DNA from: Pontibacter sp. FD36
GTDB taxonomy: Bacteria; Bacteroidota; Bacteroidia; Cytophagales; Hymenobacteraceae
NCBI RefSeq assembly: GCF_015686655.1
Contig: NZ_JADPMP010000009.1
Coordinates: 124,001 to 188,000 of the forward strand
Length of the DNA stretch: 64,000 bases
Direction of reading: 5' to 3'
A model generated the notes under the pieces. That model worked only from the letters and a program-made list of their open reading frames with translations. It was not told the DNA's origin and did not search any database. The position numbers and the translations under genes were made by a program. Below, piece by piece: positions 1-64,000 of this stretch (its first letter is position 1; each line of letters starts with the position of its first letter).

Positions 1-85
1 AATCGCCCTGACAAACAAAGAAGGCCAGACTGGCACAATCACCCTTGATGAGCAAGGCCAGGACGCTTCTAAAGAACAAGAATAG
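1..85 (+). CDS. C-terminal end of an unidentified protein
   Basis: An open frame enters from the left edge and ends at a TAG at 83-85. The 27 residues visible are hydrophilic (for example TGTITLDEQGQ, then DASKEQE at the end). A strong terminator follows about 45 bases later, which supports this being the true 3' end of a plus-strand gene. Too little is visible to name the family. Confidence 0.55.
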   Translation, partial: IALTNKEGQTGTITLDEQGQDASKEQE

Positions 86-129
86 CCAAAGCGTACTTAA
101 AGAAACTATACTTAGAACTATGGAAAAGG

Positions 130-154
130 GCCTCCGCCAAGCGGAGGCTTTTTT
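130..154 (+). terminator. Rho-independent terminator
   Basis: A 7-bp perfect stem (GCCTCCG / CGGAGGC) with a 5-base loop is followed by TTTTTT. It lies downstream of the left-edge gene fragment and ends that transcript. Confidence 0.85.
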
Positions 155-158
155 GTGT

Positions 159-377
159 TTATGCTTTTCCTCTTCTTTTCCAGAATACCCAGTAGGCCAG
201 CAGGCCAAAAACGGGCACAACCCACAGCACAACCATCCAAAGCAGACGCTCGGTCAGGTTATAATCTGTTTTGAAGATCAGGTGCAGCAGTGAGAGCACT
301 ACCAGTGTATAATAGGCAGCCACCAGCAGAAAGATAGAACTGAAGAAAGGTTCGTTTCCGATAAAACAGAACAGCAT
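159..377 (-). CDS. PLDc_N-type small membrane protein
   Basis: A 72-residue protein with two hydrophobic segments (about residues 11-32 and 45-65) ending in a basic tail (WKRRGKA). The second segment, LWMVVLWVVPVFGLLAYWVF, has the conserved Pro/Gly pattern of the phospholipase D nuclease N-terminal (PLDc_N) domain, which also occurs alone as a two-helix inner membrane protein of unknown role. It is downstream of, and probably co-transcribed with, the 96-residue membrane protein gene on the same strand. Family assignment is by pattern only. Confidence 0.65.
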   Translation of the reverse strand: MLFCFIGNEPFFSSIFLLVAAYYTLVVLSLLHLIFKTDYNLTERLLWMVVLWVVPVFGLLAYWVFWKRRGKA

Positions 378-414
378 AGACTAGGTTTAGTGTTGAGAAA
401 GAGAAGAAACAGGC

Positions 415-705
415 TTATCCAATAATGATCTGGCTGACAAACCAAGCCAAATAAGCTAATGCCGGTGCACAAAGCAGCAGCACCATACCCAGATTGACAC
501 GCACCCACTGTGGGTTGAGCATCATGCTCAGGTAGGCCTCTGCCGAAAGTAAAATAGAGAAGTAAAAGGTGATTTGAAGCAGTGTACCGGTCAGGTTTAC
601 CTCGTCCCGTATACCTGCCGTGGCGTAGGCCAGAAAGGATATCACCAACCAGGCCAGCACGGTACCGAGCAGCAACTGACCAGCCTTTATTTTGACGTTG
701 TTCAT
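415..705 (-). CDS. Small integral membrane protein, unknown family
   Basis: A 96-residue protein with three predicted membrane helices (about residues 8-29, 40-58 and 70-94) and a short basic N-terminus (MNNVKIKAG), suggesting an inner membrane protein. I do not recognise a named domain. It precedes the PLDc_N protein gene on the same strand by about 37 bases, so the two may form a small operon. The word AGGTATAG lies just upstream of the start codon. Confidence 0.6.
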   Translation of the reverse strand: MNNVKIKAGQLLLGTVLAWLVISFLAYATAGIRDEVNLTGTLLQITFYFSILLSAEAYLSMMLNPQWVRVNLGMVLLLCAPALAYLAWFVSQIIIG

Positions 706-743
706 AGGTATAGCAGGAATGTGGACCTTGATAATGACAAGTT

Positions 744-781
744 AATAAAAAACAGCCACTCCCCCAATGGAAGTGGCTGTT
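744..781 (-). terminator. Rho-independent terminator of kbl
   Basis: A 10-bp stem (AACAGCCACT at 751-760 with AGTGGCTGTT at 772-781) is followed on the minus strand by a run of T (complement of 744-752). It lies 26 bases past the kbl stop codon. Confidence 0.85.
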
Positions 782-806
782 TCTATACCTTGATGGATTT
801 GCAATC

Positions 807-2003
807 TTACTTGATCACACCCAACTCGCGGCCTACCTCTGTGAAAGCGGCAATGCACTTGTCGATGTGTACGCGGTCGTGCACGGCGGAGAGCTGCACA
901 CGGATACGGGCTTGCCCTTTTGGAACAACCGGGTAGTAGAATCCGATCACGTAGATGCCTTTGTCGAGCATGCGGGCAGCGAACTCCTGCGCCAGCGGCG
1001 CGTCATACAGCATAACCGGCACGATCGGGTGGTCGCCAGGCTTGATGTCGAAACCAGCGGCGGTGATCTGCTCACGGAAGTACTTCGTGTTCCACTCCAA
1101 CTTGTCGCGCAACTCAGTGGTAGAGCTCAGCATGTCGAGCACGGCGATGGAGGCACCCACGATAGACGGAGCCAGTGAGTTGGAGAACAGGTATGGACGT
1201 GAACGCTGACGCAGCATGTCGATAATCTCTTTCTTACCAGATGTAAAGCCACCCATAGCACCACCCAGTGCTTTGCCTAGTGTACCGGTGATGATGTCCA
1301 CTTTTTCCATCACGTTGTGGTACTCGTGCGTTCCGCGCCCAGTCTTGCCCATAAAGCCGGTGGAGTGCGAATCGTCTACCATCAGCACAGCCTGGTACTT
1401 ATCAGCCAAATCCACAATCTTGTCGAGTTGCGCCACCGTGCCGTCCATAGAGAAGGCCCCGTCTGTCACGATGATGCGATGCTTGGTGCCGGCATTCACG
1501 GCTTCCTGCAGCTTGGCCTCCAGGTCTTCCATGTTGTTGTGCTCGTAGCGGAATCGCTGGGCTTTGCACAGGCGGATACCGTCGATGATAGAGGCATGGT
1601 TCAGCGCATCCGAAATGATCGCTGACTCGGCATCAAACAAAGGCTCGAACACACCGCCGTTAGCGTCGAAGGCCGCTGCGTAAAGGATCGTATCTTCAGT
1701 GCCCAGGAACTCAGACAGCTTTTGCTCCAGCTCTTTGTGGATATCCTGCGTGCCGCAGATGAAGCGCACGGAGCTCATGCCATAACCGTGGGTGTCAATG
1801 GCGTGTTTGGCTGCCTCGATCACTTTCGGGTGAGCCGACAGGCCCAGGTAGTTGTTGGCGCAGAAATTCAGCACGTGCTGCATCTGCGTGGTATCAATAT
1901 CAGCTCCCTGCGGAGTGGTGATGATACGCTCCTGCTTATACAAACCAGCTTCCTTGATCTCGGCAAGCTGTTTTTCCAAATCTGGTTTTAACGTTTCGTA
2001 CAT
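807..2003 (-). CDS. kbl: Glycine C-acetyltransferase (2-amino-3-ketobutyrate CoA ligase)
   Basis: A 398-residue, full-length PLP-dependent alpha-oxoamine synthase. It cleaves 2-amino-3-ketobutyrate with CoA to glycine and acetyl-CoA, the second step of threonine degradation. Visible hallmarks are [12 protein letters not shown] near residue 50, the VDDSHSTGF block, and the PLP lysine in GTLGKALGG at residue 244, the position known for this family. The partner gene tdh lies 2 kb away in the opposite orientation. A terminator follows directly. Serine palmitoyltransferase and KAPA synthase are the close alternatives, but the tdh context favours Kbl. Confidence 0.95.
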
Positions 2004-2067
2004 GGGTTATCTTCGTTAGGCTGTTACTTGATTTATGTTGTTTGTTCAGGTATAGACCTGACTCCAA

Positions 2068-3552
2068 TTACTCTTCTGTTTTAGGCGGTGGACGGCGGAT
2101 AACTGGCCGTGGGCGTGGTGGCTTTGGCTTTTCTGGCTGAGGTTCAGGTATAGGCTGCTCCTCTGTTGTCGTTGCCTCCGGTTTTTCCATTGCCGTTGAA
2201 CCTCCTCCCTCCTGCTGTTCTTCTGTTTCCGGCTCCTTGCCCGGTGCCACTGCTGGCGGTGTTGGTCTTTTGATGATCGGACGCGGACGAGGCGGTTTAG
2301 CTGGCGGCGCAGCATCAGGCTCGACTCCCGGTGTGCTCTCAGCTGACTTATCCTCTGGCTGTTCAGCTCCTTTATCAGGTGTAGCAGGTGCTCCTGTTAC
2401 AGGGATCTGTGCTGTAGGTTTAACTTCTGAGGATACATCTGCTCCAGCGTCAGGTATAGCAACGCCACTCTCGGCACTTTTTGCCTCTTCCGGTTTCGCT
2501 TCCGGAGCTACTGCTTTGCTCAAAGCAGCCGGACGCTTGATAACAGGCCGTGGCCTTGGCGGTTTTGATGTGTCTGCGGAGGCCGGTTGAGCCGGGATTT
2601 CTATACCTGTTGACGCTGCTTGTGCAGCAGTTGGCTGGTCTTCTGTACCTGCATTCAACTGCTGTTGCTCCGCAGGCTTCTGCAAAGCTGCCGGCCTTTT
2701 GATGACCGGTCTTGGCCGTGCTGGCTTTGAGGCTTCTGCAGCTGCTTCGCTTGCCGGTGCTATACCTTCGGCGGGTTTTTCCGGAGTAGCCTGCCCCTCA
2801 CCTTGTGAAGACTTCTGCAGAGCGGCTGGTCGTTTGATCACCGGCCTTGGTCGGGCTGGCTTAGCAGGTTCAGCTGATGCCTCTGAATTAGCGGTCAGCT
2901 CAGGAATAGCTGTGGCATTCTGCTCTTGGCTGGCTGGCTGATTTTCTGGTTTTGAAAGAGCGGCCGGACGCTTGATCACTGGTCTGGCTCGTGGCACGGC
3001 TGGCTCCTGCGGTGCAGGCACATCTGCTTCTGCAGGCTTGTCGGTAGACGCTTCGGCAGCTGGCTTAGGTATAACAGGACGCTTGATAACTGGTCTGGCC
3101 TTCGGAGCTGTAGGTAATGTTTCCTCCGCTGGCTTTTCGGAAGCTGACGGGTCGTCGGTTGTTGGCGTCTGCAAAGCGGCAGGTCGTCGCACCACAGGCC
3201 TTGGCTTAGGCGTTGCGGCAGGCGTAACCGGCTTTTCCTCAATTGTTTCCTGTGGAACATCGGGTGTAGCAGGTATAGCTGCTGGGATTTCAGTTTCAGG
3301 CTTCGGAGCAGGAGCAGCGGCACGGCGGGCAGCGGGCCGTGGTGCTGCTGTGGTAGCCGGCTTGGGTACGTCTTCCTCCCGTAAGTGGTAGCGCAGTCGT
3401 ACATTGTTGAGCACCATTTTCACGGCCACATAAAAGCTGTTGGGGTGCATTTGCGCATACATGCTCTCCCAGGCCTGGAACCGAGCCGGGTCTTCTGCCG
3501 CAAAGGCTTCCTTGTTTATCCGCTTTTTTACGAGGTACTCTTCAAACTTCAT
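2068..3552 (-). CDS. Pro/Ala-rich repeat protein with a conserved N-terminal domain
   Basis: A 494-residue protein. Residues 1-60 form a compact, charged, non-repetitive region (starts MKFEEYLVKKRINKEAFAAE) with the look of a folded domain. The rest is low complexity, rich in Pro, Ala, Lys and Glu, and carries eight copies of the basic motif (K/R)PRPVIKRPAAL, coded near 2096, 2268, 2535, 2699, 2835, 2973, 3083 and 3187. The motifs are separated by acidic Ala/Pro/Glu linkers of variable length. No signal peptide or membrane helix is seen, so it is probably cytoplasmic. Regularly spaced basic patches in a disordered tail suggest binding to nucleic acid, membrane or a protein partner; this is inference. 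The function is unknown. Confidence 0.8.
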   Translation of the reverse strand: MKFEEYLVKKRINKEAFAAEDPARFQAWESMYAQMHPNSFYVAVKMVLNNVRLRYHLREEDVPKPATTAAPRPAARRAAAPAPKPETEIPAAIPATPDVPQETIEEKPVTPAATPKPRPVVRRPAALQTPTTDDPSASEKPAEETLPTAPKARPVIKRPVIPKPAAEASTDKPAEADVPAPQEPAVPRARPVIKRPAALSKPENQPASQEQNATAIPELTANSEASAEPAKPARPRPVIKRPAALQKSSQGEGQATPEKPAEGIAPASEAAAEASKPARPRPVIKRPAALQKPAEQQQLNAGTEDQPTAAQAASTGIEIPAQPASADTSKPPRPRPVIKRPAALSKAVAPEAKPEEAKSAESGVAIPDAGADVSSEVKPTAQIPVTGAPATPDKGAEQPEDKSAESTPGVEPDAAPPAKPPRPRPIIKRPTPPAVAPGKEPETEEQQEGGGSTAMEKPEATTTEEQPIPEPQPEKPKPPRPRPVIRRPPPKTEE

Positions 3553-3939
3553 AGTGCGCTGACCGTGTGCTATACCTGCAAAGGTACGGAAACAGGCCTG
3601 AATCGTGTTTAATATTCGCTTTATAGGCCTGCCACACTCACTGCAAAGGCCTTTTGCTCAACAAATATAAGAAAATCGCACTCCTGAAACAGGCTGGCAT
3701 TATTTCTATTTTACCATTGCATTACTTAATCATTAAATCTGCCGGCAGCTATTTCAGTACCCGATTAGCCGCTATACCTTTGGTTCGTGGTGAAAGTATT
3801 AGGTTAAGATTAATTTAGTGAGCATGAAGCGCTTGCCTTTGGCAGGCGTTTTCTATTTCAGGCCCCTTGGGATTCTTGCGCTTATATTTTCAGGATTGGC
3901 CTGAAATCGGTTACTTTGTGCAACTAATTTATTCTGACT
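3553..3939. other. Divergent intergenic region before tdh
   Basis: 387 bases separate two divergent genes. It holds a hairpin at 3828-3853, a perfect 7-bp inverted repeat TTTCAGG-ATTGG-CCTGAAA at 3888-3906, and a TACTTTG element at about 3913-3919, a likely -7 promoter element for tdh. An ATG at 3824 opens a 26-codon hydrophobic frame ending at 3904; whether it is translated is unknown. The inverted repeat just upstream of the -7 element could be an operator. Confidence 0.4.
3828..3853 (+). terminator. Free-standing hairpin with T-rich tail (attenuator or sRNA end)
   Basis: A 10-bp stem with two GU pairs (AGCGCTTGCC / GGCAGGCGTT, loop TTT) runs into TTTTCT. No plus-strand gene lies upstream within the intergenic region, so it would end either a small RNA or a tdh leader transcript. 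Confidence 0.4.
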
Positions 3940-4917
3940 ATGGCAAACACAAGTGACACGGTATTGGTGATTGGCGCCTGCGGACAACTTGGCTCTGAAC
4001 TCACCCTGGAGCTCCGCAACATGTATGGCGGTTCTAATGTAGTGGCAGCCGATATCACGGCTCCCAAACAGGCTGACCTCCGCGACTCAGGCCCATTTGA
4101 GAAGGTGGATGTACTGGACACAAACGTACTGGCCGAATTGGCCTCCAAATATAAATTCAAGCAAATCTACCACCTCGCAGCCGTGCTGTCGGCCACCGGT
4201 GAAAAGAACCCAAAGTTTGCCTGGAAGTTGAACATGGAAGGCCTGTTCAATGTGCTGGACCTGTCGCTGGAGCACAAGGTCCAGAAGGTATACTGGCCAA
4301 GCTCTATAGCCGTATTCGGCCCGAACACCCCGCGCCAGAACACACCGCAGCACACCATCATGGACCCGAACACAGTGTATGGCGTGAGCAAGCAAGCCGG
4401 CGAGCGCTGGTGCGAATACTATTTCCAGAAATATGGGCTGGATGTGCGCAGCCTCCGTTATCCTGGCCTCATCGGTTACAAGGCCCTGCCAGGCGGTGGC
4501 ACTACCGACTATGCCGTAGACATCTATCACAAAGCTCTGGAAGGTGAAACATACGAATGCTTCCTGAGCGAAGACACGTACCTGCCGATGATGTACATGC
4601 CGGATGCGCTTAAGTCCACATTGGACCTGATGCACGCACCGGCTGAGCAAGTAAAGATCCGCGATTCTTACAACCTGAGCGCCATGAGCTTCTCTCCGAA
4701 GGAGATCACGGAATCCATTCGCAAGTTTATACCTGACTTCAAGATCACTTACAAGCCCGACTACCGTCAGCAGATCGCCGACTCGTGGCCGCAGAGCATT
4801 GATGATAGCGCCGCCCAGCAGGATTGGGGCTGGAAACCTGCCTATGACCTTGATGCCATGACGGAGGATATGCTGCTCAATCTGAAGAAGATGAAAGAAG
4901 AGCAGACACTGGCTTAG
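3940..4917 (+). CDS. tdh: L-threonine 3-dehydrogenase, short-chain (SDR/epimerase-fold) type
   Basis: A 325-residue extended-SDR protein that oxidises L-threonine to 2-amino-3-ketobutyrate with NAD+. The NAD-binding motif GACGQLG covers residues 12-18, an SSIAVFG block supplies the catalytic Ser/Thr region, and the catalytic pair is Y147 and K151 in VYGVSKQAGE. This is the epimerase-like threonine dehydrogenase found in Flavobacteria and trypanosomes, not the zinc MDR enzyme of E. coli. Its product is the Kbl substrate, so the two genes make a complete threonine-to-glycine route although they are separated by the repeat-protein gene and transcribed divergently. A GAAA-loop terminator follows. 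Confidence 0.93.
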   Translation: MANTSDTVLVIGACGQLGSELTLELRNMYGGSNVVAADITAPKQADLRDSGPFEKVDVLDTNVLAELASKYKFKQIYHLAAVLSATGEKNPKFAWKLNMEGLFNVLDLSLEHKVQKVYWPSSIAVFGPNTPRQNTPQHTIMDPNTVYGVSKQAGERWCEYYFQKYGLDVRSLRYPGLIGYKALPGGGTTDYAVDIYHKALEGETYECFLSEDTYLPMMYMPDALKSTLDLMHAPAEQVKIRDSYNLSAMSFSPKEITESIRKFIPDFKITYKPDYRQQIADSWPQSIDDSAAQQDWGWKPAYDLDAMTEDMLLNLKKMKEEQTLA

Positions 4918-5005
4918 GTATAAGTATTGGGACATTGACATTTGCAGAGCTGAAGCTACTATAACGGTACACTTTAGTTCTTCAATCTTAAAGTATACAA
5001 GCGAA

Positions 5006-5039
5006 AGCGGGTGGTGCGAAAGCATCACCCGCTTTTTTA
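5006..5039 (+). terminator. Rho-independent terminator of tdh
   Basis: A 12-bp stem (one GU pair) closed by a GAAA tetraloop, then TTTTTTA. Confidence 0.92.
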
Positions 5040-5182
5040 TTTAGCCAATAACACGCTATTTATCTGACACTTAAACAGCACAAGCTCTAAGCAAAACAAT
5101 TTTAATTCATACTTATACCTTAAACTATTCAAAACGGCACAATATTTGGTTTTACCTATATATACTTAACCAAACCATCTAT

Positions 5183-5860
5183 ATGAAACTAAAACTACTA
5201 GCCCTTTCCTGCTGCCTGGCCGCAGCTTTCACAGCGCAGGCGCAGACTACAGAGGTCGCACAACCTGAAAACAAAACTTACAAACCTACTGCCGGCGACA
5301 TTACTACTGAAGTAGCCGTCAACCTCGAATATGGGATATCCTTAAACAGAGGGGGAATCAGAGTCCGAAAGTTTATTGCTGCAGACAAAGCTTACCGACT
5401 TGGGGCTCAGGCAAACTATGTCTATGATAAGACAGGAGACGAATCGTATCAGACAACTTTTGGCATTTCCATTGCGCCGGGTATAGAAAAGCATTTTGCG
5501 GGCACCAGCAGATTGTCGCCTTACATCGGAGCGGAGCTACCGATTGGCTACAGAGGCACTAAATCTGAAAGTGCAAGCCAAATTACAAAAGGATCCTGGA
5601 CACCAGCTAGTGGCTGTTCAGCCGGCAACAGAGCAAATTACAACATTGGCTTGAACGGTTTGGCTGGGGTAGACTATTACATTGCCCCCCGCTTCTATGC
5701 AGGATTTGAATTAGGTGCTGGAATCCGGTACAGTAAGGAGAAAGACGTGACAACTACCTACAAAAATGATTACACGCCCGATGAGGAATATAAAGGATAC
5801 CACAGCATCAGCTTCTCTCCTTTTTCCACCGGAGGAATCCGCCTCGGATTTGTATTTTAA
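5183..5860 (+). CDS. Outer membrane beta-barrel protein
   Basis: A 225-residue protein with a clear signal peptide (KLKLLALSCCLAAAFTAQAQ, cleavage after about residue 21). The mature part alternates polar and hydrophobic residues with aromatic girdles (LGAQANYVYDKTG, FYAGFELGAGIRYS) and ends in a phenylalanine (GGIRLGFVF), as expected for an 8-10-strand outer membrane barrel. It sits alone between terminators. The substrate or role is not visible; OmpW/OprF-like porin or a structural barrel are both possible. Confidence 0.75.
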   Translation: MKLKLLALSCCLAAAFTAQAQTTEVAQPENKTYKPTAGDITTEVAVNLEYGISLNRGGIRVRKFIAADKAYRLGAQANYVYDKTGDESYQTTFGISIAPGIEKHFAGTSRLSPYIGAELPIGYRGTKSESASQITKGSWTPASGCSAGNRANYNIGLNGLAGVDYYIAPRFYAGFELGAGIRYSKEKDVTTTYKNDYTPDEEYKGYHSISFSPFSTGGIRLGFVF

Positions 5861-5892
5861 TAAAAATTAAAGATTAGCTACACTTATATAAT

Positions 5893-5927
5893 CAGCCGCC
5901 AGCATCTTGTTGGCGGCTGTTTTTTTA
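5893..5927 (+). terminator. Rho-independent terminator
   Basis: A 9-bp perfect stem CAGCCGCCA / TGGCGGCTG followed by eight T, just past the barrel gene. Confidence 0.9.
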
Positions 5928-6024
5928 TTCAGCAGTTAACCTATATTTTGCACAAAACGTCTATAAGTTACAGAAGCACAGTCGCAGGCCCCGGCAGGTA
6001 TGCGACGACCCAAAACACTAGACC

Positions 6025-6366
6025 ATGACTGTAACTGATATAAATGACGATAAGCTAAGGCAGCTGATATTTGAGAAAGAAAGAGTAATCGTAAAATTCA
6101 CTGACCCGGCCTGCCCGGTATGCAAACAGCTTTCCCCTTCTTTTCGAAAGTTCTCTACTGAACCACAATACCATGACATCACGTTTGCGCGCATGAGCGC
6201 CAGCGAGAATCCAGTATCTAGTCAGGAGGTCAAGCTTACGGGCACGCCATTTTTCGCTTCTTACCTAAAAGGAACAATTCAGGAGTGCGGCATTGTTGAC
6301 ACCGAAGAAGGCATTCGCGCTATGCTGTCCCGGCTTTTACAACCAGCTAGTCAGGAAACCAGATAA
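6025..6366 (+). CDS. Thioredoxin-fold protein with a CPVC active site
   Basis: A 113-residue single-domain thioredoxin-like protein. The redox pair is C30 and C33 in ACPVCK, and the cis-proline loop reads TGTPFF. There is no signal peptide, so it is cytoplasmic. CPVC differs from the usual CGPC of housekeeping thioredoxin, and the WC before the active site is replaced by AC, so it is probably a specialised thiol-disulfide reductase. The neighbouring genes do not indicate its partner. The start ATG gives the expected thioredoxin length. Confidence 0.75.
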   Translation: MTVTDINDDKLRQLIFEKERVIVKFTDPACPVCKQLSPSFRKFSTEPQYHDITFARMSASENPVSSQEVKLTGTPFFASYLKGTIQECGIVDTEEGIRAMLSRLLQPASQETR

Positions 6367-6439
6367 TAACACATCGGGTCGAGCACGGACAATGGACAAA
6401 TGCCCTTAACTTGCGCCATAATTTAGAAGGCTATAACGC

Positions 6440-7894
6440 GTGTTCCGACTCACTACCCTACAGCTTGTTTTTATTTTGTTTGTACTCAGCAGCCTGCTTG
6501 CGTTTCAGGCATGCTCCAGTACTGCTCGACTGAACACTACTGCCCCAGCGGCTACCGTGTCAAATGCGCCTGTTTATAAGCCGAAGCTCTCTTCTGTCAG
6601 TATACCTGTTTCCATCCCGCTGGCTGCTATTGAGGACAAGATCAACGAGGAAATACAGAGCGCCCTTTACAAAGACGACAACTTAAACGATGACAACCTG
6701 ATGGTCACCGTGCTCAAAAAGGGCCGCATGACCATTAGGGCCGATAAGGATAAACTCTACTTCAGTGTGCCGCTGCAGGTACACGCCAAGGGCCGCTGGC
6801 AGTGGGAACCCTGCAAAGCCTGTCCCTCATTCAGCAAGACCGAGGCCACTTCTTTCGACATGGTCGTGAAAACAGAAAGCCGCTTTGGCCTCACCGACGA
6901 TTACAAAGTGAACACCATCACGAGCGGCAATTTTGAGTGGGGCGATACCAAGCCTTACATCAACCTGGGTCCGCTTAAGATCGGCTTGGCCCGCTTCATA
7001 GAGCCCGCCATGAAGCAGCAGATGAGCACCATCGCCCGCCAGCTGGACAAAGAAATACAGAGTCGCCTGAACCTGCGCCAGTACGTGGCCGACACCTGGG
7101 TGCAGCTGCAGCAGCCTGTGAAGCTGGACGACAACCTCAATGCCTGGCTCACTGTGAATCCACAGGAGGTGCGCATGGCTCCGCTATACGCTCATAACGG
7201 CAGTTTGCATACCCGCATCGGCATCAGCTCTTTTATACAGGTGAGCACTGACGGCAAGCCACAAACAAAAGTAAACAAGAACCTGCCCCGCCTGATCATC
7301 GACAGCCGCATGAGCGACGACATTCAGATCGGCCTAACTGCTACCGTGCCTTATGCCCATGCCAGCAGCCTGATGCAGCAGCAAGTGGCTAACCAAACCT
7401 ATACCTTCGACGAGGGCAAAAGCCAGCTGACTGTTAAGGACGCCGCCATCACCCCAAGCGGCGAGCAGCTTGTACTGATGCTGGACGTGGACGGCAAAAC
7501 CAAGGCAGGCCTCTTTACCAAGAAGCTGGTAGGCAAGCTATACCTGCGCGGCACACCTTACTACGATGCTCAAACTGCCTCTATCAGGCTGCGTGACGTG
7601 GACTATGACCTCGACACCAGAGACATGCTATTGAACACGGCCAATTGGCTGGCCAAGAACAAGTTCAAGGAGATGATTCAAAGCCAGGTAAACATACCGG
7701 TGCAAAGCCAGCTGACGGATGTGCGCAACATGCTGCAGCAGACGCTGAACCAGTCAGGTCGATTGCACGAATCGGTATTGCTGCGTGGGGCCGTCAGCGA
7801 ATTGGCGCTTGAGAATATTTACCTGAGCCCTTCAGGTATACAGGCTGTTGTCAATGCCAGAGGCAGCCTTACCGCCACCATTGATAAGCTCTAG
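6440..7894 (+). CDS. DUF4403 family lipoprotein
   Basis: A 484-residue protein starting at GTG. The N-terminus is a lipoprotein signal with cysteine at residue 25 (LLAFQAC), so the mature protein is membrane-anchored. The body matches DUF4403: an early VSIPVSIPLAAIEDKINEEI block, several VP/IP-rich beta segments and a repeated pattern in the second half (near residues 320-470). This family resembles tubular lipid-binding or BPI-like folds; a lipid-handling role in the envelope is inference. The gene precedes the YihY membrane protein gene by 62 bases on the same strand. Confidence 0.8.
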   Translation: MFRLTTLQLVFILFVLSSLLAFQACSSTARLNTTAPAATVSNAPVYKPKLSSVSIPVSIPLAAIEDKINEEIQSALYKDDNLNDDNLMVTVLKKGRMTIRADKDKLYFSVPLQVHAKGRWQWEPCKACPSFSKTEATSFDMVVKTESRFGLTDDYKVNTITSGNFEWGDTKPYINLGPLKIGLARFIEPAMKQQMSTIARQLDKEIQSRLNLRQYVADTWVQLQQPVKLDDNLNAWLTVNPQEVRMAPLYAHNGSLHTRIGISSFIQVSTDGKPQTKVNKNLPRLIIDSRMSDDIQIGLTATVPYAHASSLMQQQVANQTYTFDEGKSQLTVKDAAITPSGEQLVLMLDVDGKTKAGLFTKKLVGKLYLRGTPYYDAQTASIRLRDVDYDLDTRDMLLNTANWLAKNKFKEMIQSQVNIPVQSQLTDVRNMLQQTLNQSGRLHESVLLRGAVSELALENIYLSPSGIQAVVNARGSLTATIDKL

Positions 7895-7956
7895 CATTTC
7901 CAACCTAACATTTCCCGCTGTCGTATCAAAAAGCTATTCTGATACAGACAAGCGAT

Positions 7957-8946
7957 ATGACAAAATCTTTAACAGGCATTATATTCCCCCTTGCAAAGAA
8001 TACCTTTAGTGGGTTTCTGGACAACGGTTCTCTTATGTTGGCTGCGGCACTGGCCTTCAATGCCATTTTCTCAATCCCTCCCCTGCTGGTCATCATCATA
8101 CAGGCCGCCGGGTACTTCCTTGGCGAGAAGGCCGTTTCAGGTGAACTTTCCAGCCAGATTTCAGGGGCGATAGGTCCCAGTGCAGCTGATTCCATTGAGA
8201 CCATCGTACAGAATGCGGCTTTGAGCGAAGGAGGCGGTATAGCGTTCTGGATAGGTATAGGCACGCTGATCTTCGCATCCACTACGTTTTTTGCTACGTT
8301 GCAGGAGTCGCTGAACAGGGTGTGGAACGTGAAACCGAAGCCGACAAACGGCATCGTGAAGATGCTGAAGGTGCGCCTGTTCTCGTTTGGTATCGTGCTG
8401 AGCATTGCCTTGCTGATGCTGGTGTCGCTAATGCTTAGTGCAGTGATTTCTATCCTCAGCGAATATCTCCGCGAGATCTTCGACAGCTACCTGCAGTTTA
8501 TCTCGCCTGATGTGCTGTATTTCCTCATCAAGGCCATGGACTTTATTCTGTCGGTTGCCATTATTACGGCCCTGTTTTCACTTATTTTCAAGTACCTGCC
8601 CGATGCCTTTATCAAATGGAAAGATGTGTGGGTGGGCGCTTTGATCACGGCACTGCTGTTCACTATTGGCAAATTCCTGATCAGCTGGTTCATCAGCACC
8701 AGCGACCCGGGCTCAGCCTATGGGGCTGCCGGCTCCATTATCGTAATTTTAGTATGGATCTACTACTCGTCGCTGATCGTGCTGTTCGGGGCGGAGTTCA
8801 CTCAGCAGTATGCCGCTGAGTTTGGCCAGGAGATACGGCCCAAGGAGCATGCGGTGCTGTTCAGAGAGCAGGAGATCACCAATAACCCGCACGACATATC
8901 CAGCGGCAGACCAAGGCCGGAAGGCAGGTTCAACAAAGCCAGCTGA
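7957..8946 (+). CDS. YihY/BrkB family inner membrane protein
   Basis: A 329-residue polytopic protein with about six hydrophobic segments (near residues 25-50, 95-115, 145-170, 185-210, 225-245 and 260-285). It has the family features: an early ALAFNAIFSIPPLL segment, GTLIFASTTFFATLQESLNRVW near the middle, and the SAYGAAGSIIVILVWIYYSS block before the last helix. A hydrophilic tail follows. Family function is unproven despite the old 'ribonuclease BN' label. It shares a bidirectional terminator with rlmN. Confidence 0.9.
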   Translation: MTKSLTGIIFPLAKNTFSGFLDNGSLMLAAALAFNAIFSIPPLLVIIIQAAGYFLGEKAVSGELSSQISGAIGPSAADSIETIVQNAALSEGGGIAFWIGIGTLIFASTTFFATLQESLNRVWNVKPKPTNGIVKMLKVRLFSFGIVLSIALLMLVSLMLSAVISILSEYLREIFDSYLQFISPDVLYFLIKAMDFILSVAIITALFSLIFKYLPDAFIKWKDVWVGALITALLFTIGKFLISWFISTSDPGSAYGAAGSIIVILVWIYYSSLIVLFGAEFTQQYAAEFGQEIRPKEHAVLFREQEITNNPHDISSGRPRPEGRFNKAS

Positions 8947-8964
8947 CACAAACCCAAGTAAAGC

Positions 8965-9000
8965 AAAAGGCCCCTGCTACAGGTATAGCAGGGGCCTTTT
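8965..9000. terminator. Bidirectional terminator between yihY-like gene and rlmN
   Basis: A 14-bp perfect stem AAAAGGCCCCTGCT / AGCAGGGGCCTTTT with an 8-base loop containing part of AGGTATAG. It gives T-runs on both strands between convergent genes. Confidence 0.92.
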
Positions 9001-9020
9001 GCTTTATCATTAGCCTAAAC

Positions 9021-10097
9021 TTAAGCAGCAGGCTGTTTCTCTTTTACGGCGAGCTGTCCGCAGGCAGCATCGATGTCTTTGCCACGGCTGCGGCGCACGT
9101 TCACCTGCACCCCACGGTCAGCGAGGTAGTAGATGAAGTTCTGCCAGCGCTCTTCATCCGTGTTCTTATAGTCGGCGTTCTCGATCGGGTTATACTCGAT
9201 CAGGTTGATCTTGCAAGGTATCACTTTGGAGAAACGATACAGTTCCTCGGCATCCTGCAGGGTGTCGTTGAAGTTCTGGAACACGATGTACTCGTACGTC
9301 ACCTTGCGGCCTGTCACTTCATGGAAGTGCTTCAGAGCATCGGTCAGTGCCTCCAGTGAATTGGTCTCGTTGATCGGCATGATCTGGTTGCGCTTCTCGT
9401 CGTTGGCGGCGTGCAGCGACAGGGCCAGATTGGCTTTTACACCATCATCGGCCATCTTCTTGATCATCTTAGCTATACCTGCCGTGCTCACCGTGATGCG
9501 GCGTGCGGCCATACCCAGGCCATCGTGCGCTGTAATACGCTCAATGCTCTTCATCACGTTAGCATAGTTGAGCATCGGCTCACCCATACCCATGTACACG
9601 ATGTTGGTAAGTGGCTGACCATACTGCTGCATGCTCTGCTCATTGATGCGCACTACCTGATCGTAGATCTCGGCGGCATCGAGGTTACGCACACGGTCCA
9701 TGTATCCGGTGGCGCAGAACTTGCAGGTAAGCGAGCATCCTACCTGGCTACTCACACAGGCGGTCTTGCGCTCTTCGTGCGGTATCAGCACGCCCTCCAC
9801 GATGTTACTGTCGTGCAGTTTGAAAGCAGATTTGATAGTGCCGTCGTTGCTGAGCTGCTTGGTGGCTACCTGCACTGCGTTAATGGCGAAGTGCTGGTCC
9901 AGCTTTTCGCGCAGGGCCAGGCTCACGTTGTTCATCTCCTCAAACGACTGGGCAGAGTGCTTCCAGATCCACTCATAGACCTGCTTGGCACGGAACGCTT
10001 TCTCGCCCTGCTCCACTAGCCATGCCTTTAAGTCGTCGAGCGACAGCTTACGGATGTCTTTCTTATTTAAAACGGGTATATCTGCAATCAAATTCAT
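9021..10097 (-). CDS. rlmN: 23S rRNA (adenine2503-C2)/tRNA A37 methyltransferase
   Basis: A 358-residue radical SAM enzyme that methylates C2 of A2503 in 23S rRNA and A37 in some tRNAs. The iron-sulfur cluster motif is CSLTCKFCATG, preceded by TACVSSQVGC; the GMGEPMLNY, ITVSTAGI and LSLHAAND blocks are typical. The catalytic cysteine near the C-terminus is in DIDAACGQL. Length is normal. The downstream region is a shared terminator; the thioesterase gene lies 21 bases upstream on the same strand and may be in the same operon. Confidence 0.96.
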   Translation of the reverse strand: MNLIADIPVLNKKDIRKLSLDDLKAWLVEQGEKAFRAKQVYEWIWKHSAQSFEEMNNVSLALREKLDQHFAINAVQVATKQLSNDGTIKSAFKLHDSNIVEGVLIPHEERKTACVSSQVGCSLTCKFCATGYMDRVRNLDAAEIYDQVVRINEQSMQQYGQPLTNIVYMGMGEPMLNYANVMKSIERITAHDGLGMAARRITVSTAGIAKMIKKMADDGVKANLALSLHAANDEKRNQIMPINETNSLEALTDALKHFHEVTGRKVTYEYIVFQNFNDTLQDAEELYRFSKVIPCKINLIEYNPIENADYKNTDEERWQNFIYYLADRGVQVNVRRSRGKDIDAACGQLAVKEKQPAA

Positions 10098-10118
10098 ACC
10101 ACAAAATTACAAAAATAC

Positions 10119-10547
10119 TTAGGCTTTAGTTTCAATCCGGGCTTTTACTTCGTCGGGCAGTGCCATTAATTTTCGTTCCTGGTAATTAAAGCAGAGCATA
10201 CCTGTCTTGGCGCGGGCCACTTCCTTGTCGTTTTGGTTGAGCACGTGGTAGGTGATGTCGAAGCCATACTTGTGCACATCGTCAAAGGCCAGCCGCAGCG
10301 TCAGCACATCACCATAGAAGCCCTCGCCCTTGTATTCGATGGCAACATCGGCCATGATCAGGCTGCCACCGCCCATATCGAGCTCAGTGTAGCCGAAGTG
10401 CTTGAGCAATTGCAGGCGTGCCTCGTGCAGGATAGAGAGCAGGGCATCGTTGCCCAGATGAGCGCCATAGTTGAGATCAGTAATGCGCACAGGTATAGTT
10501 GCCTCGAAGGACACATGTTCAGGTATAGCTACTTTGATGCGGGGCAT
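10119..10547 (-). CDS. Hotdog-fold acyl-CoA thioesterase
   Basis: A 142-residue 4HBT-type protein. The HLGNDALLSILHEAR block corresponds to the hotdog helix with its catalytic acidic residue, and RITDLNYGAHLGN carries the usual D/N before the helix. Residues GEGFYGDVLTLRL and AKTGMLCFN form the following strands. It probably hydrolyses acyl-CoA esters; the substrate is not evident. Upstream there is an ATT-rich repeat block and the divergent mnmD gene. Confidence 0.82.
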   Translation of the reverse strand: MPRIKVAIPEHVSFEATIPVRITDLNYGAHLGNDALLSILHEARLQLLKHFGYTELDMGGGSLIMADVAIEYKGEGFYGDVLTLRLAFDDVHKYGFDITYHVLNQNDKEVARAKTGMLCFNYQERKLMALPDEVKARIETKA

Positions 10548-10629
10548 GTTTTGAGGTAAAAAGTTAGAAAGGTATAAAGTTATTCGAGTTTAAGAGTTGG
10601 GAAGCTTGAGCGTTTAAGAGATGTAGTTT

Positions 10630-10731
10630 AAACTTCTCTATTCATTCATCATTATTCACTCTTCATTATCCATTACTCATTAATGATTATTCATTCCTCA
10701 CTATTAATTATTCATTAATCATTCGTCATTG
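10630..10731. repeat. ATTCATT-type low-complexity intergenic repeat
   Basis: About 100 bases made of imperfect copies of ATTCATT, CATTATTCA and CATTACTCATTA between divergent genes. It shares the words CATTATCCATT and TTACTCATT (in different order and strand) with a similar block at 56061-56132. It may be a REP- or MITE-type element; it contains no gene. Confidence 0.6.
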
Positions 10732-10733
10732 CT

Positions 10734-10741
10734 TACATTTG
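10734..10741 (+). promoter_or_regulatory. Probable -7 promoter element of mnmD
   Basis: TACATTTG matches the Bacteroidota -7 consensus TAnnTTTG exactly. It lies 18 bases before the mnmD ATG, so the 5' leader would be about 11 bases. No clear -33 element is seen. Confidence 0.4.
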
Positions 10742-10759
10742 TAAAGTAAACAAATAATC

Positions 10760-11437
10760 ATGCATCTCGAAATCAGGCAGACCAAAGACGGCTCCAACAC
10801 CTTGTACGTGCCCGAACTGAACGAGCACTACCACTCGGTGCATGGCGCTTTGCAGGAGTCGCAGCATGTCTTCATTAAGCACGGCCTGGAGCATGTGCTC
10901 AATCTCCGCAAAGACATCAAGATTCTGGAGGTGGGTTTTGGCACCGGCCTCAACGCCATCCTCACTTACCCCATCTCGCTGGCTCAGAAGGCTTTCATAC
11001 AATACGACACACTGGAGAAGTTTCCGCTGGAAATGAAGGTGGTGGAGCAGTTGCAGTTTGATAAAGTCATTCTGAATCCTGAGCTGCACGATGCATTTCT
11101 GGAACTTCACAAAGCTCCCTGGAACGAGCCGGTTGACGTAATCCCTTACTTTACGCTGCAGAAGATCCACGAAACGCTGGAAGAGTTTGTGCCACCGCGT
11201 GCTTATTACGACCTGATCTATTTCGACGCCTTCGCTCCCGAGAAGCAGCCTGAACTCTGGTCTGACAAGATGTTCGATAAGTTATTCCAAGCTACCCGCC
11301 CCGGTGGTGTGTTGGTTACTTACTGCGCAAAGGGCTCCTTTAAGCGAAGCCTGAAAGCAGCTGGTTACGAAGTAGAGGCACTCCCTGGCCCTCCGGGCAA
11401 GCGTGAAATGACACGCGGCATCAAACCGGTGGAGTAA
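10760..11437 (+). CDS. mnmD: tRNA 5-methylaminomethyl-2-thiouridine(34) methyltransferase MnmD
   Basis: A 225-residue SAM-dependent methyltransferase of the DUF752/MnmC2 type, without the oxidase half found in the fused MnmC protein of Proteobacteria. It makes the last methylation of the wobble uridine mnm5s2U. The SAM motif is ILEVGFGTGLNAI (about residues 54-66). The second signature is YYDLIYFDAFAPEKQPELWS, and PPGKREMTRG is near the end. A stand-alone MnmD is normal in this phylum. Confidence 0.9.
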   Translation: MHLEIRQTKDGSNTLYVPELNEHYHSVHGALQESQHVFIKHGLEHVLNLRKDIKILEVGFGTGLNAILTYPISLAQKAFIQYDTLEKFPLEMKVVEQLQFDKVILNPELHDAFLELHKAPWNEPVDVIPYFTLQKIHETLEEFVPPRAYYDLIYFDAFAPEKQPELWSDKMFDKLFQATRPGGVLVTYCAKGSFKRSLKAAGYEVEALPGPPGKREMTRGIKPVE

Positions 11438-11491
11438 AACCTTTTCGCTTATTTTCGGTTGAGGTATAGCAAATACTTAAAACGAATAACG

Positions 11492-12016
11492 ATGAGCATG
11501 TCAAATCAAAATAGCCCCTTCTATAACCTGTCAGCGACCTCTTTGCAGGGCAAAGAAGTCAATATGGAGAACTTCAAAGGCAAAGTCGTGCTGGTGGTGA
11601 ACACTGCCAGCAACTGCGGTTTTACGCCACAGTACGAAGGTCTGGAGGAGCTCTATAGGAAGTACAAGGATGATGGCCTGGTGGTGGTGGGCTTCCCCTG
11701 CAACCAGTTCGGCAATCAGGAGCCGGGAGGAAAAGAAGAGATTGAACAGGGTTGCCTGGTGAACTACGGCGTGAGCTTCCCCATGATGGAGAAAGTGGAC
11801 GTGAACGGTCGTAATGCCCATCCGGTGTTCCAGTACCTGAAGTCAGAGCTTGGAGGACTGCTGGGCAGCCGTGTGAAATGGAACTTCACTAAATTCCTGA
11901 TTGATGCCAACGGAAATCCGGTGAAACGCTATGCTCCGATCACCAAACCCGAGAAGATAACACCGGATATAGAGCGCTTGCTTAATAAAACAGAAGTAAC
12001 ACCTGACAAGGTATAG
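11492..12016 (+). CDS. Glutathione peroxidase family (thioredoxin-dependent type)
   Basis: A 174-residue peroxidase when started at the ATG at 11492; a TTG at 11459 would add 11 unlikely residues. The peroxidatic cysteine is C42 in NTASNCGFTPQY, with a Cys rather than selenocysteine. The other catalytic blocks are GFPCNQFGNQEPG and VKWNFTKFLI. Enzymes of this type normally use thioredoxin to reduce hydroperoxides; since bshC is nearby the organism makes bacillithiol rather than glutathione. No secretion signal. The word AGGTATAG overlaps the stop region. Confidence 0.9.
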   Translation: MSMSNQNSPFYNLSATSLQGKEVNMENFKGKVVLVVNTASNCGFTPQYEGLEELYRKYKDDGLVVVGFPCNQFGNQEPGGKEEIEQGCLVNYGVSFPMMEKVDVNGRNAHPVFQYLKSELGGLLGSRVKWNFTKFLIDANGNPVKRYAPITKPEKITPDIERLLNKTEVTPDKV

Positions 12017-12229
12017 CAAGCTAACAAATAGTATATCAAGGCGTTACGAGTTACCCTAAATATGAATTTTAAATGCCTGCACAGGTATCGAATCTCATTT
12101 CCTTGAACTTTGATTTATCACAAGTGCCTCCTTATTAAGGAATTACAGCAAAGTTTTATCTCAATAAAGTATAATTCAGGCACTTACATAAACCGCTCAC
12201 CATTTTTTTTAATTGTTATACTTCAAAAA

Positions 12230-12261
12230 TTGTTTTATTTCTGGAATTAAGTCTTATTTTG
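12230..12261 (+). promoter_or_regulatory. Possible promoter of the 101-residue protein gene
   Basis: TTG at 12230-12232 and TATTTTG at 12255-12261, separated by 22 bases, resemble the Bacteroidota -33/-7 pair. They lie in an AT-rich spacer 42 bases before the ATG. The same TATTTTGCATT string occurs before the exporter operon at 23962-23972. Confidence 0.35.
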
Positions 12262-12302
12262 CATTGTCTTAGAGCAATGAAAGCAAATCAACAGGAAGCA
12301 AA

Positions 12303-12608
12303 ATGAAGAAATTATTACAGAAAGTGGTGAAGCCTTTCCAGGCGAAGTACGAAGTAGTTTGTACGACTTACCAGGTTATACCTGGCCTGCCAGTGAACAA
12401 GAACGAAACCAGACACCAGTTTGAACGCGGCGCAGTAGTAGAAGCCCGTGATTTTTACACAAAAGTGGTGAGCTCAGACATGACCCGCACCATGGCACCT
12501 GTTGAAGTGCAGCTGCGCAAAATCTACCTTGGTGGCAAGACAATTGAGCAGGCTGAATTCGGTCCTGTAGCTCAGCTTCGCCAGGTGGTAAATGGCAAAA
12601 AGAAATAA
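12303..12608 (+). CDS. Hypothetical protein, 101 residues
   Basis: A small basic cytoplasmic protein (starts MKKLLQKVVKPFQAKYEV, ends VNGKKK) with no signal peptide, membrane helix or motif that I recognise. The composition is ordinary and codon use matches its neighbours. It has its own AT-rich 286-base upstream region with a possible promoter, and a very strong terminator, so it is a monocistronic gene. Function unknown. Confidence 0.7.
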   Translation: MKKLLQKVVKPFQAKYEVVCTTYQVIPGLPVNKNETRHQFERGAVVEARDFYTKVVSSDMTRTMAPVEVQLRKIYLGGKTIEQAEFGPVAQLRQVVNGKKK

Positions 12609-12620
12609 GGCTCCGAAGGG

Positions 12621-12672
12621 CCGCAAACAAAAAGCCCCGCTGCATCACTGCAGCGGGGCTTTTTGTTTGCGG
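12621..12672. terminator. Bidirectional terminator with a 24-bp perfect stem
   Basis: Arms 12621-12644 and 12649-12672 are perfect reverse complements around the loop TCAC. T-runs occur on both strands. It separates the convergent 101-residue protein gene and the 5-formyl-THF cyclo-ligase gene. Confidence 0.93.
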
Positions 12673-12728
12673 CTTATGTAACGTCCCGATCTCAGTTGAC
12701 ACTAACCAAGCTTAGGGAGCACTGCAAA

Positions 12729-13319
12729 CTAACTATGCAACGCTAATGTTTCCGGCCACACCCCGTCGGGTGTTATGGCAAAGTCGAGTGGTACATCATA
12801 TACATTTGGGTCAGCGATACGCTCCACAGGCTGCTCCAGCGACAGCCCTACCTTCACAACATCTGGTCGGCAGTCGGCCAGGAAACGGTCATAAAAGCCT
12901 TTGCCATACCCTACCCGATGGCCTTGCTTATCGAAAGCCAGCAAAGGGATCAGCACCAGATCTACTTCATGGGCATGGACGATCTCGGCATTCTGCGGCT
13001 CAGGTATACCCCAGGCATTTTCTACCAGCACTGACTCTTCCGTCAGTTGATGGTGTGAAAGCGTATGCTGTTCGGCATCTGTTACGGGCACAACTACGCG
13101 CACCTCAGGGCACTCCAGCCGCAACCGCTCAATGATGGGCCAGGTGTTCACCTCGTTGTTTTTGATGATCGGCAGGAATACGTGTACGGTCTGCCCTGCC
13201 TTAAGAGGAAAGTGCTGGAAAAACAAGTCAGCTATACGCTGGCTCCGCACAGCAACCTCGTCGACGGACAGTGCACGGCGACGTTGTAGCATGGATTTGC
13301 GCAGCTCGGCTTTGTGCAT
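12729..13319 (-). CDS. 5-formyltetrahydrofolate cyclo-ligase
   Basis: A 196-residue protein of the MTHFS/YgfA family, which converts 5-formyl-THF to 5,10-methenyl-THF with ATP. The C-terminal signature is GHRVGYGKGFYDRFL, preceded by VDLVLIPLLAFD. The N-terminal KAELRKSMLQRRRAL is typical. Its ATG overlaps the bshC stop codon by one base (TAATG type), implying translational coupling to bshC. Confidence 0.93.
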   Translation of the reverse strand: MHKAELRKSMLQRRRALSVDEVAVRSQRIADLFFQHFPLKAGQTVHVFLPIIKNNEVNTWPIIERLRLECPEVRVVVPVTDAEQHTLSHHQLTEESVLVENAWGIPEPQNAEIVHAHEVDLVLIPLLAFDKQGHRVGYGKGFYDRFLADCRPDVVKVGLSLEQPVERIADPNVYDVPLDFAITPDGVWPETLALHS

Positions 13320-14881
13320 TACTCCTCCTCCAGTATGGTGAACTTAAACTCCAATGGGTCAAAAGCCTCCACTAGTGCAGGTATAAAGTTCGGGTGGTTG
13401 GTCTGGTATGAGAGCAGGTTGTCCTGGCGTTCCTGCAGGCTGCCGTTCGGGAAGAGTTTGTCCTTCAGGTTTTCAAGTTGTTTGAAGGTTTGCTCGTGCT
13501 TGCTGTCGCGTGCTTTAGACAGCTTCTTCTCGAGCATTTGCAATGAATTGTGCGCTTTCTGCTGTTCAGCCGCCACAGCTCTTACCAAGGTCGGGTCAAT
13601 TCCTTCGGCCAGCGCTTCTACTTGTTTAAACGCTTTGGCTACAGCCTCACGCTGCGTTTCAAGGTTAATCTCCTCTTCATGCAGCTGCGATGATAGTTTC
13701 TTCTTGAGCTCCTGATAATCCTGGAACAATTCGATCGGCTCAAGGCCTAGTTTGTGCATGCGGCTAGCATTCGGCTTGCTGATGTAGAGGGCCGAGTTGC
13801 GCAGCATGATGATCGGGAAGGTTACCTGGTGTGCTTCAAACACTTTACAAAGCTGAAACCAGTATGCCACCTCTGCCCCACCGCCAATGTAGGCCAGGTT
13901 GGGCAGCACCATCTCTTCGAAAAGCGGACGAAGTATCACATTCGGGCTAAAACGTTCCGGGTGCTGCTGTGCCTCCTGCAGGATTTCTTCTTGAGAAAAG
14001 CTAATCTCGGTATTAAGTACCTTGTACCTGTCGCCTTCCTGCACGATGCGCTCGCGCATGCCGTCCTGCAGGTAAAACAGGTTGATCTCACGTGAAAACA
14101 CCTGCGGTTTGTAGCCTAGCTGCTCCAACTGTGCGTTCGTCTCCTCTACCAGCTTATTCGACAGCTGCTCGTTCAGCTCTTTCTCTACTACAGGTATAAG
14201 CGCCTTCTTCAGCTCTTTATGGTCGCCGTCGATGCTCACCAAACCATACTCGCCAAACAGCGCATGTGTGATGGCAAGGGTTGCATCGGCCAGTGTCTTG
14301 CTGTTACGGTAAGCGTCCTCAAAAATCGGGAAAGCCTCCGGCAGCTCTTCCAGCACCTTGTCAAGTCCTGTTGTTGCGAAGCGACCCACGGCACCGGTCT
14401 GCTCCGACTCCCAGGTATAGCGCTTGCCAAATAGGTTGAAGTGGTTGATCTCCGCAAAGTCATGGTCTTCGGTGGCCATCCAGTATACCGGCACAAAGTT
14501 GTAATCCGGGTAAGCTGCCTGCAATTGGCGACAGGTGTTGATCGCCGTTACGATCTTATACACAAAATAAAGCGGCCCTGTGAAAATATTGAGCTGGTGC
14601 CCTGTGGTCACGGTATAGGTGTTGGGCTGCTGCAACAACTCCAGGTTTTGCTGCACCGTTGGATGGATATCTGTTAAAGAACCATACTGCTCCTGCAACA
14701 CCTGACACAAAATGTGGCGCTGGGCTTCCGTGAATTGTTTCTCCTTGATTTGTTCGCCAAAAGCCTCCAGCGTCGGAAAGCGGTGATAGAACGTCTTTAG
14801 CTTTTCGCTTTGCGACAGGTAATCGGCTATCGTCTGGGAGAAAGCGCCAGTAGCGGCATAGTCTACTTTGGTGATTTTCAT
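13319..14881 (-). CDS. bshC: Bacillithiol biosynthesis cysteine-adding enzyme BshC
   Basis: A 520-residue protein from the ATG at 14881 (an upstream ATG would add MEVTD). It adds cysteine to glucosaminyl-malate in the last step of bacillithiol synthesis. Typical blocks are TVTTGHQLNIFTGPLYFVYK, YWMATEDHDFAEINHF, YIGGGAEVAYWFQL and the coiled-coil segment at about 400-470. Its stop codon overlaps the start of the 5-formyl-THF cyclo-ligase gene. The other bsh genes are not in this window. Confidence 0.93.
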   Translation of the reverse strand: MKITKVDYAATGAFSQTIADYLSQSEKLKTFYHRFPTLEAFGEQIKEKQFTEAQRHILCQVLQEQYGSLTDIHPTVQQNLELLQQPNTYTVTTGHQLNIFTGPLYFVYKIVTAINTCRQLQAAYPDYNFVPVYWMATEDHDFAEINHFNLFGKRYTWESEQTGAVGRFATTGLDKVLEELPEAFPIFEDAYRNSKTLADATLAITHALFGEYGLVSIDGDHKELKKALIPVVEKELNEQLSNKLVEETNAQLEQLGYKPQVFSREINLFYLQDGMRERIVQEGDRYKVLNTEISFSQEEILQEAQQHPERFSPNVILRPLFEEMVLPNLAYIGGGAEVAYWFQLCKVFEAHQVTFPIIMLRNSALYISKPNASRMHKLGLEPIELFQDYQELKKKLSSQLHEEEINLETQREAVAKAFKQVEALAEGIDPTLVRAVAAEQQKAHNSLQMLEKKLSKARDSKHEQTFKQLENLKDKLFPNGSLQERQDNLLSYQTNHPNFIPALVEAFDPLEFKFTILEEE

Positions 14882-15148
14882 ATCAGTTACTTCCATCTGC
14901 TCTGTTTTGTGGCTTTACGCTGTGTAGCTATACTTGGAGGGTATAACAAAACACGTTCACCTATGTTGCGCCACAAAGTACGTGTTTTTTATTTTCGATA
15001 TATAGCTGATACGATAGAAAACAGGTATAGGCGGACGGAATCTGAATTTAGGCACCCACTACCTTCGCTCCAAAAGCTTTCAAAACGAAGGCTTTAGTAG
15101 ACAAACTAAAGGTATAAAGTCCGTATACTTAGCTAAAAATCAAACGAT

Positions 15149-15529
15149 ATGGGATTATTGAACGGATTAATGGGCCATGCTTCGGCTGTGCCTGTTGAAA
15201 AACTCACAAAAGAATTTCAGCCCATCCTGCTCGATGATGAGCAAATTGAAAAGGCTTTCCGCCTGATCCGGGACATGCTGGTGTTCACGAACAAGCGGCT
15301 GATCGTAGTGAATAAGCAGGGTATAACAGGTTCTAAAATTGAATACCAAAGTGTGCCTTATGCCAGCATCAAGATGTTTTCAAAAGAGAGCGCCGGCATG
15401 CTCGACTTCGATGCCGAGCTGAAGATCTGGCTGACAGGTGAGGCATCGCCCACTATCAAGCAGGAATTCCGCAAAGGCGACAATGTGAATGATGCTTACA
15501 AAGTGCTAAGCAAGTATGTGCTGAAATAA
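15149..15529 (+). CDS. Bacterial PH-domain protein
   Basis: A 126-residue single-domain protein of the bPH type. The block IRDMLVFTNKRLIVVNKQG is the characteristic beta-hairpin, followed by VPYASIKMFSKESAG and a C-terminal amphipathic helix (DAYKVLSKYVLK). It has no membrane helix. The role is unknown; such proteins often assemble as rings. It is divergent from bshC and convergent with the next gene, with only one base between their stop codons. Confidence 0.85.
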   Translation: MGLLNGLMGHASAVPVEKLTKEFQPILLDDEQIEKAFRLIRDMLVFTNKRLIVVNKQGITGSKIEYQSVPYASIKMFSKESAGMLDFDAELKIWLTGEASPTIKQEFRKGDNVNDAYKVLSKYVLK

Positions 15530-15530
15530 A

Positions 15531-15923
15531 CTAGAGTGAGTTGAGCCAGCCCTCCGCATTTTCGGTCGTTTCAAATCCATTCGCAATACCATCCCGCACC
15601 ATCTGGATGGCTCTGTCAGTGGAGAGACGGCTGAAATAGTCTTGCGAATAAACAGCGGCATGGTAGCGCAAACCAGCCTGCTCGGCACGTGGGTGCCAGT
15701 CAAAGGCTAGCCAATCAGTCAGTTCTACCCATAGCCCCTGCACGTCGTAGTGGTTGTCAAGTAGTTTGTGGCAGCGTTCTTTCTGCAGGAAAAACAGAAT
15801 CTGCTCATATCCCTGTTTGATGACCTCGCTGGTAAAGGCCCCATGCCAGGTAGCTGCAATGTAATCTTCTACCGCATTATACTCGAGTGTAAGGGAATCA
15901 GTAGTGAGTAATTTGATGTGCCG
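15531..15923 (-). CDS. STAS/SpoIIAA-like protein, paralogue of the gene at 46115
   Basis: A 130-residue protein from the ATG at 15923 (MRHIKLLTTDSLTLEYN); an ATG at 16001 would add 26 residues of poor composition. It shows W/L-rich strands, the block DNHYDVQGLWVELTDWLAFD and then WHPRAEQAGLRYHAAVYS. The same W-L-A-x-x-W-x-P-x-A-x-x-x-GLR pattern is in the plus-strand protein at 46115-46564, so the two are paralogues. Similarity to STAS-like two-layer folds is a structural guess. Function unknown. Confidence 0.6.
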   Translation of the reverse strand, partial: RHIKLLTTDSLTLEYNAVEDYIAATWHGAFTSEVIKQGYEQILFFLQKERCHKLLDNHYDVQGLWVELTDWLAFDWHPRAEQAGLRYHAAVYSQDYFSRLSTDRAIQMVRDGIANGFETTENAEGWLNSL

Positions 15924-16021
15924 CATACAGGTGGGAAAGGCTTTGCAGCGTCTAAAACTGCTCCTTGAACTATATTTAGGTTTCTGAATACCATAATACA
16001 TAATTCCGGGCTATAAACAAA

Positions 16022-16065
16022 AAAGGAAATTCCCTGTCGGCCGTAGCACGCAAGGAATTTCCTTT
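16022..16065 (-). terminator. Rho-independent terminator of rimO
   Basis: A 12-bp perfect stem AAAGGAAATTCC / GGAATTTCCTTT with a 20-base loop; on the minus strand TTTTTTG follows. Confidence 0.8.
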
Positions 16066-16123
16066 AATTATGGTTATTCGCAGTCTCGGGTTTTAAACAC
16101 CCGATCTTTGGCTTTCAGTTAAT

Positions 16124-17437
16124 TTACAGCACTACCTCACCGTATAGGTCGAAGTCAGAAGCATCAGTGATCTTCACGTTGGCGAAGTCTCCCAGACGCA
16201 CATACTGGCTATCGGCTGGCACAAGCACTTCGTTGTCCACCTCCGGTGAGTCGTACTGCGTACGGCCCACGAAGTAGCCGCTTTCCTTGCGGTCGAAGAG
16301 TACTTTGTAAGTCTTGCCTACTTTCTCTTCGTTCAGTTCTACAGATATACCTTGCTGCAGCTCCATGATGGCGTCGGCACGTTCCTGCTTCACCTCGTCC
16401 GGCACGTTGTCCTCCAAGGTATGGGAATGGGTGTTTTCTTCGTGTGAGTAGGTAAAGATGCCCAGACGCTCAAAGCGGGTTTCCTCTACCCAGTCATACA
16501 GCTCCTGGAAATCCTTATCAGTCTCACCCGGGTGGCCTGCTATCAGTGTCGTACGCAAAGCAATATCCGGCACACGCTGACGAATCTGGTCTACCAGCTC
16601 AATGGTGCGGCGCTTGCTGATACCACGGCGCATGGTCTTGAGCATGTTGTCAGAGATGTGCTGTAGCGGCATGTCCATGTACTTGCAGATGTTCTCACGT
16701 TCGTTCATCACGTCAAACACCTCCATCGGGAACTGGGACGGATAGGCGTACTGCATGCGGATCCAGTCTATACCTTCCACATCCGACAGGTTGCGGAGCA
16801 GGTCAGCCAGCTTGCGCTCACCGTAATGCTGTAAGCCGTAATAAGTCAGGTCCTGCGCTATCAGCACCAATTCTTTTGTGCCCATGCTAGCAAGTCGTTT
16901 CGCCTCTTTTACCAGGTCTTCGATCGGACGGTCCACGTGCTTGCCGCGCATCAAAGGGATAGCACAGAAAGAGCAAGGACGGTTACAGCCCTCGGCTATC
17001 TTAAAGTAAGCGAAGTGCGAAGGTGTCGTGATGAGTCGTTCGCCGATGAGCTCGTGCTTGTAGTCTGCCTCCAGCTTTTTGAGAAGCTGCGGCATCTCCA
17101 GCGTACCGAAGTAAGCATCCACCTGCGGAATCTCTGCTTCCAGCGAGTCCTTGTAGCGCTGCGACAGACAACCTGTTACGTACAGCTTGTCGATCTGGCC
17201 CATTTCTTTGGCCTCAGCGTAACGCAGAATGGTATCAATAGACTCCTGCTTGGCATTGTCGATAAAGCCGCAGGTGTTCACGATGATGATATTTGAATCG
17301 TCCTTCTCAGACTCGTGCGCTACGTCCATGTCATTGGCCCGCAGCTGCCCCATCAGCACTTCCGAATCCACCAGGTTTTTAGAACAACCCAATGTGATCA
17401 CGTTTACCTTGTCTTTCTTTAAACTTCTTACTTTCAC
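16124..17437 (-). CDS. rimO: Ribosomal protein S12 methylthiotransferase
   Basis: A 437-residue radical SAM enzyme that methylthiolates the conserved aspartate of ribosomal protein S12. The N-terminal UPF0004 domain starts VNVITLGCSKNLVDSE; the radical SAM cluster motif is EGCNRPCSFCAIPLMRG; the TRAM domain is at the C-terminus (about 375-437). It is the downstream member of a minus-strand group with ftsY, DUF4295, rpmG and rpmB. Confidence 0.96.
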   Translation of the reverse strand: MKVRSLKKDKVNVITLGCSKNLVDSEVLMGQLRANDMDVAHESEKDDSNIIIVNTCGFIDNAKQESIDTILRYAEAKEMGQIDKLYVTGCLSQRYKDSLEAEIPQVDAYFGTLEMPQLLKKLEADYKHELIGERLITTPSHFAYFKIAEGCNRPCSFCAIPLMRGKHVDRPIEDLVKEAKRLASMGTKELVLIAQDLTYYGLQHYGERKLADLLRNLSDVEGIDWIRMQYAYPSQFPMEVFDVMNERENICKYMDMPLQHISDNMLKTMRRGISKRRTIELVDQIRQRVPDIALRTTLIAGHPGETDKDFQELYDWVEETRFERLGIFTYSHEENTHSHTLEDNVPDEVKQERADAIMELQQGISVELNEEKVGKTYKVLFDRKESGYFVGRTQYDSPEVDNEVLVPADSQYVRLGDFANVKITDASDFDLYGEVVL

Positions 17438-17550
17438 TTATCTATGTATTAGCGCGATAATTCCCAATTACTCAAAACCATTGCGGCTGCGCATTAGTTC
17501 GATTGGGCAAATGAACTGCAAAAGTACAACATGTTTAGGGAATAAAAGAA

Positions 17551-17572
17551 CAGCCTGCTGTATAGCGGGCTG
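17551..17572 (-). terminator. Probable terminator of the lipoprotein gene
   Basis: CAGCCTGC / GCGGGCTG stem with one GU pair and a 6-base loop, followed on the minus strand by TTCTTTTATT. It lies 96 bases past the 171-residue lipoprotein gene and would separate ftsY from rimO transcripts. Confidence 0.6.
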
Positions 17573-17667
17573 ATTTGTTTTATAGCTATAGAAGCTGAGC
17601 TATACCTTTACTGGATTTGATATTAACTGTGGTGACTCCGAGCTGATGCTCTGGATGATGTGATTCG

Positions 17668-18183
17668 TTAATAAAATGCGTTGTAGTTAACCAAAAACTC
17701 TACTTCCGTTACTTCACCTTCTTTAACCTCCACCGGAAAGATGTTCATATCGCCGTCAAGAAGATTGGCGAATAGTCCGTCTTCCTCTTTTGTGAAAAGG
17801 CTATACCTGCCGGGCTCCAGACGAACCGCAAAGTTGCCGCTGCCGTCTGTTTTTACCTGGGTGACTAATTTGGTTTGAATCGCGGTGTGGAAAACACCGT
17901 CTTTGGATGTGGTTTGTAAACTATTGGTCAGCTCGTAAATATACACGGTGCGCTCCACACCGCGGCGACCACTGCTGGTTGGGGCATCCGGGGAAGGCAT
18001 TTGGTTGCCTGCCTCCCAGAGTATCTGCCCCTGTATACCTTGCTTGATCTGCATCTGCTGGCCTGTTTGCGTTTTAGATTCCTGCTGCGCTTCTTGGCCT
18101 TCGCTCTCCTGCCCTGACGTACCTTGGGTACCGTTACAAACGGTCAGCAACAGCGACAGCCCTATCAACAGCAATTTTCCCAT
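17668..18183 (-). CDS. Secreted or lipoprotein-type protein with a carboxypeptidase-regulatory-like domain
   Basis: A 171-residue protein with an N-terminal hydrophobic segment (GKLLLIGLSLLLTVC) and a cysteine at residue 16. The lipobox is poor (Val at -1), so lipidation is uncertain. Residues 20-45 are Gln/Ser/Glu-rich linker. The second half has the DGSGNFAVRLEPGRYSLFTK pattern of a transthyretin-like carboxypeptidase regulatory domain. It lies between ftsY and rimO, which are adjacent in many relatives; it is probably an insertion in that cluster. Function unknown. Confidence 0.65.
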   Translation of the reverse strand: MGKLLLIGLSLLLTVCNGTQGTSGQESEGQEAQQESKTQTGQQMQIKQGIQGQILWEAGNQMPSPDAPTSSGRRGVERTVYIYELTNSLQTTSKDGVFHTAIQTKLVTQVKTDGSGNFAVRLEPGRYSLFTKEEDGLFANLLDGDMNIFPVEVKEGEVTEVEFLVNYNAFY

Positions 18184-18201
18184 ACAGGCAACAGCAAAAA
18201 T

Positions 18202-19161
18202 CTATTTGCGGGAGAAGAACGACTCCACGAACTGGTTCTTGTCGAATAGCTGCAGGTCCTCTATCTTCTCACCTACACCGATGTATTTCACCGGAATTTT
18301 AAACTCGTCCGATATACCGATCACCACACCACCTTTGGCCGTACCGTCCAATTTGGTGATGGCCAGTGCGGTTACGTCAGTGGCTTTGGTGAACTCACGT
18401 GCCTGAAGCAGGGCGTTCTGGCCTGTACTGCCGTCGAGCACCAGCAACACCTCGTGCGGGGTGTCTGCCGTGATTTTCTGCATCACGCGCTTGATCTTCG
18501 ACAACTCGTTCATCAGGCCCACTTTGTTATGCAGTCGGCCCGCTGTATCGATGATCACGACGTCAGCACCAATGTCCACACCTTTCTTTACGGCATCATA
18601 GGCCACAGAGGCTGGATCCGTGTTCATGCCGTGCGAAATTACCGGCACGCCTACACGCTCACCCCAGATGATCAGCTGATCAACGGCGGCGGCACGGAAG
18701 GTATCGGCGGCACCTAGCACTACTTTCTTGCCGGCTTTGTGGAATTGCGAGGCCAGTTTGCCGATGGTGGTGGTTTTACCCACGCCGTTCACGCCCACGA
18801 CCATAATCACGTAAGGCTTTATACCTGCCGGCAGGTCGAAGTTGGCACCGTCACCGGCACGGTTCTCTTCGAGCAAGGCGGCAATCTCTTCACGCAGGAT
18901 TCTGTCGAGCTCGCTTGTGCTCACGTATTTGTCACGCGCGACACGCTTCTCAATGCGGTCGATGATCTTTACAGTCGTCTCTACTCCCACGTCCGCATGC
19001 ACCAGAATTTCCTCCAGTTCGTCGAGCACTTCCACGTCTACCGTGGACTTACCAACGACTGCTTTACTCAATTGCCCGAAAAAGCTGGTTTTGGTTTTCT
19101 CTAGACCTTTGTCGAGCGATTCTTTCTTTTGCTCTTTGCTGAAAAAGTCAAAAATTCCCAT
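18202..19161 (-). CDS. ftsY: Signal recognition particle receptor
   Basis: A 319-residue SRP GTPase of the membrane-associated receptor. Motif G1 is VVGVNGVGKTTTIGKLA, G3 is DTAGRLHNK, and G4 is TKLDGTAKGG. The NG domain is complete; the acidic A domain is short, as usual in Bacteroidota. It delivers ribosome-nascent chains to SecYEG with Ffh. It follows the DUF4295 gene after a hairpin at 19212-19238. Confidence 0.97.
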   Translation of the reverse strand: MGIFDFFSKEQKKESLDKGLEKTKTSFFGQLSKAVVGKSTVDVEVLDELEEILVHADVGVETTVKIIDRIEKRVARDKYVSTSELDRILREEIAALLEENRAGDGANFDLPAGIKPYVIMVVGVNGVGKTTTIGKLASQFHKAGKKVVLGAADTFRAAAVDQLIIWGERVGVPVISHGMNTDPASVAYDAVKKGVDIGADVVIIDTAGRLHNKVGLMNELSKIKRVMQKITADTPHEVLLVLDGSTGQNALLQAREFTKATDVTALAITKLDGTAKGGVVIGISDEFKIPVKYIGVGEKIEDLQLFDKNQFVESFFSRK

Positions 19162-19211
19162 TTGCGTGTTTTGTAGGGTGAGACTATCTCGGTGTGATAC
19201 GGTAATATACT

Positions 19212-19238
19212 AAAAAAGTCCCAGCAAAGGGACTTTTT
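19212..19238. terminator. Terminator or attenuator between DUF4295 gene and ftsY
   Basis: A 10-bp stem AAAAAGTCCC / GGGACTTTTT with a 6-base loop and T-run on both strands. It separates the ribosomal small-gene group from ftsY on the minus strand; partial read-through is likely if ftsY has no own promoter. Confidence 0.8.
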
Positions 19239-19274
19239 CGTGTATTCTATCTATGTATAGTAGAGTAGGCTTAA

Positions 19275-19427
19275 TTACTTCTTAAGGAACTCCTGTACTT
19301 TATCAACAGGCACCATCTCTTCTTTAAAGCTGTAAGCACCAGTTTTTGGAGACTTAACGGCTTTGATCACTTTTGCCCAATCTTTACCTGTAGCGGTCTT
19401 TAGGGTTGCAACTACCTTCTTAGCCAT
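19275..19427 (-). CDS. DUF4295 family small protein
   Basis: A 50-residue basic protein (MAKKVVATLKTATGKDWAKV at the start, VQEFLKK at the end). It matches DUF4295, a family specific to Bacteroidota and coded next to rpmG. The stop codon region of rpmG is 2 bases upstream, so both are translated from one transcript. A ribosome-associated role is inferred from position and charge only. Confidence 0.88.
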   Translation of the reverse strand: MAKKVVATLKTATGKDWAKVIKAVKSPKTGAYSFKEEMVPVDKVQEFLKK

Positions 19428-19429
19428 GG

Positions 19430-19618
19430 TTATTTAATTTCTTTATGTACAGTTACTTTTTTCAACACAGGGTTATACTTCTTAAGCTCTAGACGCTCAG
19501 CAGTATTCTTTCTGTTTTTGGTAGTGATGTACCTTGAAGTTCCAGGCATGCCAGTCGCTTTATGCTCTGTGCACTCCATAATTACCTGGATTCTATTACC
19601 TTTTGCTTTTTTAGCCAT
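19430..19618 (-). CDS. rpmG: 50S ribosomal protein L33
   Basis: A 62-residue basic protein, [20 protein letters not shown] at the start, with the L33 blocks [20 protein letters not shown] and [12 protein letters not shown]. It keeps only one of the zinc-type cysteines (C16), so it is a C-minus form. It lies upstream of the DUF4295 gene in the same transcript; the next gene upstream is the aminopeptidase P gene, 133 bases away. Confidence 0.96.
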
Positions 19619-19751
19619 CTCAACAGTAAATTTTTATTTAGGACTGCAAATATACAAGCTTAAATCTCTAATTACAAACAAAGTATAAATTTTTCTGCAG
19701 AAGCTTTTTAGCTGCGCTCTCTGCCGCGTTTATACATCGTTAAAAATGCCC

Positions 19752-21368
19752 TTAATCAAGCCTTGGCAGCTTGAAACCGTCCAACGCGCTCGGCTGGGCC
19801 ATGGTTTTCTCAATTTCCTCTATTGTCCGGGGCGCCTGTTTCGACAGGTTCTCCCAGCCTTTATCAGTGATCAGGATATCATCTTCAATGCGTACGCCGA
19901 TCCCCCACCACTTCTTGTCACACGGGCTTCCTTCCGGAATGTAAATGCCCGGCTCCACCGTAATCACCGTGTTGGCCTGGAAAGGCCCGTAGCTGCCACG
20001 GTCGTGCACATCGAGCCCCAGGTAATGCGAGGTACCGTGCGGAAAATAACGCTGTACTTCTTCACGCTTTTTGATGATGCCCAGTTTAACAAGCCCGTCT
20101 GCTATCACTGCCTCGGCAGCCTGATGTGGCGCGTTGAAAGCGTTGCCTACCTTGCACTGCTGAAATCCTGCCTCCTGCGCTTTGAGCACCAGTTCATAAA
20201 TGGCACGCTGCTCTTTCGTGAACTTGCCATTGGCAGGTATAGTGCGCGTCACGTCGGCGGTATAGCCCAGGTACTCAGCGCCCACATCCATCAGCACCAG
20301 TTCGCTGCCAGGTATAGCCGGCTTGGCACTGGAAATATAATGCAGCACACAGCCATTGTTGCCGGCTCCCACTATACTCGGGTAGCCTACATGCTGCGCA
20401 CCGTATTTCTTGAACACGAACTCGTGTATACCTTGCACCTCCATTTCGGACATGCCCGGCTTCATGGCCTTCATCACCTCGATTTGCCCCACTGCTGACA
20501 TGCTTGCCGCTTTGCGAAGCAGGTTGAGTTCGGCTTCAGTCTTCACTTCGCGCATGGCGTCCAGCGCCTGATCGAGTGTGAAAGCATCCAGCTTCTGCTT
20601 AGGTATAGCCGCTACAGCTTTGGTGCGGGCACGCATATCTTTTGCCTGCAGATAACCTTGCAGCGCCTGATCTTGTCGCAGATTTGGCTCTTGCTGCATG
20701 GCTTCCTGAATGTAGGCTACTACTCCTTCGGACTGCGCCAGTCCATGCTCGCGCACAATGCCATAAAGCATACTGCGTGTCGCGCTGAAGTTGGTCGGGT
20801 ACTTTACCTTGGACTTGAACTGGCCAAGCAAACTGTACAGATCAGCTTCATCCGCTGCATCGTCGCGTACATCATGCGGCAGACTTTTGATCAGGATCTG
20901 TTGCAGGTTGGCGGTATCAAGCTTGAAGGAAGCGAAATCGGTATTTGCCAGCGTCGCTATACCTAATTCTTTAGCCGCTCCTTCTACGCCTTGTCGTTTG
21001 CCATTCCACAGTTCATGCATTTCATCATTGGGCTGCACAAATAGTACTTCCTGTACCTGCTTACCGTTCACGTTCTGCGGACTCTGGAAAAGTAGCAGCA
21101 CGGCGTTCGGCTCCTTATACCCGGTCAGGTAATAGAAGTCGGGGTCCGGATGGCAATAGTAGTCCACGTCGTTGGCGCGGTTGCGCACGGGACTGGCAAA
21201 AAGAACGGCAACGGAGCGAGGGGGCAGCTGTTGCCGCAGTACCTCTCTCCGTTGCCGGTGAAACTCTTTATCTAAAGTATCAGATGGCTTTCCCGAGCCT
21301 GCATGCGGTTGCGCTACTGCCGTAAAAGACAGCAAGCATAACAGTACACACAGCCGGAAGGCTGCCAT
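19752..21368 (-). CDS. Secreted Xaa-Pro aminopeptidase (M24B)
   Basis: A 538-residue protein with a signal peptide (FRLCVLLCLLSFTAVAQ, cleaved near residue 19). It has an N-terminal creatinase-like domain (about 30-230) and a C-terminal M24 'pita-bread' domain. Metal ligands are visible in LVLMDVGAEYLGYTADVTRT (two Asp), FPHGTSHYLGLDVHD (His) and TVEPGIYIP plus IRIEDD (two Glu). It removes an N-terminal residue before proline, probably in the periplasm. Its ATG overlaps the rpmB stop by one base, which couples it to rpmB and splits the usual rpmB-rpmG pair. Confidence 0.92.
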   Translation of the reverse strand: MAAFRLCVLLCLLSFTAVAQPHAGSGKPSDTLDKEFHRQRREVLRQQLPPRSVAVLFASPVRNRANDVDYYCHPDPDFYYLTGYKEPNAVLLLFQSPQNVNGKQVQEVLFVQPNDEMHELWNGKRQGVEGAAKELGIATLANTDFASFKLDTANLQQILIKSLPHDVRDDAADEADLYSLLGQFKSKVKYPTNFSATRSMLYGIVREHGLAQSEGVVAYIQEAMQQEPNLRQDQALQGYLQAKDMRARTKAVAAIPKQKLDAFTLDQALDAMREVKTEAELNLLRKAASMSAVGQIEVMKAMKPGMSEMEVQGIHEFVFKKYGAQHVGYPSIVGAGNNGCVLHYISSAKPAIPGSELVLMDVGAEYLGYTADVTRTIPANGKFTKEQRAIYELVLKAQEAGFQQCKVGNAFNAPHQAAEAVIADGLVKLGIIKKREEVQRYFPHGTSHYLGLDVHDRGSYGPFQANTVITVEPGIYIPEGSPCDKKWWGIGVRIEDDILITDKGWENLSKQAPRTIEEIEKTMAQPSALDGFKLPRLD

Positions 21369-21607
21369 TAGTACATAATGAAGCCTTGCTCTACTGCTTT
21401 CTTCAGAACGGCAGAAATACCGTTTTTGTTGATTGTTCTCAATGCTGAAGTAGAAACTTTAAGGGTTACCCAAGCATCTTCCTCAGGGATGTAGAAACGC
21501 TTCTTCTGAAGGTTCGGATAGAACTTACGCTTTGTCTTATTGTTAGCGTGAGAAACGTTATTTCCTACTTGTACTCTCTTTCCGGTTAAATCGCAAACTC
21601 GTGCCAT
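21368..21607 (-). CDS. rpmB: 50S ribosomal protein L28
   Basis: A 79-residue basic protein, [20 protein letters not shown] at the start, with the L28 block [14 protein letters not shown] and [12 protein letters not shown]. It is the first gene of the rpmB-aminopeptidase-rpmG-DUF4295 group. Its TAA overlaps the ATG of the aminopeptidase P gene. Confidence 0.97.
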
Positions 21608-21740
21608 CTTGTATTTTCTTCTAAATTATTTCAATAGGGGTGCAAATATCTGCAAAAAGATACAGAAATTCAAAAGCATAGCAGATATTTTTAACAAAAC
21701 ACGCTGCAAGACAACTACAAAGGCTTTTTAACAGCATTGC

Positions 21741-21938
21741 TTATACCTTGTCTTCGCCTTTCATGCCCGTTTCTTTCTTCTTTTTGGTGAAGCCGTAGGG
21801 GCAGTTCCGGCAGGCATTCTTGCAGCAATAGCCTCGTTTGAGCAGGTACTTGGCCGTCAGCACCATCAGTCCACGCTCAAAATAAAAGTCCTCGCCTTCT
21901 TTCAGATCGCTCACGCTATACTCCTTATAAAGCGACAA
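21741..21938 (-). CDS. DUF5522 family cysteine-rich small protein
   Basis: A 65-residue protein ending in a highly charged tail (KKKKETGMKGEDKV). The central block RGYCCKNACRNCPYGF has four cysteines spaced CC-x3-C-x2-C, a likely metal or cluster site, and matches DUF5522. FYFERGLMVLTAKYLLKRG precedes it. Function unknown. It is upstream of rpmB on the same strand. Confidence 0.8.
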   Translation of the reverse strand: MSLYKEYSVSDLKEGEDFYFERGLMVLTAKYLLKRGYCCKNACRNCPYGFTKKKKETGMKGEDKV

Positions 21939-22057
21939 ATATCGGCATTTCAGGTACGTTTACCAAATAGCCCCTTCATTATACCTTGTAGCGGCAGGGC
22001 ATTTCGTTCTAACAAAGATGGCCGTGTCTCAATTTGTAACCCTTATCCTGCAAGCCT

Positions 22058-22360
22058 ATGACCCGTTTCCAAAATTTAACCGAAGCCGTGAGTGCCCTGC
22101 GTGCAAGAGGCTTTGTCAACACGTTTACTATTCAGCATCAGCGGGTTTACTGCTCTGAGCAGAGCTGCGAACTCTCCCCCAATCAACTCACCTTGCTGGA
22201 GCGCCATATCGTGCCATCGCCCACCTCACAAAGCGGACAGGAAGAGGTGTATGGCTTCCGGACGGATAACAACCTGCTTGGCATCATGACAGATATCTAT
22301 GCCGAGTATGATGCAGAGGAGTTCCGCTCCGTTTTCAGGCAGTGTCGGCAGACCGAATAA
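22058..22360 (+). CDS. Conserved hypothetical protein, ~100 residues
   Basis: A 100-residue cytoplasmic protein. The pattern LTEAVSALRARGF, then a Cys-containing strand region, VYGFRTDNNLLGIMTDIYAE and a short C-terminal helix resembles a small family often misnamed phosphoribosylpyrophosphate synthetase in Bacteroidota. It lacks any PRPP-binding motif, so that name should not be used. Function unknown. It precedes rocD by about 150 bases on the same strand. Confidence 0.7.
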   Translation: MTRFQNLTEAVSALRARGFVNTFTIQHQRVYCSEQSCELSPNQLTLLERHIVPSPTSQSGQEEVYGFRTDNNLLGIMTDIYAEYDAEEFRSVFRQCRQTE

Positions 22361-22508
22361 GCTCCCTTTCCAGTTAAAGATATAAGTCAGGCTGTTTTTG
22401 CTATATTTACAACCTATATACAGAATCCCGTAAATATAGGTGCGGCACTACAGCGTATGGCGTAGCGCTGCCCAATAGACCGGAAACAGCTTTTTTAACA
22501 CATAAACT

Positions 22509-23750
22509 ATGAGCACGCTATCCATCACCTCCAGCCAGCAGGCTATCGAAACCGAAGAAAAATACGGCGCCCACAACTACCACCCGCTGCCGGTGGTATT
22601 GAACAAAGGCGAAGGCGTATACCTGTGGGACGTGGAGGGCAAACGCTATTTTGACTTCCTGTCGGCCTACAGCGCCGTAAACCAGGGCCACTGCCATCCG
22701 CGCATCATCAATGCCCTGATCGAGCAAGCCCAGCAACTCACACTAACTTCCCGTGCCTTCTACAACGACAAGCTAGGTATAGCCGAGAAGTACATTTGCG
22801 AGCTGTTCGGTTACGACAAATCGCTTTACATGAACTCCGGTGCCGAGGCCGTGGAGACGGCCATCAAATTGGCCCGCAAATGGGCTTACTTGAAGAAGGG
22901 AATCGCCTCTCACAACGCCGAGATCATCGTAGTAGAGCGCAACTTCCACGGTCGCACGACAGGCATCATCTCCTTCTCCACTGACCCGGATTCTACCAAA
23001 GGCTTCGGCCCATACATGCCCGGCTTCAAAGTGATTCCTTACAACGACTTGGAGGCGCTGGAAACGGCCCTGAAAGAGAACCCGAACGTCTGCGGTTTCC
23101 TGGTAGAGCCGATTCAGGGCGAAGCAGGCGTAGTAGTACCGCAGGACGGATATATGGCTAAGGCACATGCGCTTTGCAAAGAGTACAACGTGCTGTTGAT
23201 GGCTGATGAGATCCAGACAGGTATAGCGCGTACCGGTAAGCTGCTCGCCAGCTATTACGATGATGTGAAAGCCGACATCCTGATCCTGGGCAAAGCCCTT
23301 TCAGGTGGCGTGCTACCGGTGTCTTGTGTGCTGGCCAACGACGACATCATGCTGTGCATTCAGCCAGGTGAGCACGGGTCTACCTTCGGCGGCAATCCGG
23401 TGGCAGCGGCAGTTGCCATTGCCGCTTTGGAGGTGATTAAAGAAGAGAACTTAATAGAGAATGCCTACAAGCTGGGTGAAGTGTTCCGTGACCGCATGAA
23501 CCAACTCAAGGCCAAGCGCCCGGAAGTGGTTACGCTGGTAAGAGGTCGCGGCCTGCTCAACGCCATCGTGATCGAGCCTTCGGCTGATGGCCGCACCGCC
23601 TGGGATGTGTGCGTGGAGTTGAAAGAGAACGGCCTGCTTGCCAAGCCAACCCACGGCGATATTATCCGCTTTGCACCGCCTTTGGTGATGACGGAGGAGC
23701 AGCTGCACGAATGCTGCGACATCATTGAAAAAGTAATCATGAACTTTTAA
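22509..23750 (+). CDS. rocD: Ornithine aminotransferase
   Basis: A 413-residue class III PLP aminotransferase that transfers the delta-amino group of ornithine to 2-oxoglutarate, giving glutamate semialdehyde. The PLP lysine is K262 in ILGKALSGG. Other blocks are [52 protein letters not shown] and [12 protein letters not shown]. Acetylornithine aminotransferase is the close alternative, but the N-terminal [14 protein letters not shown] and the NAIVIEPS ending region favour RocD. A terminator follows. Confidence 0.93.
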
Positions 23751-23776
23751 GAGAAGGTATACCTAAAACACATAAA

Positions 23777-23806
23777 AGGCGAGGCTGTAATGGCTTCGCC
23801 TTTTTG
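23777..23806 (+). terminator. Rho-independent terminator of rocD
   Basis: A 9-bp stem AGGCGAGGC / GCTTCGCCT with one GU pair and a 7-base loop, then TTTTT. Confidence 0.85.
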
Positions 23807-23940
23807 TTTTTAATGGCACTTAAAATAACTCATTTGTAATTACAATCAGTAGGCGTCTATTTGATTTTATAAATCAATCGATCAAGTAATTAACGCTAAA
23901 GCTCGCTTAAACCTAACTAAAGCCTTCTCAATATATTTTT

Positions 23941-23972
23941 AATGCAAAATATAGTAATATTTATTTTGCATT
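23941..23972. promoter_or_regulatory. Inverted repeat and probable promoter of the peptide-export operon
   Basis: AATGCAAAATA (23941-23951) is mirrored by TATTTTGCATT (23962-23972) around a 10-base AT spacer, 50 bases before the adaptor ATG. The right arm contains TATTTTG, a -7-like element. A palindrome over the promoter is a plausible operator, perhaps for the regulator coded in the same operon; this is inference. Confidence 0.45.
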
Positions 23973-24022
23973 AATTTTCATTTTAGATATACTTGTAAAC
24001 GCTCCATTTACACAACTATCAC

Positions 24023-25183
24023 ATGAAAACGATTTTCCCCTCGGCTATCATCGAGCAGTCAACGGAATGCTATCAAAGCAGAATAACTGTACGTTCGAAG
24101 ATCATTTACTTAAGCGCATTAGCTTTTTTATTTTTAGCGCTTTTGTGCCTACCCTTCATCTATATTGATCTATCTATCCAGGCTAAAGGCATACTGCAGA
24201 GCTCGCTCGAACGAAATGAAGTTTTTGTACCTGTACAGGGGAGAGTTTATAACATCAGATATAAAGAGAATGACAAGGTGTCTAAAGGAGATGTCATTGC
24301 TGAAATCGTATCTGAACAACTGAATTTGGAGTTACAAGGATATCAGCAAAGGATTGGCTTATTAAACACCTTTCTTTCTGATCTGAGAACTTTAGGGAAT
24401 AAAAATATAACAACTACACCCCCTTCTTTCAAGTCTGATGTTTATGCTGCTTCTTATTATGAATACTTTTCTGCTTATGAAAGCCTGAAAGCAGTGCTTG
24501 ATAAAGCAACCCGAGATTATGAAAGAAACGCGCTATTATACGAAGCAAAAGCAATTGCCTTTGTAGAGTATGACGAGTCTAAATTGAAGTATGAGCAAGC
24601 CCAGTCTAATTTAGAACTTCATATTAAAAAACAGAAAGCGAAATGGAAACAGGAAGCTAACTCCTATGCTAACGAACTAAATCAACTTGAAAATAAAGTA
24701 AAGTCTGTTACTGAGCAGAAAACTCATTACAAGATTTTAGCAGGCGTGAACGGCACCCTGCTAAATGTAAAAAATATTAAGGAGGGAGATTTTGTATTTC
24801 CGAACCAGAAAATAGCCGAAATATCTCCTGATTCTACGCTATTAGCAGTAGCTTATATCTCACCCAAAGATGTTGGGTTCATACAACCTGGTCAGCAGGT
24901 ATCTCTTCAAGTAGACGCCTTCAATTACAATGATTGGGGGTTTGCAAAAGGCAAAGTAGCGGAAATAGCGGATGACCTTTCTCTTATTTCCGAACAGCAG
25001 GCAGCCTTTAGGGTTATCTGCTCTCTCGACCAAACGCACCTTAAGTTGAAAAACGGGTATACTGGTGAGCTGAGAAAAGGCATGACATTCAATGGTCGGT
25101 TCTTAGTCGCGCGTCGCAGCCTGTTTCAGCTCCTTTATGACAAAGTAGATGACTGGATGAATCCTGCCATTACTACTATTTAA
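24023..25183 (+). CDS. HlyD-type membrane fusion protein for peptide export
   Basis: A 386-residue periplasmic adaptor. One membrane helix lies at about 28-51 (IIYLSALAFLFLALLCLPFI), followed by a lipoyl-like half motif with VPVQGRVYNIRYKENDKVSK, a coiled-coil hairpin at about 100-235, the second lipoyl half (GVNGTLLNVKNIKEGDFV) and a beta-barrel region with PGQQVSLQVDAF. It would link the C39 ABC transporter to an outer membrane channel of TolC type, which is not coded here. The gene starts 25 bases before the transporter gene and is clearly AT-richer than rocD. Confidence 0.92.
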   Translation: MKTIFPSAIIEQSTECYQSRITVRSKIIYLSALAFLFLALLCLPFIYIDLSIQAKGILQSSLERNEVFVPVQGRVYNIRYKENDKVSKGDVIAEIVSEQLNLELQGYQQRIGLLNTFLSDLRTLGNKNITTTPPSFKSDVYAASYYEYFSAYESLKAVLDKATRDYERNALLYEAKAIAFVEYDESKLKYEQAQSNLELHIKKQKAKWKQEANSYANELNQLENKVKSVTEQKTHYKILAGVNGTLLNVKNIKEGDFVFPNQKIAEISPDSTLLAVAYISPKDVGFIQPGQQVSLQVDAFNYNDWGFAKGKVAEIADDLSLISEQQAAFRVICSLDQTHLKLKNGYTGELRKGMTFNGRFLVARRSLFQLLYDKVDDWMNPAITTI

Positions 25184-25207
25184 GCTATTCCCTAACAAAC
25201 TACACGT

Positions 25208-27361
25208 ATGAGTATCAAAGTAAAGCAGCGTGATATAACAGATTGCGGGGCTGCCTGTTTGGCGTCTATTGCCAGTCACTACAAACTAAAGCTTCCTGTT
25301 TCAAAGATCCGGCAGATGGCCTCTACCGATCAGAAGGGTACCAACGTACTTGGCTTAATTGAAGCGGCTGAGAAGATGGGATTTTCCGCTAAGGGCGTTA
25401 GAGGAGAATTTGACAGCTTATTCAAAATTCCTACACCTACCATTGCACACGTCATCATTAAGGGTGTTCTCCATCACTACGTCGTTATTTACAAAGCGAC
25501 AAAGAAGCACATCCACATCATGGACCCTGCGGATGGCCGGATGCAAAAGATGCCTCATGAAGAGTTTAAAGCCTTGTGGAGTGGCGTGCTGGTCCTATTG
25601 ATGCCCAATGATGACTTTAAAGCACTCAATCAGACTGTTTCTGTCTACCAGCGTTTCTGGTTTCTAATGAAGCCTCACAAATCTGTGATGTTTCAGGCTC
25701 TTTTTGGAGCAATTATTTACACTGTGCTTGGTTTATCGACGGCCATTTACGTGCAGAAGATAGTAGACCATGTTTTTGCAGATGGCAACAAGAACCTGCT
25801 CAATCTGATGAGCGTCATTATGCTGGCACTACTAGTGTTCCAGGTATTGATTGGCGTATACAAGACCCTGTTTGTTCTGAAAACAGGTCAGAAAATAGAT
25901 GCACGCCTCATCCTTGGCTACTACAAACACTTGCTTACGCTCCCGCAGCAATTCTTTGATACGATGCGAGTAGGTGAAATTATCAGCAGAATAAACGACG
26001 CAGTTAAAATCAGGGCTTTCATTAACGATGTATCCATTAATCTAATGGTTAATGTGTTCATCGTACTGTTCGCTTTTGCCTTGATGTTTACTTATTACTG
26101 GAAGCTGGCTCTGGTCATTCTCCTGATTATCCCACTCTATACGCTGGTATATTTTATTACCAATAAGCTGAACCGAAAAGTAGAACGGGAACTGATGGAA
26201 GACTCAGCCGAGCTTGAGTCACAATTGGTAGAGTCTATTACGGCAGCCGGAACTATCAAGCGATTTGGCATGGAAGACCATGCCAACATTAAATCCGAGA
26301 CGCGCTTTATCAAGCTTTTGGGCTCAGTCTATAAATCAGGCGTTAACAACATCTTCACTGGCACTACCTCCGAAACTATTTCCAGAGTATTCACCATCGT
26401 ACTGTTATGGGTCGGCGCTGGTTATGTTTTGGAAAACCAGATAACACCCGGTGAACTCATGTCATTCTATGCCGTCATAGGTTATTTTACCGGCCCTGTG
26501 GGTACGCTAATCGGCATGAACAAAACAATACAAAATGCCATGATTGCGGCAGACCGTTTATTTGAAATTATGGACCTGGAGGTAGAAAGTAATGAAAATA
26601 AATTTGAGCTGAAGAAAGAGCTTATTGGCAACATATACCTCAAGGATGTACACTTCCGCTATGGATCCCGCAAGAATGTTTTCGAGGGCTTAAGCCTTAA
26701 AATCCCGAAAGGCAAAATAACAGGCATTATCGGGGAAAGCGGCTCTGGTAAATCTACACTTATCTCTATCCTGCAGAACCTATACCCGCTTCAATCGGGA
26801 AGTGTGCATATTGGTGACTATGACCTAAAGTACATTGAGAACAGAAGTCTGAGGCAACTGGTGACAGTAGTACCTCAAAGAGTAGACTTGTTTGCCGGCA
26901 ACGTAATTGAAAACATTGCCCTTGGAGATTACCAACCAGACGTACAGCGCATTGTCGGCATTTGTGGGCAGTTAGGTATGATGGATTTTATTGAAGGCTT
27001 ACCAAATGGTTTTGGCACTTACCTCGGCGAAAATGGCGCTTCTTTATCGGGCGGCCAGAAACAACGCATCGCTATAGCCAGAGCTTTATATAAAGACCCT
27101 GAAGTACTGATAATGGATGAGGCCACCTCCTCGCTTGACCCTAAATCAGAAGAATTTGTTCAAATGACTATCCGCAAACTGGCAGAAGCAGGGAAGACCG
27201 TGATATTTATTACCCACCGACTTGCTGCTGTGAAGGATTTTGACCTGCTGTTTGTATTGGAAAACGGCAAACTCATAGAACAGGGTACACACGCGGAGCT
27301 TCTAACAAAACGTGAGCGCTATTTTGAGATGATAAACAAACAACTTTTGGTTCTAAATTAA
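25208..27361 (+). CDS. Peptidase-containing ABC transporter (C39, double-glycine leader cleavage)
   Basis: A 717-residue exporter that cuts leader peptides after Gly-Gly and pumps out the mature peptide. The C39 domain (about 1-130) has the catalytic Cys13 in DITDCGAACLASI, His at about residue 90 in GVLHHYVVIY, and Asp in IMDPADG. The membrane domain spans about 160-440. The ATPase has Walker A GESGSGKST, signature LSGGQKQR and Walker B VLIMDEATSSLD. With the upstream adaptor it forms a type I/PCAT export machine. The obvious cargo is the pair of GG-leader peptides coded just downstream. Confidence 0.95.
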   Translation: MSIKVKQRDITDCGAACLASIASHYKLKLPVSKIRQMASTDQKGTNVLGLIEAAEKMGFSAKGVRGEFDSLFKIPTPTIAHVIIKGVLHHYVVIYKATKKHIHIMDPADGRMQKMPHEEFKALWSGVLVLLMPNDDFKALNQTVSVYQRFWFLMKPHKSVMFQALFGAIIYTVLGLSTAIYVQKIVDHVFADGNKNLLNLMSVIMLALLVFQVLIGVYKTLFVLKTGQKIDARLILGYYKHLLTLPQQFFDTMRVGEIISRINDAVKIRAFINDVSINLMVNVFIVLFAFALMFTYYWKLALVILLIIPLYTLVYFITNKLNRKVERELMEDSAELESQLVESITAAGTIKRFGMEDHANIKSETRFIKLLGSVYKSGVNNIFTGTTSETISRVFTIVLLWVGAGYVLENQITPGELMSFYAVIGYFTGPVGTLIGMNKTIQNAMIAADRLFEIMDLEVESNENKFELKKELIGNIYLKDVHFRYGSRKNVFEGLSLKIPKGKITGIIGESGSGKSTLISILQNLYPLQSGSVHIGDYDLKYIENRSLRQLVTVVPQRVDLFAGNVIENIALGDYQPDVQRIVGICGQLGMMDFIEGLPNGFGTYLGENGASLSGGQKQRIAIARALYKDPEVLIMDEATSSLDPKSEEFVQMTIRKLAEAGKTVIFITHRLAAVKDFDLLFVLENGKLIEQGTHAELLTKRERYFEMINKQLLVLN

Positions 27362-27374
27362 ATGTGGAAATGAT

Positions 27375-27710
27375 ATGAATTTTAGAAAGTACATCGAAAG
27401 GATTAAGTATCTGGATGAATTAATCCGGAAAGAGAGAACAGGTACGCCAGAGGAGCTAGCTAGTAGGCTTGGCGTCAGCAGGGCACAACTGTATAATATA
27501 ATTGATGAACTGAAGACCGAAGGCTTAGCAATTAACTATACCAGAAAGCGAAACACATTCTACTATACCTCTAATCAAAAGCTGGAAATAGCATTCTCTT
27601 TGAAGGTTGTTTCGGAGGATGAAAATATTAAAGTTTTTGGAGGAAAAATTTATTCCAATCCAATTTTTCTAGATGGAAGAAAAGTAGCTTTATATCAGTT
27701 AACCGGTTAA
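27375..27710 (+). CDS. HTH regulator of the peptide operon
   Basis: A 111-residue protein with an N-terminal winged-helix-like HTH of the HTH_11 type (TPEELASRLGVSRAQLYNII, about residues 23-42, then a KTEGLAINYTRKRNTFYY wing). The C-terminal half (GGKIYSNPIFLDGRK) has no recognised ligand-binding domain. It starts 14 bases after the transporter stop and precedes the peptide genes, so it is likely a local regulator of peptide expression. The operator is unknown; the palindrome at 23941-23972 is a candidate. Confidence 0.8.
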   Translation: MNFRKYIERIKYLDELIRKERTGTPEELASRLGVSRAQLYNIIDELKTEGLAINYTRKRNTFYYTSNQKLEIAFSLKVVSEDENIKVFGGKIYSNPIFLDGRKVALYQLTG

Positions 27711-27770
27711 GCAAAAGGTAATGTCAGCCGCCTGTAAGTGTGGACAGAAGCATAAAGATTTCAAAAAAAT

Positions 27771-27959
27771 ATGGAAAATTTAAACGTAGTTCAACTAAAA
27801 GTAGAAGAATTAGAAAATATCAACGGGGGTATTTTCCCGATAGTTATTGCAGGTGTAGTTATATCAGCTAAGACTGCAGGTTGGATTGCAGCAGGCACTG
27901 CCGCAGCAGGGCTCTTTGGAGCAGGAGTTTATGTTGGATATCAAGAAGCTGCAAAATAA
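27771..27959 (+). CDS. Double-glycine-leader bacteriocin-like peptide
   Basis: A 62-residue precursor. The leader has the classic pattern LKVEELENINGG with Gly-Gly at about residues 19-20. The mature part is a Gly/Ala-rich hydrophobic helix, with GWIAAGTAAAGLFGAGVYVG containing several small-xxx-small steps, and ends in YQEAAK. This is the layout of class IIb-type (lactobin/cerein-like) peptides of Bacteroidota. It is probably cleaved and exported by the neighbouring C39 transporter. Antimicrobial activity is inferred, not shown. Confidence 0.85.
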   Translation: MENLNVVQLKVEELENINGGIFPIVIAGVVISAKTAGWIAAGTAAAGLFGAGVYVGYQEAAK

Positions 27960-27964
27960 GAACT

Positions 27965-28156
27965 ATGAAAGCCCTACAATTAGATCTTGCTACATATAAT
28001 GTAGCTGAAAACACCTACGATGAAAATATCGAAATTGAAGGTGGAAACCCATTTATTATTCCATTTCTTGCAATAGGTGGAGCTGCAGCGGCAGGCTTAG
28101 CCATTTATGAAGCAGGAAAAGCTACAGGAGAATTTATTTACCATATTACACGCTAA
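27965..28156 (+). CDS. Second double-glycine-leader peptide with GKATGE motif
   Basis: A 63-residue precursor from the ATG at 27965, five bases after the previous stop. The leader is acidic and ends NIEIEGG. The mature part starts NPFIIPFLAIGGAAAAGLAI and ends YEAGKATGEFIYHITR. The C-terminal GKxxGExxYxxT pattern recurs in three further small genes at 28186, 30359 and 30663. With the 27771 peptide it may act as a two-peptide bacteriocin. The GG leader makes it a likely C39 substrate. Confidence 0.82.
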   Translation: MKALQLDLATYNVAENTYDENIEIEGGNPFIIPFLAIGGAAAAGLAIYEAGKATGEFIYHITR

Positions 28157-28185
28157 GTTTATCAACTCACCTTAATTAATGAATC

Positions 28186-28338
28186 ATGGAATACTTTAAT
28201 AAAGAAACGCTGGATAGATGCTTGCAAATGTTGCTAGCTACTTGGTACACTAAAGTTCTCCTGATTACCTTATCTGCCTATTTTATATTCAGATTTGGCA
28301 AGAGCATAGGTGAGTTCTTATACTATATTACACACTAG
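28186..28338 (+). CDS. Leaderless 50-residue membrane peptide with GKSIGE motif
   Basis: A 50-residue frame, MEYFNKETLDRCLQMLLATW at the start, with one hydrophobic segment (VLLITLSAYFIFRF) and the C-terminus GKSIGEFLYYITH. It has no GG leader. It sits 29 bases after the second leader peptide in the same orientation and shares its C-terminal motif. It could be an immunity peptide that mimics the exported one, or an intracellular variant; both are inference. A hairpin terminator follows at 28418. Confidence 0.7.
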   Translation: MEYFNKETLDRCLQMLLATWYTKVLLITLSAYFIFRFGKSIGEFLYYITH

Positions 28339-28417
28339 TATAGAAGACTTTTTCTCTTTTACCTAATTGTATAACGAATCATGAAACATACCAAAGCTTA
28401 GAGCTAGGATGATAAAG

Positions 28418-28474
28418 AAGAACCTCCTGTTTTAGGGATATAGTCAATGTATTACCTAAAGCCAGGAGGTTCTT
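28418..28474 (+). terminator. Rho-independent terminator of the peptide operon
   Basis: A 12-bp perfect outer stem AAGAACCTCCTG / CAGGAGGTTCTT, extended by further pairing across TTTAGG/CCTAAA, and TTTTGTTTT after it. It is preceded at 28381 by a six-codon ATG frame in a context like that before the 28186 gene, perhaps a deletion remnant. Confidence 0.8.
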
Positions 28475-28572
28475 TTGTTTTCCACTTCTAAAAAGGCGCT
28501 TATCATTGTAAGTACCCCTAAACCAGCACAGTTCAAAAGTAGACTTTTCTAAAATCTGAGCTCCTCCCAATT

Positions 28573-29454
28573 TTAGGACTGGCCAAAAATAGAGAATTCG
28601 GGCTTCACTATGTTCTTTTTCACCCACGCTTCCGGCTTTATGTCACCCAATGAACTGTGAGGCCGGAAACCGTTATACTCCTCTCGCCAAGCTTCTATCT
28701 TCTGCTTTGCATCCTCCAGAGAAAGGAACCAGTTGGCGTTCAGACACTCGTTCCTGAAGCTACCTTTGAAGGACTCGATAAAGGCGTTATCCGTGGGTTT
28801 CCCGGGTCTGGGGAAGTCAAACGTCACCTTGTTATCATACGCCCATTTATCCAGCGCCTTGGATATAAACTCACTCCCGTGGTCTACCTGTATACGCTTG
28901 GGTACAGCATTGTTTTCCTGTTTTATCTTTTCCAAAGCAGCGACCACGTCTTCTCCCCTCAGGGACTGTCCCACCAGGATGCCCGGGCACTGTCGGCTAT
29001 AATTATCCACTACAGTTAAGCAGCGGAACTTCCTGCCGTCAAAGAGCTGGTCGGCTACAAAATCCATGCTCCAACACTCCTGATTGCTGGAGAGTTCAGG
29101 CTGCTCCAGGCTATGAGCGGCGGCTTTGTTTCTTCGCGGGCGCTTTGTCCTCAGTTTCAGCCCCTCCTCCCTATAGAGGCGATGCACGCGCTTATGGTTG
29201 TTCCGCCAACCCGCCCGCCGCAGCAGGATAAAGATACGCCAGAAGCCGTAGCGAACCCTCACCTGAGCTATCTCCCGCATCCGCTTCCTGATCACGGAGC
29301 TGTCCCTGGCTTTGGAGCGATAGTACCAGCCTGTACGGTGAAACCTCACCACCTTACAAGCCCTGGTGATGGAAACGCGACAAACATTTGTCAAGCCTGA
29401 AGCCAGCCCTTTTAGCCGGGCTGGCTTCAAAGCTTTTTTCAGACCCACAGACAT
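28573..29454 (-). CDS. IS3-family transposase OrfB (DDE integrase core)
   Basis: A 293-residue catalytic subunit. The N-terminal part has an HTH_21-like region (VRYGFWRIFILLRRAGWRNN). The catalytic triad is present: D in CWSMDFVADQLFDGR, D in IQVDHGSEFIS, and E in NAFIESFKGSFRNEC. The C-terminal YNGFRPHSSLGDIKPEAW is typical. In the IS it would normally be made by frameshifting from OrfA; the OrfA frame is broken here, so the element may no longer transpose on its own. Confidence 0.9.
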   Translation of the reverse strand: MSVGLKKALKPARLKGLASGLTNVCRVSITRACKVVRFHRTGWYYRSKARDSSVIRKRMREIAQVRVRYGFWRIFILLRRAGWRNNHKRVHRLYREEGLKLRTKRPRRNKAAAHSLEQPELSSNQECWSMDFVADQLFDGRKFRCLTVVDNYSRQCPGILVGQSLRGEDVVAALEKIKQENNAVPKRIQVDHGSEFISKALDKWAYDNKVTFDFPRPGKPTDNAFIESFKGSFRNECLNANWFLSLEDAKQKIEAWREEYNGFRPHSSLGDIKPEAWVKKNIVKPEFSIFGQS

Positions 29455-29719
29455 GTCTCAGCATCGGGTCCACGTCCTGCAGCATTTGTTTGTCCAGGCC
29501 CGAGGTCTGCCACCAGCTGTTTTAACTGCCGGTTCTCCTCCTCCAGCTGCCGGAGCTTTCTTAATTCCAACACTCCCAGACCACCGTATTTTTCTTCCAG
29601 TTATAGAAGGTGGCCTCTGAGATGCCCATCTTGCGGCACACCTCCTCTACCTTAACTCCCGTCTCTACTTGCTTGATGGCGAAGATAATCTGCACCTCGG
29701 TGAACTTCGATTTCTTCAT
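29455..29719 (-). pseudogene. IS3-family OrfA, disrupted by frameshifts
   Basis: From the ATG at 29719 the frame reads MKKSKFTEVQIIFAIKQVE and an HTH (VCRKMGISEATFYNWKK), then loses its frame in a run of A near 29589-29593 and stops at 29561-29563. The rest of the protein (YGGLGVLELRKLRQLEEENR) is in another frame, and one extra C near 29500 would restore the first frame (LDKQMLQDV). These are compensating single-base indels, so OrfA is inactive unless they are sequencing errors. Confidence 0.75.
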
Positions 29720-29797
29720 GGCAATTCGTTTTTTAACTATACGACAATTGCTCGTCTCCTCTACTTTACAGCAGTCCGGTTTTTATGGGGGAGGTCA

Positions 29798-29989
29798 ACA
29801 TACTTCTACCAATCAGATACCCTTGGCTGGTACCGGTGCGTCACCTCCAAACACGAAGTAGACCGCTGGCTGCAGAAAGTAGACAAGCAGGGCTTAGATC
29901 AAGTTATCCACTCCACTTCTGTCTTATCAGACTTTGAGAAGCAGTACCAGGCAATAGAAGCAGCCACCGAGAAGATGGGAACACAATAG
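29798..29989 (+). pseudogene. C-terminal remnant of a gene truncated by the IS
   Basis: Immediately right of the IS end an open frame continues in phase for 63 codons (TLGWYRCVTSKHEVDRWL in the middle, AATEKMGTQ at the end). No start codon lies within it and the upstream part is missing. It is not recognised as any family. The lost 5' part is not found left of the IS, so a deletion or rearrangement accompanied the insertion. Confidence 0.6.
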
Positions 29990-30082
29990 TAGTAAGCTCT
30001 TAGGATTTGTAGTTGACTTTCCTTATATTCATCAATCCTGACAGGTATACGACTTTCGCTAACAACAAACTTATTCGCATAC

Positions 30083-30346
30083 ATGGCCCAACCAGAACAA
30101 AGCAAACCCACCATAATCTTTTCCGGTGACTTTCATCGGGCAGCGGTCATTAAAAACATGCTTGAGAACCACGGCATTTATGTGTTTATACAAAATGAGC
30201 ACATGGGCAGTATTGCGCCTTTTCAAGTAGCTTCTGGCGGCTTTAATCCGGTGCGGCTCATTATCTCCGGACATGATGAGGAAGAGGCGCAGCGCCTTCT
30301 GGATGGATTTGATGCTGCTGCTTTTGACAACCAAGACGAGAACTAA
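30083..30346 (+). CDS. DUF2007 family putative signal-transducing protein
   Basis: An 87-residue cytoplasmic protein. The pattern TIIFSGDFHRAAVIKNMLEN, then a small beta-sheet (IYVFIQNEHMGS) and VRLIISGHDEEEAQRLL matches DUF2007, a small ferredoxin-like fold. Function unknown. It is directly followed, 12 bases later, by a leaderless membrane peptide gene and may be co-transcribed with the peptide pairs. Confidence 0.85.
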   Translation: MAQPEQSKPTIIFSGDFHRAAVIKNMLENHGIYVFIQNEHMGSIAPFQVASGGFNPVRLIISGHDEEEAQRLLDGFDAAAFDNQDEN

Positions 30347-30358
30347 CACATCAGACTT

Positions 30359-30472
30359 ATGAAAAAATCAGCAAGAATAACCTCTATCCTAATTGCACTT
30401 GTTATAGTTTTTATAGCGGGAGAACATGTGGGAAGCAGCCTTGGCGAGCTTGTTTACAACTTAACTCACTAG
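30359..30472 (+). CDS. Leaderless 37-residue membrane peptide with GSSLGE motif (type A)
   Basis: A 37-codon frame: a basic N-terminus MKKSARITS, one hydrophobic helix (ILIALVIVFIAG), then EHVGSSLGELVYNLTH and TAG. The C-terminus shares GxSxGExxYxxTH with the genes at 27965, 28186 and 30663. The reading frame continues after the TAG into a second hydrophobic segment. Missing from ordinary gene prediction because of its size. Exported, immunity or toxin roles cannot be separated from sequence alone. Confidence 0.65.
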   Translation: MKKSARITSILIALVIVFIAGEHVGSSLGELVYNLTH

Positions 30473-30586
30473 TCTTTTATCAAAACAGGAAGGCTATACC
30501 TGACACCCTTAACGCTTTCTATCATCTGCGCTCTGGGCTTCTTACTTGGAGTTGCTGCAGGAATCGTGTTATATTTAAAGAGCTAA
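30473..30586 (+). pseudogene. Hydrophobic type-B segment without start codon
   Basis: Directly after the TAG of the 30359 peptide, in the same frame, 37 codons run to a TAA. They encode a basic-polar stretch and a glycine-zipper helix (ICALGFLLGVAAGIVLYLKS) similar to the type-B peptide at 30820 (GFLIGLGIGAYVALK). No ATG, GTG or TTG start is present before the helix. It may be a decayed copy, start at CTG, or be read through the stop. Confidence 0.45.
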
Positions 30587-30599
30587 TCCGTCCTACAAC

Positions 30600-30623
30600 T
30601 ATACCTGCCCTGAAACAGGTATA
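30600..30623. repeat. Inverted pair of AGGTATA words
   Basis: TATACCTG at 30600-30607 and CAGGTATA at 30616-30623 form an 8-bp stem with an 8-base loop between the two peptide pairs. There is no T-run, so it is a poor terminator. Confidence 0.6.
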
Positions 30624-30662
30624 ACTTACAGCCAACTCCAAAACGAAACAAACATTCACGTT

Positions 30663-30773
30663 ATGCAAAAGAAGACTAGAATCATAAAAGCACTCTTAAT
30701 CACTGCTTCGGCTGTTGCTATCTTTACCTTCGGCAAAAGCATGGGCGAAGCGCTGTATTATTTCACCAACTAA
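30663..30773 (+). CDS. Leaderless 36-residue membrane peptide with GKSMGE motif (type A)
   Basis: A 36-codon frame: basic start MQKKTRIIKA, one hydrophobic helix (LLITASAVAIFTF) and the C-terminus GKSMGEALYYFTN. It is the fourth member of the family in this region and is followed after 46 bases by a glycine-zipper peptide gene (type B), repeating the A-B order seen at 30359-30586. No leader peptide is present. Confidence 0.65.
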   Translation: MQKKTRIIKALLITASAVAIFTFGKSMGEALYYFTN

Positions 30774-30819
30774 CACGGCTCTCACTTCGCAACTTAAACC
30801 CACCACACCATTCCGTTTC

Positions 30820-30990
30820 ATGAAAACTGACACAAACTCCCTCCTGTTCCGCTTACGCAAATGGATTATCGCTTTTGCTTTTGCTGGTTTTCTAATAGGG
30901 CTCGGCATTGGCGCTTACGTGGCGCTTAAGCAGCATACAACATCCGAGAACATAGCACCGCCTGCGGTTCTTGAAGCGCCAGTGAAATAG
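30820..30990 (+). CDS. 56-residue glycine-zipper membrane peptide (type B)
   Basis: From the ATG at 30820: a polar basic N-terminus (MKTDTNSLLFRLRK), one helix WIIAFAFAGFLIGLGIGAYV with GxxxGxxxG-like steps, and a polar Pro-rich tail (ENIAPPAVLEAPVK). It pairs with the type-A peptide gene just upstream. Small-xxx-small helices like this associate in membranes; in two-peptide bacteriocins both partners use such motifs. It might equally be a small structural membrane protein. Confidence 0.6.
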   Translation: MKTDTNSLLFRLRKWIIAFAFAGFLIGLGIGAYVALKQHTTSENIAPPAVLEAPVK

Positions 30991-31056
30991 ATGCTGGTCT
31001 AGGTATAGGGCACTCCAATTTCCAAGGTATAGCTTCGCTTTGCCACGCATAAGCCG

Positions 31057-31064
31057 TACCTTTG
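31057..31064 (+). promoter_or_regulatory. Probable -7 promoter element of hemB
   Basis: TACCTTTG matches TAnnTTTG exactly, 42 bases before the hemB ATG. TTTG at 31039-31042 lies closer than the usual -33 distance. Confidence 0.45.
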
Positions 31065-31106
31065 CCGTATACTTATGTCGAAGCATTTTAGAGCAAACGC
31101 TATACT

Positions 31107-32081
31107 ATGATCACGAAAAGACCAAGACGAAACCGCTATAACGAAGTCATCCGCAGCATGGTGCAGGAAACTGCCCTGGAACTGAACGACTTCATCTTCC
31201 CGCTATTCATTATCGAGGGCCAAAACCAGAAGGTGGAGGTAGCCTCTATGCCGGGTATCAACCGCTACTCCGTTGACACTTTGCTCGATGAAGTGGCCAG
31301 CTGTGTGGAGCTAGGCATCAAAGCCTTTGCCCCTTTCCCTAGCATCCCCGAAAACCTGAAAGACAAGTACGCCAGGGAGAGCGAGAACCCTGACGGCTTG
31401 TTCCCAAGAGCCATCCGTGAGATCAAGAAGAACTTCCCGGACGTGGTGCTGATGACTGACGTGGCCATGGACCCTTATAGCTCCGACGGGCACGACGGCA
31501 TTGTGATAAACGGTGAGATCGTGAACGACGAGACGCTGGAGGTTTTGGGCAAAATGGCGCTCACGCAGGCACAGGCTGGCGCTGACATTGTGGGTCCTTC
31601 GGATATGATGGACGGTCGTGTAGGGCACATCCGCCGCGTGCTCGACGAGAACGGCTTCCACAAAGTGGGCATCATGAGCTATACTGCCAAGTATGCCAGC
31701 GCCTTCTACGGTCCGTTCCGCGATGCCCTGGACTCCGCTCCAAAAATGGGTGACAAGAAAACATACCAGATGAACCCGGCCAACAGCCGTGAGGCGCTGA
31801 TCGAAGCCGCACTCGACACCGAAGAGGGAGCCGATTACCTGATGGTAAAGCCAGCCCTGGCATACCTGGACATCATCAAGCTGTTGCGCGACAACTCACA
31901 CCTGCCTATCGCCGCCTACAACGTGAGCGGTGAGTACGCCATGGTAAAAGCCGCTGGCCTCAAAGGCTGGATTGACGGGGAAAAAGCTATGCTCGAGAGT
32001 TTGCTGAGCATCAAGCGAGCTGGAGCGGATATTATCCTGTCATACTTTGCCAAGGATTTTGCAAAGTACCTCCAAAAATAA
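31107..32081 (+). CDS. hemB: Porphobilinogen synthase (delta-aminolevulinate dehydratase)
   Basis: A 324-residue enzyme that condenses two 5-aminolevulinate molecules into porphobilinogen for haem. The two active-site lysines are K195 (MSYTAKYASAFYGPFRDA) and K248 (YLMVKPALAYLD). The metal region DVAMDPYSSDGHDGI lacks the three-cysteine zinc cluster, so it is the magnesium-type enzyme. It is monocistronic, with its own promoter and terminator. Confidence 0.97.
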   Translation: MITKRPRRNRYNEVIRSMVQETALELNDFIFPLFIIEGQNQKVEVASMPGINRYSVDTLLDEVASCVELGIKAFAPFPSIPENLKDKYARESENPDGLFPRAIREIKKNFPDVVLMTDVAMDPYSSDGHDGIVINGEIVNDETLEVLGKMALTQAQAGADIVGPSDMMDGRVGHIRRVLDENGFHKVGIMSYTAKYASAFYGPFRDALDSAPKMGDKKTYQMNPANSREALIEAALDTEEGADYLMVKPALAYLDIIKLLRDNSHLPIAAYNVSGEYAMVKAAGLKGWIDGEKAMLESLLSIKRAGADIILSYFAKDFAKYLQK

Positions 32082-32107
32082 CAAAGTCAGACCCTCGACA
32101 ATACAAG

Positions 32108-32140
32108 CGCCCTGGGCTCACAGCTCAGGGCGTTTTGTTT
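32108..32140 (+). terminator. Rho-independent terminator of hemB
   Basis: An 11-bp stem CGCCCTGGGCT / AGCTCAGGGCG with one GU pair, loop CAC, followed by TTTTGTTTT. Confidence 0.88.
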
Positions 32141-32283
32141 TAAAAGCAGGCTAGCGCCAACACAGGGTCTAGCGCCCCTCCAAACCAATGTTTAACCAAA
32201 TAAAGTATTCACACTGAACCAGTTTGGCGTTCGCGCACTTTTAAGTATATTGGTGGTTCTAAACTTCTACCTACTACTACTTT

Positions 32284-35200
32284 ATGAGAGGATTGAGCCT
32301 TTGGCTGATGGCTGCGGCACTTGCAACGACTTCTGTTAGCTTTGCGCAGCAGAGTGGCTCGGTGCCTGTGCGCGCTAATGTGCAGGAGCTGGGCCGCATT
32401 GCGGCAGCTGAAGACAAAAATTACCGGACAAAACGTGCCGAAGCTATTGCGCTTGCCAAGCGAAATGGCTGGGAAATTGAAAAGACTTACAAGGACGGTA
32501 CCCACATATCCTTACAGAGCCTTGATGAACTGGGCATGCCGGTTTACTATATCACCTACAACAATAACGCCGCCATCACCACCCGCACAAACCAGCTTTG
32601 GACAGGCGGCAAGCTGGGGCTTAACCTCAGTGGGGCGAGCAACAGCGTTACTGACAAAATGGGGGTCTGGGACGGTGGCCTGGTACGCGAGTCACATGTG
32701 GAGCTGCGCGGCCGTGTAGAGCAGAAAGACAAGCCATCAAAACTGAATGACCATGCCACCCACGTGGCCGGCACCCTCATCGCCAGCGGACAGAGCCTGA
32801 TGGCCAAGGGCATGGCGCACGGGGTGAAAAAGCTGTACGCTTACGACTTTAATAACAGTCCTTCCGAAATGGCCGAGGCTGCGCAAGCCAATATGCTGGT
32901 TTCAAACCACTCTTATGGTACCATAGCCGGCTGGCGTTATAATAGTGAACGCAAAGGCACCGATGAGGACCCGTACTGGGAATGGTGGGGAACACCTCAG
33001 GTAAGCGAAACAGAGGACTACAAGTTCGGCTACTATGACGAGACTTCTGTTAGCTGGGACCGCATCGCCTATAATGCGCCCTATTTCCTGATCGTGAAGT
33101 CAGGTGGTAACAATCGGCAGGAGCCTGGCCCCGCTGTAGGCAAACCTTACATGCAGCGCAACTCTAACGGTAACTTCACGCTGGTGGCACAGCGTCCTGC
33201 CAACATAAGCAGCAACGAAGGCTATGATGGCATAGCCACCTACGGCACTGCCAAGAATATACTGACTGTGGGTGCCGTGAACAGCCTCCCAAACGGCTAC
33301 AACCAGTCTTCCGATGTCAAGATCACCAGCTTCAGCAGCTTTGGGCCTACTGATGATGGTCGTATTAAGCCTGACCTGGTAGGAGGTGGAGAAAGAATTC
33401 TTTCTACAACCAGTGCCAGCGACAATTCTTACAAAGCTCTGAGCGGCACCTCCATGGCAGCCCCCAACATTTCGGGCTCCCTGCTGCTGCTACAAGAGCA
33501 CTATTCCAATCTGAACAACGGGAAATTCATGCGTGCCGCCACACTCAAAGGTTTGGCCATTCATACGGCTGACGAGGCCGGCGACGCTCCAGGGCCTGAC
33601 TACATGCATGGCTGGGGACTTCTGAACGCCAGTCGCGCCGCTACTATGATCAGCAACACCCAGAACACGCACCTGATACAGGAGCGCAGTCTGGAGCAAG
33701 GCAAAACCTATACGCTGGAGGTAGTGGCATCCGGCGCAGGACCACTGGTGGCCACCATTTCCTGGACCGACCCGGAAGGAGCTGCCCATTCCATGTACAG
33801 CGCCCTGAATAACCGCAGTCCGCGCCTGATTAATGACCTGGACATACGTGTCACGAACCGCGGCAATACGATCATGCCCTGGGTACTGAACCCCAATGCT
33901 CCTGAACTGCCCGCAACCCAAGGCGACAACGTGGTAGACAATGTAGAGCAGGTACTTATACCTAACGCTATACCTGGCGAGACCTACACCATTACCGTAT
34001 CTCACAAGCGCACGCTTCAGAAAGGGCCTCAGGAATATTCCCTGTTGGTGAGCGGCATGGGCGGCACAGCCTACTGCGCAAGCGCTCCCACTTCGGAGGC
34101 AGGTTCACGCATCAGCAAAATTGTTTTTGACGGCATTACAACTTCTTTTGAAGGATGCGCCACCTACCGCCTGCAGGAGGAAATGCTGCTATCCTTTGAG
34201 CCGGGTCAGACTAAAACGGTGTCGTTTGAGTTGGGCACCTGTGGCGCCAATGTCAGCAAGGCAGCTAAGGTATATGTGGACTGGAACGGCAATGGCAGCT
34301 TCGAAGATCAGGGTGAGGAAGCTGCTGCTTCTGGTGTTACCAACGGTGTCGGGATGTTCAATGCCAGTATTTCAGCCCCATCTTTTCTACAGCCTGGCTA
34401 CATGACCCGACTGCGCGTCGTGTTGGTTGAAACCTCCAATCCGGCAGGCATAAGCTCTTGTGGCACTTACACCCGCGGCGAAACGCAGGACTATATCATT
34501 CAGGTTACAAAGCCGTCCTCAGATGTTGCATTGGAGCAGGTAAAGCCGGTAGGTTCATCGCTCTGCGCCGGCACGAATCAGCAGTTTCTGGTTACAATCC
34601 GTAACAATGGGCTCCGCGATCAGAAAAATATTCCGATGACACTAGAGGTATACCGTAGTAGCACCAAAGTAGCTACCATGACAACGGTTTACACCAAAAC
34701 GCTAAAATCCTTTACCTCAGATGAGATCTTGCTGACAGCTGATTTCCAAACAGAAGCTGGCGCTACTTATGAACTGATTGCTTCGGCAGGCACCACCAGT
34801 GATGCCGTACCAGAGAATAATACATTGAGCAAAATCTACGGGGTAGGTGGCAACACCACTGTGGCACAGGCAGTGGCAACCCGCTGCGGTGACCAGCCCA
34901 GCTATACCCTGACCGGCACTGGTGATGGTACAATCTTCTGGTACAATACGGCAAGCGGAGGCACGCCCATCGCTGCGGGTAACTCAACCAGTATTGCAAC
35001 AAGCAGTGCTAACGGCTCGCTCTATGCCTCCCTGAACGATTTCTCAGCCACTGTTGGACCAGCGACCAAGAAGTTTGCAACAGGCGGTGGGTATAACCAG
35101 TTTACGCCGGATGTGATCGTAGACACAAAAGCTCCTATGCTGCTGGAAAGCGCCCGCCTGTATATTGGCAACCCAGGCAAGATTACCTTTACAGCCTACA

Positions 35201-36045
35201 ACAGCAACGGCTCCCCTGTTTCGAGCCGTACAATTACTGTGGAAGCCACCCGCTCCACCCCTGCCCCGGGCGTGCAGGAGGACGACCCAAATGACCAAGG
35301 CGAAGTATACTACCTGGGACTGGAATTACCTGAGGCTGGCACTTACAACATCGCAATCACCTATGACCATGCGAATGGGGCCACCATCTACAGGAACAAC
35401 GCCGGCGTAACGGGTTATCCATTTGGCGTAAGCAATGTGTTCACGATTACTGGCACCACGGCCAACCCGGGCGCGCTAAGCTATTATTACTACTTTTATG
35501 ACCTGAAGGTGCGTGCTTTAGGCTGTATCAGCCCAAGGGTAGCTGTACCGGTTGAGAATGGCTCTCCACTTCCAACGCCGGTAATTTCGCGCCAGGGCCT
35601 GAGCCTGCAGTCAAGTGCCGCAGACGGCAACCAGTGGTACCTGAACAGCCTGCCTATACCTGGTGCCACTGAGCAGACCTATACCCCAACAGAAAGCGGG
35701 GACTATAGCGTGCAGGCACAGTGGAAGGGCTGCGTTTCTACCCGATCGCAAATCTATACCTTCGCCTATCAGGCTAATGGCCGTGAACTGAAGAAAGAGC
35801 TGGTAGCCTCGCCTAATCCAAGTACTGGCGTATTTAAGGTGCAGTTCGAGACGGCGCAGCAAGAGGATTTATACCTGAACGTGACTGACATGCTGGGCAA
35901 CCTGATCTATACCCGCAAAGTGACCGGCTTCAATGGTTTCTATGAAGCGGACATCGACCTCTCGGCAAGAGCTTCTGGCATTTACCTGCTCCGCGTGAAG
36001 TTCGGCGATCAGGCCTTCACTCAAAAACTGGTCTTACAGCGCTAA
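32284..36045 (+). CDS. Secreted subtilisin-like serine protease with T9SS C-terminal domain
   Basis: A 1253-residue S8 peptidase. Signal peptide at 1-21 (GLSLWLMAAALATTSVSFAQ). The catalytic triad is D130 (VWDGG), H160 (HATHVAGT) and S390 (SGTSMAAPN). After the protease domain come a beta-sandwich like that in large subtilases (about 470-600), a GEVED domain (VYVDWNGNGSFEDQGEE, about 660-740), CARDB- or Ig-like modules (about 755-1150) and the type IX secretion C-terminal domain (about 1165-1253, starting near VASPNPSTGVFKV). It is therefore exported through the outer membrane and probably surface-bound. It is a likely extracellular protein degrader. The long multi-domain C-terminus is unusual for a simple protease but common in this phylum. 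Confidence 0.95.
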   Translation: MRGLSLWLMAAALATTSVSFAQQSGSVPVRANVQELGRIAAAEDKNYRTKRAEAIALAKRNGWEIEKTYKDGTHISLQSLDELGMPVYYITYNNNAAITTRTNQLWTGGKLGLNLSGASNSVTDKMGVWDGGLVRESHVELRGRVEQKDKPSKLNDHATHVAGTLIASGQSLMAKGMAHGVKKLYAYDFNNSPSEMAEAAQANMLVSNHSYGTIAGWRYNSERKGTDEDPYWEWWGTPQVSETEDYKFGYYDETSVSWDRIAYNAPYFLIVKSGGNNRQEPGPAVGKPYMQRNSNGNFTLVAQRPANISSNEGYDGIATYGTAKNILTVGAVNSLPNGYNQSSDVKITSFSSFGPTDDGRIKPDLVGGGERILSTTSASDNSYKALSGTSMAAPNISGSLLLLQEHYSNLNNGKFMRAATLKGLAIHTADEAGDAPGPDYMHGWGLLNASRAATMISNTQNTHLIQERSLEQGKTYTLEVVASGAGPLVATISWTDPEGAAHSMYSALNNRSPRLINDLDIRVTNRGNTIMPWVLNPNAPELPATQGDNVVDNVEQVLIPNAIPGETYTITVSHKRTLQKGPQEYSLLVSGMGGTAYCASAPTSEAGSRISKIVFDGITTSFEGCATYRLQEEMLLSFEPGQTKTVSFELGTCGANVSKAAKVYVDWNGNGSFEDQGEEAAASGVTNGVGMFNASISAPSFLQPGYMTRLRVVLVETSNPAGISSCGTYTRGETQDYIIQVTKPSSDVALEQVKPVGSSLCAGTNQQFLVTIRNNGLRDQKNIPMTLEVYRSSTKVATMTTVYTKTLKSFTSDEILLTADFQTEAGATYELIASAGTTSDAVPENNTLSKIYGVGGNTTVAQAVATRCGDQPSYTLTGTGDGTIFWYNTASGGTPIAAGNSTSIATSSANGSLYASLNDFSATVGPATKKFATGGGYNQFTPDVIVDTKAPMLLESARLYIGNPGKITFTAYNSNGSPVSSRTITVEATRSTPAPGVQEDDPNDQGEVYYLGLELPEAGTYNIAITYDHANGATIYRNNAGVTGYPFGVSNVFTITGTTANPGALSYYYYFYDLKVRALGCISPRVAVPVENGSPLPTPVISRQGLSLQSSAADGNQWYLNSLPIPGATEQTYTPTESGDYSVQAQWKGCVSTRSQIYTFAYQANGRELKKELVASPNPSTGVFKVQFETAQQEDLYLNVTDMLGNLIYTRKVTGFNGFYEADIDLSARASGIYLLRVKFGDQAFTQKLVLQR

Positions 36046-36064
36046 TAAGCACAGTAATCAGAAG

Positions 36065-36093
36065 AGCCCTGGCTTTTGAGCCGGGGCTTTTTT
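36065..36093 (+). terminator. Rho-independent terminator of the subtilase gene
   Basis: A 9-bp stem AGCCCTGGC / GCCGGGGCT with one GU pair, followed by TTTTTT. Confidence 0.85.
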
Positions 36094-36210
36094 GTGCTAC
36101 TGTGCATTTCTGTTTGGTTCAGATGCAGTCAAAGTAGTGTCTTTACCTATACCTACCTGTTTTGCTAATCCGAGCGCATTCCCTATCTTCAGCCAAACAA
36201 AACAGAAACT

Positions 36211-36834
36211 ATGAAGAGATTACTACTCGCTATAGGTGTGGCATTCATGTTCGGCTCCTGCGCCCAGCAACCACAGGCCAGCAGCACAACGACCACTACT
36301 ACCGAGACTACCACTCCGCAACAGGAAACTGCCGCGGCCCCGCAGTCACCTGTAACAGCTACGCAGCAGGCTTTCTTTTCTCAGTTAAGCAAGCTGTGCG
36401 GCAAAAGCTTCAGAGGCAAGGCTGTGTTCCCGGCCGATGGCAAAGACCCGTTTGCAGGCAAAGAACTAACCATGCACGTGCGTGAGTGCTCCGACCAGGT
36501 TATCCGTATCCCGTTCCATGTGGGTGAAGACAAATCCAGAACGTGGGTGTTCACTAAAATGGAGGAAGGCTTACAACTAAAGCATGACCACCGCCACGAA
36601 GATGGCACCTCAGACGAAGTCACCATGTACGGCGGCATTGCCCTGGATACTGACGACGCAACCACCATGCGTTTCCCGGCTGACGCTTTCACCGCCCAGC
36701 TTATACCTGCGGCCTCTACCAATGAGTGGAATGTAGTCCTGAGTCCCGACGGCCGCACGTTCAGCTATATCCTCAAGCGCGATAACCAGCTCCGTTTTCA
36801 GGCTGACTTCGACCTGACCCAACCGATCAACTAA
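36211..36834 (+). CDS. Lipoprotein of unknown function
   Basis: A 207-residue protein with a lipoprotein signal (LLLAIGVAFMFGSC, Cys at residue 17), then a Thr/Gln/Ala-rich linker (about 20-50). The mature domain has FFSQLSKLCGKSFRGKAVF, VRECSDQVIRIPFHVGEDKS and a His-rich segment LKHDHRHEDGTSDEV. Two cysteines (C62 and C93 region) could pair. It resembles a family of secreted hypothetical proteins in Bacteroidota with no known role. A strong convergent terminator follows. Confidence 0.75.
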   Translation: MKRLLLAIGVAFMFGSCAQQPQASSTTTTTTETTTPQQETAAAPQSPVTATQQAFFSQLSKLCGKSFRGKAVFPADGKDPFAGKELTMHVRECSDQVIRIPFHVGEDKSRTWVFTKMEEGLQLKHDHRHEDGTSDEVTMYGGIALDTDDATTMRFPADAFTAQLIPAASTNEWNVVLSPDGRTFSYILKRDNQLRFQADFDLTQPIN

Positions 36835-36862
36835 TCTATACCTTCTATACCTTAAAACGGCA

Positions 36863-36895
36863 AAGCCCGGAGCTGCTACAGTTCCGGGCTTTTGC
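36863..36895. terminator. Bidirectional terminator
   Basis: AAGCCCGGAGCTG / CAGTTCCGGGCTT stem with one GU pair and a 3-base loop, T-run on the plus strand and TTTG on the minus. It lies between convergent genes. Confidence 0.85.
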
Positions 36896-36912
36896 TTTGC
36901 TGGTATTTGGTT

Positions 36913-39459
36913 CTAAGACTTGCTGAACTGCTTCTTCAGCACCTGGTAGTCGATAAAGTACAGCAACCTTACCGAAAGACTATTGGTCTGGGGCCCGGTG
37001 ATGGTGCGGGTAAAGTTCTCATGATAACGCGGTACAATGTCGCCCTGGCTTTCTAAAATGGCGTTCTTCCACATCACACTGATCTCACTGCCCGGCGCAA
37101 ACCACCACGAGTAGATCATGTCGATGTTAAAGGCATTGTAATTGATGTTGTGGTTTGGCAGCTCGTTCTCAGGGAAGTAGCCAAGCGGGTAGCTGCTGGT
37201 GAGCAACTCGCCTTTATCGCTGAGCTCGAAGAAACGGTTAGACTCGGCCTTCGACCAATAGTGCCTCGCCCGCAGCGACAGCGACATCCGATTGTTGAAA
37301 ATATAAGAGCTCGTCAGCGTGTTGTCTACCGTATTCACATCGCGAAGCACGAAAATGATGTCACGCGGTGCGCTGATTTCTGAGCTTCGGCTACGATAGT
37401 TAGCATAGCCCATGTCGTCGCGGTTGCTGTTGCGGCTATACCTGTAGATGAACATCAGCTTATCGTTCACCCGGAAGCGCGGCGAAATGGAATAGCCTAA
37501 ATTCTGGCGCTCGTGCTCGTCAAACGTGCGGTAGTTGAAGTCCACATCCAGGGCCAGGCGCTTGCGGTAGTCCGACGAGATCCAGCCGCCAATACTGCGG
37601 TTCACCGGAAAGGTATAGTAGCGACCTGCTACCCGTGGCTCGAAGAAGTCATAGGTCCTCACTGGCTCCAAATTAAAGTTGGTGCCCACACTCAGGAAAT
37701 TTCGGAATGTGCCACTCGCCCTGCCATAGATCACGAAGTTTTGGAAATCGTCGGGCTTATACCGGCGGCTGTAGGTAGCGCCCAATTGGGTATTCATATT
37801 CAGCAGCTTCCAGAATGGCTGGTAGATGTTGTAGCGCAGGTTCAGGTCCTCGTCCACAGTATTGCGGATGAAGTTGATACCCATGTCGTTCGGGTCGTAG
37901 GTGTCGGACTTCATGGAATGGGTGAACCTGTACTGAAAATTGCCGCTCACTTTGCCCCCGCCGATGCTGTACATATGCCCCAGCTGCGCGTCGCCGGGGT
38001 AGTATTTTTGGCTCAGGGCGGCACTGCCTTCCACGGCATACCGGTTACCTTTGTTGGCCACCCGGAAGAGCATACCGGTCAGGTTGGCGTCGTAAGTGCT
38101 GCCTGCACGCAGCACGTTGGTATTCACGAGCGTCACATAGGAGTTGTTCTTGAGCGACTGGTCCAGTACCAGAATGTTATAGTTAGTGAGCGGCTGCGTC
38201 TCTTTCTGGAAGCGGTTGCCCTCGCTGTCTTCTAGTGTAGCGAATTGCCGCCCTACTACCGCGTTGAACAAGCCTATACCCAAACCCGACTGCGTGCGGC
38301 CCGATATCTTGGTACCGTTCAGCATCTTGGTTTCGCGCGGGTTTTCGATGATAGTGTTGCCCTGTTCGCGCTCGGCACTTGCGTCCAGGAAGTTGATGGG
38401 TGTGCCGCCAATGCGTCGGGAATAAAGGAAGCCGCCTTTGTTGAACAGCTCCGTGCCCTCCATAAAGAAAGGCCGGTACTCGTTGAACTGCACCTCGAAA
38501 GGCGACAGGTTGAGCACCTGGTTATCGGACTGCACCTGGCTGAAGTCAGGTATCAGCGTCATATCGAGTGTGAAGGCGTCGTTGATGCCGTACTTCACGT
38601 CCATACCTCCACTAAAGTTCACATTGTCTTCGTATCGCACGCTGCCGTCGCCGTTGCGCACCGGGTACTTTTCGGCATAGGCCGATACGTAGGGCGTGAG
38701 CGAAAGCCGCAGCGGTGCTTCCACATTTTTGATGCCCCTAAGCTTGCCAAACTGGTTCATGAAACCGTTAATGGCTGGGTCCACGTGATTCCAGAAAAAC
38801 TCCTGCCGCGTGGATCGTCGGTTGCGCATGAAGTTAAGTCCCCATAACTGCTCCGGCTTGCTGCTGAATCGGAGGGCCGAGTAAGGTATGCGCATCTCTG
38901 CTATCCAAGAATTGCCATCAAGTTTAGTATTGCTCTCCCACACAGCATTCCAGGTAAAGTCTTCACCGTCGGACGAATAGCGTGCGTCGAGTTGCACACC
39001 TGCGGGTGTCAAATAAAAGCCGAAACCGTTGATCTGGTCATTGTAGGTGTCGAAAAACACTGCAAAAAAATCGGTATTGCCCAGATCATCCCGCTTGCCC
39101 AGTTGCTTAAATATACTGTCCTGGGACACGTCGTGCATAATGGCGCCCACGTAGATAGACTCATCGTCGTAGAGAATGCGCACCTTCGTGGGGTGCACCT
39201 CTTTCGCGCCGGGGTTGGGACTGCTCTGTATAAAGTTTGTGGCGGTCTCGGCCTGTTGCCAGACTTCCTCGTCCAGCGAACCGTCAATTTTGATGGATTC
39301 GGTTATGCGAAGCGCCTGCAACTGTTTCACATTGGCAAAGACAGGAGCTTTTTTCTCCTGCGCTCCTACCTGTTGCCATGCCAGCACAGTTAATACAAGC
39401 ACAACCATCCGCACAAAACCAAGTGTAGGTATACAGCCAACCATAAAGTAAAAGGGCAA
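36913..39459 (-). CDS. DUF5916 protein: CBM9-like domain plus outer membrane barrel
   Basis: An 848-residue secreted protein. The signal segment is VVLVLTVLAWQQVGAQ; the ATG may be at 39459, 39444 or 39411, as three in-frame ATGs precede it. Residues about 45-240 form a family-9 carbohydrate-binding-like domain (IKIDGSLDEEVWQQAE, VRILYDDESIYVGAIMHD, WIAEMRIPYSALRF). The rest is DUF5916, beta-rich with barrel-like strands, ending VRLLYFIDYQVLKKQFSK. It is probably an outer membrane protein. The ligand is unknown. Confidence 0.9.
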   Translation of the reverse strand: MPFYFMVGCIPTLGFVRMVVLVLTVLAWQQVGAQEKKAPVFANVKQLQALRITESIKIDGSLDEEVWQQAETATNFIQSSPNPGAKEVHPTKVRILYDDESIYVGAIMHDVSQDSIFKQLGKRDDLGNTDFFAVFFDTYNDQINGFGFYLTPAGVQLDARYSSDGEDFTWNAVWESNTKLDGNSWIAEMRIPYSALRFSSKPEQLWGLNFMRNRRSTRQEFFWNHVDPAINGFMNQFGKLRGIKNVEAPLRLSLTPYVSAYAEKYPVRNGDGSVRYEDNVNFSGGMDVKYGINDAFTLDMTLIPDFSQVQSDNQVLNLSPFEVQFNEYRPFFMEGTELFNKGGFLYSRRIGGTPINFLDASAEREQGNTIIENPRETKMLNGTKISGRTQSGLGIGLFNAVVGRQFATLEDSEGNRFQKETQPLTNYNILVLDQSLKNNSYVTLVNTNVLRAGSTYDANLTGMLFRVANKGNRYAVEGSAALSQKYYPGDAQLGHMYSIGGGKVSGNFQYRFTHSMKSDTYDPNDMGINFIRNTVDEDLNLRYNIYQPFWKLLNMNTQLGATYSRRYKPDDFQNFVIYGRASGTFRNFLSVGTNFNLEPVRTYDFFEPRVAGRYYTFPVNRSIGGWISSDYRKRLALDVDFNYRTFDEHERQNLGYSISPRFRVNDKLMFIYRYSRNSNRDDMGYANYRSRSSEISAPRDIIFVLRDVNTVDNTLTSSYIFNNRMSLSLRARHYWSKAESNRFFELSDKGELLTSSYPLGYFPENELPNHNINYNAFNIDMIYSWWFAPGSEISVMWKNAILESQGDIVPRYHENFTRTITGPQTNSLSVRLLYFIDYQVLKKQFSKS

Positions 39460-39599
39460 TCAAAGTGAGTGTTTATACAAAGGTATAGAATAGATGCCCC
39501 CGAGGCCACAATACTTGCATTTTCCTGACAACAAAACGCTTAACCATATACATAACTGGTAAACGTGCCTATTTAAACGACGAGAGATGGAAATACAAA

Positions 39600-39628
39600 G
39601 CGCCATACCCGTTTGACAGGTATGGCGC
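39600..39628 (-). terminator. Hairpin after the GroES-like gene
   Basis: A 10-bp perfect stem GCGCCATACC / GGTATGGCGC whose arms carry a GGTATGG variant of the window-wide word. On the minus strand it is followed by TTTGTATTT, a weak T-run, 24 bases past the GroES-like stop. Confidence 0.65.
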
Positions 39629-39651
39629 CTTTACATAAGCTCCAGTTAGGC

Positions 39652-40032
39652 TTACAAATCTTCTTCGCGTACCAGCATCAGCACTGCAGACTGCGGCACG
39701 ATAAAGTACTTCTCGCTGAGGTAGTTGATTTCGATGGCGTCGCGCTGCAGGTAGATGGCCAGGTCCCCTTCTTTTATCTGGAGCGGCAGGTAGCGCACTT
39801 GCTCCTGTTCCTCGTCGCCAAACACCTCTTCATCGAAGCCATAGTCAGCAGGCATTGGGTAGCCGGGGCCTACCTTCATTACATAGCCTTCCTGTACCTT
39901 CTCTTTTTCCTGTACTCCAGGCGGCAGGTATAACCCGCTCTTGGTCTGCTCCCGGGAGGTCTTCGGTTTGATCAGCACCCGGTCGCCTACAATGATGATC
40001 TTCTCCAGTTTGTTGCTTTCTGAAATTCTCAT
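39652..40032 (-). CDS. GroES-family co-chaperone-like protein
   Basis: A 126-residue protein from the ATG at 40032 (MRISESNKLEKIIIVGDRVL); an ATG at 40047 would add five residues. IIIVGDRVLIKPKTSREQTK and GLYLPPGVQEKEKVQEGYVM match the Cpn10 beta-barrel and mobile loop. It has an insertion (PMPADYGFDEEVFGDEEQEQ) and a long C-terminus, so it is a divergent GroES paralogue, not the groES next to groEL. No groEL is near. It may serve an adapted chaperonin role. Confidence 0.8.
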   Translation of the reverse strand: MRISESNKLEKIIIVGDRVLIKPKTSREQTKSGLYLPPGVQEKEKVQEGYVMKVGPGYPMPADYGFDEEVFGDEEQEQVRYLPLQIKEGDLAIYLQRDAIEINYLSEKYFIVPQSAVLMLVREEDL

Positions 40033-40049
40033 GGATATGGTATGCATGA

Positions 40050-40577
40050 TTAAATTGGGTCTGCAGTCACTTTAAAGCGCATGGCAGCCTTAATGGCTAC
40101 ATCGCGTGTAATTGGCTTGGCTATGGCAGCTCTCGTTCTAACTGTATACGTTTCTCCTTTGATGTACTCATCTAGCTTAGCATTGGTCGATTTCAACTCA
40201 ATGGCCTTGACGCCCTTCGGCACTTCATCTAGATAGGCGATCTTCGTTTCGTCTCCTTCGCCGTTGCTCAGGTATATCTCAATGCTGCGCAAAAAGTCAA
40301 AGTTCTCATCAGCGGGATCAGCTATGGTAAGCGTCAGTTTGTTCAGGCTCACGTCTTTTACCAGCTCGGCGCGTGTCTTGTTGTTCTTGAAAGTCTCCGA
40401 CGAGTTTGTCTTCACAGGTATAGGTGACAGCGGCATTACGACACCAATCGGGAAAGTAGACTCGATGCGAATAGTTTCTTCCTGATTAATGTAGAAGGTA
40501 AGCAGATCGTCTACCTTGTCGCAGGAAGTTGCTATAATGGTGAGCAGCGCAAACACTGCCAACAGCATTTTTTTCAT
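40050..40577 (-). CDS. Putative lipoprotein, unknown function
   Basis: A 175-residue protein with a signal sequence KKMLLAVFALLTIIATSC and a cysteine at residue 19 followed by Asp (CDKVDD), suggesting lipidation. The body is beta-rich (LNKLTLTIADPADENFDF, GETYTVRTRAAI). No named domain is seen. It lies 17 bases before the GroES-like gene start on the same strand, so the two are probably co-transcribed. Confidence 0.65.
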   Translation of the reverse strand: MKKMLLAVFALLTIIATSCDKVDDLLTFYINQEETIRIESTFPIGVVMPLSPIPVKTNSSETFKNNKTRAELVKDVSLNKLTLTIADPADENFDFLRSIEIYLSNGEGDETKIAYLDEVPKGVKAIELKSTNAKLDEYIKGETYTVRTRAAIAKPITRDVAIKAAMRFKVTADPI

Positions 40578-40631
40578 AAAAGGGTGAAATTTAAAGTACT
40601 CTATTTTACTAATTTATAGGTGTGAAGGGCC

Positions 40632-40664
40632 AAAAAAGAAAGACAACCTTGCGGGCTGTCTTTC
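40632..40664 (-). terminator. Rho-independent terminator of hmgA
   Basis: GAAAGACAACC / GGCTGTCTTTC stem with one GU pair; the minus strand continues TTTTTTGG. It is about 55 bases past the hmgA stop. Confidence 0.85.
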
Positions 40665-40718
40665 CTGTAATGCCTGCACAGAGTGCAAATTTAGTAAAAA
40701 CGAGTTAGAGTAGCGCAA

Positions 40719-41918
40719 TTAGTCGAACATGTCGGCTGCGCGCGAACCACCCGGGCCATTTTCGAGCCAGCTCATCGGGTAATTCTTGTCCATCAGCCCT
40801 ACGGCCTCTTCGGTCAGGTATAGCGGCTTGAAAGTGTCGATCATCACAGCGTACTCGTGGGTTTCTTTCTTGCCGATACTCGCCTCCACCGTGCCCGGGT
40901 GCGGGCCATGCGGTATGCCGCCTGGATGCACTGTAAACGAAGCTCGGTCCACGCCCTTGCGTGACATGAAGTCTCCTGCCACGTAGTAGAGCACCTCGTC
41001 GGAGTCTACATTGGAGTGGTTGTAAGGCGCAGGTATAGCCAGTGGGTGGTAGTCGAACAAGCGTGGCACAAAGGAGCAGATTACGAAGTTGTGCGCCTCA
41101 AAGGTCTGGTGCACGGGAGGTGGCTGGTGAATGCGACCGGTTATGGGCTCAAAGTCGTAGATGGACAGCGCATACGGATAGAAGTAGCCATCCCAGCCCA
41201 CCACATCAAACGGGCTGAAGTCGTAGTAGTACTGGTGCAGCATGCCGTCTTTCTTGATCTGCACCAAGTGCTCACCGCCCTCGGTGTACTCGATCAGCTC
41301 ATGCGGAGCACGGATGTCACGCTCACAAAACGGCGAGTGCTCCAGCAGCTGCCCAAAGTGGTTGCGGTAGCGGCGTGGTGTCTCAATCGGGCTAAATGAC
41401 TCAGTGATCAGCAAGCGCACCGGGCCGTCGTTGAAATGGAACTGGTGAATGATGGTGCGCGGAATCACAATATAATCGCCTTCTCGGAACTCCAGCTTGC
41501 CCATCTGCGACAACAGCACCCCGCTCCCTTCGTGCACAAATACCACCTCATCGGCCTGGCCGTTTTTGTAGTAGTAGTCCATTTTCAGCTCCGACGGATT
41601 GCAGATGCTGATGGCCACATCGCTGTTGAGCATCATGGTTTTACGGGCACTTAAGTAGTCAGAACCCGTAACGGTCTGATCGAGCGTCTTCAGGTGATGC
41701 GGTGCCAGCTTTACACCTTCGGCCTTTTTGGGTGCGTAAGGTATAGGATCTTCGATGCGGGTGATGCGTGTCGGCGGATTCTTGTGGTACAGCAACGACG
41801 ACAGGCCGCTAAAGCCCAGCGTACCCACCAGCTGCTCGGCGTACAGACTTCCGTCCTCCTGCCTGAACTGCACATGGCGCTTCTGCGGGATGGTGCCTAA
41901 TTTGTGATAATAAGCCAT
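40719..41918 (-). CDS. hmgA: Homogentisate 1,2-dioxygenase
   Basis: A 399-residue iron enzyme that opens the ring of homogentisate in tyrosine/phenylalanine breakdown. The iron-ligand region is visible in FTVHPGGIPHGPHPGTVEAS, plus the Glu/His in VVFVHEGSGVLL and HHQFHF-like segments. Length is slightly shorter than animal enzymes, as in bacteria. No HPPD, FahA or transporter gene is adjacent, so it is isolated from the rest of its pathway here. Downstream a terminator ends the gene. Confidence 0.93.
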   Translation of the reverse strand: MAYYHKLGTIPQKRHVQFRQEDGSLYAEQLVGTLGFSGLSSLLYHKNPPTRITRIEDPIPYAPKKAEGVKLAPHHLKTLDQTVTGSDYLSARKTMMLNSDVAISICNPSELKMDYYYKNGQADEVVFVHEGSGVLLSQMGKLEFREGDYIVIPRTIIHQFHFNDGPVRLLITESFSPIETPRRYRNHFGQLLEHSPFCERDIRAPHELIEYTEGGEHLVQIKKDGMLHQYYYDFSPFDVVGWDGYFYPYALSIYDFEPITGRIHQPPPVHQTFEAHNFVICSFVPRLFDYHPLAIPAPYNHSNVDSDEVLYYVAGDFMSRKGVDRASFTVHPGGIPHGPHPGTVEASIGKKETHEYAVMIDTFKPLYLTEEAVGLMDKNYPMSWLENGPGGSRAADMFD

Positions 41919-41994
41919 TCCTCTCTGTTTGGTTATGGTTTATAAAAGCAGCCCTACCGGGTGCCTTTCTGATACAGGTATAAATTCTGGTTTG

Positions 41995-43680
41995 TTATAC
42001 GCCTCCTTTGGCCAATCGCTGGGCCTTGCCAAACTGGCGAAGGGCTTCCTGAAACTCCTCGTCCTTCTCGTGCAGGATCGGGAAGAAACCCGGGTTACCG
42101 TATACGCTGCGGCCAATAAATGCCTTCACGTTATTACGGAGCAGCGCCTGTGAGCGCTTGTACTGGGCCTCGTCGTACTTCACTTCCGATTGTGCCGCCA
42201 TACGCATCAGCTCCTGCAGCATTTTATCAGAAACGTTAAAGGACTTCGCAAACTTGTCCATTGGCATCTTTTCAAGGTCCTTGCGGTTGTCGTTGTAGTA
42301 GGCCAATGCATACTCCCGGATCACATTTTTGCTATAAAGCTGGCTCAACAGCTCCGACAACTCCGTAGTATCGCGGGCTACAAACACGTCGGGCATAATA
42401 CCCCCGCCACCATACACCACGCGTCCTTTGCCTGTTTTATACTTAAGCGAGTCTACAAACAGGCTGCTGTCCGGATGGAAGTACTCCCCATTCTCGAAGC
42501 GGTTCAGCATGTCTTTCTGATAATCCTCGGTGCCCGCCACATAAGGTTTCTGGATAGAGCGCCCACTCGGCGTGTAGTAGCGCGAAATGGTCAGGCGCAG
42601 CTCCGACCCGTCGTTTAGCGGAATTGGCATCTGCACCAGTCCTTTGCCAAATGAGCGTCGCCCCACAATCAGGGCGCGATCGTTATCCTGTAGGGCACCA
42701 GCCACAATCTCGGAGGCCGAAGCACTGCCCTCGTCCAACAGCACGATCACAGGACCGTTTTCGAAGTCACCCTTGGTTCGAGCAAAAGACTTGGAGTCGT
42801 AGCGGGAGTCTTTTCCATCGGTATACACGATCATCCTGTCACCTGCTATAAACTCGTCGGCCATGCGGGTTGCGTGGTCCATGTAGCCGCCCGGGTTGCC
42901 GCGCAGGTCGAGTATTAGCTGCTGCATCCCTTTCTTTTTGAGGCCGGTCAAGGCCGTTTTAAACTCGTCAAAGGTATTGTTGGCGAAGCGGCTCACTTTG
43001 ATGTAGCCCGTGTTGCTGTTCACCATATAGTTCACATCCACTGACACGGTTGGAATCTTGTTGCGGGTGATCGTAAAGTCGAATGGCTTCCTGTTGCCTT
43101 TGCGCAGCACCTGTATCTTCACGTCTGTACCCTTCGGACCTCGCAATCGTTTAAACACGCCCTCGTTCGTTATACCTGTACCCGCCACGTTCTCGCCATT
43201 TACACTCACAATCTTGTCGCCGGCCTGTATACCTGCCGCCTCAGACGGTCCGCCGCTCAGGGGGGTAATCACATAAATCGTGTCTTTAAAAATATTGAAC
43301 TCCACGCCGATGCCTTCAAAATCGCCTTCCAGGTAAGAGCGGGCCATGGCCAGATCAGCGGCGGGGATGTATGAGGTATGCGGGTCGAGCTTCTCGAGCA
43401 TCTTGGTGATGGCGTGATCGGTTAGCTTCTCAGTGTCCACGGTGTCCACGTAGTCACGATCGATATAGCTCAGTATGTCGCGGAATTTCAAGTAGGCCTT
43501 AGCTGTACTCTGTGGATTGTTATCAGAAGGGGAAAAGGTATTTGCACCGATCAGCACCCCCACAATCAGGGCCAAGGCAATGTACAGGGGTAAGCGTACC
43601 TGAAAGGGCGTGTTGCGGGCTTTGCCCTGCCCGGTTGTTTCAGGCTCCTCCTGTGAGTTGTATTTGGTTTCTTCGCTCAT
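41995..43680 (-). CDS. S41 C-terminal processing peptidase (CtpA-like)
   Basis: A 561-residue periplasmic protease. One membrane anchor lies at about 28-48 (VRLPLYIALALIVGVLIGAN). The PDZ domain is at about 120-200 (VEFNIFKDTIYVITPLSGGP, AGIQAGDKIVSVNGENV). The Ser-Lys dyad is in EGSASASEIVAGAL and RRSFGKGLVQ. The tail after about residue 400 is helical. It cleaves proteins near their C-termini, possibly envelope or regulated proteins; the substrates are unknown. It has a small spacer from hmgA and is likely its own transcript. Confidence 0.93.
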   Translation of the reverse strand: MSEETKYNSQEEPETTGQGKARNTPFQVRLPLYIALALIVGVLIGANTFSPSDNNPQSTAKAYLKFRDILSYIDRDYVDTVDTEKLTDHAITKMLEKLDPHTSYIPAADLAMARSYLEGDFEGIGVEFNIFKDTIYVITPLSGGPSEAAGIQAGDKIVSVNGENVAGTGITNEGVFKRLRGPKGTDVKIQVLRKGNRKPFDFTITRNKIPTVSVDVNYMVNSNTGYIKVSRFANNTFDEFKTALTGLKKKGMQQLILDLRGNPGGYMDHATRMADEFIAGDRMIVYTDGKDSRYDSKSFARTKGDFENGPVIVLLDEGSASASEIVAGALQDNDRALIVGRRSFGKGLVQMPIPLNDGSELRLTISRYYTPSGRSIQKPYVAGTEDYQKDMLNRFENGEYFHPDSSLFVDSLKYKTGKGRVVYGGGGIMPDVFVARDTTELSELLSQLYSKNVIREYALAYYNDNRKDLEKMPMDKFAKSFNVSDKMLQELMRMAAQSEVKYDEAQYKRSQALLRNNVKAFIGRSVYGNPGFFPILHEKDEEFQEALRQFGKAQRLAKGGV

Positions 43681-44053
43681 CTCGATCTCTAAAAACGGTT
43701 AAATATAAAGCTAAGCGGGCGCTTTTTTGCAGCTTTACAGAGATAAATATTCAGGCTCTGCTATACAAGGCTTCTTTTTAAGTATACCTGCATACAGTAT
43801 AGCTTGTTATTCTTTTAACAAAGCTTTGGTCGGGTTTTATTCCATTTTAGTATAAAAAGATCCGGACAGGCTACCTTTTTCTGCTCACATACCGCGCACA
43901 GGGCCGCAAGACGTGGTGGAGCCCAGCCCCTCCAACCTGATCAACTCCGCCAATCCTTTTTAATCCTGTAAATCCTGATTAAATCCCTTAACTTTGTATT
44001 TTTAAAGCGCAAATGCTCGCTTAAGGCAGGCAAAAGAAGTTACACAGGGCACT
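43681..44053. other. Divergent intergenic region before ruvX
   Basis: 373 bases between the S41 protease gene and ruvX. It holds the tandem-like string AATCCTTTTTAATCCTGTAAATCCTGATTAA at about 43952-43980 broken into AATCCT units, and an exact TAnnTTTG -7 element at 43989. Nothing else is recognised. Confidence 0.4.
43989..43996 (+). promoter_or_regulatory. Probable -7 promoter element of ruvX-def
   Basis: TAACTTTG matches TAnnTTTG exactly, 57 bases before the ruvX ATG. No clear -33 TTG is present. Confidence 0.45.
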
Positions 44054-44470
44054 ATGGCGAGAATTTTAGGTATAGACTACGGCAACAAGCGGGTGGGGCT
44101 GGCCGCAACGGACACACTCCAGATCATTGCTTCGCCACTCGAAACTATACATGCCAAAGATGTGCTGACTTACCTGAAAGCCTATACCCTGCGCGAACCC
44201 GTGGAGGCCTTTGTTGTAGGTATGCCGCGACGCCTGACTGGTGAAGCCACCGATGCAACGCCACATGTCATTGGCTTTGTACGTAAGCTCCAGAAGGAGT
44301 TTCCGGGTATACCGGTGCATACCGTAGACGAGCGCTTTACCTCCAGCATGGCTCAGAAAGCGATGCTGGCCGGCGGACTCAAGAAGAAGGACCGCCAGGA
44401 CAAAAGCACCGTGGACCGGGTGAGCGCAGCCATTATTTTACAGTCGTATTTAGAAAGCAGAACAATATGA
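44054..44470 (+). CDS. ruvX: Putative Holliday junction resolvase
   Basis: A 138-residue RNase H-fold protein (YqgF family). The conserved acidic residues are in ILGIDYGNKRVGLA (Asp7), VHTVDERFTS (the second Asp) and the C-terminal DRVSAAIIL. The middle block VGMPRRLTGEATDATP matches. It may resolve junctions or process rRNA precursors. The stop TGA overlaps the def ATG (ATGA), so both are translationally coupled. Confidence 0.93.
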   Translation: MARILGIDYGNKRVGLAATDTLQIIASPLETIHAKDVLTYLKAYTLREPVEAFVVGMPRRLTGEATDATPHVIGFVRKLQKEFPGIPVHTVDERFTSSMAQKAMLAGGLKKKDRQDKSTVDRVSAAIILQSYLESRTI

Positions 44471-45039
44471 TTTACCCTATTACCGCTTATGGCGACCCGG
44501 TGCTGAAGGAGCCGGCGCAGGACATCCCGAAGGACTACGAAGGTCTGAATGAGCTGATTGAAGACATGTTCACCACCATGTACCATGCCCACGGCGTGGG
44601 ACTCGCTGCTCCGCAGATCAGCAAGGGCATCCGCCTGTTTGTGATCGACTCTGAGCCCATGATGGACGAAGGCGACGAAGGCAAAGGTGTGAAAAAGGCA
44701 TTTATCAACCCGGAGATCATCGAGGAAGACGGGGAAGAGTGGGGCTTTGAGGAAGGCTGCCTGAGCATACCGGGTGTGCGTGAGGTGGTATACCGCCCTG
44801 AGCGCATTGTTATCCGCTACTTTGACCAGGACTGGAACGAACACACCGATACCTACGACGGCATGACGGCTCGTGTGATCCAGCACGAGTACGACCACAT
44901 TGAGGGCATCCTGTTCACAGACCACCTTTCCGGACTGAAAAAGCGCCTGATCAAGAACAAGCTTACCAAAATATCCAAAGGAGAAGTGGATGCGGATTAT
45001 CGCATGAAATTCCCGACAGCGGCAACAAAGAAACGCTAG
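44467..45039 (+). CDS. def: Peptide deformylase
   Basis: A 190-residue metalloenzyme that removes the formyl group from nascent chains. The three motifs are HGVGLAAPQ, EEGCLSIPG (metal ligand C98) and QHEYDHIEG (H140, E141, H144). It is a class with an acidic insertion (MMDEGDEGKGVKK), frequent in Bacteroidota. It overlaps ruvX by four bases. Confidence 0.97.
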   Translation: MIYPITAYGDPVLKEPAQDIPKDYEGLNELIEDMFTTMYHAHGVGLAAPQISKGIRLFVIDSEPMMDEGDEGKGVKKAFINPEIIEEDGEEWGFEEGCLSIPGVREVVYRPERIVIRYFDQDWNEHTDTYDGMTARVIQHEYDHIEGILFTDHLSGLKKRLIKNKLTKISKGEVDADYRMKFPTAATKKR

Positions 45040-45064
45040 ACGCTATACCTGACACCTATCAAAG

Positions 45065-45103
45065 ATCGCCTGCTCCAGACTACTGCGGCAGGCGATTTAC
45101 TTT
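45065..45103 (+). terminator. Probable terminator of ruvX-def
   Basis: A 9-bp perfect stem ATCGCCTGC / GCAGGCGAT with a 14-base loop followed by TTACTTTA, a weak T-tract. Confidence 0.65.
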
Positions 45104-45244
45104 ACTGCCACACATCTGCGACGCATACCATCAAAGGTTAAACTTCGGATTTTGTGCTGTACTCTCATCTGCCATGCCTACCTTAGTGGCACATCTATTC
45201 AATTACCAACATTTTTCTTCAACTCACCTTCTAAACTCAAGCTT

Positions 45245-46033
45245 ATGAATGCGATCAAACGAAACAATGTGACGGTAACCGGAAAAGGAGAAAAGCCGAT
45301 GCTGTTTGCTCATGGCTACGGCTGCGATCAGAACATGTGGCGTTATATTACCCCTGCTTTTCAGGATGACTACAAGATCATACTTTTCGATCACATAGGA
45401 TTTGGCAACTCAGACGCTTCTACCTATTCAAAAGATCGCTACTCGTCGCTGCAAGGTTATGCGGCAGATGTGCTTGAGATATGCCATGAACTGGACCTGC
45501 AGGATGTCATCTTTGTAGGCCACTCAGTGAGTGCCATGATCGGAGTGCTGGCTGCCATCCAGGAGCCTGAGCGCTTCTCTAAGCTTGTGCTGGTAAGCCC
45601 CTCGCCAAGCTTTATCAATGACGGCGACTATTATGGCGGTTTTTCACGACAGGATATAGATGGCCTGCTCCTTTCGCTGGATGGGGACTACCTGGGCTGG
45701 TCCAACACCATAGCCCCAGTGATCATGAGCAACGCCGACCGTCCGGAGCTGGCACAGGAACTGGCGCAGAGCTTCTGCAAAAGCAATCCCGAAATCGCCA
45801 ATGACTTTGCCCATATCACCTTCTTGTCAGACCACCGAAAGGACCTGCCTCAGGTAAAGACAGACACCCTGATTTTGCAGTGTTCGGAGGACGCCATTGC
45901 CCCGCCGCCAGTTGGCGAATATACCCACCGGAGCATCGCTGGCAGCAAGTTCACAATTTTAGAGGCGACAGGCCACTGCCCTAACCTGAGTGCGCCGGAA
46001 GAGACAATCAAGGCCATTAAGAATTTTTTGTAA
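45245..46033 (+). CDS. Alpha/beta hydrolase of the RsbQ/KAI2-like type
   Basis: A 262-residue protein from the ATG at 45245 (MNAIKRNNVTVTGKGEKPML); upstream in-frame sequence has poor composition. The catalytic triad is S94 in GHSVSAMIG, an Asp in LQCSEDAIAP, and H244 in TGHCPNLSAP. AHGYGCDQNMWRYITPAF is the oxyanion-loop signature of RsbQ, the small hydrolase that activates the energy-stress phosphatase RsbP of Bacillus. The next gene encodes a STAS-like protein, an unusual partner suggesting a signalling pair. RsbP is not seen here. Confidence 0.85.
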   Translation: MNAIKRNNVTVTGKGEKPMLFAHGYGCDQNMWRYITPAFQDDYKIILFDHIGFGNSDASTYSKDRYSSLQGYAADVLEICHELDLQDVIFVGHSVSAMIGVLAAIQEPERFSKLVLVSPSPSFINDGDYYGGFSRQDIDGLLLSLDGDYLGWSNTIAPVIMSNADRPELAQELAQSFCKSNPEIANDFAHITFLSDHRKDLPQVKTDTLILQCSEDAIAPPPVGEYTHRSIAGSKFTILEATGHCPNLSAPEETIKAIKNFL

Positions 46034-46114
46034 AAATACCGTACAAGTATCTGTGCAGATATTGGTCAGCGGGCGCAAAGTCATTAGGTTGCGAAGAAAG
46101 AGATATACATTTTA

Positions 46115-46564
46115 GTGGAATTGACAGACAGTATAGAATATAAAGAATTAAAGAAGGCTAACGGAGATGTTTTCCTGGAGGTAAGAAGGATGCCTGATAA
46201 TGGCTTTATAGCTATGAACTGGATCGGTATACAGTCTCTTGAGACTGTTGTGATGGGCGGCAACCTGGTTCTGTCGATGTTGCGGCAGAAGCCGTCACCG
46301 GGAGTTCTGAACAGTAATCGGGAGCTAATAGGACCTTGGGAAGCAGCAGTCAATTGGCTGGCCTTTAAGTGGGCCCCGCAGGCCAAAAGCCTGGGGCTGC
46401 GCTTCTTTGCGCATGTACTATCTCCTGGCATTTATGGGCAACGGTCCTTTAAAGCATTGTTTCCTAACCTCAGGGAGGTGCTCGATGTAAAGTCTTTTGA
46501 TAAAGACGAAGGGGCCGAGGAGTGGCTCCGCATGAAAGTCTCCATCAAAAAGACCAGCACATAG
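46115..46564 (+). CDS. STAS-like protein, paralogue of the gene at 15531
   Basis: A 149-residue protein starting at GTG (MELTDSIEYKEL when read as Met). It has a W-rich beta-alpha core: FIAMNWIGIQSLETVVMGGN, PWEAAVNWLAFKWAPQAKSL and GLRFFAHVLSPGIYGQRSF. The WLAFxWxPxAxxxGLR block is shared with the minus-strand protein at 15531-15923. It follows the RsbQ-like gene by 81 bases, so co-transcription is plausible. Function unknown; a sensor or regulator role is inference. Confidence 0.6.
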   Translation: MELTDSIEYKELKKANGDVFLEVRRMPDNGFIAMNWIGIQSLETVVMGGNLVLSMLRQKPSPGVLNSNRELIGPWEAAVNWLAFKWAPQAKSLGLRFFAHVLSPGIYGQRSFKALFPNLREVLDVKSFDKDEGAEEWLRMKVSIKKTST

Positions 46565-46622
46565 CCTGTCCAGGTATGCTGGCAGCAAATTGTCCAGCAG
46601 CTGTTAGCCATAGCTGAGGCTA

Positions 46623-47717
46623 TTATTCCACCCAGCTAAATAACCGACTCCAGCGAATTTTATCTAACCCACCCGCTTCTTCATCCACCGAAAACCAGGT
46701 AAACAACGGTTTCCCGACAACGTGGTCTTCCGGCACAAAGCCCCAGTAGCGGGAATCAAGTGAGTTGTGACGGTTGTCTCCCATCATAAAGTAATAGTTC
46801 TGCCGGAAGGTATAGCTCTTGGCTTCCTTACCGTCCAGGTATAGCCTGCCCTCCCGCACCTCGGCGTTTTTGTTCTGCTCGTGTTCCAGGATGATCTTTT
46901 GGTAGATAGGTAGCGTTTCGGGTGTGATCGCTACTGAAACGCCTTGCTTTGGGATGTAGAGCGGGCCGTAGTTGTCGCGGTTCCAGTTGAGGCCCGGCGC
47001 CTGTGGAAATATTCCAGCCTCTGACTCGCCCGTCGCCATTTGCTGTAGCTCGATGCCCTGTATAAAGTGGAGCGAAGCCAGTTCCCGTGCCCTGGCAGGT
47101 GTAGTGTGCAGCAGATAACCTCCCTGCACCGGGTACACGTCTGTGAGATTTCGCTCTCTGAAGAACTTCGGCTGCAGCACCTTGTCAGTGGCCATAAAGT
47201 AGCCGTACTGCATCTGCTCCGGGTTGTCGAGTGGCTTACCATTGACGTATACCTGCCGGTCGCGGATTTCCAGCATGTCGCCGGCTATACCTACACAGCG
47301 CTTCACGTAGTGCGTGCGCTGGTCCATGGGGTGCTCCGTTTCATCCGGAAAATTGAATACTACCGGGTCATTGTGCTTCAATTCTGAGAAACCAGGCAAC
47401 CGATAGGACTCTAACTGCAGCGCCTCAGAATAAGCAGGTAGATCCGTACCCCAAATGGTCTGGTGGGTCAGTGGCACCTGCAGTGGCGTCATGGGGGTGC
47501 GGGGGCCGTAGTGCAGTTTGCTCACAAACAGGCGATCGCCTACAAGCATCGACTTTTCCATGGAAGGCGTCGGGATAGCATAAGCCTCAAATGTGGCCCA
47601 GCGGAAAAACGAGGATACGATTACCGCAAACATCAGGGCATTTCCCCATTCGCGCAGAGCACTTTTCTTGGCTGGCTTCTCAGCCGGTTTTTTCTTCCAG
47701 AGTTTTAGCTGCATCAT
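46623..47717 (-). CDS. lepB: Signal peptidase I
   Basis: A 364-residue type I signal peptidase. The membrane helix is at about 25-45, the catalytic Ser52 is in PTPSMEKSML, and the Lys is in THYVKRCVGI. GDNRHNSLDSRYWGFV is box E. It cuts Sec signal peptides on the periplasmic side. It carries a long insertion (about 190-300) between boxes D and E, as in many Bacteroidota. The AGGTATAG word occurs twice in this gene (46807 and 46838). Confidence 0.95.
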   Translation of the reverse strand: MMQLKLWKKKPAEKPAKKSALREWGNALMFAVIVSSFFRWATFEAYAIPTPSMEKSMLVGDRLFVSKLHYGPRTPMTPLQVPLTHQTIWGTDLPAYSEALQLESYRLPGFSELKHNDPVVFNFPDETEHPMDQRTHYVKRCVGIAGDMLEIRDRQVYVNGKPLDNPEQMQYGYFMATDKVLQPKFFRERNLTDVYPVQGGYLLHTTPARARELASLHFIQGIELQQMATGESEAGIFPQAPGLNWNRDNYGPLYIPKQGVSVAITPETLPIYQKIILEHEQNKNAEVREGRLYLDGKEAKSYTFRQNYYFMMGDNRHNSLDSRYWGFVPEDHVVGKPLFTWFSVDEEAGGLDKIRWSRLFSWVE

Positions 47718-47795
47718 CAGAGCATAGTAGGTTTACTATACTTTAACTGCAGTAAGGTTCAGTAAATTATAATCCTTACTGAAAAAATCACGTGT

Positions 47796-47816
47796 CTATA
47801 CCTTGGTAAGGTATAG
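47796..47816. repeat. Inverted pair of AGGTATAG words
   Basis: CTATACCTT and AAGGTATAG are perfect 9-bp reverse complements around GGT, between lepB and the DUF1810 gene. No T-run follows. Confidence 0.65.
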
Positions 47817-47871
47817 GCTTAGCTGGCAACTGCCTGCACGGGCTTCCACTTAAGCTGGAAAAATCGCCGCG

Positions 47872-48300
47872 TTACTTTAAAAGCTGCAGTGTCTTTTCAT
47901 CCTCTTTGCCACTGTAATACTTGTCGAGCACAGCTTTGAAAACAGGATCAGCGCCGGGTACTGCAGCAAACAGGGTCATACTGGAGCGCAGCTTCAGGTC
48001 ATCGGGGCTCCCCAGGACTTGGTTGGCTGTTTTTCCCTCCAGCGCTAACATGGCTTTGGAAATTTCCACTAATCTTTGCCCCAGGACAGGATGCTGCAGG
48101 TATAGCCGGGCTTCTTCCAGGTCTTTAATGGCGTAGTATCGGGCAGTCTCGCTATACCCTAACCCCTGCAATTGCGGGAAAATAAACCACATCCAGTGGC
48201 TCCGCTTGCGACCATTTTTTATTTCAGTCAGAGCCTGCTCGTAACTGCTGGCTTGTGCATCCAGGAAGCGGGCAAGACTTGGTATATTCTCTATGCTCAT
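47872..48300 (-). CDS. DUF1810 family protein
   Basis: A 142-residue cytoplasmic protein from the ATG at 48300 (MSIENIPSLARFLDAQAS); a TTG at 48309 would add three residues. GRKRSHWMWFIFPQLQGLG and YAIKDLEEARLYL match DUF1810, a helical domain sometimes called 'calpastatin'. Function unknown; it is similar in fold to NADAR-linked or ADP-ribose-related families. It is divergent from the next gene. Confidence 0.88.
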   Translation of the reverse strand: MSIENIPSLARFLDAQASSYEQALTEIKNGRKRSHWMWFIFPQLQGLGYSETARYYAIKDLEEARLYLQHPVLGQRLVEISKAMLALEGKTANQVLGSPDDLKLRSSMTLFAAVPGADPVFKAVLDKYYSGKEDEKTLQLLK

Positions 48301-48505
48301 GTGTTTCAAGTGTATGTCGGGACAAAAGAGTTTAAACGAAAAACTGCAGGCTTCTGCATATAAACCTTACATAATCAACATTCCTAATTTACGGATCTGC
48401 CGGTCAAACTTACTGTCATACTATACCTGTTTTCATTCCACACTTCCGAGAAAGCCTGGGAGGCGTGTAACATACAAATTCCGCTATTCTCCGTACACGG
48501 CAGGT

Positions 48506-49519
48506 ATGGCTTTCCGACAAATCGCTGTATTGCTCCTGCTTGCCTTCCTGCTCCCACTCACCGGGTATAGCTGGGGCTTTTTCGCGCACCAGCGCATCAA
48601 CCGCCTGGCTGTGTATACGCTGCCGCCCGAGATGGTGGGCTTCTACAAAAAGCACATCCGCTACATCACTGAAAACGCCGTGAACCCAGACCGCCGCCGC
48701 TATGCAGTGGCTGGCGAGGCGCCCCGCCACTACATCGACTTGGACGTATACGGCGACAGCGCCCTCTATAAAATGCCCCGCTATTGGCAACAGGCCGTAG
48801 AGCGCTATGGCGAAGACACACTCATGGCGCACGGTATTGTGCCCTGGCACATTAACCGCATGAAGTTTCAGCTCACGCAGGCTTTCAAAGACCGCGACCT
48901 GGATCGCATCCTGCGCCTCTCGGCCGACATGGGTCATTACATAGCCGACGCCTGCGTGCCCCTGCACACCACCCGCAACTACAACGGGCAGTTCACAGGG
49001 CAGCGCGGTATACATGGCTTTTGGGAGAGCCGGATCCCCGAGCTGCTCTCTGACAACTACGACTTCTTTGTGGGGCAGGCCAGGTATATTGAGCAACCAC
49101 AGCTTAAGGCCTGGGAGATTGTCGCCAGCGCCCATTTGGCCCTTGACTCCGTACTTGGTTTTGAGCGTGAACTCACACTGGCTTTTGAGGAAGAGAAAAA
49201 GTACAGCTACGAAGTGCGCGGCAACCTCACCACGCGGGTGTATTCCAGAGAGTTTTCGGAGGCCTATCACCGCCGACTTAACGGGCAGGTAGAGCGACAG
49301 ATGCGTCTTGCCATCCATACCGTGGCCAGCTATTGGTTTACAGCCTGGATAGACGCGGGTCAGCCCAACCTCCGTCAACTAGCTCCCACCGTATCGGCAG
49401 AAGAACAGGAGCGCCTGCGCATGGAGCTGAAGGAGTACGAACAAGGTCCTCACCTGCCCCGTGAAGAAGGCGAGACCCGGCTTCACCGCAGAATATGGAT
49501 TTCGGGGCGCAGAGAGTAG
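48506..49519 (+). CDS. Secreted zinc-dependent phospholipase C / S1-P1 nuclease-like protein
   Basis: A 337-residue protein from the ATG at 48506 (MAFRQIAVLLLLAFLLPLTG). The signal peptide probably ends at Ser22, leaving W23 as the mature N-terminus (WGFFAHQRIN). In P1 nuclease and bacterial PLC the N-terminal Trp binds zinc through its amino group. Other zinc ligands are in GFFAHQRINRL (His), DMGHYIADACVPLHTTRN (H, D, H) and GIHGFWESRI (H, E). It would hydrolyse phospholipids or nucleic acids outside the cytoplasm. The next serine hydrolase gene begins 123 bases downstream. Confidence 0.85.
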   Translation: MAFRQIAVLLLLAFLLPLTGYSWGFFAHQRINRLAVYTLPPEMVGFYKKHIRYITENAVNPDRRRYAVAGEAPRHYIDLDVYGDSALYKMPRYWQQAVERYGEDTLMAHGIVPWHINRMKFQLTQAFKDRDLDRILRLSADMGHYIADACVPLHTTRNYNGQFTGQRGIHGFWESRIPELLSDNYDFFVGQARYIEQPQLKAWEIVASAHLALDSVLGFERELTLAFEEEKKYSYEVRGNLTTRVYSREFSEAYHRRLNGQVERQMRLAIHTVASYWFTAWIDAGQPNLRQLAPTVSAEEQERLRMELKEYEQGPHLPREEGETRLHRRIWISGRRE

Positions 49520-49641
49520 TTAGAAAGCTTCCTATCTACTGCCCGTGTTCTTTATTGTCGTCTATACAACAACGGACAGGCCATGTTATGCAAAAGGATG
49601 TAAAATTGCCTATCTTGCCTCTACAACCCACTTACTCAACT

Positions 49642-51210
49642 ATGAACTCTATTGATACTTTCTTTAAGCGCCTTGCGCTGCTCCTTACACTGGCAACAGT
49701 GTGTAGCCTGCAGGCTTTAGCGCAGCAAAACACAGCCGCTACCCTCCAAAAGCTGGATGCCTATTACCAGAAGGCGCTGCAGGATTGGGATGTCCCGGGC
49801 ATGGCCATTGCCATCGTGAAAAACGACTCTGTGATCTTTGCCAAGGGCTACGGCGTGCGCGACCTCAAAGCAGGCGGACAAGTAGATGCCAACACCGTGT
49901 TCGGCATCGCCTCCAATTCCAAAGCTTATACCGCCGCCGCCCTCGGCATATTGGTGGATGAAGGCAAACTCAACTGGGACGACAAAGTAACAAAGCACCT
50001 GCCGTGGCTGCAGCTCTATAACCCTTATGTAACGCAGGAGCTCAACATCAAGGACCTGCTGAGCCACCGCGCTGGCTTCCGCACCTTCAGCGGGGATTTG
50101 CTCTGGTACAACACCACCTACAGCCGCCGCGAAATTCTGGAGCGTGCCCGTCATCTCAAGCCCGCCTACAGCTTCCGCGACGGTTATGGCTACTCCAACC
50201 TCATGTTCATCGCCGCCGGCGAAGTGATTGAGGCCTTATCGGGACAAACGTGGGAAGACTTTATCAAGCAGCGCTTCTTCTCGCCACTGGGTATGAGCCG
50301 CTCTTATACCTCCGTAAATGAGCTGGCCGGTAAAGACAACGTCGCCTCTCCGCACGGCTTCGACGAAAAGCGCAAGCCCTACCCTACTACCTTCACAGCC
50401 TGGGACAATTGGAACCCAGCGGCAGGAATTTTTACGAGCGTAAACCAGCAGGCTCAGTGGATGCGTCTGCAGCTAAACCGCGGTACTTACAAAGGCCAAA
50501 AGATCTTCAGCGAAGATGCCAACCGCATGATGTGGACTGCACACAATGCCATGCCGATATCCAAACAAGCCGAAGCCAATGTACCTTCCACCCACTTTTC
50601 GGCCGCTGGTCTGGGCTGGATGATGAACGATTACGAAGGTCGCAAAGTACTGGCCCATGGTGGAGGGCATGAAGGCATGAACAGTCGCACGGTGCTGGTA
50701 CCTGAAGAGAACCTAGGCATTGTCATCTTGACAAACAGTATGAGCAGCATCATGTCGCCACTGGCCAATTATACCCTCGATCAGTTCCTGGGAGTACAGA
50801 ACGGCCGCGACTGGAGCCAGTTCTCACTCGACAACATAGCCAAGGCACGTAGAGCACAAGACGAAGCCGCTGCCAAAGCCCCAAAAGAAAAGCCACGCAA
50901 GAGCAAACCAACCATGGATCTGGAAGCCTACGCGGGCACATACAACAGTCCGTTGTATGGTGATGCAACCATTAAGGTACAGAACAAACAATTAGTATTG
51001 GACCTGGCCCCTGCTCCTGCCTTAGGAGGCAAGCTCACGCACTGGCAGCATGACATCTTTGACTTGGAGTGGAAGAACAATTTCGCGCTGCTCACCCCAA
51101 CGAAAGTGCGTTTCATTGTAGGTCCGGACGGTAAGATTGCTGAAATGCGACTCGATGCAAACAACCCGGATTTCCACTTCAGTGAACTTGAGTTCAGGAA
51201 AGTTAAGTAA
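49642..51210 (+). CDS. Serine hydrolase of the class C beta-lactamase fold with C-terminal DUF3471 domain
   Basis: A 522-residue secreted protein from the ATG at 49642 (MNSIDTFFKRLALLLTLATV), with a signal peptide ending near LQALAQ. The active site is S91-x-x-K94 (SNSK), Y184-S-N186 and the HGG-like motif LAHGGGHEGM. After about residue 400 a lipocalin-like DUF3471 beta domain (ETYAGTYN-like, DGKIAEMRLDANNPDF) follows. It is most likely a D-amino-acid peptidase or esterase; beta-lactam hydrolysis cannot be claimed. A 25-bp hairpin terminator follows. Confidence 0.9.
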   Translation: MNSIDTFFKRLALLLTLATVCSLQALAQQNTAATLQKLDAYYQKALQDWDVPGMAIAIVKNDSVIFAKGYGVRDLKAGGQVDANTVFGIASNSKAYTAAALGILVDEGKLNWDDKVTKHLPWLQLYNPYVTQELNIKDLLSHRAGFRTFSGDLLWYNTTYSRREILERARHLKPAYSFRDGYGYSNLMFIAAGEVIEALSGQTWEDFIKQRFFSPLGMSRSYTSVNELAGKDNVASPHGFDEKRKPYPTTFTAWDNWNPAAGIFTSVNQQAQWMRLQLNRGTYKGQKIFSEDANRMMWTAHNAMPISKQAEANVPSTHFSAAGLGWMMNDYEGRKVLAHGGGHEGMNSRTVLVPEENLGIVILTNSMSSIMSPLANYTLDQFLGVQNGRDWSQFSLDNIAKARRAQDEAAAKAPKEKPRKSKPTMDLEAYAGTYNSPLYGDATIKVQNKQLVLDLAPAPALGGKLTHWQHDIFDLEWKNNFALLTPTKVRFIVGPDGKIAEMRLDANNPDFHFSELEFRKVK

Positions 51211-51222
51211 TCCACAAACTCT

Positions 51223-51274
51223 TTAAAAATAGCGGGGCCATACCTGAAATCAGGTATGGCCCCGCTATTTTTAA
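51223..51274 (+). terminator. Terminator with a 25-bp perfect stem
   Basis: Arms 51223-51247 and 51250-51274 are perfect reverse complements around a 2-base loop. The arms contain CATACCTGA / TCAGGTATG, an inverted pair of the window-wide word core. T-run TTTTT lies in the right arm. Serves the serine hydrolase gene. Confidence 0.85.
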
Positions 51275-51284
51275 GATACTGCTC

Positions 51285-51383
51285 TTAGTAAGCTACAATA
51301 ACAGAAACAATGCTCGCAACCGCAAAATAGCCTGCTATGACAATGTATGCGAGCGCATCTTCATCAAAGTAAAGTTTTTTCAT
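51285..51383 (-). CDS. 32-residue single-helix membrane peptide (twin 1)
   Basis: A minus-strand frame with start ATG at 51383: MKKLYFDEDALAYIVIAGYF then AVASIVSVIVAY and stop. A short polar/acidic head (about residues 1-10) is followed by one hydrophobic helix (about 11-32). The same layout, MKK-aromatic, acidic/Asn residues, AYFV-like helix, occurs in the 51689 frame. AT-rich surroundings and low complexity allow chance, but the paralogy supports real genes. Confidence 0.55.
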   Translation of the reverse strand: MKKLYFDEDALAYIVIAGYFAVASIVSVIVAY

Positions 51384-51628
51384 GAGTGACAACCTTTTAA
51401 ACGTTAGAAATGCTTTAAAATACCTTTGGCTGCCTTACTAATAATACATTACGTATATCCTAACTCTATCGTTGTATTATTTATAAATATTTTATAATTA
51501 TTTATGATATTCATATATATATATTTGAATATTAATACTATTGTCGGTTGTCAATACTTATGTAAAGCATTTTACAATAGTGAATAAGTCAAGCAAACAT
51601 CCATTCCAACACATATTAGAATGAGAGC

Positions 51629-51670
51629 TAATGATAAGGGCGATGCTTAAAAGCATCGCCCTTATCATTA
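51629..51670. repeat. 20-bp perfect hairpin between the twin peptides
   Basis: Arms 51629-51648 and 51651-51670 are perfect reverse complements around AA. No T-run follows on either strand, so it is not a typical terminator; it may be a REP-like or processing site 19 bases past the second twin's stop. Confidence 0.7.
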
Positions 51671-51688
51671 CTATTAAAATTGGTAAAA

Positions 51689-51790
51689 TTAAGCTATTGT
51701 TACTAGTAAACTACTAATTGCACCACCGAGCACAAAGTAAGCAGCAACAATCAGATTAGCTTTTGATTCGTTAAGGGTAAATTTTTTCAT
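51689..51790 (-). CDS. 33-residue single-helix membrane peptide (twin 2)
   Basis: Minus-strand frame with start ATG at 51790: MKKFTLNESKANLIVAAYFV then LGGAISSLLVTIA and stop. The helix (about 12-33) has small residues (GGAISS) for packing. The head MKKFTLNES parallels MKKLYFDED of twin 1. An AT-rich 340-base region with no other gene precedes it. Not recognised as any family. Confidence 0.55.
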   Translation of the reverse strand: MKKFTLNESKANLIVAAYFVLGGAISSLLVTIA

Positions 51791-52129
51791 GACAATAGAA
51801 TGTTTTAGGGTTTAGGTTAGACTTTATTATTGCAAGCATAAAAAAATTCACTTCTAGTTAAATATCATCATATTTTTTCCAGAAGACATTGCAAATAAAT
51901 ATTAAATAATTAGTATATGCAAACAATTGTATATAAAATCTATTTAATAGAACAATATCTACAACCTATCATTTCCCAACCTTCTACTTATATTACAACT
52001 TACTAATAGCCAATCAAATAAATAAAAGCAACAGGCTATTAGAATTATTAAATTTAAATTTTGTTAAAATTTTTGTGAGAAAAATCTTAAATCAGATAAT
52101 TCCCAATACTGACAGCATCATAAAAAGTA
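51791..52129. other. AT-rich spacer upstream of the twin peptides
   Basis: About 340 bases of very AT-rich sequence. I see no open frame longer than the twins, no tRNA and no strong hairpin. It probably carries the promoter(s) of the minus-strand twin peptides. Confidence 0.5.
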
Positions 52130-52165
52130 AAATCCCTTGGTAACCAAACGGTTTCCAAGGGATTT
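52130..52165 (-). terminator. Rho-independent terminator of ettA
   Basis: An 11-bp perfect stem AAATCCCTTGG / CCAAGGGATTT, extended imperfectly by TAACC / GGTTT with a 4-base loop. The minus strand continues TTACTTTTTA. Confidence 0.8.
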
Positions 52166-52208
52166 CATTCATACAGAAAACTTGACTTTCAGCACACGAT
52201 GGTGCAAT

Positions 52209-53879
52209 CTATACCAGTTTTTTGTAACGTATACGCTTTGGCTCAGTATCACCCAAGCGTTTCTTCTTGTTCTCCTCGTAGTCCGTATAGTTACCTTCAA
52301 ACCAGTATACCTGCGAATCACCTTCGAAAGCCAGGATGTGGGTACAGATACGGTCCAGGAACCAGCGGTCGTGCGAAATGATCACGGCACAGCCTGCAAA
52401 GTTTTCCAGCGCATCTTCCAGAGCACGAATGGCATTTACATCCAAATCGTTGGTCGGTTCGTCAAGCAGTAACAGGTTACCGCCTTCTTTCAGCGTCATG
52501 GCCAGATGCACGCGGTTACGCTCACCACCCGACAACTTCTCCACTTTCTTTTCCTGGTCACCACCAGAGAAGTTGAACTTGCTTACATAGGCACGGGAGT
52601 TCACCTGGCGGCCTGCCATCAGCATGTGCTCCGTTCCTCCTGAGATCACCTCAAACACCGACTTACTCGGATCGAGGTTCGCGTGCTCCTGGTCTACATA
52701 AGAGATCTGTACCGTAGAGCCTACCGTAAACTCACCTGCATCTGGCTTTTCCTGACCAGTAATCAACTTGAACAAGGTAGTCTTACCTGCACCGTTCGGA
52801 CCAATGATACCCACAATGCCACCCTGCGGCAATGAGAAGTTCAGGTTCTCGAACAACAGCTTGTCGCCATAGGCCTTGCTGATGTTGTGTGCCTCAATAA
52901 CCTGCGCACCTAGACGCGGGCCGTCCGGTATGAAGAGCTCCAGTTTTTCTTCTTTCTTGGAAGCCTCTTCGCTGGCAAGCTTATCATACTGGCTGATACG
53001 TGCCTTCGATTTGGCATGACGGGCTTTCGGGGCCATGCGTACCCACTCCAACTCACGCTGGAGAGTCTTTTGGCGCTTACTTTCCGACTTCTCTTCTTTC
53101 GCCAGACGAGCAGCTTTCTGCTCTAGCCAGCTGCTGTAGTTGCCTTTCCACGGAATGCCTTCGCCACGGTCCAGCTCTAGAATCCAGCCAGCCACGTTGT
53201 CAAGGAAATAACGGTCGTGGGTTACGGCGATTACAGTGCCTTTATAGTGCTGCAAGTGCTGCTCCAGCCAGTCCACCGACTCAGCGTCGAGGTGGTTGGT
53301 CGGTTCATCCAGCAACAATACGTCCGGCTCCTGCAGCAGCAGGCGGCAAAGGGCTACGCGGCGCTTCTCTCCACCTGACAGGTTACCGATCACGGCATCT
53401 TCTGGCGGCGTGCGCAGAGCATCCATAGCCCGCTCCAGGCGGTTGTCCAGTTCCCAGGCATTGAGTTGGTCCAAGCGCTCCTGCACCTCCCCCTGACGCT
53501 CGATAAGTTTGTTCATCTCATCGTCGGTCATCTCATCGGCGAACTTCATGTTGATCTCGTCGAATTCCTTCAGCAAGCCAACCACTTCGCTTACGCCTTC
53601 TTCTACCACTTGGCGCACGGTTTTGGTTGGGTCTAGCTGTGGCTCCTGCTCCAGGTAACCCACTGTATAGCCCGGTGACCACACCACTTCACCGCGTATC
53701 TCCTTGTCCACGCCGGCGATCACCTTGAGCAGGCTTGACTTACCGGAACCGTTCAGACCCAGCACGCCAATCTTGGCACCATAGAAAAAGGAGAGGTAAA
53801 TATTTTTAAGTACTTGTTTCTGTGGCGGGTAGATCTTGCTGACCCCGGCCATGGAGAAAATAATGGTTTCGTTGCTCAT
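52209..53879 (-). CDS. ettA: Energy-dependent translational throttle protein EttA (ABC-F)
   Basis: A 556-residue protein with two ABC ATPase domains from the ATG at 53879 (MSNETIIFSMAGVSKIYPPQ). Walker A motifs are GLNGSGKSSLL and GPNGAGKTTLF; signatures are LSGGEKRRVAL and LSGGERNRVHL. The ABC-F linker with its arm lies at about 230-330 (KQKTLQRELEWVRMAPKAR). It binds the ribosomal E site and gates translation by the ATP/ADP ratio. It is monocistronic and ends in a terminator. Confidence 0.96.
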   Translation of the reverse strand: MSNETIIFSMAGVSKIYPPQKQVLKNIYLSFFYGAKIGVLGLNGSGKSSLLKVIAGVDKEIRGEVVWSPGYTVGYLEQEPQLDPTKTVRQVVEEGVSEVVGLLKEFDEINMKFADEMTDDEMNKLIERQGEVQERLDQLNAWELDNRLERAMDALRTPPEDAVIGNLSGGEKRRVALCRLLLQEPDVLLLDEPTNHLDAESVDWLEQHLQHYKGTVIAVTHDRYFLDNVAGWILELDRGEGIPWKGNYSSWLEQKAARLAKEEKSESKRQKTLQRELEWVRMAPKARHAKSKARISQYDKLASEEASKKEEKLELFIPDGPRLGAQVIEAHNISKAYGDKLLFENLNFSLPQGGIVGIIGPNGAGKTTLFKLITGQEKPDAGEFTVGSTVQISYVDQEHANLDPSKSVFEVISGGTEHMLMAGRQVNSRAYVSKFNFSGGDQEKKVEKLSGGERNRVHLAMTLKEGGNLLLLDEPTNDLDVNAIRALEDALENFAGCAVIISHDRWFLDRICTHILAFEGDSQVYWFEGNYTDYEENKKKRLGDTEPKRIRYKKLV

Positions 53880-54245
53880 TTTACTGTATATCAGTTTAGT
53901 ACTGCCCGCAGACAGTAAATTAGTTTTAAATAAAAGCGGCATTTACAGCACCAGGCCCGGCAAAAGTACCCGGACAAGCCATTATTTACGCCGACAAATA
54001 CAAATATCGTAAAAATTCATGTCTTTATGGTTCACAAAAGTGCTTTGAAATCACTAAACTTGTAGAAAAACTGTATGGGAGAAGTCCGCACAGACTTACC
54101 GTAGCACCTAATCAGGTCATTGCCAAAAGACTTATGCTGCTAAACAGCAGACAGTCAACGCTTCAACCTGACATGCGTATGCTAAGGTTAGTCTAAATTT
54201 TGGACCCTTTGCCCTTTTATGTTCCGATTCTAACCCGATCCTTAA
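53880..54245. other. Divergent intergenic region between ettA and the DUF349 gene
   Basis: 366 bases. TAAATTTTG at about 54195 resembles a -7 element with a longer spacer, 42 bases before the DUF349 ATG. No gene, repeat or hairpin of note is seen. Confidence 0.4.
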
Positions 54246-55559
54246 ATGGAAAACAACGACCTATTGGAAGAAGCCAAAAAATACGGCTTTATTCAGGACC
54301 AGCAAGTATGGCTGAAAGCTTTTATGACCTACCCCGACAGAAAAGTAGGCGAAGTGAAAGAATCAGAGGAAGACTCGCTGGTTTATTTTGCCAAGCGCTT
54401 TCACATGTTTAGCGATAAAGTAAACGCCCTGCTTGAGCGCATTGCAACTTCCGAAAACAAAGGCTCTTTCCTGATGAAAGTACTGCACATGAAAGACCAG
54501 GTAGGCAACTATGACGCTTTAGGTGACTTTGAGGCTATTTATCATACCCTGAGCAAAGCTGAGGAGGAAATAAATGAAACCATCAAGCAAAACCGGGAGA
54601 AGAACCTAAGCATCAAGATCGGACTCATACAGGAGGCAGAGGCGCTGCAGGATAGCGTGGAGTGGAAAGAGACTTCTGATAAAATGAAGGACCTCCGTGC
54701 CACTTGGATCAAGACGGGCCCTGTAGAGAAAGAACTCACCGACGAGATCGAAGAACGCTTTAAAACTGCTTTGGAGGCTTTCTTTGAGCGCAAGAAGTCT
54801 TTCTTCAATGATAAGAAACAAATGCAGAACCGCACTTACGACAGGTATAGAGACCTGATCGCCAAGTCGGTAGCACTGCAAAACTCTGAAGAATGGGAGG
54901 CTACCACAGCCAAGCTGAAAGACCTGCAGACGCAATGGAAGCAAATTGGAGGATCGCTACCGCGAGCCACCACCAACAAGCTGTGGACTGAGTTCAGAAA
55001 AGCGCACAACCACTTTTTTGAGCGACTTAAAGTAAAGATCACAAACGAAAAGGCAGACTCGAAGGAAAAGTACTACGACACGAACCTGGAACGCAAGCAG
55101 GAACTGGTAAGCCAAGCCGAGCAGTTGCTGCAGCACAACAGCCTCAACGATGCCGTTAGACGCGCCAAAGAACTGCAGGCAGAGTGGAAAAAAGTAGGTC
55201 CTGTTCGCCCTGATGTTTCAGATGCTATCTGGGAGCGTTTCATCAAAGCCTGCGACCGTGTGTTTGAAATGAGCAGCCTGGAGCACTACATTCGCAAGCG
55301 CCAGCAGAACGCCAACGAAACCTATAGCCACGAAGAGGGGTTGCATGCCCGTATCAACGCGCTGCGCGACTTCATCAAGTCGGACCGTCAGGAGCTGGAA
55401 GTGCTTGAGACGAACCTAGGCAAACTGAGCGAAGCGCCAAGCAATGACTCGTTCCGTAACATGCTTCTGGGCAAGATCCGCAACTTCAATCGTAAGATCA
55501 AGACTAAGCAGGCCCTGATCGAGATGTTCCAAGAGCAGCTCAGCACGATCAATAAATAG
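54246..55559 (+). CDS. DUF349 domain protein
   Basis: A 437-residue, highly charged, mostly helical protein. It has about four DUF349 units, each with an ALQ/SVEW...T..LK.L...WK..G pattern: DSVEWKETSDKMKDLRATWI, NSEEWEATTAKLKDLQTQWK, LNDAVRRAKELQAEWKKVGP. Coiled-coil potential is high. No membrane segment. Its role is unknown. It has a terminator. Confidence 0.9.
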   Translation: MENNDLLEEAKKYGFIQDQQVWLKAFMTYPDRKVGEVKESEEDSLVYFAKRFHMFSDKVNALLERIATSENKGSFLMKVLHMKDQVGNYDALGDFEAIYHTLSKAEEEINETIKQNREKNLSIKIGLIQEAEALQDSVEWKETSDKMKDLRATWIKTGPVEKELTDEIEERFKTALEAFFERKKSFFNDKKQMQNRTYDRYRDLIAKSVALQNSEEWEATTAKLKDLQTQWKQIGGSLPRATTNKLWTEFRKAHNHFFERLKVKITNEKADSKEKYYDTNLERKQELVSQAEQLLQHNSLNDAVRRAKELQAEWKKVGPVRPDVSDAIWERFIKACDRVFEMSSLEHYIRKRQQNANETYSHEEGLHARINALRDFIKSDRQELEVLETNLGKLSEAPSNDSFRNMLLGKIRNFNRKIKTKQALIEMFQEQLSTINK

Positions 55560-55591
55560 AAAAATTCAGATTTACCTATATTTTTTGAGGA

Positions 55592-55626
55592 AGCGCCTGT
55601 TGCGAATGCGGCAGGCGCTTTTTATA
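55592..55626 (+). terminator. Rho-independent terminator
   Basis: A 13-bp stem AAGCGCCTGTTGC / GCGGCAGGCGCTT with two GU pairs and a 4-base loop, followed by TTTTATATT. Confidence 0.88.
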
Positions 55627-55785
55627 TTTACATACAGCCCAATCAGGGCAAATTGCAGCGAAAAAGTAGGGTCAAAAAAATTTGACTCAAAATGAACATT
55701 TACGGTGTATTTGCGTTGTTTTGGTAAAAACAATCACAAAAAGCAATAAATATTTCAAAAAAATTTTAGTTTGTGAATTAATTCA

Positions 55786-55793
55786 TACTTTTG
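55786..55793 (+). promoter_or_regulatory. Probable -7 promoter element of the DUF2795 gene
   Basis: TACTTTTG matches TAnnTTTG exactly, 45 bases before the ATG, in an AT-rich region. A clear AAGGAG ribosome binding site precedes the start, uncommon in this window. Confidence 0.5.
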
Positions 55794-55838
55794 CGAACTA
55801 TTTTTTTCAACGCCATTTAGATTAAGGAGACACATACT

Positions 55839-56060
55839 ATGTATTGGACACTGGAATTAGCATCATACCTGGAGGACGCACCTTGGCCAGCCACTAAGGA
55901 CGAGCTGATCGATTACTCTATTCGCTCAGGCGCCCCTATGGAAGTGGTAGAAAACCTGCAGGCACTTGAAGATGACGGGCAGCCTTACGAGAACATCGAG
56001 GAGATCTGGCCTGACTATCCTACCAAGGAAGACTTCATGTTCAACGAAGACGAGTACTAA
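55839..56060 (+). CDS. DUF2795 family small protein
   Basis: A 73-residue acidic protein (MYWTLELASYLEDAPWPATK at the start, MFNEDEY at the end). The block PATKDELIDYSIRSGAPMEV and VENLQALEDDGQPYENIEEI matches DUF2795. No membrane segment. Function unknown. Strong RBS suggests high expression. Confidence 0.9.
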   Translation: MYWTLELASYLEDAPWPATKDELIDYSIRSGAPMEVVENLQALEDDGQPYENIEEIWPDYPTKEDFMFNEDEY

Positions 56061-56132
56061 TTCATGATGAATTAGATAATGGATAATGAGTAATTGACTT
56101 TATATTATTCATTCTTCACTATTCATTACTCA
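56061..56132. repeat. ATT-rich inverted repeat element abutting the ABC ATPase gene
   Basis: The left half (ATAATGGATAATGAGTAATT) and the right half (TTCACTATTCATTACTCATT) are imperfect reverse complements, giving a long AT-rich hairpin. The same words occur in the element at 10630-10731. Its right edge touches the proposed start codon of the next gene. Confidence 0.6.
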
Positions 56133-56861
56133 TTGAAAAACATCGTTGAAGTAAAAAATCTGGTTGCGGGTTATGAGCATCGTACTCTGATCCGCAACCT
56201 TTCTTTTTCTGTGCCTTCGCAGGCATTTGTAGCTATTGTTGGTCATAACGGAGCCGGTAAGACAACCCTATTCCGGGCCTTTCAGCAAAAGATACCTTAC
56301 CAGGGGCAGCTCCTGCTGCACGGCCATGACTTGCGAAACGCAAAAGACGCAGCGGCATCAGGCCTTCTCTCCTACCTCCCCCAAAAAAACATCGTTTCTT
56401 TCTCGATCAGCGTGCTTGACCTGGTTGTGATGGGCCTTTTCAGGAGAAAGAGCTTTTTTGAGAATTATACCGCACAGGATTATGCCTTGGCCCGCGCTAC
56501 GCTGGCGCAACTGGAACTGACACACCTGCAGGAGCAGGACTTTACTACGCTTTCGGGAGGTGAGCAGCAAATGGTGTGGCTGGCGCAGCTGATGCTACAG
56601 GACGCCGAAGTGGTGCTGCTCGATGAGCCCACCCAGCAGCTAGATGTTTATTATAAGAAGCAGGTATTCCAACTGTTGCAGCAGTGGGTACAGCAAAAAG
56701 GCAAAACGGTGTTCTGCATAACACATGACCTCTACAACCTGCTGCCCATGCAAGGCTATCTCCTTAACCTGTCCAAGCCCGACCCTAATCTAGAACCGCT
56801 TTCACCTGAAACAGTACAGCAGAATCAGGAATTTCTGGAAGCGCAGCGCATTGTCCGTTAA
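56133..56861 (+). CDS. ABC transporter ATP-binding protein (metal/siderophore type), orphan
   Basis: A 242-residue ATPase when started at the TTG at 56133, just after the ATT-rich repeat; an upstream TTG at 56094 would translate the repeat itself. Walker A is GHNGAGKTT, signature LSGGEQQM, Walker B VVLLDEPTQQLD. The GLFRRKSFFENY and SYLPQK blocks fit zinc/manganese or iron-siderophore importers (FecE/ZnuC type). No permease or binding protein gene is adjacent. Its 3' end overlaps ispD by four bases on the opposite strand. Confidence 0.82.
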   Translation: MKNIVEVKNLVAGYEHRTLIRNLSFSVPSQAFVAIVGHNGAGKTTLFRAFQQKIPYQGQLLLHGHDLRNAKDAAASGLLSYLPQKNIVSFSISVLDLVVMGLFRRKSFFENYTAQDYALARATLAQLELTHLQEQDFTTLSGGEQQMVWLAQLMLQDAEVVLLDEPTQQLDVYYKKQVFQLLQQWVQQKGKTVFCITHDLYNLLPMQGYLLNLSKPDPNLEPLSPETVQQNQEFLEAQRIVR

Positions 56862-57550
56862 GATGCCGAATCGAACTGCTTCACGAGTACTTCAGCCAAC
56901 AGCAGGTCTTCGGGTGTCGTGATCTTGATATTACTATAACTACCCTCTACCAGGGCTATACCTGCGCCTAGCTGCTCTACAACAGAAGCATCGTCAGTAA
57001 AGTACTCCTGCTCGGGTTGCTCGTACGCTTTCTGCAAAAGGCTGGCTTTGAAGCACTGCGGGGTTTGCACGAGTTTATACCTGGTGCGTGGCACAGCCTG
57101 GCTCCCGCCCTCGGTCAGTTCCCGAATAGAGTCTTTAGGAGACACAGCCACCACGGCAGCTCCCGCCTCAGCTGCGCTCTCAAAGGCTGCTTTAATTGTG
57201 GCAGAGCTTACAAACGGCCGCACGCCGTCATGCACAGCCACCAGGGCCTCGCCATGCACTGTCGCCAGGCCATTTTTCACAGAGCCAAAGCGTGTCTTGC
57301 CCCCCGGCACTGCCATATGGAAAACAGGAAACTTATGCTGCTTACAAAGGTTCCGCCATACCTGCAACTGGTCCTCCGGCAACACCACGACGATGCGTAT
57401 GTCGGCATTGTAGGTATAGAACCGCTCAATCGTGTGCATCAGGATCGGCTTACCGGCAAGTTCGATAAACTGCTTCGGCAGACTGTGCTGCATGCGACTG
57501 CCTGTGCCACCGGCTACGATAATGGCGTATTGTTGCAAAGCTTTTTCCAT
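56858..57550 (-). CDS. ispD: 2-C-methyl-D-erythritol 4-phosphate cytidylyltransferase
   Basis: A 230-residue nucleotidyltransferase of the MEP isoprenoid pathway. IIVAGGTGSRMQHSLPKQFI is the CTP-binding signature, with VHDGVRPFVS and TDDASVVEQLGAGIALVEGS typical. It makes CDP-methylerythritol. It follows the Vat-like gene by 34 bases on the same strand, and its 3' end overlaps the ABC ATPase gene. Confidence 0.95.
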   Translation of the reverse strand: MEKALQQYAIIVAGGTGSRMQHSLPKQFIELAGKPILMHTIERFYTYNADIRIVVVLPEDQLQVWRNLCKQHKFPVFHMAVPGGKTRFGSVKNGLATVHGEALVAVHDGVRPFVSSATIKAAFESAAEAGAAVVAVSPKDSIRELTEGGSQAVPRTRYKLVQTPQCFKASLLQKAYEQPEQEYFTDDASVVEQLGAGIALVEGSYSNIKITTPEDLLLAEVLVKQFDSAS

Positions 57551-57584
57551 AGAATAGGTTTGTGTATTGAGTAGAGGTTTTGAA

Positions 57585-58226
57585 TCATTGGCAGTGAGCC
57601 AGTTGCCTGATATCTGCCGCGTTTATAACAGACAGGTTCCGGGTAATCTTTTCAACGCTCCAGTCCCACCAGGCAATTTGGAGCAATTGCGCAACTTCAC
57701 TTTCCGTAAAACGCATTTTAACAACCTGCGCTGGGTTGCCCGCTACAATGGCGTAGTCCGGCACATCTTTGGTCACGACGGCCTTAGTTGCCACGATGGC
57801 ACCATTCCCAATTTTCACACCAGGCATGATCACAGCCTCATAACCGATCCAGACATCGTTTCCTACTACCGTGTCTCCTTTGTGAGGATATTTCGATGAG
57901 GCGTCTGCTCCGCCATCAGCTGTTTCCCAGCCATTCCCGAAGATAGCAAAAGGGAAAGTGGAGATTGGCCTGGTCTCGTGATTGCCACCATTCATGATAA
58001 ATTTCACACCGGAGGCGATGGCACAAAACTTCCCGATCCGAAGCTTATCCCCTATAAAGTCGAAATGATAGAGTACGTTTCTTTCGAAATTGTGCGGATC
58101 ATCCAGATCATGATAATAGGTATAGTCTCCAACCATGATATTTGGATTCTGGATGATGTTCTTCAGAAAAACCAAATTATGGTGATGCGTAAGCGGGTAT
58201 GTGATATCAGGATCCGGCGCTAACAT
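57585..58226 (-). CDS. Vat-family xenobiotic acetyltransferase
   Basis: A 213-residue left-handed beta-helix acetyltransferase of the streptogramin A/virginiamycin (Vat) family. The hexapeptide repeats are visible in IGKFCAIASGVKFIMNG, VGNDVWIGYEAVIMPG and IGNGAIVATKAVVT. The active-site His is in NGGNHETRPISTFPF. Members acetylate streptogramin A or other hydroxyl compounds; many chromosomal ones have no known resistance role. It is upstream of ispD and probably in its transcript. Confidence 0.88.
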   Translation of the reverse strand: MLAPDPDITYPLTHHHNLVFLKNIIQNPNIMVGDYTYYHDLDDPHNFERNVLYHFDFIGDKLRIGKFCAIASGVKFIMNGGNHETRPISTFPFAIFGNGWETADGGADASSKYPHKGDTVVGNDVWIGYEAVIMPGVKIGNGAIVATKAVVTKDVPDYAIVAGNPAQVVKMRFTESEVAQLLQIAWWDWSVEKITRNLSVINAADIRQLAHCQ

Positions 58227-58271
58227 ACTTTTTCGGCTTAGTTGCGAACTAAATGAAGCTGCAAATAAAGC

Positions 58272-58304
58272 AAAAAGCCCCGACTTTGGTGGGCCGGGGC
58301 TTTT
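58272..58304. terminator. Terminator between queA and the Vat gene
   Basis: A 10-bp stem AAAAGCCCCG / CGGGGCTTTT with a 12-base loop and T-runs on both strands, just past the queA stop codon on the minus strand. Confidence 0.85.
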
Positions 58305-58323
58305 CTAAATCTTATACCTGCTA

Positions 58324-59370
58324 CTACAGGATCAGCATCACGTCGCCGTAGCTGAAGAAGCGGTACTTCTCTTTCACGGCCTCCTCGTAGGCTTTCATCA
58401 CCAGTTCGTATCCGCCAAAGGCAGCTGTCATCATCAACAGTGTGCTCTCCGGCATGTGGAAGTTTGTAACCAGCGCATTGGCGATCTTGAAATCATACGG
58501 AGGGAAGATGAAACGATCTGTCCAGCCCTCGTTTGGCTTCAGGCGGTTGCTGGCCGATACTGACGACTCCAGTGCACGCATGGTGGTTGTACCGATGGCT
58601 ACAACCCGCTTTTTATTGTCCAACGCCTTGTTTACCAACTCTGCGGTGTCGTTTGGCACCATGAAGTTCTCAGAGTCCATCTTGTGCTTGGTCAGGTCTT
58701 CTACGTCCACAGGGCGGAAAGTACCCAGGCCAACGTGCAGTGTAAGCGGCGTTACATCCACTCCTTTGATCTCAAGGCGCTTCAGTACTTCTTTCGTAAA
58801 GTGCAGACCAGCTGTCGGAGCGGCTACGGCACCTACGTTTTTGGCGTACACTGTCTGGTAACGCTCCTTGTCTTCCGGCTCAGCCTCACGCTTGATGTAC
58901 TTTGGAAGTGGCGTCTCACCCAGCTCATTGATAGTCTTATAGAACTCCTCGTCCGGACCGTCGAACAAAAACTTGATCGTACGGCCACGGGAAGTGGTGT
59001 TGTCGATTACCTCGGCTACCAGGTCGCTGTCGCCGAAGTACAGTTTGTTGCCTACGCGGATCTTGCGGGCAGGGTCTACCAGCACGTCCCACAGGTGGAT
59101 GTCCTTGTTGAGCTCGCGCAGCAGGAACACTTCAATCTTGGCACCGGTTTTCTCTTTGTTGCCATACAGGCGGGCTGGGAATACCTTGGTGTCATTCACT
59201 ACCATCACATCCCCTTCATCGAAATACTCCAGGATGTCCTTGAACACGCGGTGTTCAATTTTGCCCGAGTCGCGGTGTACCACCATCATGCGCGATTCGT
59301 CGCGGTTAGCGGATGGATGTGTGGCTAGCAGGCTTTCAGGTAGCTCAAACTTAAATTCTGATAACTTCAT
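58324..59370 (-). CDS. queA: S-adenosylmethionine:tRNA ribosyltransferase-isomerase
   Basis: A 348-residue enzyme of queuosine synthesis from the ATG at 59370 ([20 protein letters not shown]). Blocks are [35 protein letters not shown], and [14 protein letters not shown] with [11 protein letters not shown]. It transfers a ribosyl group from SAM to preQ1-tRNA. A start at 59421 would add 17 unlikely residues. A terminator follows. Confidence 0.95.
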
Positions 59371-59552
59371 ACTTTTTATATTACGGTATAAATCGTGCTG
59401 ACTTAAAACGGCCTGTATCAAATCCTATATCTTCTTCCCTAAAATTCAAGAAGACATACCCATGATACAATTAAAAAATCAAACCGCAAATTTACTTAGT
59501 TTGCCCGAAATATTCTTACTTTTAAGAAAATTACTTTGCTGTACGCCAAACT

Positions 59553-60800
59553 ATGATCTACCTACGCCTTATCGCCGAAAGTTTCCGATTTGCATGGCAA
59601 GCCCTTCGTGCTAACCTGCTCCGAACGATCCTCTCCCTGTTGGGTGTAACCATAGGTATTTTCGCTATCATATCGGTGTTTACACTGGTGGACTCGCTTG
59701 AACGCAACGTGCGCGACAGTATGAGTTTCATCGGCGACAAGGTGCTGTATGTGGAGAAGTGGCCCTGGAGCTTTGGCGGCGAATATCCCTGGTGGAAATA
59801 CTTTAAGCGTCCACAGCCCAACACCCACGAATTCCGCTTACTGGACCGCAACCTGACCAACGATGCCGGCGTGGCTATTTTTGCCAACAAAGGACGCAGC
59901 TTGTTTAAGCACCGCAATAACAATTTCAGAGATGCCGGCCTGATGGGCGTCACCTTCGACTACAACAAAGTAACAGAGATTCCGGTGGCAGAAGGCCGCT
60001 ACTTCATACCGCAGGAGGTGGATGCAGCCCGCAATGTGATGATCATAGGCGATGAGGTAGCCAATACGCTATACCCAGGCCAGCCAGCCATTGGGCAGGA
60101 ACTCCGCGTGAGCGGACATAAGTTTACGGTAATCGGGGTGATGGAGAAGCAGGGCGAGAGTATGTTTGGCATGCCTAACTTCGATCAGATGGGAATTATA
60201 CCTTATGGCACCTTTAGCAAGATGTACGCGACCGGACCTAATGGCATCGGCTCCACTATTGCTGTAAAAGGCCGCGAAGAGGACATAGGCTTACAGGAAC
60301 TGGAATACGAAGTACGCGGCATGATGCGCAACATCCGGGGTCTGAAGCCCCGCGACGAAGACAACTTTGCCATTAACCGACCCGAAATGGCCACTCAAGC
60401 CATCTCAGGTTTCTTCCAGGTAGTTGGCCTGGCGGGCTGGGTGATTGGTGGTTTTGCCATACTGGTGGGCGGCTTCGGCATCGCCAACATCATGTTCGTG
60501 TCTGTAAAGGAAAGAACCAACATCATCGGCATACAAAAATCACTGGGTGCTAAAAACTATTTCATTCTGTTCCAGTTCTTGTTTGAGTCAGTATTTTTGA
60601 GCATTATTGGCGGTGGCATCGGTATCCTGCTCGTGTTCCTACTCACACTTATACCGCAGGACATGATGAAGATTTCGCTCTCGGCAGGCAACATTATACT
60701 GGGCCTGGGCGTATCGGCGGTCATAGGCATGCTGTCGGGGATCATTCCGGCGGTACTTGCTTCAAACCTGGATCCGGTAATTGCGATTCGCTCCAAATAA
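59553..60800 (+). CDS. MacB/FtsX-type ABC transporter permease
   Basis: A 415-residue inner membrane protein. Helix 1 is at about 21-45 (LRTILSLLGVTIGIFAIISV), a MacB-like periplasmic domain at about 50-280, and three C-terminal helices (about 285-410) form the FtsX domain, with GIQKSLGAKNYFILFQFLFE between them. No ATPase gene is adjacent, so its partner is elsewhere. The substrate is unknown; such permeases export lipids, peptides or act in mechanotransmission. TTACTTTG lies about 20 bases before the ATG. Confidence 0.9.
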   Translation: MIYLRLIAESFRFAWQALRANLLRTILSLLGVTIGIFAIISVFTLVDSLERNVRDSMSFIGDKVLYVEKWPWSFGGEYPWWKYFKRPQPNTHEFRLLDRNLTNDAGVAIFANKGRSLFKHRNNNFRDAGLMGVTFDYNKVTEIPVAEGRYFIPQEVDAARNVMIIGDEVANTLYPGQPAIGQELRVSGHKFTVIGVMEKQGESMFGMPNFDQMGIIPYGTFSKMYATGPNGIGSTIAVKGREEDIGLQELEYEVRGMMRNIRGLKPRDEDNFAINRPEMATQAISGFFQVVGLAGWVIGGFAILVGGFGIANIMFVSVKERTNIIGIQKSLGAKNYFILFQFLFESVFLSIIGGGIGILLVFLLTLIPQDMMKISLSAGNIILGLGVSAVIGMLSGIIPAVLASNLDPVIAIRSK

Positions 60801-60873
60801 AGAAAGACACAACCGTGACTGCATAGTTTTCTTCTCCACGCTGCAGACACACACCCTTAAAATTATTTATTAA

Positions 60874-61806
60874 ATGAAGAAGGCGCCTCACCGTGAGTGC
60901 GCCGCAGGAGGCCTGCCTCCTGAAGAAGACGAAGAAAGAATTATGACAAAGCTTAGAAAGACAAGCAAAACGAAACTCAACGACGAGTCACACAACAGCG
61001 GCAGCGGACAGACTATCCTGAACCCGGACGTAAACGAAAATAAAGCAAAATCCATTACTGACCTGCGTGAAGCCGGTCAGGTTTCAGCTCCCCCGGCATC
61101 TGAAGAGGATGTAAAGATCCGCCAGGCCTTTGTAGATAAGGACTGGAACGAGATCAAGATCGCTGACTCCTGGCAGATCTTCAAGGTAATGTCGGAATTC
61201 GTGGAAGGCTTTGAGAAACTGGCTAAAATCGGTCCATGCGTATCTATTTTTGGATCTGCCCGCACCAAGAACACGCACAAATACTATGTCATGGCTGAGG
61301 AAATCGCAGCCAAGCTGGTACGCCATGGTTATGGCGTAATCACGGGCGGTGGCCCGGGTATTATGGAAGCCGGTAACAAAGGGGCGCACTCCGAGGGAGG
61401 CAAGTCTGTGGGTTTGAACATCCAGCTGCCATTCGAGCAGTTCAACAACATTTACATCGACTCTGACAAGCTCATTAACTTCGACTATTTCTTTGTGCGC
61501 AAAGTGATGTTCGTGAAGTATGCGCAGGGCTTTATCGTAATGCCGGGTGGCTTCGGTACACTCGACGAACTGTTTGAGGCCATCACGCTGATCCAGACCA
61601 AGAAAATCGGTGCTTTCCCAATCGTACTGGTAGGTCGCGAGTACTGGGGCGGTCTAATGCAGTGGGTTGAAGATGTAATGCTGAAAGTAGAGAGCAACAT
61701 CAGCCCCGAGGACCTGGACCTGGTGCACATTGTGGATGACCCAACGGAAGCTGTGAAAGTGATCGACGAGTTCTACAGCAAATACCTGCTGTCTCCGAAC
61801 TTCTAA
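60874..61806 (+). CDS. LOG-family (TIGR00730) Rossmann-fold protein
   Basis: A 310-residue protein, or 287 from an ATG at 60943 (MTKLRKTSKTKLNDESHN). Motifs are GVITGGGPGIMEAGNKGA and FIVMPGGFGTLDELFEAIT, the pattern of cytokinin riboside-5'-phosphate phosphoribohydrolases and nucleotide 5'-monophosphate nucleosidases. An acidic N-terminal extension (ECAAGGLPPEEDEERI) may be unstructured. In bacteria it probably splits nucleoside monophosphates such as AMP or pyrimidine derivatives. Confidence 0.9.
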   Translation: MKKAPHRECAAGGLPPEEDEERIMTKLRKTSKTKLNDESHNSGSGQTILNPDVNENKAKSITDLREAGQVSAPPASEEDVKIRQAFVDKDWNEIKIADSWQIFKVMSEFVEGFEKLAKIGPCVSIFGSARTKNTHKYYVMAEEIAAKLVRHGYGVITGGGPGIMEAGNKGAHSEGGKSVGLNIQLPFEQFNNIYIDSDKLINFDYFFVRKVMFVKYAQGFIVMPGGFGTLDELFEAITLIQTKKIGAFPIVLVGREYWGGLMQWVEDVMLKVESNISPEDLDLVHIVDDPTEAVKVIDEFYSKYLLSPNF

Positions 61807-61823
61807 GAGAAAAGCACTCTTAC

Positions 61824-61863
61824 AAAAAAGCGCCCCACTGTTCTCCAGTAGGGCGCTTTTTTT
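61824..61863. terminator. Bidirectional terminator
   Basis: AAAAAAGCGCCC / GGGCGCTTTTTT stem, extended by CACTG / CAGTA, between the convergent LOG gene and the MG2-domain protein gene. T-runs on both strands. Confidence 0.88.
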
Positions 61864-61975
61864 ATGCAGGTATATACCGCTTTTAGTAGATGTCAGTCTG
61901 TCAACTACCGGTATCGGCTATGATCAGAATATGCATAAGCAGAACCCTTACCTCAGTTTAGCCTTTCTTTGGCTT

Positions 61976-64000
61976 TCAGTTTAACAGCTTTACCTCAATT
62001 GAAGTGCTTCCGCTTACAGGTATGCCCTCGGCTGTTTGCCCCTGCACCCGTATCTCAAATACTCCCGTTTCGTCGGAGGTATAAAACGTGAAGGTGGCAT
62101 TTCCGTCAGCTCCGACCTGCAGGTATGGCTGCCAATAAAGCTGTTGCCGGAAGTCTGGCAGCTGCGTCGCGTCGTTAGAGGCAGCCGCCGGCACTACAAA
62201 GTTCCGGGGCAAGTTGTATTGTTCATACAGCACAGGCAGGCCCTTCGCTTTTAGTCGCTCCCGGGCCTCACCGCTTTTGGTGTAGATGGCAAACATGCCA
62301 TTGTCTACCAGACGTCCCAGGTTGCCGGCATACAGCTTCTCCTCTGACCAGGCTATCTCGATAGAGGCGATGTCGTTCAGGTCGAGCGCCATGATCTCGT
62401 CCATATTCTCCAGGATGACGCCGTCCAGCAGGTATAGCGGTTCGTCCTTCATCATGCGCTTGGTTCCGGGGGCCACGTAAAGCAGTCGCACGGTTTGCCT
62501 GCCCTTTTTCTTACGCATGCGCAGGTTGGTACTCACTTCCCGGATAGCCTCCTCTACATCCTGAAAAGCAACGTAGTCATCCAGCTTGAACACCCGGTCG
62601 GCTGGCAAACGTGGTAGTGGAGAGGCCGCATGAGGTTCTGTCAGGCCATAGATGTCCTGGATATTAGTACGGGTATAGTGTTTCTTCGCAACGCTTATGA
62701 CATGTGAGGGCAGCGCCTGCACAAAAGCGGTGTCTAACTGCTTGGCAAAAGTCTCCTGCTGAAATGGTCCCTTCACGCCTTCCTGCCGTACGGGTTCCAC
62801 TAAGGGCTCCCGTGCGAACCGGGCTTCTGTTTCATTTTTTGCGATGGCCTCCCAGAGTTCCTGGTCGGTTTCGTGTTCCAGCCGCAGTTCATTTGTAGCG
62901 ACAAAACCACCAGGTTGCTGAAGTGCTGCTCGTCGCTCGGCCACGGAGGTCGAGAGCCAGGCATTGGCCGGCAGCCCTTTCACTGTAACGGTTACCTGCT
63001 GGCGGGTACCATACTGCTGACGGTCGGCCTGTACCCCTATACCTGCTGCACGTGGCATCACAATGCGCTGCTCAGCTTCTACCAAACCGCCCGTGTTGAG
63101 CAGTAGCAACCTGCACTGCGGTTGCGCTGCATCTGCCCACGGCACGGTGACTTGCTCTGCCCCCGTCACGTGCTGCGCAAAATATACCTTGCCTCCCGAT
63201 GCGGCCACCAGCACATGACTTACAGTTGATTGCCCCTGCACATTTACTTCTATACCTGTCGGGCTTACTTTTCCAACTGCTAATACTACGCCCTGTTTTT
63301 TAGGTTTGGGGAGCATTACCTGCTGAGGTGCGTAGTTAGCTGCCTGTACCTGTGCTACCAGTTCCTGCTGTTCTGTAGCCGTCAGGCTGAACAGGGCTAT
63401 ACCTGATGCGTCACTTTTAAAAGAGGCAAGCGTTTGGCCGGCTGTATCAGCCACTATGCCTTGTGCGGCTATACCTATACCTGCGGCATTGGTCACGGTC
63501 GCTATTATTTTGGTAGGCACTCCCGCCGGCCAAACACCGGACTCAGGTAAAAATCGCACCTGAAGGGGGCTAGCTGTTACCGCACGTCCTTCCAGCGCCT
63601 TTACTTCGTTCGGGTTGACAATGGTGAGCTGCTCCTGGCAGTGCTGTTGCGTACTGAAATTTCGCATCCAGTTGGTGGCAGCCCGTAAGGTATAGCTGCC
63701 CGATGGCATGTTTTCAGGCAACAGGAAATCTCCCTGTGCTTTTCCATCCTCCAGCACCAGTCGCTGGTTGATCAGGGTGCTGCCTTTTGCATCCAGCAGC
63801 TCTACATAAAGCACCCGACTGGCGGGAGCAGTGGAGTTTTTGCGCACAGCAGCACTGTACCAGAGTCGCTCGCCTGCCATGTACCAGGGCTGACTGTGTA
63901 CCAATTGCACCTGCTCGTCTGAAAGCTGGCGCTGTACCTGGGCGGCAGCTACTTTGGCAACCTGCTCCTGCTGCGCAAAAGCCGGTAAGCTGAGCAAGGG
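61976..64000 (-). CDS. MG2/TonB-plug-domain protein, N-terminus outside the window
   Basis: 674 residues are visible; the 5' end is cut by the window edge. The first visible residues (LLSLPAFAQQEQ) are the end of a signal peptide, so the start lies just beyond 64000. Residues about 50-160 look like an MG2-type macroglobulin domain (WYSAAVRKN, GSYTLRAATNWMRNF), then further Ig-like modules, and a plug-like region at about 490-600 (VRLLYVAPGTKRMM, LYLLDGVILENMDEIMAL, IASIEIAWSE). It ends in another beta domain. Such proteins in Bacteroidota are outer membrane-associated; role unknown. Confidence 0.8.
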   Translation of the reverse strand, partial: PLLSLPAFAQQEQVAKVAAAQVQRQLSDEQVQLVHSQPWYMAGERLWYSAAVRKNSTAPASRVLYVELLDAKGSTLINQRLVLEDGKAQGDFLLPENMPSGSYTLRAATNWMRNFSTQQHCQEQLTIVNPNEVKALEGRAVTASPLQVRFLPESGVWPAGVPTKIIATVTNAAGIGIAAQGIVADTAGQTLASFKSDASGIALFSLTATEQQELVAQVQAANYAPQQVMLPKPKKQGVVLAVGKVSPTGIEVNVQGQSTVSHVLVAASGGKVYFAQHVTGAEQVTVPWADAAQPQCRLLLLNTGGLVEAEQRIVMPRAAGIGVQADRQQYGTRQQVTVTVKGLPANAWLSTSVAERRAALQQPGGFVATNELRLEHETDQELWEAIAKNETEARFAREPLVEPVRQEGVKGPFQQETFAKQLDTAFVQALPSHVISVAKKHYTRTNIQDIYGLTEPHAASPLPRLPADRVFKLDDYVAFQDVEEAIREVSTNLRMRKKKGRQTVRLLYVAPGTKRMMKDEPLYLLDGVILENMDEIMALDLNDIASIEIAWSEEKLYAGNLGRLVDNGMFAIYTKSGEARERLKAKGLPVLYEQYNLPRNFVVPAAASNDATQLPDFRQQLYWQPYLQVGADGNATFTFYTSDETGVFEIRVQGQTAEGIPVSGSTSIEVKLLN

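Follow-up and report, generated by a model that had tools for sequence, protein, structure and literature searches.

Read from its genes, a compact operon of Pontibacter sp. FD36 is probably a system for producing and exporting two antibacterial peptides. We propose that the exported peptides, P1 and P2, would act as a class IIb-like pair, that a leaderless third peptide, P3, would confer immunity by mimicking one of them, and that a small winged-helix protein encoded just upstream is a regulator tagged for export. We put the probability of this explanation as a whole at about 0.5. The operon lies within a 64,000-nucleotide stretch of contig NZ_JADPMP010000009.1, here called the window, and its features are collected in Table 1.

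Table 1. Positions in the window of the operon, its candidate signals and the related peptides downstream
Feature	Position	Strand	Basis
HlyD-family adaptor	24023..25183	+	PF13437 65.2 bits (cut-off 22.2), PF16576 49.2 bits
C39-peptidase ABC exporter	25208..27361	+	PF03412 129.6 bits (cut-off 22), PF00664 164.5, PF00005 105
Small winged-helix protein (HTH), putative regulator	27375..27710	+	PF08279 29.4 (cut-off 25)
Codons of Gly89-Gly90, GG-leader-like site of the winged-helix protein	27639..27644	+	26/42 homologues; weight matrix
12-bp palindrome TTAACCGGTTAA at HTH stop, weak operator candidate	27699..27710	.	recurs behind the HTH gene of G005 (L071:8283)
P1, GG-leader peptide, lactobin A/cerein 7B type	27771..27959	+	TIGR03949 31.6 (cut-off 21.5)
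P2, GG-leader peptide, mature end AGKATGEFIYHITR	27965..28156	+	sequence; equivalents in four other modules
P3, leaderless hydrophobic peptide, P2-like end, candidate immunity peptide	28186..28338	+	P2-P3 shuffle test
Likely operon terminator	28418..28474	.	inverted repeat, then T-rich sequence
IS3-type element, outside the system	28520..29783	-	between operon and P4/P5
P4, stand-alone leaderless peptide, P3 family	30359..30472	+	same ending as P3
P5, stand-alone leaderless peptide, P3 family	30663..30773	+	same ending as P3

An ORF check of the window places six genes between 24023 and 28338, all on the plus strand and separated by 24, 13, 60, 5 and 29 nt from the HlyD gene to P3. The initial annotation had described an adaptor, a C39 exporter, an HTH protein, two GG-leader peptides and a leaderless peptide in one orientation, and both the coordinates and the domain matches agree with it. 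It had also called the export operon complete, which is slightly too strong: the six genes are present, but none of the operon's ORFs is of the TolC type. The feature also runs beyond 28338, the limit set at that time, since two further peptides with a P3-type ending, P4 and P5, lie behind a likely terminator (arms of 25 nt, 76% complementary, around a 7-nt loop) and an IS3-type element (24-nt inverted ends, 71% complementary, with an rve/rve_3 transposase at 28573-29454). The exporter, the only C39 match in its genome, carries the C39 domain, the ABC membrane domain and the ATPase in a single chain, and scores 520.9 bits against TIGR01193, slightly below the cut-off of 523.85. Between 12 and 42 kb, 15 flanking ORFs measure at least 140 aa; a Pfam scan of 10 of them named 8, left 2 without a match and showed no peptide-modifying gene, in line with the earlier claim that the operon lacks a modification enzyme. 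One of those named, about 7 kb from the operon and on the opposite strand, is a UPF0004/radical-SAM/TRAM protein, which we take to be of the RNA- or ribosome-modifying type.

P1 and P2 are adjacent small genes with double-glycine codons at 27825-27830 and 28040-28045, respectively. Four other records, one of them a Bacteroidales MAG (L093), have the same order P1-P2-P3, so that it is known from five records spanning two orders; this homologous gene order, which the initial annotation had named as a check on its two-peptide bacteriocin reading, supports that reading together with the gene content and the GG leaders. P1 is 58-60% identical in the four other modules, and both glycines of its GxxxG motif (GVYVG) are invariant in the five sequences, as are those of the P2 motif (GKATG). 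For P1, P2 and P3 alike, dN is well below dS (G052 versus G239). Considering that the arrangement recurs in four records and that dN is below dS, it is more than a chance array of small frames. At E<=1, neither Pfam nor NCBIfam returned a match for P2 or P3, and PADLOC gave nothing for the peptides. P1 was found at E<1e-30 in 4 of the 204 family genomes, all four of which have P3; two weak matches, in a 1429-aa frame of G236 and a 143-aa frame of G240, were left out of the P1 count. Mobile spread was considered and set aside, as neither P1 nor P3 has a match in the plasmid collection, and no relative was confirmed when viral_contigs was scanned for patterns taken from the P1 and HTH alignments. 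The cargo can differ behind the same machinery: genome G005 has an HlyD copy 74% identical to that of the window, with the same C39 exporter and HTH protein, but unrelated cargo.

We hold with considerable confidence that P1 and P2 are an exported bacteriocin-like pair. Their leaders would be cut and the peptides exported by the C39/HlyD machine, after which the two would act jointly in the inner membrane of related cells, packing their helices through the GxxxG motifs. Could the pair instead be a signal between cells? GG peptides also act as pheromones and the operon has a regulator, but P1 fits a class IIb bacteriocin model (TIGR03949), both peptides are long, hydrophobic and glycine-rich, and the operon has no sensor kinase, all of which make a signal quite improbable.

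The third small gene lies 6-29 nt behind P2 in the five records, and its product ends much as P2 does (P3, FGKSIGEFLYYITH; P2, AGKATGEFIYHITR). In each of the four modules tested, none of 2000 shuffles reached the P2-P3 similarity score, whereas P1 and P3 were no more alike than shuffles in four modules, so that P3 as a copy of P1 was rejected. P3 has no GG. Its best 19-residue hydropathy is only 1.49, below the usual cut-off of about 1.6 for a membrane segment, and its charges set no definite orientation; both points count against the role proposed for it below. The initial annotation had rightly placed a leaderless peptide at the end of the operon, but had noticed neither its P2-like C-terminus nor the family of stand-alone small peptides to which it belongs.

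P4 and P5, which the initial annotation had missed as well, belong to this family. The score of P5 against P2 was reached by 0 of 2000 shuffles and that of P4 by 7 of 2000; P4 is no significant mimic of P1 (324 of 2000 shuffles reach the score). Both peptides show dN<dS in 10 of 10 pairs. Peptides related to P3 occur in 17 of 50 genomes of the genus and match 40 of 204 in the family, a count that includes ORFs of G058 and G125 that exceed P3 in size and begin in a Sec-like manner, as well as a 39-aa frame without ATG in G033. The 40 include 23 genomes without any C39 match. Across the phylum a wide spread was not borne out, the 4 matches in 395 genomes being the genome itself and three weak ones (one from the same family), with the Bacteroidales MAG L093 as a clear exception to the narrow range. 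How patchy the family really is remains uncertain, because short profiles miss members.

We lean towards reading P3 as an immunity peptide that mimics the toxin P2, because class IIb immunity genes sit at this position and because of the P2-like end. P3 would remain in the membrane of the producer, repeat the C-terminal helix of P2 and protect by taking the place of P2 beside P1 or at the receptor of P2, and, like P4 and P5 here, the stand-alone peptides in other genomes would be orphan members of this immunity family. Immunity appears to fit better than a role as cargo, given the ending and the stand-alone family. That P3 is itself a third, leaderless bacteriocin or signal, secreted along with P1 and P2, seems very improbable: it shares an operon and an ending with P2, and leaderless bacteriocins exist (PMC13262744), but P3 lacks a leader for the sole exporter, its relatives persist in those 23 genomes without a C39 match, and a Flavobacterium MAG has a different leaderless protein at the position of P3. 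We also give little credence to the converse history, in which P3, P4 and P5 come from an older family of small peptides resident in the membrane, and P2 arose later, when a copy of such a peptide gained a GG leader; the bacteriocin would then attack by displacing the resident from its partner. The purifying selection on the peptides would suit such residents, as would their location, since relatives are found at several chromosomal sites that are conserved and have no bacteriocin genes, where they could be housekeeping, and P4/P5 adjoin hemB in four genomes with no operon there. The patchy distribution within genus and family, with almost none elsewhere in the phylum, and the tandem divergent copies look more like immunity than like housekeeping.

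The gene in front of P1 was annotated as a plain HTH regulator of the operon. That the operon has its own regulator is supported by the linkage of the winged-helix gene to C39 loci, and on this linkage we consider it a putative regulator of the operon, but the GG site near its C-terminus had gone unnoticed. AlphaFold predicts a winged helix (mean pLDDT 68); a fold search with this model gave nothing at E<=0.001, the best matches being winged helices of the MarR and WYL types and further folds of the winged-helix kind, and PADLOC gave general HTH likeness only. Homologues occur in 35 of 395 phylum genomes, and the region of the recognition helix is well conserved, even where GG site or C39 exporter is lacking. 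As an operator, TTAACCGGTTAA is a weak candidate only: among the loci compared the exact palindrome was seen only here and in G005, and the window contains 16 perfect 12-bp palindromes, about the chance level.

The site lies at residues 89-90 of 111, behind the winged helix and before a tail of 21 residues; because it is C-terminal, not in an N-terminal leader, the protein was not classified among the ordinary GG precursors. Among the 42 homologues read, which exclude six matches in frames of 337-399 aa (G621, G290, G298, G249, G523, G609) and H20, 26 have GG or AG at this position, defined as 62-67 residues behind the anchor (L186, with AG at 54, was counted as lacking it). A C39 exporter (at least 50% identity) or a GG-leader ORF adjoins 25 of the 26 homologues with the site versus 3 of the 16 without, by a criterion chosen after the loci had been seen; with the looser criterion of any C39 in the stretch read, the counts are 20 of 26 versus 5 of 16 (p 0.0045). 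In plasmid and phage records, the site is present in 2 of 2 plasmid homologues beside C39 and in 0 of 3 without it. The link is clade-structured, with only 4 independent pairs, and an independent-pairs test was without power and not significant; the GG, C39 and cargo labels for both analyses were entered by hand. By weight matrix, the window site is exceeded by only 0.03% of 3639 background GG/AG sites, and the residues before the site outscore 99% of this background in 21 of 24 homologues (L172, L177 and L185 are poorly leader-like; the GGG/AGG register of L177-L179 was picked by hand before scoring), though all the winged-helix sites score far below real cargo leaders.

Perhaps the GG is simply a turn in the structure, passed down within a single branch of a regulator family that happens to adjoin C39 exporters. 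The clade structure and the powerless pairs test leave room for this, but we think it unlikely: the leader-like scores speak against it, residues 83-89 have pLDDT < 50, homologues without C39 mostly stop short of the site, and AG replaces GG in several homologues. The tails behind the site are variable and 11-35 residues long. In 4 of 5 pairs they change more quickly than the HTH, and in two pairs their dN equals or exceeds dS. NHLP and Nif11 domains serve as oversized leaders, and such tails behind a GG/AG site could be taken to mean that the winged-helix part is another, that the tail is the exported product, and that DNA binding is lost or secondary. This we judge improbable, considering the conserved recognition-helix region, the tails of the window and G005 proteins (11 of 16 residues identical despite unrelated cargo) and L167, which terminates immediately behind GG.

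There is an even chance, on these comparisons, that the winged-helix regulator is a ligand or substrate of the C39 exporter. In the mechanism that we propose, the protein would control the cargo genes immediately downstream, its GG-leader-like site would let the exporter bind or cut it, and its activity would be set by whether the exporter is free of cargo or busy with it. More tentatively, and at somewhat less than even odds, a family of small DNA-binding regulators in bacteriocin-like loci, with a C39 site built in behind the DNA-binding domain, may work in this way throughout the phylum Bacteroidota, letting the exporter read its load and set cargo transcription, with the tail perhaps released as a signal; here this device would stand beside immunity by a leaderless copy of a toxin membrane helix. 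If the exporter peptidase does read the regulator, the transporter itself would link the production of toxin to the capacity for export. If P3 works as we read it, mimicry immunity would be visible from sequence, and stand-alone copies would predict resistant strains.

How does this compare with known systems? In the case of FlgM the export state sets transcription, and in NHLP and Nif11 proteins a folded domain precedes the GG site; both resemble the proposal for the winged-helix protein, with other machines and other folds. A parallel among C39 exporters is HetC of Nostoc, for which a split fate of a C39 substrate has been proposed, the N-terminal remnant being retained in the cell to act on a regulator and the remainder exported (PMC10986499). 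The substrate of HetC is unknown and no GG gene was described beside hetC in that account (PMC10986499), whereas in the present operon it is the regulator that bears the site. If the exporter reads it, proposals of the HetC type would gain a concrete type of substrate.

Among class IIb bacteriocins, P1 passes the cut-off of the lactobin A/cerein 7B model (TIGR03949) and P2 matches no model; the system differs from that group in its Bacteroidota host and HlyD adaptor. The bacteroidetocins are likewise GG peptides of Bacteroidetes that have a C39 exporter and lack a lanthipeptide-type enzyme, but unlike P1 and P2 they are described as single class IIa-like peptides with cysteines and a thiol oxidoreductase gene (PMC6671954). 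The authors of that study report finding no immunity protein for bacteroidetocins (PMC6671954). In Bacteroidota generally, little is known about how immunity to exported GG peptides works. Class IIb immunity proteins are membrane-associated, with modes of action given as unknown, and one of them, CbnZ, has 42 aa and one span; the passages of this source drawn on here describe no toxin likeness for them, in contrast to the P2-like end of P3 (PMC8538875). A precedent for third-gene immunity that resembles the toxin is the gallocin A operon of Streptococcus gallolyticus, in which two GG-leader peptides are accompanied by a third small gene, GIP, reported to be necessary and sufficient for immunity; a modelled likeness of GIP to the bacteriocin peptides led to the proposal that it interferes with their pairing (PMC10100652). 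That likeness is one of modelled structure, in disulfide-linked hairpins, in a Gram-positive host with other regulation, whereas the likeness of P3, in Bacteroidota, is one of sequence and is confined to the C-terminal end of P2.

The six genes that the initial annotation placed at 24023-28338, in one orientation with short gaps, all lie there on the + strand, 5-60 nt apart (see table). The HlyD adaptor and the C39 exporter both have family assignments from Pfam and NCBIfam, the latter being the only C39 match in its own genome, and the GG-leader peptide P1 exceeds the cut-off of the lactobin A/cerein 7B model (31.6 versus 21.5 bits); neither P2 and P3 nor the additional peptides P4 and P5 have a match over cut-off in either collection. 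The supposed absence of a modification enzyme was also upheld, in that none of the 10 Pfam-scanned ORFs among 15 flanking ones of at least 140 aa (12-42 kb) resembles a peptide-modifying protein. The operon stretch is AT-rich, with 40.9% G+C in the 4.3-kb segment at 24000 and lower values in 7 of 597 such segments.

Genes and peptides of the operon and its surroundings (positions within the window)
Feature	Positions	Strand	Remark
Aminotransferase gene	22509-23750		
HlyD adaptor	24023-25183	+	
C39 exporter	25208-27361	+	
HTH protein	27375-27710	+	putative regulator
P1	27771-27959	+	GG-leader peptide
P2	27965-28156	+	GG-leader peptide
P3	28186-28338	+	leaderless, candidate immunity peptide
DUF2007 gene	30083-30346		
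P4	30359-30472		further peptide beyond the operon
P5	30663-30773		further peptide beyond the operon
ORF without ATG	30473-30586		in frame with P4, behind its stop

The C-terminal end of P3 (FGKSIGEFLYYITH) is like that of P2 (AGKATGEFIYHITR), and when all six frames of the window were scanned for this ending, four ORFs had it: P2, P3, P4 and P5. The suggested search for homologous gene order found P1-P2-P3 again in L070 (G052), L097 (G239), L099 (G139), where an HTH gene precedes P1, and L093, on the Bacteroidales MAG contig JAITHZ010000215.1 (G and L numbers denote compared genomes and individual loci with their own coordinates). In each of four modules (window, G052, G139 and L093), none of 2000 shuffles reaches the P2-P3 local score. 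P3 as a look-alike of P1 was rejected, the P1-P3 score being an ordinary one that 514 to 1871 of 2000 shuffles reach in these four modules. The P1 peptides of the other modules are 58-60% identical to that of the window, and at E<1e-30 P1 matches 4 of 204 taxonomic-family genomes, namely the four module genomes. Between G052 and G239, dN is below dS for P1 (0.01/0.19), P2 (0.05/0.33) and P3 (0.03/0.31), as it is in 10 of 10 pairs each for P4 and P5; P1-P5 are small proteins under selective maintenance.

The position behind the GG pair looks like an immunity slot, because in a Flavobacterium MAG (L095, 998-1633) an unrelated leaderless hydrophobic ORF of 69 aa lies behind two GG peptides, with HlyD one ORF beyond; judged from its place, this ORF is possibly another immunity type standing where P3 does. 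The charge of P3 is -1 before the hydrophobic stretch and +1 behind it, and its hydropathy maximum is only 1.49, so that it likely, though not certainly, spans the membrane. The corresponding charges of P4 and P5 are +3 and -1.

P3-like peptides also stand alone. A profile of P3-type endings matches 40 of 204 family genomes at E<=0.001 (including G058 and G125, whose ORFs are longer and Sec-like rather than short peptides), 17 of 50 genus genomes at E<=0.01, and 4 of 395 phylum genomes, these being the own genome and three weak matches. C39 matches occur in 67 of the 204 family genomes, among them 17 of the 40 with a P3-type ending; the relatives in the other 23, with no C39 match, count against P3 as C39 cargo. 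It is possible that the P3 family is of housekeeping origin. Groups of the stand-alone copies have neighbours in common: an aspartoacylase-like gene (at 8 loci, in one case 3.5 kb off), a metK-like gene (5 loci), an SbcC-like gene (4 loci) and others. Divergent stand-alone peptides occur in tandem, two or three each, at L056:7959-8407, L060:7808-8109 and L068:8044-8347, an AGxxVGxSIGELIYN type coming first and a P3-like type after it. The long ORFs of G125 (L115:8011-8337) and G058 (L116:7973-8302) have a Sec-like start, an internal GxxxGEFIYNISH stretch and an FSKFDI end.

Four other genomes of the genus (G003, G008, G009 and G016) have the aminotransferase and DUF2007 genes about 120-620 bp apart with no operon between them, and P4- and P5-type peptides and then the ALAD (hemB) gene follow DUF2007; in the window, 6.3 kb of operon and IS3-type element separate the same two genes. 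Either the operon arrived next to pre-existing P4/P5, or it was lost from the other genomes, leaving P4/P5 behind there. The ORF behind P4 (SFIKTGRLYLTPLTLS...) resembles at its start the P5-type peptides of G003/G009 (KKGNLYLTP), and may perhaps be a decayed third copy. G005 has HlyD (74%), C39 (90%) and HTH (84%) at a different site with two unrelated GG peptides, and its DNA resembles that of the window from the start of HlyD up to 27749, the likeness stopping before P1; exporter and regulator appear to have been kept while the cargo was swapped. The G005 peptides (L071:8350-8562 and 8641-8841) share a 25-residue tail with 23 identities (DWYFSEDTMR.AGELNLT.KQRWEY).

The Gly-Gly at residues 89-90 of the HTH protein is invariant in an alignment with homologues from G005, G139 and Flavobacterium resistens, and the stretch before it resembles the P2 leader (DENIKVFGG, DENIEIEGG). 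Homologues were found in 35 of 395 phylum genomes. We examined 37 loci together with flanks of up to 8 kb (the window; G005, G039 and four more; G139 and F. resistens, reached via cargo; the rest from the phylum search), later adding five plasmid or phage records, examined after the pattern was known and with a further record, H20, left out. GG or AG stands at the corresponding place in 26 of the 42 homologues, 67 residues behind the HTH TG in 17 of 24 in the first set and 62-66 in the others. The stretch examined contains a C39 ORF for 20/26 with the site against 5/16 without it (one-sided Fisher p 0.0045). A stricter definition chosen post hoc, which counts either a C39 with 50% identity or more or a GG-leader ORF no more than 1.2 kb downstream in the same orientation, gives 25/26 against 3/16 (p 3e-7). 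The sole exception with the site is L168, whose contig stops 43 nt behind the gene; of the three counted among those without it, L181 (7958-8320) adjoins a C39 exporter and has an in-frame TAG just before ELKKVSGG, and L189 is unlike its relatives beyond the DNA-binding part.

The distance from the HTH gene to the first GG peptide downstream is 34-127 nt in 15 of 24 loci with the site and 261-386 nt in five, none being found in four; 16 of the 24 have at least two. At L167:7864-8271 the homologue ends right at FGG, with two GG peptides downstream, and from its sequence would be a natural tail-less regulator. Among the added records, Aureibacter tunicatorum pAT7 (WP_309943463.1; first met via its C39 gene) has MYHINGG with a 17-residue tail, TolC-HlyD-C39 genes and four GG-type ORFs, and Persicobacter sp. 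JZB09, from the same C39 list, has ISLINGG with a tail and adjoins C39. Persicobacter psychrovividus pPP9 and the near-copies Bacteroides uniformis pBuniCL06T06-1 and phage clone MT836100 lack both the GG and, in the stretch examined, any C39. Phocaeicola salanitronis pBACSA02 (L197:1411-2687) carries two short GG peptides and, behind them, a CAAX-protease-type gene, HlyD, C39 and TolC; CAAX proteases act as class IIb immunity proteins.

A weight matrix trained on 42 cargo-peptide leaders, with HTH sites excluded, gave means of -17.9 for the background (3639 GG/AG sites of long ORFs) and 4.8 for 24 HTH sites; the latter are leader-like yet atypical, because the training leaders, self-scored, average 23.1. 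The background fraction equalling the site is at most 0.2% for 19/24 and below 1% for 21/24, with L185 (2.3%), L172 (5.4%) and L177 (16%) unconvincing; the rank test gives 7e-17, which is not a true probability, the sites being homologous. An AlphaFold model from a two-row alignment is a winged helix (mean pLDDT 68; residues 83-89 below 50), and five other members of the family have no Pfam or NCBIfam hit above cut-off. The tree of the DNA-binding part (69 columns, many forks unresolved) requires seven GG-state changes, at least four on well-supported branches. There are only four independent pairs, of which on average 2.1 show no difference in C39/cargo, 1.9 the same direction and 0 the opposite; clade structure alone might account for the link to C39.

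If C39 reads the site, its domain would likely dock the leader-like stretch, so that with scarce P1/P2 precursors the regulator would be bound or cut and with an exporter full of cargo it would be free, or the reverse; the regulator may be an activator or a repressor. That the tail is itself a released product would fit its quicker change (faster than the rest in 4/5 close pairs, e.g. 6/15 against 80/87 identical; dN at or above dS in two of the five, one on very few sites), but the window and G005 tails are 11/16 identical despite unrelated cargo. Should cleavage hold, the regulator could be of a new kind. Searches of open-licence PubMed Central papers, at the level of listings apart from PMC8939145 and the other papers cited here, yielded no DNA-binding protein with a double-glycine site, which does not prove absence. 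For HetC of Nostoc, PMC10986499 proposes that what is left of a C39 substrate at its N-terminal end acts on a regulator.

The bacteriocin-like operon as such is a further example of an already known type of system. For gallocin A, PMC10100652 reports a third gene, gip, as necessary and sufficient for immunity, and its authors propose, from the modelled likeness of GIP to both gallocin peptides, interference with pairing. P3 agrees with GIP in place and size; the likeness of P3 to the toxin, however, is already in its sequence, while that of GIP is modelled. P3 mimicry and an apparently export-tagged regulator would set this operon apart as a variant among the known systems.
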